A stretch of 39,710 nt of DNA. Source: an uncultured Clostridia bacterium (GTDB lineage: Bacteria; Bacillota; Clostridia; Christensenellales; UBA1242). The DNA lies in assembly GCA_944350275.1 (NCBI GenBank), contig CALVOK010000045.1:1-39710 (forward strand). The letters are read 5' to 3'. The notes below the pieces were generated by a model that saw only the letters and a program-made list of their open reading frames with translations, was not told the origin of the DNA and did not search any database. Position 1 is the stretch's first letter. Every line of letters begins with the position of its first letter. Position numbers and translations under genes: made by a program. Shown in pieces: positions 1-39,710 of the stretch.

Positions 1-385
1 AGACGGATACACTGTTCTCTATCTCTGGTGCTAGGGTTACACTTGATATTGCCCATTGTATGTCTGTTGTATTGATAATATCAAAATATAGAGCAAATGA
101 ACCTATTTTATTGGCATTCTCTCCTGAGTATTCTCCTATATTCATATTAAACTCACCATTTATGTATCCTGGTTTGAAACTACCAACTATTTGAGGTTCA
201 CTGCCATTATCTTGTTTAATTCTTACCTGTTTTACATATAGACTTCTATCTTCAACCCTAAAGGATATATTCCCTGATAGAGTCACTGTCTGTTGGTTTA
301 CTGCAAATATCCCTACTGTCAGCACTCCAAACATAAGAAACAACATCGCAAGCATTGACATTAATTTTAATCTAAGTGTTTTCAT
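1..385 (-). CDS. Secreted/surface protein, N-terminal part (runs off the window)
   Basis: The first 128 residues of a minus-strand gene are visible; the 3' end lies before base 1. The start at 385 has a strong AAGGGGG site 8 nt upstream. The protein opens with a basic MKTLRLKL stretch and a hydrophobic segment (about residues 9-28) typical of a Sec signal peptide. After it comes a beta-rich region beginning TVTLSGNISFRVEDRSLYV. I recall similar proteins in clostridial genomes near DUF6273-type proteins, and a DUF6273-like gene lies at the other end of this window, but that link is memory and not shown here. The function is unknown. Its promoter (493-520) carries a G8 tract. Confidence 0.75.
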   Translation of the reverse strand, partial: MKTLRLKLMSMLAMLFLMFGVLTVGIFAVNQQTVTLSGNISFRVEDRSLYVKQVRIKQDNGSEPQIVGSFKPGYINGEFNMNIGEYSGENANKIGSFALYFDIINTTDIQWAISSVTLAPEIENSVSV

Positions 386-458
386 TTGGTTAACCCCCTT
401 GTTTTAGAATATCCATAATTACCCTTTATATGCCATTTATTTGACTTCTAGACGGTTT

Positions 459-498
459 TAAAATAGGGTATCAAAAAAATTTTTGATACCCTATTTTA
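459..498. repeat. 40-bp palindrome overlapping the -10 region
   Basis: The arms 459-477 and 480-498 are perfectly complementary apart from the central AA. The minus-strand -10 hexamer (493-498) is the outer end of one arm and the expected start point (about 485) is inside the palindrome. That placement suits a protein-binding operator better than an RNA hairpin of this transcript. There is no clean T-run, so a simple terminator is less likely, although the arm ends are T-rich. Confidence 0.6.
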
Positions 499-520
499 CC
501 CCCCCCGCCCTTTTTGTCAA
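493..520 (-). promoter_or_regulatory. Promoter with G8 tract in its spacer
   Basis: On the minus strand, TTGACA (515-520) and TAAAAT (493-498) are separated by 16 nt reading AAAAGGGCGGGGGGGG. The eight Gs (499-506) sit directly against the -10. It drives the secreted protein gene starting at 385. Other promoters in the window have 17-nt spacers, so this one is one base short of the local norm. Confidence 0.7.
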
Positions 521-602
521 GCAAATTGCAGTACTTCGTAAAAATTTGTCACCAAAAAGGGCTACCGACCTGTACAGCATCCCCCCCACGTCCATAAGGG
601 CT

Positions 603-636
603 TATTAAAAAAGATAGACAAAATTTGTCTATCTTT
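603..636 (-). terminator. Rho-independent terminator of the VirD4-like gene
   Basis: A perfect 13-bp stem (610-622 with 624-636), read on the minus strand, is followed by a short T-run at 609-605. It lies 18 nt past the stop codon of the coupling-protein gene. Confidence 0.8.
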
Positions 637-653
637 CCAAAATTTTATACTTC

Positions 654-2681
654 TTAATTTCTTCCACCATTCTTTAAAACAATCTCATTTCGTCTCTCTA
701 TATCATAGAATACCGCTCGTGTATCAAGTTTTCTTGAGAGTGCAATTGGTTCTTTTGCTGGTGATTTTTCCATGCATTTTGTAGTAAAGAAAGGTGTCAT
801 AGTATCTTTCATAATTTCTTTTCTGAATATTTTTGCAACGACTGTCCACTGTGGAAGTTGTCTCAACTCTTGTTTATCAAGCAGTGGTTTTCTCGTTCTT
901 TGCACTGATTCTGACACATTGTATCCACTTTCAGTATCTTTAGTGTTTCTTGATATATTTTCTTCCTTATGGTAAACTGTTGTTTCACCACATGCCTCTG
1001 AAAATGCTTGTATTGTTGATGGATCCTCTGAGCCTAGGAACACTTCCATTTGGAAGTTACCTCTAATATTTTGTGCTTCATCAGGGCCATATTTAATATC
1101 AAGTTGTTTATATGATTGCAAAACAATCTCAAAGAAAATTCCTCTAGAACGTGAAACGGTAACAAGTGTACCAAATTTTGGCACTGCTGGCATATTACCA
1201 AATTCATCAAGTATGAAGTAAACAGGTCTTTTAAGTTTACCAGTTTTCCCAGATTTTGGATCTACTGTCCTGTTTGCAACGTCGACTAAAACGGTATAAA
1301 GTTGACTAATACATAACACACCAAGTGGGTGACGTTCTGTCTTGTGGTCTGGTATTCTTATAAAGAATGCAGTAGGTCGCTCAGGTATATCCTCAAAGTC
1401 AATATCAGTACCGCTTGTCATATAGAACACACCGTCGTCTCCTAATATGTTTCCTATTGATGAACCTAATGTAGATATAAACGACCTCTGAGTCACAGGA
1501 CTTGCAAGACATACGCTTGACATAAGGTCGTGGACATTACTTAAAACTGGGTCTCTTCCCTCGCTGTATTTAGTTAATGTTTTTAAAGCGCTTTCTCTAT
1601 CACCTGCTGGGTCTCGTTTCATACAAATTTTATATAAATTAAACAAATTAAACTTTTCAAGTGTCATGCCAAGTCTTGGGTCTCTGCTATCTTCAAGCAT
1701 TCCTTCCATTATACCTAAAATAAGGTCTCGACATCCGTCTGGCCATGTCTTATCCTTGCAGTTTGGATCATCTGGAATAAGTGCTAAAGCAATATTTTTA
1801 AGGTTTGTAAATGCCTCACTTTCAAGTTGCCTTTGCTTTGCGTCAAGTTCTACTTTTAAAACCTCTTCATTAGGAAATGCCTTTCCTTCGAACCCATACC
1901 AAGTGTCGCCATATGTCGCACCATTGACTTTTGAAGGGTCAAAAGTTTTATAACCCATATCTTGAGGTTTTGCATGGCTTATCTTCTTAACTTCTTTGTT
2001 TAAATTTCCCGCTCTTTGATATTTTTTATAGGCAATCTCCATTGGATTCCATAAAGATGAAGCATATGGGTCCTCTAGGTTTAGAACAATGATGTTATAT
2101 CCCTCTTTTCTTAAAACATTTGCATTGTCCGCATAGAGTTCGCCCTTTGGGTCTGTCATAACCAAACTTGGTTTTTGACCAGAATGTGCTAATATTCTTA
2201 TAGTAGGATTTGCAAAAATTTGTGTTTTACCTGTTCCCGTTGTACCAAGAACCAAAGCATGAGTTTCAGGTTTCATATTGATTTCATATCTTCCATTGAC
2301 TTCTTTGTTTCTAAATACAAAGCCTGTCTTTTTAAGATTTGGCAAATTGTTCCATGTGGTATATATTAAATCTGGAGATGTACGCAGTCCTTCCTCTGTT
2401 ATAAACTTTGAGTCAAAGTTGATGTCCGTTACCTCGCCCCCGCCTGTAACACCTGTGGTATTTGTAGGAATATCCTGCTTCTTCTTAGGTGCAAATAGTC
2501 CCATACCCAGCCCAATAACCGCTCCAACCGCAAGTAAAATAAAGGCAAGTGAATTTGTAAGTGCCTCAACAAATTCCACGCCGTCACCCGTGAAGTAGTT
2601 GATAAGTACCCCGGCGAAATATCCTATGGCACCAAAAACCAACATAAAAATAATTCCAAGTTTTAATTTACCTTTCATCAT
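654..2681 (-). CDS. VirD4/TraG-family type IV coupling ATPase
   Basis: Coupling proteins of this family hand DNA-protein substrates to type IV secretion or conjugation channels. The protein (675 residues from the chosen start) has two N-terminal membrane segments (about 8-29 and 41-63), a Walker A motif GTTGTGKT at 146-153, a DPKGEL strand, and a Walker B motif FILDEFGN near 489-496. This order is standard for VirD4/TraG. The start at 2681 follows AGGGGG closely; an upstream in-frame ATG at 2732 has no ribosome-binding site. No relaxase, VirB4 or other transfer gene lies in the window, so it is either an orphan or its partners are beyond base 1. It has its own promoter and terminator. Confidence 0.9.
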   Translation of the reverse strand: MMKGKLKLGIIFMLVFGAIGYFAGVLINYFTGDGVEFVEALTNSLAFILLAVGAVIGLGMGLFAPKKKQDIPTNTTGVTGGGEVTDINFDSKFITEEGLRTSPDLIYTTWNNLPNLKKTGFVFRNKEVNGRYEINMKPETHALVLGTTGTGKTQIFANPTIRILAHSGQKPSLVMTDPKGELYADNANVLRKEGYNIIVLNLEDPYASSLWNPMEIAYKKYQRAGNLNKEVKKISHAKPQDMGYKTFDPSKVNGATYGDTWYGFEGKAFPNEEVLKVELDAKQRQLESEAFTNLKNIALALIPDDPNCKDKTWPDGCRDLILGIMEGMLEDSRDPRLGMTLEKFNLFNLYKICMKRDPAGDRESALKTLTKYSEGRDPVLSNVHDLMSSVCLASPVTQRSFISTLGSSIGNILGDDGVFYMTSGTDIDFEDIPERPTAFFIRIPDHKTERHPLGVLCISQLYTVLVDVANRTVDPKSGKTGKLKRPVYFILDEFGNMPAVPKFGTLVTVSRSRGIFFEIVLQSYKQLDIKYGPDEAQNIRGNFQMEVFLGSEDPSTIQAFSEACGETTVYHKEENISRNTKDTESGYNVSESVQRTRKPLLDKQELRQLPQWTVVAKIFRKEIMKDTMTPFFTTKCMEKSPAKEPIALSRKLDTRAVFYDIERRNEIVLKNGGRN

Positions 2682-2767
2682 TCCCCCTAATATAAATTGT
2701 GACTTTGCATAAAAAATATTCACATAAGTCATAGAAAGTTAGCAAAGTACCACTTATATATATAAAT

Positions 2768-2796
2768 AAAATAACACTTTTTATCATTATTGTCAA
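2768..2796 (-). promoter_or_regulatory. Promoter of the VirD4-like gene
   Basis: On the minus strand, TTGACA (2791-2796), a 17-nt spacer and TATTTT (2768-2773). The predicted leader is about 80 nt to the ATG at 2681. Confidence 0.65.
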
Positions 2797-3054
2797 ACAA
2801 ATATAGTCGAAATATAACATATTACAGTAAATAAGGTTTAAATCAACAACTTTTTATATATGGTAGAATAGTATTAAATTAAATAATTTTTAAAAGGCAT
2901 CTCGCAATCAAGACTGATAAAACTACAAAAATAATTTTATCATATATAAAGTCATATAAAGTTGAAATAACGAACATAAATACGCAATCATCAAAATTCA
3001 AGTTATACAATAACTTTTACTATGAAAATTGACAATAAAAACATTAACATAAAC
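2797..3054. other. AT-rich intergenic stretch
   Basis: I see no gene or convincing structure here beyond a weak GATAAAA/TTTTATC inverted repeat near 2917-2941. Confidence 0.5.
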
Positions 3055-3089
3055 AAAAATAGGTACTATATCTAGTGATATAATACCTA
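3055..3089 (-). terminator. Terminator of tRNA-Val
   Basis: The hairpin spans 3060-3089 (TAGGTA pairs TACCTA, with an inner CTATATC/GATATAA helix and a TAGT loop), followed on the minus strand by TTTTT. The one non-Watson-Crick pair (3066/3083) becomes G-U only in the minus-strand RNA. A close relative lies downstream of tRNA-Ala at 14291-14326. Confidence 0.85.
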
Positions 3090-3100
3090 CTTTATTCGAC

Positions 3101-3176
3101 TGGTGGAAGTTATAGGGCTCGAACCTATGACCCTCTGCTTGTAAGGCAGATGCTCTCCCAGCTGAGCTAAACTTCC
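3101..3176 (-). tRNA. tRNA-Val (anticodon TAC)
   Basis: A complete cloverleaf: GGAAGTT acceptor, D arm with AGCTCAGCTGGGAGAGC, anticodon loop CTTACAA with TAC at 3141-3143, T arm GGTTCGAGCC, and an encoded 3' CCA. It is a single tRNA with its own promoter and terminator. Confidence 0.97.
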
Positions 3177-3209
3177 TTATGCAACATTGCATTTTAAGTT
3201 TGCCTTATT

Positions 3210-3238
3210 AATATATCAAATTTATTTGATATTGTCAA
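3210..3238 (-). promoter_or_regulatory. Promoter of tRNA-Val
   Basis: TTGACA (3233-3238), 17-nt spacer, TATATT (3210-3215) on the minus strand, about 34 nt upstream of the mature 5' end. Confidence 0.75.
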
Positions 3239-3374
3239 CTATTTTTTATAAATTTATTAAATTTATTTTTATTTATCTCAAAAAACGTAGAATGTCTTTA
3301 AAAACTAAAAAATTAAGGAAATCTATCTATTAATTAAATATAATGTAATAAGGCTGTGCTTTTAAGGAGAAAAT

Positions 3375-3896
3375 ATGCCTTGTAATCTTAATTTTAATCA
3401 ATGCAACAGTTTTAATAACTTTCCTAGACCCATATTCAACTGCTATCAAAATTTTCTTTCTCTTCTAAATCAATCAGGCACAACTATTATTAATCCTGTA
3501 ATTGAAAGTGCAAGCATTATTACGGAAATTTCTTCCTCTCAAACTATTCTTGCAGGAGGGAATGCTATCCCTAGCACAACATTTTCGCAAGGTAGTGCTA
3601 TTTTTTATGATAATAACGGAACGTTCACACTTATAAAAGGAAGATATATGATTTCCTATAATTTTGGCGGAATTATTGCATCAAATGGAGTTAGTAACTA
3701 TGGAATATATTTAGATGGAGTTTTGTTGCCTTCGTCACTTTCACAAGTATCTGGTGTCGCTGGCGAAAATTCAAACCATTCTGGCTCGGTTTTTGTAGAA
3801 ATAACAGCACCAACAGGAGCAATAACCATAAGAAATTCAAACAATCTAACTCAAATTATCAACAATGGTTCAATATCTATCCAAAAAATAATATAA
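3375..3896 (+). CDS. BclA C-terminal-domain-like (exosporium/TNF-like) protein
   Basis: The 173 residues start after AAGGAG with good spacing. Residues 60-173 follow the pattern of the jelly-roll C-terminal domain of BclA-type spore collagen-like glycoproteins: a beta-rich run around GRYMISYNFGG, a GIYLDGVLLPSS strand, a G-rich SGSVFVEITAP strand and an ITIRNSNN...SISIQKI ending. The usual Gly-X-Y collagen repeats are absent; the N-terminal 50 residues are Asn/Phe/Cys-rich instead. There is a TATAAT at 3339-3344 without a good -35. The role is probably on a spore or cell surface; that is inferred from the domain only. It stands alone. Confidence 0.6.
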   Translation: MPCNLNFNQCNSFNNFPRPIFNCYQNFLSLLNQSGTTIINPVIESASIITEISSSQTILAGGNAIPSTTFSQGSAIFYDNNGTFTLIKGRYMISYNFGGIIASNGVSNYGIYLDGVLLPSSLSQVSGVAGENSNHSGSVFVEITAPTGAITIRNSNNLTQIINNGSISIQKII

Positions 3897-4062
3897 TTAT
3901 TTAAATGACATTATAGCATTATCTTTATTATGCACAATATTAAAAAGTTCTTATAAAAACACAAAATCAATTTTGCTAAAATTGTTTTTGAATAAAAAAA
4001 TGACAAAAGATTTTATAATCTTACCAAATTTTGTTGTAGTTTTTTAAAAAATTGGTATATAC
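3897..4062. other. AT-rich intergenic stretch
   Basis: No gene or clear terminator is visible between the BclA-like gene and the leader that follows. Confidence 0.45.
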
Positions 4063-4117
4063 TATAATTAACAAAGGCAAATGGCAGGCATCGAAAAAGA
4101 TACTTGCCGAGTGCCAA
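4063..4117 (+). promoter_or_regulatory. -10 element and possible structured 5' leader of the recO unit
   Basis: A TATAAT at 4063-4068 (weak -35) is followed about 13 nt later by a GC-richer hairpin in AT-rich DNA. TGGCA (4082-4086) pairs TGCCA (4112-4116), and an inner GGCA/TGCC helix carries a GAAAAA loop. About 140 nt separate it from the next start codon. I could not match it to a riboswitch class I know. Confidence 0.4.
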
Positions 4118-4257
4118 TGTTTATTTAATATTTTATTTTACTTTACTTTATAGAAAGTTTTTTGTTTAACTAAATTAAAAAAATGAAACTTAAAAATCAC
4201 CCTGTTTTATTTACGAAAATTCTAATGAAAAATTTCTAATACTAAAAAGGAGGGATT

Positions 4258-4437
4258 ATGGAAAAGACACTAAAAGAAAAAATTGACGATGCTTTAGTTG
4301 AGTTGCTTGACACATGGGAAATTCTGCAAACTATTGGTTCCATAGAAATGTTTAGTCTGTTAATAGATGATACTATAAAATATGATGCCCTTCTTAAAGA
4401 GTATCAGCAAACACTTGATAATGAAATGGACTTATAA
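4258..4437 (+). CDS. Small acidic protein upstream of recO (59 aa)
   Basis: The ORF starts after an AAGGAGGG site and ends 4 nt before the chosen recO start. The 59 residues are acidic and look mainly helical, with no signal peptide. Where Bacillus has the small yqzL gene upstream of recO, I see no similarity to YqzL here. The strong ribosome-binding site and tight spacing argue that it is translated and coupled to recO. The function is unknown. Confidence 0.65.
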   Translation: MEKTLKEKIDDALVELLDTWEILQTIGSIEMFSLLIDDTIKYDALLKEYQQTLDNEMDL

Positions 4438-4441
4438 GGAC

Positions 4442-5152
4442 ATGAGTACAGTAAAAGTTAGAGCAATTGTGCTCAAAAATATGAGTTTAAAAGAAAAAGA
4501 CAAATTGGTATGTCTTTATAGTCTAGAACTAGGCAAAATTTATGTTTCAATGAAAGGTGTAAGAGGAGAAAAAGCAAAACTTAAATCTGCAAAGGAGATT
4601 TTTTGCTTTGGCGAATTCATATTAGAGCAGACCAAAACAAATTACATAGTAACAGGTGTTGATATTATTGATAATTTTTACAACTTAACAAAGGATATTG
4701 ATAAGTATTACGAGGGGTGTGCAATCCTTGATATTGTTGATAAGGTAGAGTCGCAACCTAATCCCCCACTCTTCATAGAAATTATAAAGGCACTTAAAAC
4801 ACTATGCTATGATGATGTAAAAAAATACTATTGTATATGCAAATTTTTAATAGATATATTTGCAGGTATGGGTTATAACTTTATAACTTCTGAATGTTCA
4901 TCGTGCAAAAGTCAATTGCTACACAAATATTTTAACCTAGATTTTGGGGAACTTGTTTGCCCTGCCTGTAGAACAGCCTTATGTGTCCCTATAAGTGAAG
5001 CCTGCTATTCATCTTTGAAAATCCTCAATATGATAGATTATGAAAAACTTAAAAATCTTAAATTAAATGAACCTGGTACAATAGAAGCATATAAGTTATT
5101 ATGCAAAAACTTTGAATGGAGAACCAACTATCAAGTATTAGATATTAAATAG
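4442..5152 (+). CDS. recO: DNA repair protein RecO
   Basis: RecO anneals SSB-coated strands and helps RecR load RecA in recombinational repair. The N-terminus (TVKVRAIVLKNMSLKEKDKL) and the GKIYVSMKGVRG segment fit the RecO OB-fold. The C-terminal half has a CxxC...CPAC zinc knuckle. The start at 4442 gives a typical N-terminus of a 236-residue protein, but the AAGGA lies only 1 nt away. An in-frame ATG at 4421, overlapping the upstream small ORF, is the alternative. The usual neighbour era is not present. Confidence 0.9.
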   Translation: MSTVKVRAIVLKNMSLKEKDKLVCLYSLELGKIYVSMKGVRGEKAKLKSAKEIFCFGEFILEQTKTNYIVTGVDIIDNFYNLTKDIDKYYEGCAILDIVDKVESQPNPPLFIEIIKALKTLCYDDVKKYYCICKFLIDIFAGMGYNFITSECSSCKSQLLHKYFNLDFGELVCPACRTALCVPISEACYSSLKILNMIDYEKLKNLKLNEPGTIEAYKLLCKNFEWRTNYQVLDIK

Positions 5153-5252
5153 CAAAACTATTAAAAAATTGTTTTAAAATTGTTGTCTATTTAAAATTAC
5201 ATAAACCATTTTTTTAACAAATAAAAGAATAAAAAGCCTTTAAAAAAGCCAC

Positions 5253-5297
5253 ACTAAATGAAAGATAAAAAATAATATACCTTTCTTTTAGTTTTTA
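5253..5297 (+). terminator. Terminator after recO
   Basis: ACTAAATGAAAG (5253-5264) pairs CTTTCTTTTAGT (5281-5292) at 11 of 12 positions, followed by TTTTT. Confidence 0.7.
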
Positions 5298-5298
5298 C

Positions 5299-5327
5299 TT
5301 GCAAATTACATATATATGTGTTATAAT
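5299..5327 (+). promoter_or_regulatory. Promoter of the glycosyltransferase gene
   Basis: TTGCAA (5299-5304), 17-nt spacer, TATAAT (5322-5327). It begins immediately after the recO terminator. Confidence 0.75.
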
Positions 5328-5357
5328 AATTCATGAAATATAGACCAAGGAAGAAAT

Positions 5358-6665
5358 ATGGATGCAGTAACTTTAATAAATTTTATTTTATCGACTTTGA
5401 TAGCTATTTTATTTGCGTATAAATTTGTTATCGGTATAATCGGTCTTTTTAAAAGAAAAAAGTTCCCAGAAGCGAAGAAAGACCACGTTTATGCCGTGCT
5501 TATTGCTGGGCGAAACGAAGAGAAAGTTATTGGTCAACTAATTGCAAGTATCGCAAATCAAACATATAACAAAGAATTAATATCAGTTTTTGTAGTTGCC
5601 GACAACTGCACTGATAATACTGCAGAAGTCGCGAGAAAATCACTTTCCGACGCAAATTTAAAGGGTGAGATTTTTGAAAGATTTAATGACAAACAAGTCG
5701 GGAAAGGATACGCGCTTGATTTCTTACTACAAAAAATAAAAGAAAGAAAAGATTTCCATAAAGATGAATTTGAAGCATTCTTAATATTTGACGCGGACAA
5801 CCTACTAGACAAAAATTATTTTTATGAAATAAATAAAGCATTTGATGATGGCTATGATGTGGTTACCACATATCGTAACTCTAAGAATTTCAATACAAAT
5901 ACAATATCCGCAAACACAGGTATGATGTTTCTGCAAGAATGTCGTTTTCTGCACACACCTCGAGCAATTTTAAATTCAAGCACCTTTATTTCTGGAACAG
6001 GTTTCCTTGTTAGTTCGAAAATTTTAAATACTGACACAGGATGGAAATATACTACTCTCACCGAAGATATTGAATTTTCATCTTGTCAAATAGCAGAAGG
6101 AAGAAAAATTACATATTGTGATGATGCAATATTCTATGATGAACAACCTGTAACCTTTAAAGCAAGTTGGAACCAACGAATGAGATGGCAAAAAGGGTTT
6201 TATCAATGTTTTTCAAAATACTTTCTATTTCTACTTTCTACTTTCTTCACAAAACATTGGTTTGCCTCATACGAAATGATGCTTATGATATTCCCATTTA
6301 CTCCTATAACTTTCTTCTGGTCAATCTTTTATTACATTTACCTTGGAGTTGAATATATCTTTACAGGTGTAGGATTTGCAAATTCAATATTTATGGGCGC
6401 AGTGATTGGGCTTGTAACCTCACTTATTCTTAGTTATTTGGGAGCCTTCCTGTATGGACTATTAATCTTGTTTACTGAGCGAAAAAGAGTAAAGTGTAGT
6501 TTCTGGCAAAAAATTAAGTATAGTTTAACATTCCCAATCTTTTTAGCAACCTATGTACCAATTTCTATAGTTTGCTTATTCAAAAAAGTTAAATGGAAAC
6601 AGATACCTCACACGGATGCAAGGACAATCGAGGACATAGACAGCACAAATGATGTAGCGCAATAA
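5358..6665 (+). CDS. Membrane glycosyltransferase family 2 (processive type)
   Basis: The 435-residue protein has an N-terminal membrane anchor (4-30), a GT-A domain and about three C-terminal membrane segments (roughly 295-320, 325-380, 395-415). The family 2 signature residues are in order: FDADN (D145/D147, metal and nucleotide-sugar binding), TED (235-237, catalytic base) and QRMRW (273-277). The last is typical of processive synthases related to cellulose, hyaluronan and poly-N-acetylglucosamine synthases. It probably uses a UDP-sugar on the cytoplasmic face; the product is not predictable. It starts after AAGGA and is monocistronic between a promoter and a terminator. Confidence 0.88.
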   Translation: MDAVTLINFILSTLIAILFAYKFVIGIIGLFKRKKFPEAKKDHVYAVLIAGRNEEKVIGQLIASIANQTYNKELISVFVVADNCTDNTAEVARKSLSDANLKGEIFERFNDKQVGKGYALDFLLQKIKERKDFHKDEFEAFLIFDADNLLDKNYFYEINKAFDDGYDVVTTYRNSKNFNTNTISANTGMMFLQECRFLHTPRAILNSSTFISGTGFLVSSKILNTDTGWKYTTLTEDIEFSSCQIAEGRKITYCDDAIFYDEQPVTFKASWNQRMRWQKGFYQCFSKYFLFLLSTFFTKHWFASYEMMLMIFPFTPITFFWSIFYYIYLGVEYIFTGVGFANSIFMGAVIGLVTSLILSYLGAFLYGLLILFTERKRVKCSFWQKIKYSLTFPIFLATYVPISIVCLFKKVKWKQIPHTDARTIEDIDSTNDVAQ

Positions 6666-6712
6666 ACATTACAATTATAAAATTTTCATTTAAAAAACAA
6701 TGTAATCAAAAT

Positions 6713-6748
6713 AAAAAAACTGATAGGATACTCGCCTATCAGTTTTTT
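6713..6748 (+). terminator. Terminator after the glycosyltransferase (likely bidirectional)
   Basis: ACTGATAGG (6719-6727) pairs CCTATCAGT (6735-6743), with a T-run on the right and an A-run on the left, so it can also stop minus-strand transcripts such as that of the 6932-7900 gene. Confidence 0.88.
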
Positions 6749-6931
6749 GTTGCCAATATTTCCCTACATTTATATAAACTCATGCTCTCAAAATTAAATT
6801 TAACGCAATTAAAATCTGCAGTTCAGTAATGATAATTGTAATTATACTTACTTGATTAATTTGTAACTATTGTAAATTTCTATGCCATACAATTGTATAT
6901 TGCAGAATTAGGGACAAAATTATCCCAATTT

Positions 6932-7900
6932 TTACTGAAACAAACTTATCTCCTCAACTCTTAGTGCAACAAGAGGTGTGTTATCTTCAAAAATAAAAAG
7001 ATAAAATGTGTTATTAAAAATAAAGTCTCTTTTCTTTATTGCTTCTGCTGGGAAGTATGCCATTCGCTCACATGAGATAACTGCCTCACTTTTCACCTTC
7101 GCACCTTCATTGTTAAGAGCAAATTTCAAACTTTGCATAGCAGTTGAAATTGTGACAATCTCGTTGTCTCTTGCGTGAAATTTTTGCCTATCAAGGTCTT
7201 TAAACACCTCTATTAAATCAAGTTTTAGTGCTGGCACCATCATACTCTTGACTTCACATTCTTCACCTATTTCACTCTTTTGACGAAGTTGGTTTAAAAT
7301 ACTTTCAAAACTCCCCTTTTCGTCTGTTCTATATAAAATAATACTTTTGTTGTCCTCGCTCTCTATTGTAAGTGCAAAATCATTGTCATTATTATAAAAC
7401 AGAGGACTGACCTGTTCTTGCAATTCTTCGCTCCTAGAATTTTTAAATCCAAAAAATGAAGCCATCTTTCCGTCTTTGCCAAAAGGGAATTGTTCTTGAA
7501 AATTTTTAAACTTTTTTCTAAATTTTATCTCAAACATTAGAATTGCATAAACAAGAGAAAGCATTGTATTTTCATCCTTGGAAAATTCTATACTATCAAG
7601 TACATCACTTTTTGTTTTGAATTTATTTTTTAATACCTTTTCAATTTCTTTTTTAAGCGAAATTGTCTGTTTGCCAGATATTACATAATATTCTTTGTCG
7701 TCTACAACAAAATCTTCTGAACATTCTTTTATAAGATTTTTGACAACCTCTTTATCTCCTAAATAGACTGAGTCTAAATTGTTAAAATCCACTTTTAAAA
7801 CACTACAAAAAAACTCTTTCCAAGCAAGGTCAAAAGCCACACACCATGCGGCATTATCATACATTTTGTCCTTTAAAGTAGGTAGTAATTTAATATTCAT
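6932..7900 (-). CDS. Uncharacterised 322-aa protein
   Basis: I use the ATG at 7900, 7 nt after AGGGAG, rather than the GTG at 7903. There is no signal peptide or membrane segment. The N-terminus (NAAWCVAFDLAWKEFF) and the C-terminus (FIFNNTFYLFIFEDNTPLVAL) match a recurring pattern in clostridial hypothetical proteins. The C-terminal strand is faintly serpin-like, which I would not rely on. It lies 45 nt downstream of the histidine phosphatase gene on the same strand and is probably co-transcribed with it. Confidence 0.7.
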   Translation of the reverse strand: MNIKLLPTLKDKMYDNAAWCVAFDLAWKEFFCSVLKVDFNNLDSVYLGDKEVVKNLIKECSEDFVVDDKEYYVISGKQTISLKKEIEKVLKNKFKTKSDVLDSIEFSKDENTMLSLVYAILMFEIKFRKKFKNFQEQFPFGKDGKMASFFGFKNSRSEELQEQVSPLFYNNDNDFALTIESEDNKSIILYRTDEKGSFESILNQLRQKSEIGEECEVKSMMVPALKLDLIEVFKDLDRQKFHARDNEIVTISTAMQSLKFALNNEGAKVKSEAVISCERMAYFPAEAIKKRDFIFNNTFYLFIFEDNTPLVALRVEEISLFQ

Positions 7901-7945
7901 CACTGTTCTCCCTCATTCATCTGCTTAAATTATTTATCTTTGATA

Positions 7946-8410
7946 CTATGATTTTTTGTTATATTTAAATATTATCGGTGAACACGAAATAATTCCTAAA
8001 AACTGCATATTTTCACTTGGTTCTAGTCCTAAATTCCAATCAAGAAAACCCGCAATATTAACACCAGATGTCACACAAATAATACTATCTTCATCATTAT
8101 ATTTATTAACGATATCTTTAATACCTGCAATAACTCTCCTTTGCAAATCAACCCATGTTTCTTTGTTTTCTTTGCTAACAAATTCATTAAACCTATCTTC
8201 TTCAATAATGGGTACATTAAGAGATTTGTTTATTATTCTTGCTGTTTCTAAACATCTAAAATAAGGAGATGTATAAATCGCTTTTACATTAGGAATTTGT
8301 TTTATAAATTGTCCAACAAGTTCGGCGTCCTTTTTCCCAAGATCAGTTATATCATCTTTTTGACTACCTGTATAAACTCTTTGTGCATGGTGACAATAAA
8401 CTATATTCAT
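7946..8410 (-). CDS. Histidine-phosphatase-fold protein, degenerate active site
   Basis: The length (154 aa) and pattern fit the phosphoglycerate-mutase-like histidine phosphatases: an N-terminal strand with the nucleophile His, TSPYFRCLETARII (with R52) and a late strand ICVTSG. The RHG motif is replaced by HHA (residues 7-9), so the first phosphate-pocket Arg is missing, and Ser115 stands where the second catalytic His normally sits. It may be a pseudo-enzyme or an altered phosphatase. The AAAGGAAG site is 7 nt before the ATG. It is probably the first gene of a pair with the 322-aa protein. Confidence 0.8.
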   Translation of the reverse strand: MNIVYCHHAQRVYTGSQKDDITDLGKKDAELVGQFIKQIPNVKAIYTSPYFRCLETARIINKSLNVPIIEEDRFNEFVSKENKETWVDLQRRVIAGIKDIVNKYNDEDSIICVTSGVNIAGFLDWNLGLEPSENMQFLGIISCSPIIFKYNKKS

Positions 8411-8543
8411 AATTGTACTTCCTTTGATTTTTTAAACATTCAATTAATCTTTTACTTTGTTTTTATCAATAAGTTCTTGCAATGTAAACCATTCTATCAT
8501 TGATTAAATATAATTGCAAAACAGTCGCTAATTATTTATAATA

Positions 8544-8618
8544 TGGTGCGTCTAGAAGGACTCGAACCCTCGATAATGGTTCCGAAGACCATTGTGATAT
8601 CCACTTCACCATAGACGC
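8544..8618 (-). tRNA. tRNA-Arg (anticodon TCG)
   Basis: The acceptor GCGTCTA pairs TAGACGC; the anticodon stem ATGGT/ACCAT encloses CTTCGGA with TCG at 8583-8585. T arm GGTTCGAGTCC and encoded CCA are present. No clear terminator is visible before the phosphatase gene 134 nt downstream, so read-through is possible. Confidence 0.96.
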
Positions 8619-8664
8619 ATATTTTTATTAAAATTTTAGTTTGTTGAAGATATTTTCAAAAACA

Positions 8665-8693
8665 ATTATACAAAATTATTCAAAAAAAGTCAA
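8665..8693 (-). promoter_or_regulatory. Promoter of tRNA-Arg
   Basis: TTGACT (8688-8693), 17-nt spacer, TATAAT (8665-8670) on the minus strand. Confidence 0.75.
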
Positions 8694-8790
8694 CTTAATT
8701 TGACTACCACACATCTCCCTTAATGAATTTTATCCTCTTTTATCTCACAAATCAACAGTTTTTAGAATAAATACTTATGAGGACTGTAAT

Positions 8791-9240
8791 ATGGAGTATA
8801 ATGATGAACCAATCTTGTCTTTACAAGATTACGAAGTTATGGCAAAAGAATACAATAAATCCCTAAAAAAAAGAGGATTTATATTTGTCCAAATAGACAA
8901 TTATGAAGTTGAGCAGTTGGTAGAAGAGACTTTTAACTTACTTGCAAACAGCAAAGCCTGTCTTTTTGTTATGGGTGGCTTTCTAAACACCTCATCATTC
9001 TACTCTTTAAACGAACGTCAGATAAAAAAAATGCGAATAATGTTTGATTACGAAAAACCTTTAAAAACATTTAGACTCAAACATGATAAAACTACTTGTT
9101 TTTTAACGTTTGTAGGCTTAGAAATAAGAATACTTAAAAACCTTTTATTGCTATGTGAAAAAAGCAATTTTGAGCGAGAAATAAGAACTATCTACCAAGA
9201 CCGCATATCAAACTTAGAACAAATATTCCCTATCAATTAA
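8791..9240 (+). CDS. Uncharacterised 149-aa protein
   Basis: Starts 8 nt after GAGG. It looks soluble, mixed alpha/beta, with a basic C-terminal half and no signal peptide. I do not recognise the family. It faces the 9237-9800 gene tail to tail, and the two stop codons share the bases TTAA at 9237-9240. Confidence 0.6.
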   Translation: MEYNDEPILSLQDYEVMAKEYNKSLKKRGFIFVQIDNYEVEQLVEETFNLLANSKACLFVMGGFLNTSSFYSLNERQIKKMRIMFDYEKPLKTFRLKHDKTTCFLTFVGLEIRILKNLLLLCEKSNFEREIRTIYQDRISNLEQIFPIN

Positions 9241-9800
9241 GACTTCATAAAGTCAATTGTTTTTGGTATTATATCATCAACTGTTTTTCTGAAAACAATA
9301 AAAGACTCTTGTGTATATGGTTTGCTTACATTATCCTCTTTACACATATCTATAGGATACAACTTTAATTCTTTTGCTAACATCTTACAAATCGACTTAC
9401 CTATTTTATACATCGCATTGTAATCTTCAATATCATTTTTATAGGCAATAGTATCATAGTCGTCACAATTCATTATTTCAGCATAAGCGTAACTTAATAA
9501 AAATTGCAATTTTTCAATGGCAAGTTCATTTCCCTTTGCCGACGCAACTATCTCCCACTTAAGATATGTTTCATAATTTTCAGGCAATAGATTAGGAACG
9601 CCCGTTTTATAATAATACGCAATTACATCCATGGCAATCACATCGTCCTTGCCAGCATCCTCTTTAAGTTTGTTAAATAACTCTTTAAACTTTGACGGCG
9701 AGTCTTGAATATATCCATTCAGTTCTTTCCTAAGTTCTGTAAATTTATCAAGACACTCTTGGTATTCAACAAAAGGTGGTCTTTTATGTATTCTTTCCAT
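9237..9800 (-). CDS. Sel1-repeat-like protein, 187 aa
   Basis: The ATG follows AGGAGG at 7 nt. The segment around residues 55-105 (AMDVIAYYYKTGVPNLL, then YLKWEIVASAKGNELAIEKL) fits the Sel1/TPR-like helical repeat: an A..A.YY..G helix followed by a W..AA.KGN helix. Such repeats usually mediate protein-protein contacts. The rest is helical and charged. The partner is unknown. Confidence 0.65.
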   Translation of the reverse strand: MERIHKRPPFVEYQECLDKFTELRKELNGYIQDSPSKFKELFNKLKEDAGKDDVIAMDVIAYYYKTGVPNLLPENYETYLKWEIVASAKGNELAIEKLQFLLSYAYAEIMNCDDYDTIAYKNDIEDYNAMYKIGKSICKMLAKELKLYPIDMCKEDNVSKPYTQESFIVFRKTVDDIIPKTIDFMKS

Positions 9801-9887
9801 CTGTTTTCCTCCTAGTATTTATAAGTATTATAACATAAACTCATAAAAATTAAACAGTTTAAATAACATTTTATATAAATTTTGAAA

Positions 9888-11105
9888 TTAAATATTCTTG
9901 TCATTATTAAAAATAATCATACATTCATACTCCCCTGTACGTGCAAACATATCAAATAAGTATACTTTTTCTATCCTATAATTATTTAAAAGTTTTACAT
10001 CTCGCACAAGTGTAGCACTGTTGCAAGAAACATAAATCAATCTCTTGCAATTTTTTTTGCTTATTACTTCGCAAACTTTCTTATCAAGCCCAGCACGTGG
10101 AGGGTCAACTATTATCGTATCTCCGTTTAATGTAGGCAAGACTTTCGCACAATCACCCTTTATATTAATCATATTTATCAATTTATTTGCATTCTTTAAT
10201 TCCTCTGCTTCTTGATGTTCAATCTCGCCAATTTCTACACCTGTTACACTTGTTTGCTGAGATATAATCGCACTTAATACACCATTTCCACTGTAACAAT
10301 TAATTACAGAACCTACAATACTATCAAGTATTTCTTGGTAGAGTTTCTGACAAACCTCCTCATTAACTTGATGAAAAGATGAAGGATAAAACTTGCACAT
10401 TAACCCAAATTCATACTTTTTTAAGTACTTTATTCCATATATATGCAGACTTTTGTTATTATAAGTTTGATAAATTCCATAATTTTGCCCTAAAAGCAAA
10501 AACAAACCTTGATAATTTATCTTTCTATCTTTGTTAAGCACAAAATTTATGAGACACTCATTGCCTTCTTGGCGCATAACTATTAACTCAATGCAATTAA
10601 AAAGATTGTTTCCAGAAATAAAATCCTGAATAGGCTTAATTGCTTTCCCAATCATATCCTTACAAATAAGGCAGTCATCAATGGTACATATCTTGTCAGT
10701 ACCCCTATATTTAAAACCTATTTTATCCCCATTTACAAATAGTTTTAATTTGTTTCGGTATCTGTATGCACTAGGAGACTTAAATACATTTATTTCTCCC
10801 TTAAATCCAACCTTAGCAAGTTGTTTTTTATAAAGTTGTTCTTTTATAAGAATTTCTTCTTCGTAAGATATTTGTTGGTAACTGCATCCTCCACATTTTG
10901 CGAAGTAGGGACATCTTGCCTCTATACGTTTTGGACTTTTAGTCAAAATCTCTACGAGTTCACCTATGCAAAATTTGCTTTTATCCTTAACAATTTTGAA
11001 TCTTACCTTTTCACCCTTTATTACATAAGGAATAAAACAAATTTTTCCATTGACCTTGCCTACTCCCTCACCGTCATATCCATAATCTTCTATAATTGTT
11101 TCCAT
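9888..11105 (-). CDS. rlmD: 23S rRNA (uracil-5-)-methyltransferase, RlmD/RlmCD type
   Basis: Family members methylate uridine C5 of 23S rRNA (U1939 and, in Gram-positives, also U747) with S-adenosylmethionine. The protein (405 aa) shows an N-terminal TRAM domain (DYGYDGEGVGKVNG), iron-sulphur cysteines C65, C71 and C74 in CPYFAKCGGC plus a later Cys near 145-155, the NCYSGNG SAM motif, DPPRAGLD, and the catalytic Cys (about 361) in SCNSATLVRD. TrmA-type tRNA methyltransferases lack the Fe-S cysteines, so rRNA is the likelier substrate. It lies 21 nt after engB with only a weak ribosome-binding site and is probably co-transcribed. Confidence 0.9.
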   Translation of the reverse strand: METIIEDYGYDGEGVGKVNGKICFIPYVIKGEKVRFKIVKDKSKFCIGELVEILTKSPKRIEARCPYFAKCGGCSYQQISYEEEILIKEQLYKKQLAKVGFKGEINVFKSPSAYRYRNKLKLFVNGDKIGFKYRGTDKICTIDDCLICKDMIGKAIKPIQDFISGNNLFNCIELIVMRQEGNECLINFVLNKDRKINYQGLFLLLGQNYGIYQTYNNKSLHIYGIKYLKKYEFGLMCKFYPSSFHQVNEEVCQKLYQEILDSIVGSVINCYSGNGVLSAIISQQTSVTGVEIGEIEHQEAEELKNANKLINMINIKGDCAKVLPTLNGDTIIVDPPRAGLDKKVCEVISKKNCKRLIYVSCNSATLVRDVKLLNNYRIEKVYLFDMFARTGEYECMIIFNNDKNI

Positions 11106-11126
11106 ATACTATATTTTACCTATTTG

Positions 11127-11705
11127 TTATATTTTGCTTTCTATATATTGAAGAATTCTATCTCTACCAATTCCTTGTTGACTGCTACTTAACAACATAA
11201 TATCAGGTCTTACCTTCAGTCTTTTCGCAATCATGTTTATTTGGTTATTTTGCTTACTTTTTGCAACTTTGTCTGCCTTCGTAACAATAATCATAAACGG
11301 AATATTATTATATATCAAAAATTCAATCATCTGCTGGTCCTGCATTGTAGGGTCGTGTCTAATGTCCAACAATAGAAAAACAGATTGCAAGGAATTTGAT
11401 TGTTTAATATACTCACCTAGAAGTCCAGACCAAACATCAAGTTGCCCTTTACCCACTTTAGCATATCCATATCCTGGCAAGTCTACAAATCGAAAAGAGT
11501 CATTAATATCAAAATAATTTATCATTTTAGTTTTACCAGGAGTTGAAGATGTTTTAGCAAGTGCTTTGTTTCCGGTCAAATAATTAATAAGTGATGATTT
11601 CCCAACATTGCTTCGCCCTACAAAAGCGAATTCAGGAACACCATCACTCAATATATCTTGTATATTTACTGCACTTGTTTTATAAACTGCCTTTTTTATT
11701 ATCAT
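11127..11705 (-). CDS. engB: Ribosome-biogenesis GTPase EngB/YsxC
   Basis: This essential GTPase assists 50S subunit assembly. The 192 aa carry G1 GRSNVGKS (30-37), the conserved TSSTPGKT (G2), G3 DLPGYGYAKV, G4 TKAD and a G5-like SSS. No Shine-Dalgarno sequence precedes the ATG at 11705. A -10-like TAAAAT lies only 6 nt upstream, so the message may be leaderless. rlmD follows on the same strand. Confidence 0.95.
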   Translation of the reverse strand: MIIKKAVYKTSAVNIQDILSDGVPEFAFVGRSNVGKSSLINYLTGNKALAKTSSTPGKTKMINYFDINDSFRFVDLPGYGYAKVGKGQLDVWSGLLGEYIKQSNSLQSVFLLLDIRHDPTMQDQQMIEFLIYNNIPFMIIVTKADKVAKSKQNNQINMIAKRLKVRPDIMLLSSSQQGIGRDRILQYIESKI

Positions 11706-11711
11706 GTTTTG

Positions 11712-11740
11712 ATTTTATCATATATTCACCAAAAAAGCAA
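11712..11740 (-). promoter_or_regulatory. Promoter of engB, possibly giving a leaderless mRNA
   Basis: TTGCTT (11735-11740), 17-nt spacer, TAAAAT (11712-11717), then CAAAAC and the ATG. Initiation about 7 nt downstream would fall at the start codon. Confidence 0.6.
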
Positions 11741-11748
11741 ACATATAA

Positions 11749-11782
11749 CAAAAAAAATAATGCTCTTTATAAGAGCATTATT
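11749..11782 (-). terminator. Terminator of the 700-aa surface protein gene
   Basis: A near-perfect hairpin 11756-11782 is followed on the minus strand by a run of Ts (11755-11749). It stands between the surface protein stop and engB. Confidence 0.92.
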
Positions 11783-11795
11783 CTAAATAATAATT

Positions 11796-13898
11796 TTATG
11801 CAACTTCACATATAAATCTTATTGTGATTGATTCAAAATCAGAAACACCTAGTGTGCTTGCGACATCAATTAAGTCAGCATAGGTTGCAGTTTGAATGTC
11901 GTCGCTATAGGATACTGGGAATGCCATGCTGTCTATATAGACATTTATTCCAGTTATTGTTGCTTTAACATAATCGCCATCTACCCCATTCTCTCGAACG
12001 TATAGGTTATCAACATCAATGTTTTGGAAGAAATCTTCAAATACAATATCTTCAAGTTGAGCAAATCCTTCAGCATCGTTATCCTCAAAGATTATATATT
12101 GACTTTCGCTATTCCTAATGGATGTGTAACTGCCATCACCATTTGATGTGTAAACACTCCACATACCGCTATTTTCATAGCCAAAACCTACAACCCACGA
12201 GTATTCTCCATACTCCTCGTTTGCTTGCCATAATGCAGTAACTGTGATTGGCTGTTCAGCCGCAGCAGCAATTTCTGTGCCAAGTGAGAAACCATCTTCG
12301 GTCACATAATCAATACCAATAGATTCTACATTTCGTGGATAGTATGTTACATTGTTATAAACAAGTCCTACGAAAGTATAATAGTCTCTCGTCTTTGTAT
12401 AACCAGCACCAAATAGGTTTGAAGCATTGTAAGGCAATGTGGTTACTTGGTCAGTATCAATTGCGTTATATTGAACATTTACTGTGTAATCAATAATCTC
12501 TACATTCATATACAAGTTGTAATTTTGTCCAAATACCAAATCTTGTTTTGTAAATTCTTCTAATCCAGAATCTGTCCAACCAATAAATCTCATACCCATT
12601 CTACCAAGTAGTGCAATGTATTCGTCAAGGATTTCGTTTGTTCCTTGTTCAAGAAGTTCGTATTCCTCAATATCCTCTTGGTATAATTTTACAGTTGCAA
12701 TCAATTGCTGAGTCTCAGCACTAACATTAGTATAGTAATTTATAACAGTATTTGTCATTTCTTTAATGGCAAGAACAATTCTTATCTCACCATCAACAAA
12801 TGGTATATCATTGATTGTTGAGACCGCTATATCATTATATTCCCAAGAATCAAACTCAAAATGTTCAGGAATGTTTGCTAGCACATCAGGGTCAGTAGCA
12901 GAGAGCAATGTGTATGTTGAATAATCCTCTCTTCTTACCCTTTCTTGTTTGATAAGTGTGCCATCTTCTGTATAATAGTTGATTTGGGCAATTTCAATCT
13001 TTGTTTCGTCGAGATAGAGAGAAACTCTACCTTGTTTTACAAATTGAATTTGGGACAATGTAGTTACAGGCTCGCCTTCACTATCAAGCCAAGTGTTAAA
13101 CTCATATCCTGGTGTTAAATAACTTGCAATGTCGTCAGCCCCGAGCAAAGAATAAGACGATGTATTGTATTCATTTTCTGACAAAATCTTTTGTTCAATA
13201 ACTGTTCCTCTGTCTGAGTCATAATAGGTTATTGTCATTTGATTTGACCACATTGGCTCAAGTGTCAAAGTGATATAGTTGTTTTCACTATCCCTATTTG
13301 CTTGAGTAAATGTTGCATTGTTATATAGAGTCGTCTCGTCGCCTACAACATACCATCCAAGGAATGATACATCTTCAGTTTTATTTGTAGGAACATACAA
13401 TGCATCTCCATATTTTACTAAATCTGTTTCATACTCGATAGGGCTACCATCATCATATTCTCCACTATATACAATGTCAAATTTTTTAATATTTTTAATT
13501 GCTGTGACATTTGTATTTGCCCTGATCGAGAAGGAATATTTAGTAGCCGTCTCTTTAGGTTTTGAAGAATCAGTAACCTGTTGGTCAGTTCCTAAAAACC
13601 ACCCATCAAAATCATAAACTACCGAGTTGGTATCAGGATAACTTAGTGTAATTAATGAATTTTTCTTTACAGTAATTGAAGTACCAAATTCAACCACAAC
13701 AGGTGACTCGTTATCTATTTGTAAAGTTACGACCGAAGGGTAATCCTCTTCGTCTCCTTCGTATACTTCACCGCCCTGAAAAACTGTAAGTTCAACAGGA
13801 ACTGCCTCTGTTACGCATAGTGCTGCACCAACAACTATTAAAGGCAAAAGCACTACAAGCGCACAAATTGTTAAGATTTTAATTAAATGCTTAGACAT
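11796..13898 (-). CDS. Exported multidomain surface protein with InlB-B/MucBP-like repeats
   Basis: The chosen start (13898) lies 4 nt after GGAGGG; the longer frame to 13961 lacks a site. The 700 residues begin with a basic tip and a hydrophobic segment (about 5-28), a signal peptide or anchor. Then come several beta-grasp-like repeats recognisable by YYTEDGTLI-, YYDSDRGTVI- and NYYTNVSA-type strands and by F.GW/F.SW turns (DFDGWFLG, SFLGWYVV, EFNTWLDS, EFDSWEYN, RFIGWTDS). This pattern fits Listeria-Bacteroides or MucBP-type adhesin repeats. No LPXTG motif is present, so anchoring is by the N-terminus or release. It has its own promoter and terminator. Confidence 0.8.
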   Translation of the reverse strand: MSKHLIKILTICALVVLLPLIVVGAALCVTEAVPVELTVFQGGEVYEGDEEDYPSVVTLQIDNESPVVVEFGTSITVKKNSLITLSYPDTNSVVYDFDGWFLGTDQQVTDSSKPKETATKYSFSIRANTNVTAIKNIKKFDIVYSGEYDDGSPIEYETDLVKYGDALYVPTNKTEDVSFLGWYVVGDETTLYNNATFTQANRDSENNYITLTLEPMWSNQMTITYYDSDRGTVIEQKILSENEYNTSSYSLLGADDIASYLTPGYEFNTWLDSEGEPVTTLSQIQFVKQGRVSLYLDETKIEIAQINYYTEDGTLIKQERVRREDYSTYTLLSATDPDVLANIPEHFEFDSWEYNDIAVSTINDIPFVDGEIRIVLAIKEMTNTVINYYTNVSAETQQLIATVKLYQEDIEEYELLEQGTNEILDEYIALLGRMGMRFIGWTDSGLEEFTKQDLVFGQNYNLYMNVEIIDYTVNVQYNAIDTDQVTTLPYNASNLFGAGYTKTRDYYTFVGLVYNNVTYYPRNVESIGIDYVTEDGFSLGTEIAAAAEQPITVTALWQANEEYGEYSWVVGFGYENSGMWSVYTSNGDGSYTSIRNSESQYIIFEDNDAEGFAQLEDIVFEDFFQNIDVDNLYVRENGVDGDYVKATITGINVYIDSMAFPVSYSDDIQTATYADLIDVASTLGVSDFESITIRFICEVA

Positions 13899-13920
13899 AA
13901 ATCCCTCCATGTTTAGACAC

Positions 13921-13949
13921 ATTATATCACATTTATTTTGCTTTTTCAA
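13921..13949 (-). promoter_or_regulatory. Promoter of the surface protein gene
   Basis: TTGAAA (13944-13949), 17-nt spacer, TATAAT (13921-13926) on the minus strand. Confidence 0.75.
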
Positions 13950-14290
13950 TAGGTAAATCAAAAAAAATTAAATTTATCTAAAATATCTTATGTAATTTTA
14001 CATAATTTTTGCATACTTAAGGCAAATTATCGCTAAGATGTCTTGTTTTCAATCACTGCCAATATTTTGACAAAATAAATTTCTTTAATACATCTTATAA
14101 TTTAGTATAACACTTATAATTTATTTTATCAAACAAATAGAAAAATATTTTCAACAAAATTATATATATTTCTTTCTTATTCAAAAGGATACAAAATTAA
14201 TGAAAAAAGTTATTCTCTGTTCATCCTTTATTATTTGGTGATTTGCATCCTAAAATTTGACTTAACTTTTGTTACAAACTAAGTCGCTAA
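13950..14290. other. AT-rich intergenic stretch
   Basis: Several TATAAT-like words occur near 14095-14130 on the plus strand but none has a properly spaced -35 or a downstream gene. I see nothing else. Confidence 0.5.
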
Positions 14291-14326
14291 TAAAAATAGG
14301 CACCATATCTTGTGATATAATACCTA
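14291..14326 (-). terminator. Terminator of tRNA-Ala
   Basis: The hairpin 14297-14326 is followed by TTTTTA on the minus strand. Three mismatched positions in the DNA (14301/14322, 14303/14320, 14304/14319) all become G-U pairs in minus-strand RNA only. It closely resembles the tRNA-Val terminator. Confidence 0.82.
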
Positions 14327-14339
14327 TTCTTAATACTGC

Positions 14340-14417
<78 letters not shown>

Positions 14418-14441
14418 TGCATATTTTATCAATGCTCTTAA

Positions 14442-14470
14442 AGATTAGCACATTTTTCTTACTTTGTCAA
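14442..14470 (-). promoter_or_regulatory. Promoter of tRNA-Ala
   Basis: TTGACA (14465-14470), 17-nt spacer, TAATCT (14442-14447) on the minus strand. Confidence 0.7.
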
Positions 14471-14494
14471 GACTTTTTACAAGTTTTTCAAAAA

Positions 14495-15064
14495 TTATTG
14501 ATTTTTCTTATTGTCGTCTCCAAATAGAGAAGTAAAATATTTATTTTTAAGTTGCTCTGCCTGTTCTTCGTCAATCACGCCATTCCCCTTCATTTGCTTA
14601 AGTTCTTCAATCTTGTCATTAAAAAGTTTTATTTTCTTATCAACGTCGCTTTCCCCATTTAATTCGTGTAAAATCACTGCGCTTATTGCAAAAAGAAAAA
14701 TCATGTACAAAACATAAATTATTGCATCAACAAGCAAAAGAGAAACTATATATCTTAGTATATAAATGGTAAATATAATAGCAATGACAAAATCTATACC
14801 CATAGCAAAATATGCATAGGTTTTTGCGTTTTTATTGTTTATCACGGCATATTTTATAGCAAAGGCATAAAATACAGCACTCAAAATACTTAATCCTATT
14901 ATAAATATGCTACAAATAAGAAATCCTACATCAGTTTCTGATGTTGCACTGGATGCTGTGTAATGGTCAGCAAGTCTATAAATAAAATATATACAATTGA
15001 GTATCATACAAAATATAGCCAGCACACTTGCAGTTGTTGTACGTTTATAAATACTAATTCCCAT
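14495..15064 (-). CDS. Four-TM membrane protein with SHOCT-like C-terminus
   Basis: The ATG at 15064 follows AAGGGAG at 7 nt; the longer frame would need a TTG at 15070. The 189 residues contain four hydrophobic segments (about 10-30, 46-67, 78-98, 106-135). A charged tail reads KIEELKQMKGNGVIDEEQAE, which is the pattern of the short SHOCT oligomerisation motif. It lies 55 nt after dtd on the same strand and may share its transcript. The function is unknown. Confidence 0.75.
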   Translation of the reverse strand: MGISIYKRTTTASVLAIFCMILNCIYFIYRLADHYTASSATSETDVGFLICSIFIIGLSILSAVFYAFAIKYAVINNKNAKTYAYFAMGIDFVIAIIFTIYILRYIVSLLLVDAIIYVLYMIFLFAISAVILHELNGESDVDKKIKLFNDKIEELKQMKGNGVIDEEQAEQLKNKYFTSLFGDDNKKNQ

Positions 15065-15119
15065 AAACAATCTCCCTTATGACCTATGTTACATCATTTC
15101 TATCTATAAGTCAACCTTT

Positions 15120-15566
15120 TTAGAGTTCTTTGCTATCTAAAATAATTGTAACAGGTCCATCATTTAACGCATCTATTTTCATGTCTGCGCCAAAAATTCC
15201 TGTTTTCACCATAATATTTTCCTTTTCTAAAAGCATTTGCCCTTTCATATAAAGTTCATTTGCCCTTTCAGGTTTTTCAGCATCGATGAAACTAGGACGA
15301 TTTCCATGTCTACAGTCTGCATACAGTGTAAATTGACTTACAAACAAAATTTCTCTATTGACATCCTTGACCGACAAATTCATTTTTTTGTTCTCATCCT
15401 CAAAAATACGAAGTTTAGCAATCTTAGAAGTTATCTTTATCAAATCACTTTCATCATCTCCTTGACCTACTCCCAGGAAAACAACAAGACCTCTTCCTAT
15501 TTCTGATATTAATTTACCGTCAACTTTTAAGTTTGCAGATAAAACTCTCTGAACTACTGCCCTCAT
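15120..15566 (-). CDS. dtd: D-aminoacyl-tRNA deacylase
   Basis: DTD removes D-amino acids (and Gly) mischarged onto tRNAs, protecting translation. The 148 residues match the family throughout: MRAVVQRV start, SQFTLYAD (77-84), GNRPSF (88-93) and the NDGPVT motif (135-140) whose Gly-Pro forms the cross-subunit chiral proofreading site. AAGGAG precedes the ATG by 4 nt. The predicted promoter lies about 210 nt upstream. Confidence 0.96.
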   Translation of the reverse strand: MRAVVQRVLSANLKVDGKLISEIGRGLVVFLGVGQGDDESDLIKITSKIAKLRIFEDENKKMNLSVKDVNREILFVSQFTLYADCRHGNRPSFIDAEKPERANELYMKGQMLLEKENIMVKTGIFGADMKIDALNDGPVTIILDSKEL

Positions 15567-15775
15567 ATCTCTCCTTACTATTTGTTGATATTGATAAGTT
15601 TGGTATCAAAAAACATTCCATTTTTGTTATGTATGTTTAAAAATTAAACTTATCTATTTTGCCAAGATTATCTACCTATATCTTGTCTTGAAAACTTGGT
15701 ATTGTAAGTCTTTCTTCTTAAATTTATCACTGACAGACTAATCATCAACATTTATAACTATGTTCTTGCTTTTAT
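15567..15775 (-). other. Long 5' leader of dtd
   Basis: If the promoter at 15776-15805 is used, dtd has a leader of about 200 nt. It contains a possible CAAGAT/ATCTTG hairpin (15663-15668 with 15680-15685). It shows no T-box core and no other leader class I recognise. Confidence 0.35.
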
Positions 15776-15805
15776 AGTATAGTGTAAATAACTAGAATTT
15801 GTCAA
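15776..15805 (-). promoter_or_regulatory. Probable promoter of dtd
   Basis: TTGACA (15800-15805), 18-nt spacer, TATACT (15776-15781) on the minus strand. Confidence 0.55.
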
Positions 15806-15860
15806 CCAAGATGTTTACCTTTAATATATTTTCTAATTTTAAAACCTTTTAAATATTCTT

Positions 15861-15890
15861 TAAAAAACCTAGCATTCTTTTGCTAGGTTT
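15861..15890 (-). terminator. Terminator of the lipoprotein/two-TM unit
   Basis: AAACCTAGCA (15865-15874) pairs TGCTAGGTTT (15881-15890), followed on the minus strand by Ts. It lies 9 nt past the stop of the 15899-16441 gene. Confidence 0.9.
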
Positions 15891-15898
15891 TAACGTTT

Positions 15899-16441
15899 TT
15901 ATATAGAATAGGCAAGACTGATTTCCTCATTGCAAGTGTATTTTGGAACTTCATTTGACTTTTTGTAAGCCTTGTCTCTCTCTGATTCTTTTTTCAAAAT
16001 ATATCCAGCACTCAAAACAGTGCTCGCTGCACAAACAGAAGCCATGCCTAGTGCAATATTACCTACAAGTTTATATTGCGAATAAACTTCTTTTAAGGCA
16101 TTTGGAACCCCTGAATCCATAAATGTTCCCTCTACAAACTCGTAGGTTTGAATTTCGTTGACCTTCTCCTGCAGTTCGTCTATGGTGGCAATATTGCCAT
16201 CAAGATATTGATCAATTAGTTTATAAACCTCATCAATAACAGCCACTCTATATTCAAAGTCGTTGTTTGCAAAGTTAAACATCACCTCATCTCCAATTTT
16301 GAAAAACGGAATACTGCATCCCACAAAAACTAATCCCGTCACAGCAGATGCAATAAGCGCCTTTAAAGCACAACTTTGTGCTAACTTTACATTCTTTTTA
16401 CTTTTAACTAAAACTTTGTTGTTCTCTTTTGAATTTTTCAT
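15899..16441 (-). CDS. Two-TM membrane protein, paralogue of the 17424-17912 product
   Basis: The 180 residues start after GGAG at 7 nt. A basic N-terminus leads to a TM segment (about 27-48), an approximately 85-residue outer region, a second TM (about 128-150) and a charged tail. The outer region begins FANNDFEYRVAVIDEVYKLI, which lines up with FVNSDEYKTAVTESIEQAI in the neighbouring two-TM protein, so the two are probably diverged duplicates. It lies 22 nt after the lipoprotein gene and is probably co-transcribed. The function is unknown. Confidence 0.75.
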   Translation of the reverse strand: MKNSKENNKVLVKSKKNVKLAQSCALKALIASAVTGLVFVGCSIPFFKIGDEVMFNFANNDFEYRVAVIDEVYKLIDQYLDGNIATIDELQEKVNEIQTYEFVEGTFMDSGVPNALKEVYSQYKLVGNIALGMASVCAASTVLSAGYILKKESERDKAYKKSNEVPKYTCNEEISLAYSI

Positions 16442-16463
16442 ATTTTTGCTCCAATTTTATTCT

Positions 16464-16826
16464 TTAGTTCAACTCTGGTTCTTCGTATTCAACATTTTCT
16501 TCATCTATTTGTGCAGAGCCTTCACCACAAACAAAATCATAAGCATAAGTTGGTGGTTTATTGCGATATAATGAAGCATTATTCGCAGTCACCCAAATAT
16601 AATTCCCACAACATGAAGTTGTAAATGCAGCAGAATCAGACTCGCTATCACTCCAAGACTCAATAGTATGCAACACATGATGTCCGCCCTCGTCAATTAC
16701 CACATAATGAAGAGTGTTTGTGCTGTTTGTACATCCATCAAGGCAATTTCTGTTTCCAAGACAAGAAGTTGCAGTAAGCATTGTAAGTGGTGCAAGTAAG
16801 ATTATACCAATTTTCTTAAGTTTCAT
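16464..16826 (-). CDS. Small Cys-rich lipoprotein
   Basis: The 120-residue product has a lipobox LTATSC ending at Cys22, so it should be exported and lipid-anchored. The mature part carries further cysteines (C28 and C32, a CC pair in TTSCCGNYIW, and one in FVCGEG) and an acidic tail EENVEYEEPELN. AAGGAG stands 5 nt before the ATG. It has a near-perfect promoter of its own. I do not recognise a family. Confidence 0.8.
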   Translation of the reverse strand: MKLKKIGIILLAPLTMLTATSCLGNRNCLDGCTNSTNTLHYVVIDEGGHHVLHTIESWSDSESDSAAFTTSCCGNYIWVTANNASLYRNKPPTYAYDFVCGEGSAQIDEENVEYEEPELN

Positions 16827-16849
16827 AAATTCTCCTTTTTTACAGACTT

Positions 16850-16878
16850 ATTATAAGTCATTTTTTTTAAATTGTCAA
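16850..16878 (-). promoter_or_regulatory. Consensus promoter of the lipoprotein gene
   Basis: TTGACA (16873-16878), 17-nt spacer, TATAAT (16850-16855) on the minus strand: both hexamers are perfect consensus. Confidence 0.85.
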
Positions 16879-16895
16879 TACTAGTTTTTTATTAT

Positions 16896-17363
16896 TTACA
16901 GATTTTTTGCATCTATAAAAGTCATACTTTTCATAATATTAACCACAAAAGAAAGATTCGCTTTGTAATTTTTTGTCTGCATATGTGAGCGATATATGCT
17001 AGAATTGTATAATTCGTACAGCAAAATCATATATTCATTTTGGTTTTCAAATATAAAATATTTTATAAAATGCTCTTCACTTTCAGCAAGCAATTTTGAT
17101 TCTATGGTTTTATAACCTCTTTGCTTTGCAAGTTGCTCCGAATCATATTCGGATAGACTATCAAAGTCGTGACTATTTGCCTCTTGAGCAATCTCGTCAA
17201 TCCACATAACATCATTCGTTTTTGAATTCCCAATAATTGCAACACATGGCTCCATGTTTTTGCTGTCTATGTTAAACCCTTTGAAGAACTCTTTTTTGTT
17301 GTAGACCACAACATCATTTGGCACATTAAATACCAGATTTTTCTCTTTAATAATTATATCCAT
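16896..17363 (-). CDS. Uncharacterised 155-aa protein
   Basis: AGGGAG precedes the ATG. There is no signal peptide. Alternating strands and the closing pattern ...FVVNIMKSMTFI are faintly like the Mog1/PsbP/DcrB fold, which I offer only as a hint. It lies between the two paralogous membrane protein genes, 60 nt after the upstream one, and may be on the transcript from 17935-17963. Confidence 0.65.
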   Translation of the reverse strand: MDIIIKEKNLVFNVPNDVVVYNKKEFFKGFNIDSKNMEPCVAIIGNSKTNDVMWIDEIAQEANSHDFDSLSEYDSEQLAKQRGYKTIESKLLAESEEHFIKYFIFENQNEYMILLYELYNSSIYRSHMQTKNYKANLSFVVNIMKSMTFIDAKNL

Positions 17364-17423
17364 ATTTACTCCCTAAAGAATTTTTATATCTCTTGCTAAA
17401 TATCCATGACATGAGATACACAT

Positions 17424-17912
17424 CTATCTAACAAGTGCCACTTCCACATTTCTATCTTCAAGACACTCATCAATATCTTTCTTCTCTTTTAAGTATAACC
17501 CTGCAAGTACTACACTTGTACCCAAAACAACATTGGATGAGATATTGATATATGCAAAAGTATTTTGTAGATTTGAAACGTTTTCATATTCATAGCGATA
17601 TACACTTGAAGAATTTTTCAAGATACTCAAAGCATTTTCTTCGGATACAATATCTGCAATCTTATCAATCTCGTCATTCTTAATTGCCTGTTCAATAGAC
17701 TCTGTAACAGCAGTTTTATATTCATCACTATTTACAAAATCTCTTCTAATTCTTCCTACATCATCACTTAAGTCGAGTAAATGAATTAGTGATGCAAGCG
17801 CGCAAATTCCAGATACTACAATACCAGCAATAGAAACTTTGCTGATAACAGATGCTTTTTTTCTTTCCTTGAGAATGGCATCAATAGAATCAAACTCTCT
17901 TTTTCTTTTCAT
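17424..17912 (-). CDS. Two-TM membrane protein (paralogue of the 15899-16441 product)
   Basis: I start at 17912, 4 nt after AGGAGAG; the longer frame to 18023 crosses the promoter and has no site. The 162 residues have a basic, charged N-terminus, a TM segment (about 22-43), an approximately 75-residue outer region with FVNSDEYKTAV, a second TM (about 124-142) and a charged tail. Topology and the FxNxDxEYxxAV motif are shared with the 15899-16441 protein. The function is unknown. Confidence 0.75.
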   Translation of the reverse strand: MKRKREFDSIDAILKERKKASVISKVSIAGIVVSGICALASLIHLLDLSDDVGRIRRDFVNSDEYKTAVTESIEQAIKNDEIDKIADIVSEENALSILKNSSSVYRYEYENVSNLQNTFAYINISSNVVLGTSVVLAGLYLKEKKDIDECLEDRNVEVALVR

Positions 17913-17934
17913 GTTCTCTCCTAAATACAGGGTT

Positions 17935-17963
17935 ATTCTACCACAATATCTTCCTATTGTCAA
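17935..17963 (-). promoter_or_regulatory. Promoter of the 17424-17912 gene
   Basis: TTGACA (17958-17963), 17-nt spacer, TAGAAT (17935-17940) on the minus strand. Confidence 0.75.
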
Positions 17964-18202
17964 TACCCACCAATTAAAATATGGCAAAATGATTGTATGA
18001 AAGAAAAGCCATTTAAAAAGCATTTATTTTCCATACACTGTAATATTAAAAGAATAATCATTTTAACGTCTCTAAAAAGCAATTAAAAACTTCACTATAA
18101 AGAAAGTGTATGCTTAATTGACAAGTGTACAGCAAACATCATATTAAAAACACCAAAACTCAACTAACTCTCTTGTCTTTTATTTTTTTTACTTGTGTTA
18201 AT
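17964..18202. other. Intergenic stretch
   Basis: A plus-strand TTGACA near 18118-18123 has no convincing -10 and no gene follows it. I see nothing else. Confidence 0.45.
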
Positions 18203-18247
18203 CTTTAAAAACCACATATCATGCCTTTAGGCAAAATATGTGGTTTT
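18203..18247 (-). terminator. Terminator of the coiled-coil protein gene
   Basis: AAAACCACATAT (18208-18219) pairs ATATGTGGTTTT (18236-18247) around an inner TGCC/GGCA hairpin; a T-run follows on the minus strand. Confidence 0.85.
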
Positions 18248-18253
18248 AGTATA

Positions 18254-18850
18254 TTATTCTCTTTCTTTATACTCTTCAAGTTCTTTTAATTCTTGTTCAA
18301 GACAATATTTTTTGTACGGTCTAGACAAATTCTTATCAATAAACTTTGCAAGTTCGGCAACGAATTTATTTCCAACTGCTCTTATTTCGCGTGATAAATC
18401 TTTATCTATTTTATTTTGGTAGTTTGTTGCTAAATCTGCTATCTCATTTAACAAATCATCTATATTCGTTGCAGTACTTTCCTTTGCACATATTTGCTTT
18501 ATCTGCTTAAGGATACTTACCTTGTAATCAGTTCTATTGTTGTGCTTTAATTCTTGTATTTGCTTGTCATAACCTTTAGCCATCTCGGTTATTTTTTCAA
18601 TTAAATCATTCTCTGAAATAGGTGCCCTATCACAATAAGATTCTTTGTCACCAACAAAATAAAATTTGAGATAAAGTTCTCTGATAAGACTTTTTAAGTG
18701 CCTAAAGTAAAAATCATCATAACATCTATAAATTGAAATATTATCAACCCATTCGATATTCTCACCTATATCACTTTTATTATCTACTGCTTTTTGAAAT
18801 TTACCTATGATATCTTTTAATTTTTCTTGATAATCTAAATATCTATCCAT
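18254..18850 (-). CDS. Uncharacterised coiled-coil protein, 198 aa
   Basis: AAAGGAT lies 8 nt before the ATG. The product is helical and highly charged, with heptad-like stretches (EKLKDIIGKFQKAVDNK; ELAKFIDKNL; EQELKELEEYKERE) and no membrane segment. It sits between the ankyrin-TM gene and the two-TM gene, with its own terminator. I do not recognise the family. Confidence 0.65.
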   Translation of the reverse strand: MDRYLDYQEKLKDIIGKFQKAVDNKSDIGENIEWVDNISIYRCYDDFYFRHLKSLIRELYLKFYFVGDKESYCDRAPISENDLIEKITEMAKGYDKQIQELKHNNRTDYKVSILKQIKQICAKESTATNIDDLLNEIADLATNYQNKIDKDLSREIRAVGNKFVAELAKFIDKNLSRPYKKYCLEQELKELEEYKERE

Positions 18851-18970
18851 AATAATTTATCCTTTTAATTATATTTATTGTAATATTATTTATCTTTTTG
18901 TCTACACAATCTTTCAAAATCGTCTAAATAATCAATCGTAATAAAAAGGTAAAATTTTGTATTCGATTTA

Positions 18971-19120
18971 TCACTCTATCTTATTATTCTCGCTATATCG
19001 CCTTACATATTTAATACTATCATAAGTCGACCTAAGCAGAACTTCAATTGTATTTGAGTAAGACTGATGGTCATACATACTATGTAATGAGTGTGTTAAA
19101 GTATACAAATTCTCAAGAAT
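18971..19120 (-). pseudogene. Possible gene remnant (C-terminal tail)
   Basis: One frame stays open from just after an in-frame stop at 19121 to the stop at 18971. It encodes a protein-like tail around HSMYDHQSYSNTIEV and RSTYDSIKYVRRYSE. There is no ribosome-binding site for the internal ATG at 19078. The last 21 nt (18974-18994) resemble 20968-20988 at 18 of 21 positions, and both translate to a SENN-containing C-terminus. It could instead be a short unrecognised gene. Confidence 0.35.
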
Positions 19121-19175
19121 TTAATAAAATTTTATGATAGTAAAATTTTATCATCACATAGTGTATAGTACATTT

Positions 19176-20819
19176 TTATAATAATTCAATCTCATCTACA
19201 TTGTCTTTCAATTGATTGTTTACAACTCCTGTTTTTGAACCTACTTTTTCTCTGACAATTTCGGTAAAACTTGAATGTTCTCCACGTATAAATTTAGCAT
19301 ACACCTCTTCCTGAGTAAGATCAGTGCCCTCAACCTCTATTCTTGCTCTGCATGACTCTAAAATTATATTACCATCAACTGCCCTGCCTTGAAGTGTGTC
19401 AACAAGGAAATAACTTACTCCTCTTGTCTCGTCCTTTACAACTTGTGAAATACTTGTAGTAACAGCACCTGAATTGATAAATGTTGTACTACCATGCGAG
19501 AACAATCCATACATATCGGCATCACCTACTACCTCAGGTCTTGTATATCTATATTCTCTTGAAATAGAATTGTTCATTGTGCTAGCCTCGGCTATATTTT
19601 CGATTTCACAAGCATAGGCATTGTTTACCGCATTGTTGAGTTGATTGTAAACCTCTACCATTGCTTCTTTTGTAGTATTTATTCTGCCACTTTCAGAATA
19701 GTTCCAAATATTTAAATCCCCAATACCTATATCGTGCTCTGGCGAATTGTAAGAACCAGCCCTCTCTGTTTGCTCGGCACTATTTACCGCATTTAATATA
19801 TTTCTTGCCTGAATTTCTGATATATTGAAGAAAACATTTAAATAATTGTTCTCCTTAAGTCCTGCAACTTGCTCTACGCTTGTACTTCCAAAGGCTTTTA
19901 AAATATAATCATTCTCGCCTTGTGCAAGTTCCATAGATGCAATATCAAAATTTGATAGGTTTGCCTTATTTGCAACAGTCTGTCCTAACTCTAATCTTTT
20001 ATTGCTAATATCGTTATTTGCATTATTAAGATTACTATCAATGACTGCCCAATTTATAACATGACCTACAAGTCCTAACAAAGTAACACCAGCAGCCCCT
20101 AAAACACTACATAAAGTAAATATAGCAACATCACTTCCATCTATATAAGAAATTTTTTCTTTTATCTTCTTTGCAACACTTTCATACCCATATTCTTTTC
20201 TTCCCATTCTAAAAGCCTTTCTAAATTCCCTAGGTAACTTTCGTGATTTTTTGTATACCTCACTTGAACAACCTTTTAATACCTCTTCCAATTGCTTTGG
20301 ATGGTCAGCACCTTTTTGTATAAGTGTTTCAACAATATCAGTTCGCCCTTTTTTAATTGCGCTTAAAATAGGATTTTGCAAATTTGGGTCTGCACCATGT
20401 TGGCATAGCATCTTTACGACATCATTATCATAATTTGCATGATACTCCGTTTTTGCGTTTTCAATTGCACACAAAAGAGGTGTCTTACCATTTTCATTAT
20501 AATTTGGGTCTGCACCTTTACTTAAAAAATACTTTGCACCACTTTCTTGTCTCTCCTTTAACGCAAAAAGAAGTCTTTTATTGATTTCATCCTTTCCAAT
20601 TAAGTTATTATTTATAAGTACATCAAAAATTTCTATATTTCTCCCAGTATAATATTCCCAACTATATTGTATGGTATCTAAATATGAGACTGAAGATTCT
20701 TTGAATTTCTTCACAAATTCATCATCAATTTTATCTTTATTCTCTTCAATCAGTTTTTGCAATTTTTCTGCATTCTCATCTTCAATTTCATGTAGCAATA
20801 AGTTTTCTAATTCTTCCAT
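19176..20819 (-). CDS. Ankyrin-repeat protein with a transmembrane segment
   Basis: The 547-residue product starts after AGGAGG. The N-terminal third is helical, with about three ankyrin repeats (82-172) shown by GADPNYNENGKTPLLCAI, HGADPNLQNPILSAI and KKGRTDIVETLIQKGAD. A basic stretch (190-222) precedes one TM segment (about 230-260). The C-terminal 285 residues have no recognised domain and are Asn/Ser/Glu-rich. With the basic stretch inside, the ankyrin repeats would be cytoplasmic and the C-terminal domain outside. It has its own promoter. A sensor or interaction protein is possible, but the function is unknown. Confidence 0.8.
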   Translation of the reverse strand: MEELENLLLHEIEDENAEKLQKLIEENKDKIDDEFVKKFKESSVSYLDTIQYSWEYYTGRNIEIFDVLINNNLIGKDEINKRLLFALKERQESGAKYFLSKGADPNYNENGKTPLLCAIENAKTEYHANYDNDVVKMLCQHGADPNLQNPILSAIKKGRTDIVETLIQKGADHPKQLEEVLKGCSSEVYKKSRKLPREFRKAFRMGRKEYGYESVAKKIKEKISYIDGSDVAIFTLCSVLGAAGVTLLGLVGHVINWAVIDSNLNNANNDISNKRLELGQTVANKANLSNFDIASMELAQGENDYILKAFGSTSVEQVAGLKENNYLNVFFNISEIQARNILNAVNSAEQTERAGSYNSPEHDIGIGDLNIWNYSESGRINTTKEAMVEVYNQLNNAVNNAYACEIENIAEASTMNNSISREYRYTRPEVVGDADMYGLFSHGSTTFINSGAVTTSISQVVKDETRGVSYFLVDTLQGRAVDGNIILESCRARIEVEGTDLTQEEVYAKFIRGEHSSFTEIVREKVGSKTGVVNNQLKDNVDEIELL

Positions 20820-20857
20820 TTTCCCTCCTAATTTGATATGAAAATCTTATTAACATT

Positions 20858-20886
20858 ATTTTACCATAAAAGGTATTGTTTGTCAA
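20858..20886 (-). promoter_or_regulatory. Promoter of the ankyrin-TM gene
   Basis: TTGACA (20881-20886), 17-nt spacer, TAAAAT (20858-20863) on the minus strand. Confidence 0.75.
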
Positions 20887-20935
20887 TAATCTCATAGATA
20901 AAATTGTGTAAGTAACCAAAGAAACCTAATGTAAC

Positions 20936-20966
20936 AAAAAAGTAGGCATTTTGATTTCTGCCTACC
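20936..20966 (-). terminator. Terminator downstream of the DUF402 gene
   Basis: GTAGGCA (20942-20948) pairs TGCCTAC (20959-20965), followed by six Ts on the minus strand. Confidence 0.85.
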
Positions 20967-21146
20967 TCTTTATCTCATTATTTTCGCTCTTCATTAGTTT
21001 CCATAAACAATATTTGTGGCATTATCACTTAAAAATTATCATTACTTATACCTCTTCACTAATCAAAAATCATAATAAAGTGTATACTGAAAGTTTGTAT
21101 CTATAAAAATATAGGGTTCATTTTAAAATTAAAATATGCTATAATT
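20967..21146. other. Intergenic stretch with a possible remnant
   Basis: Bases 20968-20988 resemble 18974-18994. No intact ORF is present. Confidence 0.35.
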
Positions 21147-21659
21147 TTAAAAATTTAAATATATACTATAATCTAAATTGATATATTTATTTGTTTTTGA
21201 TTTTATTTCACTTAATAGTTTATTCGCCGTATTGTGTGCCAAATCATACTTCGCTTTTGTAATTTTTCCATCACATAGTGCCTTATCAAGTTCGCTTTCG
21301 TCAGCAATAAAAACTTCCCCATTTAAAATTATTACATCAAGATAAAGGTCATCATAATATGGTATTTTACTTTCTTCGTCTATGCCATTGCCATTTGTAA
21401 TATCAAGATAATATTCTATTATTTCTTTTTTGTCATTGAAATAAACTCTTATATTATAGTTTTCGTTTAGAGGAGTTATCTCCATGATATAATAATTATT
21501 ATCCATCAAAACAGTACCATTTGAAGTTATAAAAGGGCTTTTAACTTTTTCAATCTTTTTAGCGCAAACGACAAAATCATTACTTTCATCGTAATAAAGT
21601 CTAAATTGATATGCACATACATCTCTTAAATATGTTTTACTTATAATTTTCTTTCTCAT
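21147..21659 (-). CDS. DUF402 domain protein
   Basis: The 170 residues fit the DUF402 pattern: IRVYFNDKKEIIEYYLDIT, then the acidic YYDDLYLDVIILNGEVFIADESELDKAL and a helical KAKYDLAHNTANKLL end. DUF402 includes nucleoside-diphosphate phosphatases and an RNA-binding RNase-like group; I cannot choose between them. There is no Shine-Dalgarno sequence. A TATTAT (21666-21671) sits 6 nt before the ATG, so the mRNA may be leaderless. A terminator lies about 180 nt downstream. Confidence 0.75.
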   Translation of the reverse strand: MRKKIISKTYLRDVCAYQFRLYYDESNDFVVCAKKIEKVKSPFITSNGTVLMDNNYYIMEITPLNENYNIRVYFNDKKEIIEYYLDITNGNGIDEESKIPYYDDLYLDVIILNGEVFIADESELDKALCDGKITKAKYDLAHNTANKLLSEIKSKTNKYINLDYSIYLNF

Positions 21660-21945
21660 AATAATATAATATCACAAAATTCTCTCAAAATACAAATATT
21701 TTATAAGAATTAAAAATTACACATTTAGTTACTTAATAATGTTATAAAAATTTCACTTTGCACTTCTATCAAGAGCAAACAAGAATTGAAATTAGTTATT
21801 AAAAGTGTAAATTCTCACATTTTACGAACATTGACTGTATATAAACTTTAATTCAATACCCGTGGGGTGCGAAGAAAAATTGTTCTATAATATTCATGAG
21901 GGTGTGGAGAAAAAAATAGAAATCATAGTTTATTAAAACTACGCA
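21660..21945. other. Intergenic stretch past the superoperon
   Basis: Apart from the -10-like TATTAT next to the DUF402 gene I see no feature. The genes that often follow rplQ in Firmicutes (ecfA/T, truA, rplM, rpsI) are absent. Confidence 0.5.
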
Positions 21946-21998
21946 AATAAAAAATCATTACATTTATATCGGATTTATTTGATATTTTTGTAATGATT
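21946..21998 (-). terminator. Terminator of the S10-spc-alpha superoperon
   Basis: An extended hairpin with outer arms AATCATTAC/GTAATGATT and inner GATA/TATC pairing is followed by a T-run on the minus strand, about 65 nt after the rplQ stop. Confidence 0.8.
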
Positions 21999-22061
21999 CT
22001 TTCTTTTAAGTATTCTAAAATCTTTAACTTTATAATATTCAACTAAAATAATATTAATAAA

Positions 22062-22571
22062 TTAAATCAATTCAACAATTGCCATTTCGGCACTGTCGCC
22101 TCTTCTTTGTCCAAGTTTTACAATTCTAGTGTATCCACCGCCTTGTCCAACTTCCTTTATTCTTGCTGAATACTTTGGTGCATAAAGGTTGAATATCTTC
22201 TCAAGAAGTGGATGGTTGATTCCTTGTGTTCTTGCTTCAAATGCAGAAAGAGACTCTTTTGGTTGTCGTTGTTCTTGTCTATCCATAAGATAAGCCATCA
22301 TTGCTCTACGTGCTTGCAACTTTTTTGGTCCATCATTAGAAACGGTTTTCTTAACCTTTATTCCCTTGTCGTCTTTAACTTCTTTGGTAACTTTAACGAT
22401 ATCTTCATAAGAGTTTATTGCAAGAGTTAAAATCTTTTCTGCCTTACTTCTAACTGCCTTAGCCTTAGCAAGAGTGGTTTCAACTTTACCAAACCATAAA
22501 AGGTCTGATACAAGTCCTCGTAACATAGAATTCTTTTCTTTACTTGGTCTACCTAATTTTGCATTAGCCAT
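22062..22571 (-). CDS. rplQ: 50S ribosomal protein L17 (with insertion)
   Basis: L17 binds 23S rRNA near the exit-tunnel side of the 50S subunit. The hallmark N-terminus (MANAKLGRPSKEKNSMLRGL) and the closing GGGYTRIVKLGQRRGDSAEMA are present. At 169 aa it is clearly longer than the usual 115-130. The extra residues lie mainly at about 54-85 (a Lys/Asp/Val-rich stretch) and 95-115. Last gene of the superoperon, 18 nt after rpoA. Confidence 0.96.
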   Translation of the reverse strand: MANAKLGRPSKEKNSMLRGLVSDLLWFGKVETTLAKAKAVRSKAEKILTLAINSYEDIVKVTKEVKDDKGIKVKKTVSNDGPKKLQARRAMMAYLMDRQEQRQPKESLSAFEARTQGINHPLLEKIFNLYAPKYSARIKEVGQGGGYTRIVKLGQRRGDSAEMAIVELI

Positions 22572-22589
22572 TATAATTCTCCTTTTAGT

Positions 22590-23540
22590 TTAATCTTCGT
22601 CCTTACGAAGTGAAAGTCCATAACTTTCAAGTTTAGCAATAACCTCATCAATAGATTTGATTCCAAGGTTCTTAACCTTAAGCATATCACTTCTAGATTT
22701 TTTGATAAGGTCTTCAACAGTGTTGATACCTGCTCTTTTCAAGCAGTTATATGAACGAACAGAAAGATCCATATCTTCAATAGGAAGTTCAAGAAGTTTA
22801 ACCTGTTTATCTTCTTCACGAGAAACCAAAATATCAGTGTTTGCAATTTGTGAGCAAAGGTCAACAAATAGATTGATATGTTCCATAACTATTTTACCAG
22901 CAAGTGCGACAATCTCTCTGGCTGGAGTTGTACCATTAGTCTCAACTTCAAGAGTAAGTTTATCATAATTTACACTTTGTCCCACACGAGTGCTTTCCAC
23001 ATTGAAATTAACTCTTTTAACAGGTGAGAAAAGTGAATCAATTGCTATATAGTCAATATCATTAAATTTGTTTTTATTCTCTGTATTTGGGACATATCCC
23101 CTTCCATTTCCTACCATGAGGTCAAGGTCAAGTACAGCACCTTCGTCCATTGTACAGATATGAAGATCAGGGTTTAAAATTTCCACCTCTGAATTTTCTT
23201 CAAAATCTCTGGCGGTTACCTCGCCTGCACCTGTCTTTCTAATGTGGAGATAGGTAACATAATCTTTGCTCTGGTCTCTACATTTTAGAGCAAGTTCTTT
23301 TAAATTTAAAATAATATCAACAACGTCCTCTGTTACACCCCTGATTGTTGAAAATTCATGAGAAACACCAGCAATTCTTACTGCAATTCCAGCAGAACCT
23401 GGCAATGCAGAGAGTAAAGTTCTTCTTAAAGCGTTTCCGAGTGTAATTCCATAGCCCTTTTCTAGAGGCTCAACAATAAACCTTGCAAACATTCCATTAT
23501 CTGTTTCTTCACAAGATATTCTTGGTCTTTCCATTTCCAT
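22590..23540 (-). CDS. rpoA: RNA polymerase alpha subunit
   Basis: The 316 residues contain the N-terminal dimerisation domain (EPLEKGYGITLGNALRRTLLSALPG) and the C-terminal DNA- and activator-binding domain (MDLSVRSYNCLKRAGINTVEDL; VKNLGIKSIDEV). GGGAGG lies 10 nt before the ATG. Its place between rpsD and rplQ is the standard alpha-operon order. Confidence 0.98.
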   Translation of the reverse strand: MEMERPRISCEETDNGMFARFIVEPLEKGYGITLGNALRRTLLSALPGSAGIAVRIAGVSHEFSTIRGVTEDVVDIILNLKELALKCRDQSKDYVTYLHIRKTGAGEVTARDFEENSEVEILNPDLHICTMDEGAVLDLDLMVGNGRGYVPNTENKNKFNDIDYIAIDSLFSPVKRVNFNVESTRVGQSVNYDKLTLEVETNGTTPAREIVALAGKIVMEHINLFVDLCSQIANTDILVSREEDKQVKLLELPIEDMDLSVRSYNCLKRAGINTVEDLIKKSRSDMLKVKNLGIKSIDEVIAKLESYGLSLRKDED

Positions 23541-23558
23541 AATATTAAAACCTCCCTA

Positions 23559-24185
23559 TTATCTTGAATAAAATTCAACGATAAGTTGTTCTTTGATATC
23601 AGAGTCGATATCTTCTCTGCTAGGAAGTGATAAGATTTTCCCAGTGAGTGAATTAGTATCAAATTCAAGCCACTTAGGCATAACAATTTTTGCTCCCCTA
23701 AGTTCCTTAAAATTGACATTTTCTTGCTTGTTTTCTTTAACAGCAATTACGTCACCAACTTTAACTTGATAAGAAGGTATATCAACACGTTTGCCATTGA
23801 CAGTTATAAGTCCATGGTTAACCATTTGGCGACATTGTTTTCTGCTTGCTCCAATTCCCATTCTATAGACAACATTGTCAAGTCGTCTTTCGATGAGAGT
23901 AAGCATAACCTCACCGGTTACACCTTGCATTTTATTCGCTTTTTCATAGTATTCTCTAAATTGATTTTCTAGAATACCATACATTCTTTTAACCTTTTGT
24001 TTTTCACGAAGTTGAGTGCCGTATTCTGAGAATGCCACTCTTCTTTTAGAGTTGCCATGTTGTCCAGGAATAACAGGACGTCTTTCCATAGCACACTTTT
24101 TAGATGTACATCTTTCACCCTTCAGAAAGAGTTTACATCCCTCACGTCTACATTGACGGCAATCAGGTTCAATAGTTCTTGCCAT
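23559..24185 (-). CDS. rpsD: 30S ribosomal protein S4 (zinc-binding form)
   Basis: S4 nucleates 16S rRNA 5' domain folding and in several bacteria represses its own operon. The 208 aa have a Cys-rich N-terminus (DCRQCRREGCKLFLKG, then CTSKKC), the C+ form that binds zinc, followed by the S4 RNA-binding domain (RRLDNVVYRMGIGASRKQCRQMV). No leader pseudoknot is evident here because the gene is internal to the operon. Confidence 0.98.
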   Translation of the reverse strand: MARTIEPDCRQCRREGCKLFLKGERCTSKKCAMERRPVIPGQHGNSKRRVAFSEYGTQLREKQKVKRMYGILENQFREYYEKANKMQGVTGEVMLTLIERRLDNVVYRMGIGASRKQCRQMVNHGLITVNGKRVDIPSYQVKVGDVIAVKENKQENVNFKELRGAKIVMPKWLEFDTNSLTGKILSLPSREDIDSDIKEQLIVEFYSR

Positions 24186-24200
24186 TTAGCCCATCTCCTT

Positions 24201-24602
24201 TTAAATTCTTCTTACTTTAGGAGGTCTGCAACCGTTATGAGCGATTGGAGAAACATCCTTTATCATGGTAACATTAAGTTCGCAGTTTGCAAGAGAACGA
24301 ATTGCAAGTTCTCTACCACTTCCTGGTCCTTTCACAAACACCTCAACAGATTTAATACCATGCTCTTTTGCGACTTTTGCAGCATCTTCTACGCAAGATT
24401 GTGCAGCGAATGGTGTGCTTTTCTTAGAACCTTTAAGTCCAAGTTTGCCCGAACTGCACCAAGACAAAACGTTACCGTCACAGTCAGTAAAAGTTACAAT
24501 AGTGTTATTAAAGGAAGTTTTGATATGAACTTGTCCTGCAGAGATATTTCTGCTAACTCTCTTCTTTGTAGTTTTTTTGTTTTGTGTATTTTTAGTAGCC
24601 AT
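24201..24602 (-). CDS. rpsK: 30S ribosomal protein S11
   Basis: A platform protein of the 30S subunit that contacts 16S rRNA near the E site. The 133 aa are canonical, with [33 protein letters not shown] and the C-terminal [15 protein letters not shown]. It lies 10 nt after rpsM. Confidence 0.98.
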
Positions 24603-24612
24603 ATTTTACTCC

Positions 24613-24990
24613 TTATTTACCTTTCTTTGAACTACCAGCGATAACTTTCTTAGGACCCTTTCTAGTTCTTGCATTATTTCTAGTGTTTTGTCCACGAACT
24701 GGAAGTCCCTTTCTATGACGAATGCCTCGATAACATCCTATTTCGCTAAGTTTTTTAATGTCCATGTCGACTTTTTTACGAAGTTCACCCTCAACAATGA
24801 GGTTGTGCTCAATATAATTACGAAGTTTAGCAACTTGATCATCAGTCAAATCTTTAACTCTGATATCAGCACTGACACCAGTTGCCTCACATATTTTGTT
24901 AGAAGTATCTCTGCCTATACCATATATATAAGTAAGACCGAGTTCTAATCTTTTTTCTCTGGGTAAATCTACACCAGCAATTCTTGCCAT
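24613..24990 (-). CDS. rpsM: 30S ribosomal protein S13
   Basis: A head protein that forms intersubunit bridges and touches the P-site tRNA. The 125 aa show the [20 protein letters not shown] start, the [14 protein letters not shown] helix and the basic [20 protein letters not shown] tail. AGGAT precedes the start by about 8 nt. Confidence 0.98.
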
Positions 24991-25014
24991 TTAACTAATC
25001 CTCCATTTTTAATT

Positions 25015-25131
25015 TTAGCCTTGCACTTGTTTGTGTTTCGCACTTTTAGAGCAGATGACCATAATCTTTCCATCTCTCTTGATAACTCTACACTTATCAC
25101 AAATTGGCTTTACAGATGCTCTAACTTTCAT
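25015..25131 (-). CDS. rpmJ: 50S ribosomal protein L36
   Basis: This 38-residue gene encodes [19 protein letters not shown] followed by a short basic tail ending KHKQVQG. C11, C14, C27 and H33 form the zinc ribbon (C+ form). It follows infA by 13 nt, which is its normal place before rpsM. Confidence 0.97.
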
Positions 25132-25144
25132 TTTTGTCTCCTTT

Positions 25145-25366
25145 TTAGCCCTTATCTCTCCAAGTTATACGCCCTTTTGTAAGGTCATAAGGGCTCATTT
25201 CGACTTTTACTTTGTCTCCTTCAAGAATTTTAATGTAATTTTTACGTAATTTTCCTGAAAGATAGGTTAGGATTTCATGACCATTAGATAGACGGACTCT
25301 GAAAGTAGTGTTTGGCAATACTTCAACCACTACCCCCTCAAATTCGATTACATCATCTTTTGACAT
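25145..25366 (-). CDS. infA: Translation initiation factor IF-1
   Basis: The 73-residue OB-fold protein binds the 30S A site during initiation. Family marks are [19 protein letters not shown], the [11 protein letters not shown] strand and [18 protein letters not shown]. Its first 14 nt overlap the KOW-domain gene, with its AAAGGAG inside that gene, so the two are likely translationally coupled. Confidence 0.98.
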
Positions 25367-25622
25367 GACTTTCTCCTTTTAATTTGATGAAATTTTTAAT
25401 TGCCGAGTTCACTCGGTCGTTATTGTCTAGCAAAACTTGCTCGTCCAAAGTCTCATTGTCATATAATTTTATATGTTTGAAACTTTTCTTTTTGGGCTTA
25501 TCCTTTTTAAGCCTTTTTCCATCTGATAAATATGCAAACTTATCATCTAGATTGACAATTATAAATAACTGTCCTTTTTCTTTTCCCGCTTTTGCTATGA
25601 CTAAATTGCCTATTCGAAACAT
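25353..25622 (-). CDS. KOW-domain RNA-binding protein (L14e-like)
   Basis: The 89-residue protein begins with a KOW motif ([20 protein letters not shown]) and continues with a Lys-rich [18 protein letters not shown] segment. Clostridia commonly carry such a gene between map and infA, annotated as a KOW-domain or L14e/L6e/L27e-like protein. An RNA or ribosome contact is inferred from the fold and position; no specific role is established in what I can see. Confidence 0.88.
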
Positions 25623-25631
25623 TGTTCCCTC

Positions 25632-26375
25632 TTAAAGTGTAAGTATTTCAACACCATCCTTTGTTATATGAACGGTGTTTTCATAATGTGCAGAAGGTTT
25701 GCCGTCTCTGGTGACAACCCCCCATCCATCCTCTATGAGCCAAACTTCTTTTCGTCCCATGTTAATCATAGGTTCTATTGCAAGGCAGGCATTGTCTGTT
25801 ACTATTGGTCCATCAGTAACCTTGCCATAGTTTGGAACATTTGGTGGCTCATGCATACTTTTGCCTATCCCATGCCCAACAAGTTCACGCACAACTGAAA
25901 AACCATTTTTCTCTGCGTATTCTTGTATTGCATGAGAGGCCTCGCCTAGTCTATGCCCCACCTTAAGATTTTTTACTCCCTCAAAAAAACATTGTTTAGT
26001 GACTTCAATCAACTTTGCTTTCTCGGGAGAAATATGCCCAACAGGAAAAGTTCTAGCGGCATCACCATTTAATCCCTTGTAGTTTACAACAAGGTCAATA
26101 CTGATGATGTCTCCTTCTTTCAGGATAACATTTTCATTTGGAATTCCGTGTACAACCATATCATTCACAGACGAACAAATAGCAGCAGGAAAACCTTCAT
26201 ATCCTTTACATGCGGGATATCCACCACAATTAATTATATACTTTTCTACGAGTTTGTCAAGATCTTTTGTAGAAATACCTGGTCTTATTAGTTTTTCACA
26301 ATAATTTAAGGCATCTCTCGTGATTTGACACGCCTTTTTCATTAGGACAAGTTCAGAAGGAGTTAAATTGTTCAA
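25632..26375 (-). CDS. map: Methionine aminopeptidase, type I
   Basis: Removes the initiator Met from nascent proteins. The 247 aa show the dinuclear metal ligands in order: two Asp (SIDLVVNYKGLNGDAART), His (GHGIGKSMHEPP), Glu (AIEPMIN) and Glu (HYENTVHIT). Translation appears to start at a TTG (26373-26375) that overlaps the adk stop; GGAGG lies 7 nt upstream, inside adk, and the alignment of the N-terminus supports it. Confidence 0.96.
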   Translation of the reverse strand: MNNLTPSELVLMKKACQITRDALNYCEKLIRPGISTKDLDKLVEKYIINCGGYPACKGYEGFPAAICSSVNDMVVHGIPNENVILKEGDIISIDLVVNYKGLNGDAARTFPVGHISPEKAKLIEVTKQCFFEGVKNLKVGHRLGEASHAIQEYAEKNGFSVVRELVGHGIGKSMHEPPNVPNYGKVTDGPIVTDNACLAIEPMINMGRKEVWLIEDGWGVVTRDGKPSAHYENTVHITKDGVEILTL

Positions 26376-27001
26376 TTCTTCGCCTCCAACTTCTCAAGAA
26401 AAGTTTTAACCGGCCTATATGTCTCATCAGGCGAACCTGCCGAGGAGACTTTAAACAGCCTATCACTGTAGAAGTTTATAAGTGGTGATGTATTTGTTTC
26501 ATAAACTTCCAGACGATGTTTTATAGTTTCAGGTTTATCGTCATCACGCTGAATCAATGGAGTATTACATTTTTTGCAAACTTCTTCAGGATTATCTTCA
26601 GTACTGTAAATTTCACTACAATTTGGACAAGTTCTTCTCGAGGAAAGTCTCTCAATAATTATCTCATTTGCAAGTTCAACTAGTATTACTGTGTCGATCT
26701 TTGAGATTGTTTCAAGCGCTTCTGCCTGAGCAACTGTTCTTGGAAAACCATCCAAAATAAAACCTTTTTTACAATCCGACTTTGATAGTCTATCTTTAAC
26801 GAGTTCAACAGTCATTTCATCTGGAACAAGTCCGCCACTTGACATAATGTATTTAACTTTATGTGCGAGAGGACTGTCTTCTTTTACAATTGCTCTAAAC
26901 AAGTCTCCAGTAGAAATCTGTGGAATATCAAAATCTCTTGAGATTTTTTTTGCAAGTGTTCCTTTACCACTACCTGGTGCCCCTAGAAGAATAATTTTCA
27001 T
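26372..27001 (-). CDS. adk: Adenylate kinase
   Basis: Interconverts ATP + AMP and 2 ADP. The 209 aa have the P-loop GAPGSGKGT (7-15), the AMP-binding TGDLFRA, GFPRT, and the long LID with a zinc site (C125, C128, C142, C145) typical of Gram-positive enzymes. AAGGAG precedes the ATG. It is separated from secY by 187 nt that contain a nested palindrome, the largest gap inside the superoperon. Confidence 0.98.
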   Translation of the reverse strand: MKIILLGAPGSGKGTLAKKISRDFDIPQISTGDLFRAIVKEDSPLAHKVKYIMSSGGLVPDEMTVELVKDRLSKSDCKKGFILDGFPRTVAQAEALETISKIDTVILVELANEIIIERLSSRRTCPNCSEIYSTEDNPEEVCKKCNTPLIQRDDDKPETIKHRLEVYETNTSPLINFYSDRLFKVSSAGSPDETYRPVKTFLEKLEAKN

Positions 27002-27025
27002 GTATACTCCTTTTTGTGATTCTTC

Positions 27026-27136
27026 AAACTAAACTTTATCCATTTTGTAAATGATGCTATCTGTAACATGCTTGAGGGAAATAAATTAATTTTTAGTTAC
27101 AGACATAACAAATTACAAAACTTTAAAGTTTAGTTT
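27026..27136. repeat. 111-nt nested inverted repeat between secY and adk
   Basis: AAACTAAACTTTA (27026-27038) is perfectly complementary to 27124-27136. In almost the same register TTTTGTAA (27043-27050) pairs 27113-27120 and CTGTAAC (27061-27067) pairs 27096-27102. The remaining parts of the two 42-nt arms are only partly complementary. The 28-nt loop is AT-rich. There is no T-run, so it is not an ordinary terminator. A miniature inverted-repeat element or a folded leader of adk are both possible. Confidence 0.75.
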
Positions 27137-27188
27137 TATCACTATGCTTTACGAATTTAATCGTTTAAGCCAAATTAAAGATTGTTGT

Positions 27189-28490
27189 TTAACTTAAAAA
27201 ACCTTTATGATTTCTTACAAGCATTTGTGCAGAAAGTTGTTTTTCAAGTTCAAGAGCAACGGACACAACAATCATAAGTCCAGTTGTACTAAATGCATTA
27301 ATTAGTATTGCCGCTCCAGCATAATCTCCTATTGCTTTAAACGCAAGTGATGGAATAAGTGCAATAACAGCAAGCATCAGTGCACCAAAGAAAGTAAGTC
27401 TATTTGAGGTCTTTCTAAGGTAATCTGCAGTTGGCTTTCCTGCTCTAATACCTGTAATAAATCCTCCTTGCTGTTGCAATCTTTTTGAAATATCATCTGG
27501 GTCGAACGATATTTTCGAATAGAAGAAAGCGAATACTAATATCAGAACTGCCGTCAATACAATGTAAAGCCATGAGTCAGTACCTAGCCAATCACTATAC
27601 CAAGTGACATCTGGCCAAAATATTGAAATTATTAGTTGTGGGAATGTCAATAACGCGCTCGCGAAAATTATAGGCATAACACCTGTCGCGTTCAACTTAA
27701 TTGGAATATGTTGACTTTGCCCGCCATACATCTTGTTGCCTTTAATTTGTTTTGCATATTGCACTTTTACTCTTTCTTCTGAATTATCCATAAAGACAAT
27801 AAAAGCAAAGATAAGAATAATAGCAACTATAAACAATGCAAGGTACCATAGATATGTTATATCATTAAAGCACTCGGTAATTATAGCAGCAACTGATGTT
27901 CCAGCGGAAGAAAGAATACCTACAAAGATAAGCAAACTTGTTCCATTTCCTATTCCAAGGTCGGTAATTCTCTCGCCAATCCAAACGGTAAACATTGAAC
28001 CAGCCACCATTATAATCACCATACCACAACCTACAAGCCATTCTGGAATCGCCCTTGTAAGTTCTACATCAAATGCTGTGCCTGCATAACCTACAACAAT
28101 ACCGACCGCCTGAGCAATTGCCAAAATCAACGCAGCAATACGGGTGTAAAGACTAAGTTTTCTTTTCCCATCTTCACCGCTTTTTGCAAGTCTCTCAAGT
28201 GCAGGTATAGCAACAGTTAAAAGTTGAATTACAATGGATGCCGTAATGTAAGGCGAGACACCTAATGCCAGCACTGAACAGTTTGCAAGTGCTCCACCTG
28301 AAACCATGTTCATAAGTTCGAAGAATCCAAATGTTCCACTTATACTCATGTCTCCAAGAGTAAAATCAGTACTAAACCCAACACATGGTATCCAGCAACC
28401 AATTCTATAAACGAGAAGAAGTAGGAGTGTGATTAAAATCTTATTCCTAATTTCTTTCACCTTAAATGCATCTATAATTGTTCTAAACAT
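27189..28490 (-). CDS. secY: Protein translocase subunit SecY
   Basis: Forms the channel of the Sec translocon in the cytoplasmic membrane. The 433 aa show ten hydrophobic segments, the plug-side GGALANCSVLALGVSPYITASI, the RITDLGIGNGTSLLIFVGI loop and the C-terminal IRAGKPTADYLRKT region. The ATG overlaps the rplO stop by one base (TAATG), indicating coupled translation. Confidence 0.98.
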   Translation of the reverse strand: MFRTIIDAFKVKEIRNKILITLLLLLVYRIGCWIPCVGFSTDFTLGDMSISGTFGFFELMNMVSGGALANCSVLALGVSPYITASIVIQLLTVAIPALERLAKSGEDGKRKLSLYTRIAALILAIAQAVGIVVGYAGTAFDVELTRAIPEWLVGCGMVIIMVAGSMFTVWIGERITDLGIGNGTSLLIFVGILSSAGTSVAAIITECFNDITYLWYLALFIVAIILIFAFIVFMDNSEERVKVQYAKQIKGNKMYGGQSQHIPIKLNATGVMPIIFASALLTFPQLIISIFWPDVTWYSDWLGTDSWLYIVLTAVLILVFAFFYSKISFDPDDISKRLQQQGGFITGIRAGKPTADYLRKTSNRLTFFGALMLAVIALIPSLAFKAIGDYAGAAILINAFSTTGLMIVVSVALELEKQLSAQMLVRNHKGFLS

Positions 28491-28936
28491 TATAACTCCT
28501 CAATTTTTCCGCCAACTTTTTCTATTTTCTCTTTTGCCTTTTTGGTAATTTTATTTGCTCTAATAGTGAGAGGCTTTGTAAGTTCTCCGTCTCCCAATAT
28601 TTTAAGCCCATATTCGCTACGTTTTCCAATAAATCTTGTTTGGTACAAAAGTTCTTGGTCAATAACAGCATTTGCTTCAAAGGCTTCAAGATCTCCAACA
28701 TTTACACAAGCATAACGTTTAGAGAAGTTTTTATTGTTAAATCCTCTCATTGGGATTTTCCTAATCATAGGAATATTTCCGCCTTCAAATCCAGGTCGAA
28801 CACCACCGCCACTACGAGCATTCTGTCCTTTGTGACCTTTCCCGCTTGTTTTGCCTATTCCACTACCAATTCCACGACCAACCCTTGTCTTTTTTGTTGT
28901 CGCACCTTTGGCTGGTTTTAAGTTTTCAAGTTCCAT
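28490..28936 (-). CDS. rplO: 50S ribosomal protein L15
   Basis: A central 50S assembly protein. The 148 aa have the basic N-terminal KKTRVGRGIGSGIGKTSGKG and GGNIPMIRKIPMRGF, and the C-terminal KITKKAKEKIEKVGGKIEEL. It is 8 nt after rpmD. Confidence 0.98.
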   Translation of the reverse strand: MELENLKPAKGATTKKTRVGRGIGSGIGKTSGKGHKGQNARSGGGVRPGFEGGNIPMIRKIPMRGFNNKNFSKRYACVNVGDLEAFEANAVIDQELLYQTRFIGKRSEYGLKILGDGELTKPLTIRANKITKKAKEKIEKVGGKIEEL

Positions 28937-28944
28937 AACTCCTC

Positions 28945-29139
28945 CTATTTAACCTCTTCCACTTTTACAAGGTGAGCCACATGGTGAAGACTACCTCTTA
29001 TGGAAGCATTATCAGGGAGCATTCTGGTCTGATTGAGTTTTTTGAATCCGAGTGCTTCAATGATTTGCGCTTGCTTTGCATTATAACCAATCGTACTTCT
29101 AACCCAAGTAACTTTGAGCATTTTTTCTTGTTTTGCCAT
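28945..29139 (-). CDS. rpmD: 50S ribosomal protein L30
   Basis: The 64-residue protein fits L30: KVTWVRSTIGYNAKQAQIIEALGF and the NQTRMLPDNASIRG segment, as in typical bacterial L30 after a short MAKQEK extension. AGGAGG precedes the start. Confidence 0.96.
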   Translation of the reverse strand: MAKQEKMLKVTWVRSTIGYNAKQAQIIEALGFKKLNQTRMLPDNASIRGSLHHVAHLVKVEEVK

Positions 29140-29148
29140 AGTGCCCTC

Positions 29149-29760
29149 CTATATCTCTTCAACTGCTTTGCCACGACGTCTTGCTATTTCTTCCTTTGTT
29201 TTTAAAGAAAGAAGTCCAGCCATTGTCGCTTTTACGCAGTTCATTCTATTTGAAGAACCATGTCTTTTTGTAACAATGTTCTTAATGCCAGCAAGTTCAA
29301 TAACCGCACGAGCAGAACCGCCAGCGATAACTCCTGTACCTTCAGGAGCAGGTAGCAACAATATACTTGTTGCCGAGAACTTGCCTATAGTATCATGAGG
29401 AATTGTATTGTTGACAATAGGAATGTTTACTACATTTTTCTTAGCAACGGTAGTTGCCTTCTCTATAGCAGCACTAACCTCTTTGCTTTTGCCAATACCA
29501 ATACCAACTCTTCCCTTTCTATCTCCAACAACTACAAGTGCAGAGAAACGAAGAGTACGTCCACCTTTAACTACCTTTTGCACACGTCTAACCTGTACTA
29601 CTTGTTTATCAAACTCACTGACCTCACGTCTAGGTGCTCGTTCTCTTCTATCATCCTTTCTTTTGCCTGAGAAGTTGCCTCTTCTTGATTTAGGTGCATT
29701 TTCTACAGAATTTTGTGTTGTTTTAACATTTTCAGTTGCAATTTGTTCGTTTCCTGCCAT
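29149..29760 (-). CDS. rpsE: 30S ribosomal protein S5 (extended N-terminus)
   Basis: S5 lines the mRNA entry channel and affects decoding fidelity. The core ([55 protein letters not shown]) is canonical. At 203 aa it carries about 45 extra N-terminal residues, rich in Asn/Thr then Arg/Lys, presumably disordered and RNA-binding. Confidence 0.97.
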
Positions 29761-29769
29761 AATTTCCTC

Positions 29770-30138
29770 CTAAAACTTAAGTCCAGCTTCTCTGGCACCA
29801 TCAGCCAAAGCCTGAACACGTCCGATATAGATATATCCACCTCTATCAAAAACAACTTCGCTTATATTTTTCTCAAGAGCACGTTTAGCAATAGTTTGTC
29901 CAACGATTTTTGCTTGCTCTGATTTTGACTTTCCTTGACAAAGTACTTTAACATCTTTATCAAGAGTAGAAGCAGAGGCAAGAGTAACTCCTTTTTTGTC
30001 GTCAATGACTTGAGCATAGATTTGACTTAGACTTCGATAAACACTAAGTCTTGGTCTCTCACTTGTGCCTGAAACCTTAGTTCTAACTCTCTTATGACGA
30101 ACCTTTCTTTCTGTATTTTTGTCTGTCTTGTTAATCAT
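29770..30138 (-). CDS. rplR: 50S ribosomal protein L18
   Basis: Binds 5S rRNA in the central protuberance. The 122 aa show [23 protein letters not shown], the [19 protein letters not shown] strands and the closing [23 protein letters not shown]. It ends 9 nt before rpsE. Confidence 0.98.
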
Positions 30139-30149
30139 CTGAGTTTCTC

Positions 30150-30698
30150 CTATTTCTTGCCCTTACCGGCTGTTTTTCCGACTTTTCTTATAACTACCTG
30201 ATCAGAATATCTTATTCCATAACCATGATATGGTTCAACTGGTCTAATATATTTGATTTTGGAAGCAAATTGTCCTACTTTTTGTCTATCAATACCACTA
30301 ACTATGATTTCAGTTGCTGAAGGACAAGCAACTTTTATATCTTCAGGTATCTCTACCTCTACAGGATGAGAGAAACCTAAGTTCATAACAAGTTTATTTC
30401 CACTTACTGATGCCTTATAACCTACGCCCGAAATTTGAAGTGATTTACTAAAACCATCATGAACACCAACAACCATGTTGTGAGCAAGAGCCCTATATAA
30501 ACCGTGTTTTGCGTTTGATGATGGAGTATCAACTGCAATTTCGAATGAAAGATTTTGACCATCAATATTTACCTTTATGACATTATCAATATTCTGTATT
30601 AAAGTTCCTTTAGGTCCTGAAACAGTCAAAATGCCCTCTTCAAACTTTGCAGTTACACCACTTGGCATAACAATAATTTCCTTACCTATTCTAGACAT
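30150..30698 (-). CDS. rplF: 50S ribosomal protein L6
   Basis: A two-domain protein near the sarcin-ricin loop. The 182 aa have the [19 protein letters not shown] start, [20 protein letters not shown] and the C-terminal PEPYHGYG-like [17 protein letters not shown] followed by [12 protein letters not shown]. Confidence 0.98.
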
Positions 30699-30707
30699 AA
30701 TTCCTCC

Positions 30708-31106
30708 TTACCATACATAAGCGAGTACTTCCCCGCCTACTCCGAGTTTTCTTGCCTCTTTATCAGTAATGATGCCTTTGTTTGTAGAGATAATTGCAAT
30801 GCCTAGTCCACTTATAACCTTAGGAAGTTTGTCTTTTTGAGCATATATACGGAGACCTGGCTTAGAAATTCTTTTAAGACCTTGTATAACACTGTCACCC
30901 ATCTCGTCATATTTTAATGTTATTATAATATTTCTATGTTTGTTCTCTTCAACTTCATCATAAGAGACAATATAGCCTTCATCAAGAAGGATTTTTGCTA
31001 TAGCGCGCTTTTCATTTGATGCAGGAATGCTAACACTTTCATGCTTAACCATTGTCGCATTTCTAATTCTGGTAAGCATATCTGCGATTGGATCTGTAAC
31101 TAACAT
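30708..31106 (-). CDS. rpsH: 30S ribosomal protein S8
   Basis: A 16S central-domain binder and, in E. coli, the translational repressor of the spc operon. The 132 aa are canonical: [13 protein letters not shown] at the start and [20 protein letters not shown] to the end [16 protein letters not shown] precedes the start. Confidence 0.98.
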
Positions 31107-31121
31107 AATTTTCCTCCTTAA

Positions 31122-31307
31122 TTACCAACTAGACTTTCTAACACCAGGTATTTCACCCTTGTTTGCAAGTTCTCTAAAGCAGATTCTGCATATACCATAT
31201 TTTCTAAGTACTGCATGAGGTCTACCACAGAGCGAACATCTAGTGTACTGACGAGTTTTGTACTTCTGTGACCTTTTTTGTTTTTCTACTAATGCTTTTT
31301 TTGCCAT
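31122..31307 (-). CDS. rpsN: 30S ribosomal protein S14, type Z
   Basis: The 61-residue zinc-binding form, with CSLCGRPH and CRICFRELA supplying two CxxC pairs, and the RYTRCS-like [20 protein letters not shown] segment. This short C+ form is typical of Gram-positive ribosomal operons. Confidence 0.98.
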
Positions 31308-31318
31308 GACTTTATCTC

Positions 31319-31870
31319 CTATTTAGCAAAAGGCAATCCAAGTGCCTTTAAGAGTGCTTTTGCCTCTTCATTTGTCTTAGCGGTTGTTACAAAAGTAATA
31401 TCAAAACCTCTAATTTTTTCGACTTTTTCATATACTATTTCTGGGAAAATAAGTTGTTCTTTAATTCCCATAGAATAATTTCCTTTTCCATCAAAAGATT
31501 TATCTGAAATGCCTCTGAAGTCTCTCACCTTTGGAAGAGCGATTGCTGTGAGTCTGTCAAAAAACTCATACATTCTATCTCCTCTAAGTGTCACTTTAGC
31601 GCCTATCTTTTGTCCTTCTCTTAAACCGAAGTTGGAAATTGATTTTTTAGCAACTGTTACCACAGGTTTTTGCCCTGAAATAACCGCAAGTTCATCAACA
31701 GCAATATTGAAACTCTTTGAATTGCCTTTAACTTCACCAAGTCCCATATTTAAAACAATTTTTACAAGTTTTGGAACTTCGTTTACATTTTTATATCCAA
31801 ATTCTTGAATTAAAGCAGGAACAACTTCCTTTTTGTACTTTTCTAAAATTCTGTTTTGTTCTTTAGCCAT
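31319..31870 (-). CDS. rplE: 50S ribosomal protein L5
   Basis: Binds 5S rRNA and contacts the P-site tRNA. The 183 aa have [34 protein letters not shown], and the C-terminal [25 protein letters not shown] precedes the ATG by about 7 nt. Confidence 0.98.
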
Positions 31871-31879
31871 TGTTCACTC

Positions 31880-32428
31880 CTATTTTGCTTCCTTCTTTGC
31901 TGTCGACTTTTTTGATGTAGTTTTGTCCTCTACCTTTTTTGTTGTTGCTTTGGTAGTGGTCTTAGTTGTAGATTTTGTAGTTGTCTTAGCCTCTGCCTTC
32001 TTTGTTTCTTTCTTAGGCTTCTCTTCACTTGCCACTGCTTTTAGGTTTGCACCTTTTAAGTCAGATGCTTTGATAGTTTTTTTAGCCTCTTTCTTTGTTT
32101 GCTTTACATATTCTTTGTCAAGAGATGCACCGCACTTTTTACAGATTCTCACCTTTTTGCCATCAATTTCTTTATGTGAAACCCTAGTAGCCTTATTGCA
32201 AACAGGGCAGACAACTTGAACATTTGAGGCATCTATTGGAGCAGGTCTTTTGAAGATTCCACCTTTGTCTTGTTGTGACTTAGGTTTTTGATGCTTAGAG
32301 ACAATGTTTACATTATCAACAAGCACTCTATTTGTTTCAGCATATACCGCAGTAACCTTACCGGTTTTACCTTTATCTTTTCCTGTGATAACAACAACAT
32401 TATCACCGCTTTTAACTGTCAACTTCAT
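31880..32428 (-). CDS. rplX: 50S ribosomal protein L24 with a long Lys/Thr-rich tail
   Basis: L24 starts 50S assembly. I begin at MKLTVKSG (32428), 7 nt after AAGGAG; upstream frame-matched codons have no site. The first 110 residues are normal L24, with a KOW motif (GKDKGKTGKVTAV) and the common CPVC...CKKC ribbon. They are followed by about 70 residues of low-complexity Lys, Thr, Ala and Glu (KAEAKTTTKSTTKTTTK and similar), making 182 aa instead of about 105. The tail resembles histone H1-type basic tails and would be disordered. Confidence 0.95.
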   Translation of the reverse strand: MKLTVKSGDNVVVITGKDKGKTGKVTAVYAETNRVLVDNVNIVSKHQKPKSQQDKGGIFKRPAPIDASNVQVVCPVCNKATRVSHKEIDGKKVRICKKCGASLDKEYVKQTKKEAKKTIKASDLKGANLKAVASEEKPKKETKKAEAKTTTKSTTKTTTKATTKKVEDKTTSKKSTAKKEAK

Positions 32429-32441
32429 TGTCATGCTCCTT

Positions 32442-32810
32442 TTATATAACGTCTGGTGCAAGAGAGATTATTTTCATGTAACCTTTATCACGAAGTTCTC
32501 TTGCAATAGGTCCAAACACACGAGTTCCCTTTGGCTGTTTTTGGTTATCAATTATAACAGCGGCATTATCATCAAATCTTATATGTGAACCATCTGCTCT
32601 ACGAAGTCCTTTTGATGAGCGAACTATAACCGCTTTAACGACATCACCTTTCTTAACAGTTCCGCCAGGAATAGCCTTTTTAACAGAGGCAACAATGACG
32701 TCACCAATGTTTCCACTTCTTCTAAAGGAACCGCCAAGCACTCTGATACACATAATTTCTTTTGCACCTGTGTTGTCTGCAACTTTCAATCTTGTTTGAG
32801 GTTGTATCAT
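32442..32810 (-). CDS. rplN: 50S ribosomal protein L14
   Basis: Sits at the subunit interface and forms a bridge to 16S rRNA. The 122 aa are textbook: [37 protein letters not shown] and the closing [20 protein letters not shown]. Confidence 0.98.
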
Positions 32811-32822
32811 AATTCACTCCTT

Positions 32823-33086
32823 TTACTTAGCCTTTTCGACGATTTCGACTACACGGAAATGTTTATCCTTAGAAATAGGTCTTGTTTCCATAATTCTAAC
32901 GGTATCACCGATTCCGCAGATATTGTTCTCGTCGTGAGCCTTAAACTTCTTAGATCTTTGTACGACTTTTTTATAGATTGGGTCTTTAACTCTAGAAACG
33001 ACTTTGACTACAACTGTCTTATCCATTTTGCCAGCCGAAACTACTTCACCTACACGAGTGATTCTTGAATTTCTACTTGTTTCCAT
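32823..33086 (-). CDS. rpsQ: 30S ribosomal protein S17
   Basis: Primary 16S 5'-domain binder. The 87 aa show [19 protein letters not shown], an [16 protein letters not shown] strand pair and the ending [16 protein letters not shown]. The start overlaps rpmC by 14 nt, with GGGGGAG inside rpmC. Confidence 0.97.
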
Positions 33087-33291
33087 CGCTCTCCCCCTTT
33101 TCTTGTAATTCTTTTTCTCTTAAAACTGTTTTAACCCTTGCAATATCCTTTTTAACATTGTGCAGAGCCATAGGATTTGCAAGTGATCTAGTGGCATGAG
33201 AGAAACGAAGATTAAATAATTCACTGTTAAGTTCTTTTAGTTTTGCATTAAGTTCTGCCACTGATAAATATTTAATTTCATTAATTTTCAT
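33073..33291 (-). CDS. rpmC: 50S ribosomal protein L29
   Basis: A small two-helix protein near the tunnel exit where SRP and trigger factor dock. The 72 aa fit: [40 protein letters not shown] and [13 protein letters not shown]. The start overlaps rplP by 11 nt. Confidence 0.97.
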
Positions 33292-33724
33292 CGTTCACAC
33301 CACCTTTTGTAGCATTGTCATCTTTTTTTATAAACTTAACCTTACAAGGAAGTTTATGTCCAGCAAGTCTGAGTGCTTCTTTAGCAACTTCTTCAGACAC
33401 ACCTTCAACTTCAAAGAGTACTCTGCCAGGTTTTACAACTGCAACCCAGAACTCAGGAGAACCTTTACCAGAACCCATACGAGTTTCAGCAGGTTTCTTT
33501 GTTACTGGCTTATCAGGGAAAATTTTTATCCAAACTTTACCATCTCTTCTTGTATACCTAGTAAGAGCAATACGAGCGGCTTCTATTTGGTTAGATTTTA
33601 TCCAGCATGGCTCAGTGGCAATAATTCCATATGAACCATAAGCGAGAGTATTTCCTCTAGTTGCCTTGCCTGTCATTCTGCCTCTATGAACTTTTCTTCT
33701 TTTAACTCTTTTAGGCATTAACAT
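33281..33724 (-). CDS. rplP: 50S ribosomal protein L16
   Basis: Needed for A-site tRNA positioning on the 50S subunit. The 147 aa begin [20 protein letters not shown] and contain [20 protein letters not shown]-type sequence ([20 protein letters not shown]). The ATG overlaps the rpsC stop (TAATG); GGAGG lies 9 nt upstream. Confidence 0.98.
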
Positions 33725-34395
33725 TATTCTTGTCCTCCTTTTTTATCAGACGACTTTTTAGCAAGTATTTCACCTTTGTAAATCCAGCATTTAACACCTA
33801 TCTTACCAATAAGAGTGTATGCGGCGGACTCACCATAGTCTATATCTGCTCTAAGAGTATGAAGTGGAACTGAACCTCTAAACTGTTTTTCAATTTGAGA
33901 TTGTTCATTTGCTTTAGCAAGAACACCTGCCACTTGAACTTTACAACCCTTAGCGCCTGCTTTCATAATCCTATCTGCTGCTTGTTTTAAAGCCCTCTTA
34001 GCAGCAACACGTTTTTCGAGTTGAGCAGCAATTGAGTCTGCAACAAGTTGAGCATCGAGGTCAGGTCTTTTAATTTCTTTAACATTAACAAGCAAAGTTT
34101 TTACAGGTTTTATAAGTTTCTGAATGTCTTTCTTAATGTTTTCAATTCCTGCCCCTTTAGTACCAATTATCATACCAGGTTTTGCAGTAAAGATATTTAC
34201 AACAAGTTTTCCTTCAGTTCTCTCTATTGTAACCTTAGAAATAGAAGAAGTTTTATACTTTTTCATTAAGAAATTTTTAATATCTTGGTCCTCTTTAAGA
34301 AATGCAGCAAAAGATTTTTTATCTGCATACCAAGTTGAGTTCCAATCTTTATTGATTCCAATTCTAAGTCCTATTGGACTAACCTTTTGTCCCAT
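33724..34395 (-). CDS. rpsC: 30S ribosomal protein S3
   Basis: Forms the mRNA entry site with S4 and S5. The 223 aa have the [20 protein letters not shown] start, the KH-domain GXXG-type loop [18 protein letters not shown] and the C-terminal IKCWIYKGE-like [11 protein letters not shown]. It is only 2 nt after rplV. Confidence 0.98.
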
Positions 34396-34397
34396 TC

Positions 34398-34787
34398 TTA
34401 GCCTCCTACTACTTCATCAAGCACTATAGTGATATGTGAAGTTCTTTTGAGAATTATGTTGCCCTGTCCTTTTGCTCTTGCGCTCATTCTTTTAAATTGT
34501 GGACCGCTTGTAGCATAAGCCTCTTTAACAAACAATGTTTCAACATTTTTGCCCATGTTGTTTTCCGCATTAGCGATTGCACTCTTTAAAACTTTAAGAC
34601 TTTCGTAAGCACCTTTGTCAGACATATTTTCAAGGATAGCAACAGCCTCTTCTGCTTTCTTTCCACGAACAAGGTCTAAAATGTATGTGATTTTAGATGG
34701 ACTCATTCTAACATATTTAGCCTTAGCATAAGGTTTTTTAACCTCGCTGTTTCTTTTTTCAGCCTTTTGTCTAATTCTTGTAGCCAT
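34398..34787 (-). CDS. rplV: 50S ribosomal protein L22
   Basis: Its beta hairpin lines the peptide exit tunnel. The 129 aa show AKYVRMSPSKITYILDLVRG, the VLKSAIANAENN helix and the hairpin end KRMSARAKGQGNIILKRTSH. Ordinary length with a basic N-terminal extension of about 20 residues. Confidence 0.98.
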   Translation of the reverse strand: MATRIRQKAEKRNSEVKKPYAKAKYVRMSPSKITYILDLVRGKKAEEAVAILENMSDKGAYESLKVLKSAIANAENNMGKNVETLFVKEAYATSGPQFKRMSARAKGQGNIILKRTSHITIVLDEVVGG

Positions 34788-34797
34788 TTTTCAACCT

Positions 34798-35085
34798 CTA
34801 TTTTTTGCCTGCTTTTGCAACAGTTGCCGACTTTTTAGTATGTCCCTTGTAAGTTCGAGTTGGAGAGAATTCTCCAAGTTTGTGTCCTACCATATCAGCA
34901 GTGCAGTAAACAGGGACATGTTTTTTACCATTATGCACTGCAAAAGTGAATCCTACGAACTCAGGATAGATTGTAGATGATCTCGACCAAGTCTTAATAG
35001 GTCTTTTAACGCCAGATTCTTGCATCTCAGCAACCTTTTTAAGTAGGCTTGGATGAACATAAGGTTTTTTCAATGTTTTGCTCAT
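34798..35085 (-). CDS. rpsS: 30S ribosomal protein S19
   Basis: A 30S head protein next to S13. The 95 aa have [20 protein letters not shown], the [19 protein letters not shown] motif and a Lys-rich tail. AGGAGA precedes the ATG. Confidence 0.98.
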
Positions 35086-35096
35086 AGTATTCTCTC

Positions 35097-35924
35097 CTAA
35101 TTCACTCTCTTAACCATTAAGCGGTTAGATTTATTCTTTTTCTTTCTTGTCTTGTAACCAAGAGCAGGTTTATTCCAAGGTGTAACAGGTGATGCCATAC
35201 CAACAGGGCTCTTACCTTCACCACCACCATGCTTGTGGTCATTAGGGTTCATAGCCACACCACGAACAGCAGGTCTAACACCCATATGTCTATTTCTTCC
35301 AGCCTTGCCAAGAGATACAAGTTCATGGTCAATATTACCAACAGTACCAATTGTAGCACGGCAAGTTAAAAGCACCTTTCTCATTTCACCACTAGGCAAA
35401 CGAAGTGTTGCATATTTGCCTTCTTTTGCCATAAGTTGAATTTCAGCACCAGCAGAACGTCCAAGTTGTCCGCCCTTCTTAGGTTGAAGTTCTATATTAT
35501 GGAGAAGAGAGCCTACTGGAATTTTTGCAAGAGGTAAAGCGTTGCCGACTTTGATTTCAACATCTTCACCACTCATAACTTCATCCCCGTCTTTAAGTCC
35601 AACAGGAGCGATTATATATCTCTTTTCTCCATCAGCGTAGTTTAAAAGAGCAATATAAGCAGTTCTGTTAGGGTCATATTCAATACCTACAACTTTTGCA
35701 GGAATGTTGTCTTTGTTTCGTTTAAAGTCAATTATACGATACTTTTGTCTGTTTCCGCCACCTTGATGACGTACGGTAACCTTACCCTGAACATTTCTTC
35801 CAGCCTTGGAATTTTTCTTAGCAAGAAGAGATTTCTCAGGTTCTTTCTTTGTTACTTCTTCGTAGGAAGAGGTTGTATAAAATCTTCTTCCAGCGGAAGT
35901 TGGTCTATGAATTTTAATTGCCAT
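35097..35924 (-). CDS. rplB: 50S ribosomal protein L2
   Basis: Required for subunit association and peptidyl transfer. The 275 aa have the [20 protein letters not shown] core and the C-terminal [20 protein letters not shown]. In most bacteria the last motif reads NPVDHPHGGGEG; here Val and Pro are replaced by Asn and Lys, but the His-Gly-Gly-Gly-Glu core is kept. Confidence 0.98.
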
Positions 35925-35941
35925 TTTTATCCCCTCCCTAA

Positions 35942-36244
35942 TTAAGATAGACTGTCGAAGAATGCGATTGTTTTAGAGTCAGGTGTAAGAGTGACAATTG
36001 CCTTTTTGTAGTCACTTGTCTTTCCAACCGTTCTTCCAGCCTTTGTATTTTGAGTTTTCTTGTGTCCTTTAATGATACAAGTATTAACCTTTGCAACTTT
36101 TACATTAAAAAGTTGTTCAACGGCATTTTTGATTTGAATTTTTCCAGCATCTTTTGCAACGATGAAAGAATAAACCTTGTTTGCTATGCCAGAATAACTT
36201 TTCTCAGTGAGAAGTGGTCTTATAATGATTTTTTCGTTTTCCAT
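35942..36244 (-). CDS. rplW: 50S ribosomal protein L23
   Basis: Part of the tunnel exit platform that docks trigger factor and SRP. The 100 aa fit: [36 protein letters not shown] and [16 protein letters not shown]. The ATG overlaps the rplD stop by one base. Confidence 0.98.
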
Positions 36245-36870
36245 TATTCTGCGAATGCCTCCTCTATTTGTTTGATAGCCGACTGAGTAAGCACAACAAC
36301 CTTGTTTGCAAGAATTTCATATGCATTAAGGTCGCCAGCCTCTTCAATGCTAAGACTTGGTATGTTTGCAGTAGAGAGTTTGATGTTTTTGTCATTTACA
36401 TCATTTACTACCAAAACTTTGCCCTCAAACTTAAATGCGTCAAGGAATGCCTTAGCCTGTTTAGTCTTTGGCTCAGCGAAAGCAAACTTATCAAGAACTA
36501 CTACCTGATTTTGTCTGATTTTTTCGCTTATAGCAGAAAGAAGTGCATATCTCTTCTTTTGCTTGTTTACTTTCTTTGAGAAATCTCTTGGCTTTGGAGC
36601 AAAGACGATACCACCGCCTCTCCATTGAGGACCCTTTGTAGAGCCTTGTCTTGCCCTACCTGTCCCCTTTTGTCTCCAAGGTTTCTTAGCATGACCTCTT
36701 ACCTCACTACGTGTAAGAGTTGACTTTGTGCCCTGTCTTTGATTTGCATTGTATGCAACAACTACTTCGTGAATAAGTGGTTCATTGTATTCAACTGCGA
36801 AGAGTTCGTCAGGGAGATTAACTTGACCAACTTCCTCGGCTTGCATATTAAAAACTTTAACTTTTGCCAT
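36244..36870 (-). CDS. rplD: 50S ribosomal protein L4
   Basis: A tunnel-lining protein; in E. coli it also represses the S10 operon by binding the S10 leader. The 208 aa have the [20 protein letters not shown] loop and [20 protein letters not shown], then the globular C-terminal half. It starts 2 nt after the rplC stop. Whether it binds the unusual leader at 37836-38358 is an open question. Confidence 0.98.
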
Positions 36871-36872
36871 AA

Positions 36873-37508
36873 TTAACTCCTTTTAACTGCCTCACGTATT
36901 GTTACCACCGAACCCTTAGGTCCAGGAATGCAACCCTTCACGAGAAGAATATTTCTTTCAGTGTCCACCTTAACAATGTCAAGGTTTTGAATGGTAACCC
37001 TCTCAACACCATAGTGACCAGGCATATTCTTGTTTTTGAATACTCTTGATGGGGTTGAGTTTGCACTCATAGAGCCGACTTCTCTATGAACAGGTCCTGT
37101 ACCGTGAGTCATTTTAAGTCTGTGTTGGTTCCATCTTTGGATAACACCAGTAAAACCACGACCACGAGTAGTTCCTGTAACGTCTACTTTGTCACCCTCA
37201 GCAAAGATATCTGCTTTGATTTCTTGTCCGAGTGAATAATCTGTGCAGTTGTCAAATTTGAATTCTTTGAGTATTCTATAAGTTTCAACACCTGCTTTTT
37301 TGAATGCACCACTTCTAGCCTTGTTAACTCTGTGTGCTTTTTGTTTGTCGAATGCGACAACAAGTGCATCATAACTGTCTTTTTCGCTGTTCTTAACTTG
37401 AACAACAGGGCAAGGACCAGCCTCAACAACTGTAACTGGGATAACCAAACCTTCTGGAGTTAAGACTTGAGTCATTCCAAGTTTCTTGCCAATAATTGCT
37501 TTTTTCAT
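36873..37508 (-). CDS. rplC: 50S ribosomal protein L3
   Basis: Its extended loop reaches the peptidyl transferase centre. The 211 aa show KKAIIGKKLGMTQVLTPEG, the HGTGPVHREVGSMSANSTPS signature and FKNKNMPGHYG. GGAGG precedes the ATG. Confidence 0.98.
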   Translation of the reverse strand: MKKAIIGKKLGMTQVLTPEGLVIPVTVVEAGPCPVVQVKNSEKDSYDALVVAFDKQKAHRVNKARSGAFKKAGVETYRILKEFKFDNCTDYSLGQEIKADIFAEGDKVDVTGTTRGRGFTGVIQRWNQHRLKMTHGTGPVHREVGSMSANSTPSRVFKNKNMPGHYGVERVTIQNLDIVKVDTERNILLVKGCIPGPKGSVVTIREAVKRS

Positions 37509-37526
37509 TTTTCTGTCTTCCTCCTA

Positions 37527-37835
37527 TTATAGTTTGATTTTTATATCCACACCTGCTGGAAGGTCAATCTTCATAAGCGCATCAACCGCCTTAGCATTTG
37601 GTGAATATATGTCAATAAGTCTTTTGTGAGTTCTTGACTCAAATTGTTCACGACTGTCTTTGTCTTTGTGTGGTGAACGAATAACAGTGATCACTTCCCT
37701 ATCAGTTGGAAGTGGAATAGGTCCTGCAACTTTTGCACCGAACTTCTCGGCAGTATCAATGATTCTCTTGCAAGCATCATCAATAAGACCATGTTCGAAG
37801 GACTTTAATTTGATTCTAATAACTTGTGTTGCCAT
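37527..37835 (-). CDS. rpsJ: 30S ribosomal protein S10
   Basis: First gene of the superoperon; S10 sits in the 30S head and, as NusE, joins antitermination complexes. The 102 aa are canonical: [40 protein letters not shown] and the closing [16 protein letters not shown] precedes the ATG by about 11 nt. It is preceded by a long structured leader and a consensus promoter. Confidence 0.98.
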
Positions 37836-37989
37836 TAATTTTTAAACCTCCTGTAATAGCAAATCTAACCAAATCACATATTCATTTTTTAAGATACACT
37901 CTAGTTATTTCTAAATGTGAAATTTTGAGAATTTTTACTCCAAACTTTCAAATCGCAGTAAAACGAGCAAGGTTATTCGGTACTCCTTT

Positions 37990-38040
37990 AAAGTAACTCT
38001 AACACCCTCAAACTGTAAGGAGACAAGCAGTGCAAGGCTC
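37990..38040 (-). repeat. S10 leader repeat, copy 2 (rpsJ-proximal)
   Basis: This 51-nt unit matches 38057-38107 at 47 of 51 positions with a period of 67 nt. Its CAGTTTGAGGGTG (38003-38015) is complementary over 13 nt to 38196-38208. Confidence 0.9.
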
Positions 38041-38056
38041 TCGATTTGAAACACTT

Positions 38057-38107
38057 AAAGTAACCCAACCACCCTCAAACTGTAAAGAGACAAGCAGTGC
38101 AAGGCTC
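38057..38107 (-). repeat. S10 leader repeat, copy 1
   Basis: Its CAGTTTGAGGGTGG (38069-38082) is complementary over 14 nt to 38196-38209; extended to 23 nt (38069-38091 with 38187-38209), 21 positions pair. Confidence 0.9.
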
Positions 38108-38186
38108 GGGGTTCGCTCGGGGATAGGAGTTTAGTAAGCCTAAATGACTATTCTCGAGCGGACCACAGTAAACACAGCAATGCGAA

Positions 38187-38209
38187 GTCTATTTGCAGTT
38201 TGAGGGTGG
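38187..38209 (-). repeat. Inverted partner of the S10 leader repeats
   Basis: In the transcript this segment comes first and can pair with either downstream repeat. On the plus strand it reads as a diverged third copy of the repeat, including the neighbouring GCAaTGC block. Confidence 0.85.
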
Positions 38210-38365
38210 TACACTTATCCGCGTGTATCATGCTGCTACTCATTAAAAAATGTGATTTTTCGGTTAGTCGCCCGCAGTCTTGCCACGGACTTGTCCGCGT
38301 AAATTCTCTTTGATTGCCGGTAATCAAAGTAACCTTACACATCAACCCATATTCACAGCAATAAT

Positions 38366-38394
38366 ACTATACCAAATAAAAACAGATTTGTCAA
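38366..38394 (-). promoter_or_regulatory. Promoter of the S10-spc-alpha superoperon
   Basis: TTGACA (38389-38394), 17-nt spacer, TATAGT (38366-38371) on the minus strand. The expected start is about 38358. Confidence 0.85.
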
Positions 38395-38601
38395 CGATTT
38401 TTCAAAAGAAATTTAAAAAAGTTTTCTTTGGTTATAATTTAATAATTTTTAAGACTTTGCAATGTGACTTGAAGATTGATAATATTGTTGCTTATCAAAA
38501 TTTTAAAAGACAAACACAACTTGTAATATTGCATTTTAATTTGTATGTCATATTTTAATAGGTTTAGATTTAATATATATAATTTATATATAATATAACA
38601 G
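38395..38601. other. AT-rich intergenic stretch
   Basis: I see no gene or clear signal between the superoperon promoter and the upstream terminator. Confidence 0.5.
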
Positions 38602-38630
38602 AAAAAACTAGACTTTTCAATCTAGTTTTT
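38602..38630 (-). terminator. Terminator of the DUF6273-like gene
   Basis: AAAACTAGA (38604-38612) pairs TCTAGTTTT (38621-38629), with a T-run on the minus strand. It separates this gene from the superoperon. Confidence 0.88.
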
Positions 38631-38671
38631 ATGCTTTTTAAATTAGAAGTGTTTAAACTTTCTTTATTTCC

Positions 38672-38769
38672 CTCTCCGTACTACTTTTCCTTAAGTCCTG
38701 TTTTGGAGAGAGACAGACTGCTGGAGCAATCTGTGAATTTTAGGAGAAAGACGATTTCAAATTTTCTCC
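38672..38769 (-). other. Three hairpins in the 3' UTR of the DUF6273-like gene
   Basis: In transcript order: GGAGAAA/TTTCTCC (38743-38749 with 38763-38769), a 10-bp ACAGATTGCT/AGCAGTCTGT helix with a CC turn (38713-38734), and CTCTCC/GGAGAG (38672-38677 with 38705-38710). They lie between the stop codon and the terminator. Confidence 0.55.
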
Positions 38770-38784
38770 AAGTTTTTTCGAATA

Positions 38785-39710
38785 TCAAAGTTCATCAACA
38801 GAAAATTTGAAAGCTGCTCGCACCGCACGATTGTATGCGGTGACACTAAAAGTACGGAGAGAGCCTGACGTAGAAACATAATACGCATCATAACTAAAAG
38901 ACGAACTAGGTGAACGGAGCCAATAGTAATCTCCCCACTTTCTATCTGTATCACTACTTGTTGTGGCATTCCCGCCCAATAAGGTGTAGGCTTCATAATA
39001 TGATAAGAGCCAGAATTTATCTGTATCTTCTCTACTATACTTTATCGTTGCTCCTGTCCAATCATCTGGTGAACCCTTTGGAAAATCTACATCCTGTGGA
39101 TTTGTTGTTGAATCTGTCATATCTGTATATAAATCACCCAGTGTTCTGCCTATTATGTCTGTATATATGATATCATTATCTGGGTCTATATGTAGGTCTG
39201 TGAACATATTTGATTGATAACTTGAATTTTTTGATGGCGAGTATACTGTTCCTGCGTCTGTTGATTTGCTAGTAAAACTCTTACTTACAAGTTCTTCAAT
39301 GTTCATATATTGTCTTACTGTGCTTGTTGAATAATCGTTGGCATCTATATCTGTCCAGCCATTTAATTGATGTTTGTATGGTGATGCATTTAAATAATCA
39401 TTGTTCCATGAACAATATAATCCACCTACATTTGCGCTCCTGAATGCACTTGTATATGTCTCCAATATAAAGTATCCATTGCCTGTTGGTCTTGTATTTG
39501 GGTCAAAGGCAGCATAGTGTTGCCCTTCGGCAAGTACTACCTCTGTATTCTCTGCCCCAGCAACATATGCTGTTGTCTCTTCAGCAAAGTACCTCCAACG
39601 TAAATATTCACTTTCACGTTTACCTTCAGCGTTGTCTGATGTGGTTGAGTATGTTCCCATTTCAACATACCAATAGCCCTCTTCTGTATATTGACTTACT
39701 TCGCCCTCGG
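38785..39710 (-). CDS. DUF6273-like surface protein, C-terminal part (runs off the window)
   Basis: 307 codons are visible; the frame stays open past base 39710, so the ATG at 39660 is internal. The C-terminal half fits DUF6273: FWLLSYYEAYTLLGG, DYYWLRSPSS and the closing NRAVRAAFKF, with the WLRSP and VR.AF marks. Upstream is Tyr/Asn/Ser/Thr-rich, as in secreted clostridial surface proteins. The signal peptide must lie outside the window. The function is unknown. Confidence 0.75.
   Translation of the reverse strand, partial: EGEVSQYTEEGYWYVEMGTYSTTSDNAEGKRESEYLRWRYFAEETTAYVAGAENTEVVLAEGQHYAAFDPNTRPTGNGYFILETYTSAFRSANVGGLYCSWNNDYLNASPYKHQLNGWTDIDANDYSTSTVRQYMNIEELVSKSFTSKSTDAGTVYSPSKNSSYQSNMFTDLHIDPDNDIIYTDIIGRTLGDLYTDMTDSTTNPQDVDFPKGSPDDWTGATIKYSREDTDKFWLLSYYEAYTLLGGNATTSSDTDRKWGDYYWLRSPSSSFSYDAYYVSTSGSLRTFSVTAYNRAVRAAFKFSVDEL

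Follow-up and report, generated by a model that had tools for sequence, protein, structure and literature searches.

A leader of the S10 operon has been reported in the Firmicutes with numerous examples from Clostridia (PMC7247131, accessible text), and Rfam holds an S10-Clostridia leader family (RF03136). Several kinds of dispersed intergenic sequence have also been described in bacteria. According to the accessible text of the respective sources, BOX elements of Streptococcus pneumoniae are modular, dispersed, transcribed and strongly folded intergenic repeats with variable middles (PMC3049150), GTAG- and CGTC-tagged REP/BIME sequences are palindromes scattered outside genes, in which the unpaired letters are conserved and the stems vary (PMC3733652), and intergenic multicopy sequences, some of them palindromic, occur in Geobacter and Pelobacter (PMC2700814, PMC2996986, PMC3543383).

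The window considered here is the whole stretch of 39,710 nt that was analysed, from an uncultured Clostridia bacterium. Taken as a whole, its S10 locus is probably best explained as an ordinary S10-type leader that has retained a dispersed repeat, the unit of which would form a sealed arm. Like RF03136, the leader lies before rpsJ and has two hairpins in the same order, with conserved segments that match between the two; it differs in an additional long-range helix and a ACACGCGG hairpin and, in five species, in an insert.

With regard to the repeat itself, the element family is, like BOX by description, modular, dispersed, folded and intergenic, with middle parts that vary (long forms of the element occur), whereas its stop-codon seat and its tip are not described for BOX in the accessible text (PMC3049150). 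In common with REP/BIME it is a scattered palindrome whose unpaired letters are conserved and whose stem varies, but its unit, at about 105-160 nt, exceeds the 20-40 bp of REP sequences. The alignments of the element (19 copies; four S10 units) showed no fixed end of the GTAG or CGTC type, and the word 'Firmicutes' was not found in the searchable text of PMC3733652. Terminal inverted repeats, as required of MITEs (review PMC10969869, accessible text), are present in the element, and one class of copies, with a CGCGACC-type left arm, has both these and flanking direct repeats; unlike in MITEs, the internal letters are conserved over the order and the direct repeats are 14-26 nt long. No parent insertion sequence or transposase sharing the ends was detected, three solo-end regions (L166-L168) looking like remnants, and Y1_Tnp does not track copy number among 16 carrier and 16 non-carrier genomes; a MITE with a parent insertion sequence was set aside on these grounds. 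In kind, the family may be said to resemble the REP, BOX and ERIC palindromes.

The S10 operon leader of the window

The original prediction, made from the letters of the window, placed a consensus promoter and a leader of roughly 520 nt ahead of rpsJ, and both are present. The promoter (minus strand, 38394-38366; 11 of 12 matches) also carries TG ahead of its second hexamer, and the leader is about 525 nt long given the rpsJ start at 37835 (Table 1). A real fold had been expected as well, and that of the window leader is indeed better than 100 of 100 dinucleotide shuffles (z -3.76). The GC content, said to rise only here, is raised over the insert described below (0.465 and 0.490 in the two 200-base windows covering 38000-38299, vs 0.175-0.40 in neighbouring windows within 37800-38599), but "only" was too strong, as coding windows reach 0.455. 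Similarly, both halves of a proposed CAAATCG/CGATTTG closing stem occur in the window, but by eye the pair was not seen in four insert-carrying relatives. A terminator scan of 37400-39000 returned a single weak terminator-like site, with 0.9 expected by chance, and an attenuator reading of the leader was rejected on this result.

Table 1. Features of the S10 operon leader in the window, arranged from the promoter towards rpsJ
Feature	Position	Strand	Basis
S10 operon promoter (TTGACA, 17 nt, TATAGT, extended -10)	38366..38394	-	11/12 matches
S10 operon leader, transcribed extent	37836..38360	-	5' end inferred from promoter
Leader core: hairpin (AGGUUAC / GAGAAUUU sides), second hairpin, CUAACC (38262-38267)	38261..38358	-	RNAalifold on 25 relatives and pair counts
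ACACGCGG..AGUGU hairpin, just 5' of the insert	38208..38229	-	Seen in sequence
Insert unit 1, palindromic element, 143 nt	38068..38210	-	Outer helix arms 38187-38210 and 38068-38091
Nearly invariant element tip (GUCAUUUAGGcuUACUAAACUCC)	38126..38148	-	19-copy alignment
CGAGCCUUG, invariant in 19 aligned copies	38100..38108	-	
Second 3'-arm copy, the alternative partner of the original prediction	37988..38040	-	Partial duplication
Probable second-unit remnant (CCUUGCUCGUUUUACUGCGAUUUGAAAG)	37944..37972	-	By-eye alignment; like unit 2 of G043 and the G069 unit
GGUUAG (37865-37870) and ACAG (37851-37854), closing the leader beside the ribosome-binding site	37851..37870	-	RNAalifold, pair counts
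rpsJ (ribosomal protein S10)	37527..37835	-	

The rpsJ gene was searched for in 31 genomes and found in 28, comprising 17 of the genus (the window included) and 11 from other families of the order. The element motif or insert is absent from the S10 leader in all 16 of the other genus loci first fetched, and a promoter-like site lies 244-344 nt before rpsJ in these 16 loci vs 559 nt in the window. RNAalifold on the leaders of 25 relatives yielded two hairpins together with a long-range helix (CUAACC/GGUUAG) and a closing helix (CUGU/ACAG) that adjoins the ribosome-binding site. In this 25-leader alignment, 97.4% of the cells of the core are paired and both sides are changed in 19 of 36 pairs; the core has 92 two-sided cells vs 22.6 ± 6.0 after shuffling, and far fewer at every slid register. 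In addition, a ACACACGG-type hairpin motif or a variant of it is found in the leaders of 10 of the 11 loci from other families.

The leader had been thought to match no known ribosomal leader, a view that the comparison with Rfam does not support. Positions 1-81 of 81 of RF03136 aligned at window 38268-38353, directly upstream of rpsJ, and the core has the position and the two-hairpin layout of this family at a score of 16.4 bits, which is under the gathering cut-off of 35.1 bits. RF03136 gave no match at E <= 0.5 among 20 loci (17 of the genus) and matched 3 of 12 loci of a wider group with 29.3, 33.8, and 35.7 bits. In our reading, the core in the window is related to the S10-Clostridia leader but divergent, and the cut-off leaves it outside the family. 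Such a core would most likely be bound by L4, which is encoded in the operon and which we take to be the ligand, and this binding may exert feedback on translation of the operon, as in other S10 leaders. What looked like a unique ribosomal leader could in this way be accounted for by a known kind of leader and a retained repeat.

Beyond the promoter, window 38785-39708 (minus strand) holds the C-terminal part of an ORF that extends past the window edge. In G043, a similar ORF precedes rpsJ (L068), and the window's own genome has a comparable stretch at another place (L005).

The insert and the clade that carries it

The insert, about 280 nt long (38210 to about 37930), is located in the loop preceding the ribosome-binding-site helix. 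Its first unit is matched by both models of the element used in this work, namely the earlier model R1 (38084-38188, E 4e-23) and R2, which was built on 103 copies (E 1.4e-23). Window 38125-38180 has five relatives elsewhere in its own genome, each within a hairpin of about 160 nt that is flanked by two copies of a short sequence; for four of the five, this short sequence is, by eye, a terminator-type hairpin. The direct repeats of the leader, previously given as 51 nt, are present as copies of 53 nt (38055-38107 and 37988-38040), 92% alike and spaced by 67, and the 5' arm was rightly seen to be complementary to both: 38187-38210 pairs with 38068-38091 over 24 nt at 92%, and 38187-38217 with 37994-38024 over 31 nt at 81%. 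The repeats are not a matter of chance, because the first belongs to an element with five relatives in the same genome; the first is the 3' part of the dispersed element, and the second is its partial duplicate.

A search of 100 rpsJ loci with R2 gave six matches, five of which lie between promoter and rpsJ and one (L099) upstream of the promoter. The insert carriers are the window species, G043 (with two units), G066, G085, and G069, a number that is not a rate, given that four of the five loci were fetched as carriers and that several of the others represent one species twice. For a FastTree phylogeny of S10 and L3, 51 loci were offered and 47 used, four lacking one gene, after which identical rows were dropped. 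The five carriers form one clade with L086, the support values read, 0.929 and 0.922, being those of two pairs within it. The leader of L086 has no insert and its genome has no element match, so a loss must be assumed within the clade. Among the four orthologous first units of the insert, 169 of 172 pair cells are kept and 13 of 43 pairs are changed on both sides. At this short range the loops are overall not better kept than the stems, because 58 of the 86 paired columns are invariant, as are 20 of the 43 unpaired ones.

The following course of events is proposed. In the ancestor of this small clade, a unit of the dispersed hairpin would have arrived in the loop closed by the long-range helix of the leader, where it could fold on itself through its own terminal helix as a sealed arm and leave the core and the ribosome-binding-site helix intact. 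The insert may have been tolerated, and was perhaps useful, because the unit folds alone in the loop in this manner. It would then have been retained by descent while many of its stem pairs were swapped for other pairs, and the extra 3' arm of the window species would stem from a local duplication. With five species that carry the insert and one close species that does not, this clade offers a natural experiment.

A dispersed family of folded elements

In an alignment of 19 copies of the element, the tip (GUCAUUUAGG..ACUAAACUCC) is nearly invariant, CGAGCCUUG is invariant, and both sides are changed in 16 of the 17 pairs of the stem under the tip. Over the whole structure of this alignment, 64 two-sided cells were counted vs 21.9 ± 3.9 after shuffling; the pair-type count was not above the shuffles, 82 of 500 of which reached it. 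For 77 copies aligned to the model, the corresponding values are 520 vs 177.8 ± 10.4, in an alignment that was made to the model's structure and hence favours it. The outer helix varies among copies, yet its arms pair better on average with their own partners than when swapped. In 74 order copies, pairing with the own arm averages -19.0 kcal/mol and pairing with a swapped one -10.4 kcal/mol (the own partner being better than all 20 swaps in 32); in 106 genus copies the means are -11.8 and -7.8 kcal/mol (better than all 20 in 30).

Rfam 15 contains no family that matches over the element in the window insert, in 18 carrier loci (E <= 0.5) or in nine phylum loci (E <= 0.1), and no description of the hairpin element was found in the literature searched, supplements excepted. 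Matches to R1 occur in 40 of 112 genus genomes and 77 of 396 genomes of an order sample (both at E <= 1e-3), and in 3 of 391 genomes of a class sample (E <= 1e-4), namely the window's own genome, one of the order and one outside it. R2 matches 161 of the 396 order-sample genomes (55 of 142 genera, no more than 10 candidates being scored in each genome), 29 of 398 genomes of a phylum sample, including the window's own, and 10 of 20 genomes that were located by way of named MAG contigs; all these counts come from models of short calibration that were searched partly in their own training genomes. Ten chosen carriers have 6 to 65 copies each by R2 (up to 150 candidates scored). Because the near-fixed tip sits over a changing stem in 55 of the 142 genera sampled, the pattern suggests that the folded element may be recognised by something, be it a transposase, the ribosome, a nuclease, or RNA polymerase. 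The nine phylum loci that were read retain portions of the tip and the 3' motif, and these copies may be like the multicopy intergenic sequences of Geobacter and Pelobacter.

Variant forms were also seen. Long forms of about 370 nt (L055, L064, L169-L171) have extra inverted repeats in the arms, the tip and the ends being unchanged. Tandem arrays of units occur in G043, G071, G105, and G067 (L063 1490-1890, L179 505-920, L286, and L218): G043 and G071 have three tandem units between rpsG and fusA at a spacing of about 140-153 nt, G105 has three tandem units, and G067 has short units without the middle hairpin.

The seat of the copies beside genes was counted with mechanically called ORFs throughout. 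The genus set had 162 matches, 11 of which were left out (five already counted, three short tandem fragments, one cut piece, and two weak reverse-strand matches), so that 151 copies were classed. The set from outside the genus had 77 matches, reduced by two already-counted places to 75 copies, which include L342 from another order of the class, and L321 and L322 twice, from two other genera of the same family. Of these 75 copies, 60 have a sense ORF upstream, nine an antisense ORF, and six none. Among the 60 with a sense ORF, 46 start within 20 nt of its stop, two of them overlapping the ORF; at 14 of the 46 the distance is 1 nt, with the stop codon within the element's own first letters, so that the short distance is partly built in. 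In the genus set, the upstream ORF is sense in 111 and antisense in 24. Under a null in which copies fall uniformly within each gap, and with ORFs of at least 80 aa, the stop-codon seat was observed in 45 of 57 copies of the order set vs 13.4 ± 2.5 expected, and in 26 of 102 of the genus set vs 8.9 ± 2.8 expected. Within the order, copies are seated most often at the stop codon of a sense gene, either immediately behind it or on it. Such a preference does not emerge from the nine phylum loci, where the upstream ORF is sense in four and antisense in five, and within 25 nt in one. Thus far without an Rfam match, a large family of folded elements at stop codons is thereby brought to light, and we think that the element may serve chiefly to give mRNAs a stable structure at the ends of genes.

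Of ten upstream ORFs that were tested, eight match named families (queA, secY, rpsI, rpsQ, prfA, pyruvate kinase, a MATE transporter, and, below the cut-off, a thioredoxin-reductase-like family), and two match none. The flanking genes are varied and many copies lie by unrelated genes, on which account a gene-bound regulon was set aside. Copies scattered at unrelated sites, which the original prediction had named as a sign of a dispersed repeat, do occur for this insert. In G257, three ORFs (at L332, L360, and L368) end in SDGV* right at the element, as if it gave unrelated genes their last codons and their stop. At L339, L371, and L385, which belong to three families (f6, f32, f25), the element lies at the stop of a queA or queA-like ORF, L339 alone having been checked against NCBIfam.

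The CGCGACC-type left arm is found in 42 of the 151 genus copies. Exact flanking repeats of at least 14 nt on both sides, tandem copies also counting, are present in 22 of these 42 and in 21 of the other 109, and the start lies within 20 nt after a sense stop codon in none of the 42 and in 31 of the 109. Past mobility of the element is what we infer. Copies of the CGCGACC class are seen between two copies of a hairpin that resembles the terminator of the upstream gene (L003, L002, L005, L007, L055, L170, and L173), as if they inserted at the terminator hairpin and duplicated about 19-26 nt. At L171 and L005, the loop of the flanking hairpin is the reverse complement of that across the element, suggesting an inversion of the element between the flanking hairpins.

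Alternative readings of the insert

A more far-reaching proposal, which is possible but doubtful, is that the element represents an undescribed class of structured RNA, found in much of one Clostridia order and thin beyond it, that docks at stop codons, its target being the termination of translation, the 3' end of the mRNA, or RNA polymerase. The copy in the S10 leader would, if this is true, be a recruited regulatory domain that controls ribosome synthesis.

It is unlikely that the insert is a second regulatory domain whose tip and CGAGCCUUG bind a ribosomal protein, a translation factor, or RNA polymerase, with the copies in translation operons forming a regulon. Such a role would agree with the nearly invariant tip over a changing stem, with the S10 copy kept in five species, and with copies located in the S10 leader, between rpsL and rpsG or rpsG and fusA, before rpsM, after rpoA, rpmG, and rplT (these gene names being assigned by eye), and after rpsI, rpsQ, secY, and prfA. 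However, many copies lie beside unrelated genes, those by rplT and others are antisense, and the element has been lost in L086.

The insert might also be inert selfish DNA, in which the palindrome is kept as a folded DNA strand for a transposase or for repair and not as RNA. This is very unlikely in view of the stop-codon seat and the sense bias of the upstream ORFs (60 vs 9 outside the genus, 111 vs 24 within it), even though near-copies of the element are dispersed, exact repeats of at least 14 nt stand on both sides of 22 of the 42 CGCGACC-class copies, and tagged-end REP hairpins provide a precedent (PMC3733652, accessible text). Y1 transposases, present in 6 of the 16 carrier genomes and in 1 of the 16 non-carriers, are moreover absent from G119 despite its 28 copies.

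The switch originally proposed as a new two-state sensor, in which the 5' arm would sense a ribosomal protein or the growth state through its choice between copy 1 and copy 2, is hardly credible and was rejected on conservation (a strong second arm in two of five species) and on fold energy, the known-class layout of the core, the dispersed copies of the insert and the terminator scan (one site, 0.9 expected) also speaking against it. In the window and in G066 both 3' arms do fit the 5' arm of their own species, and the isolated 5' arm has nearly equal partners (-17.4 and -16.1 kcal/mol in the window, -16.7 and -13.4 kcal/mol in G066). A second site of like strength is, however, absent from G043 (-18.7, next -5.9 kcal/mol) and G085 (-22.5, next -6.4 kcal/mol), and in G069 the 5' arm has two weak partners only (-10.9 and -9.7 kcal/mol). 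In the whole window leader, the minimum of -154.0 kcal/mol contains the copy 1 pairing, and forcing copy 2 gives -142.7, which is 11.3 kcal/mol worse; copy 1 is also closer to the 5' arm and is transcribed earlier. Covariation, proposed at the outset as a check, was found for the core as well as the insert, but the fold it supports is the proximal one. With the retained dispersed repeat as the preferred explanation, the second 3'-arm copy would be a local duplication that probably arose independently in two lineages, and the copy spacing differs, 67 vs 96 nt, as independent duplications would give.
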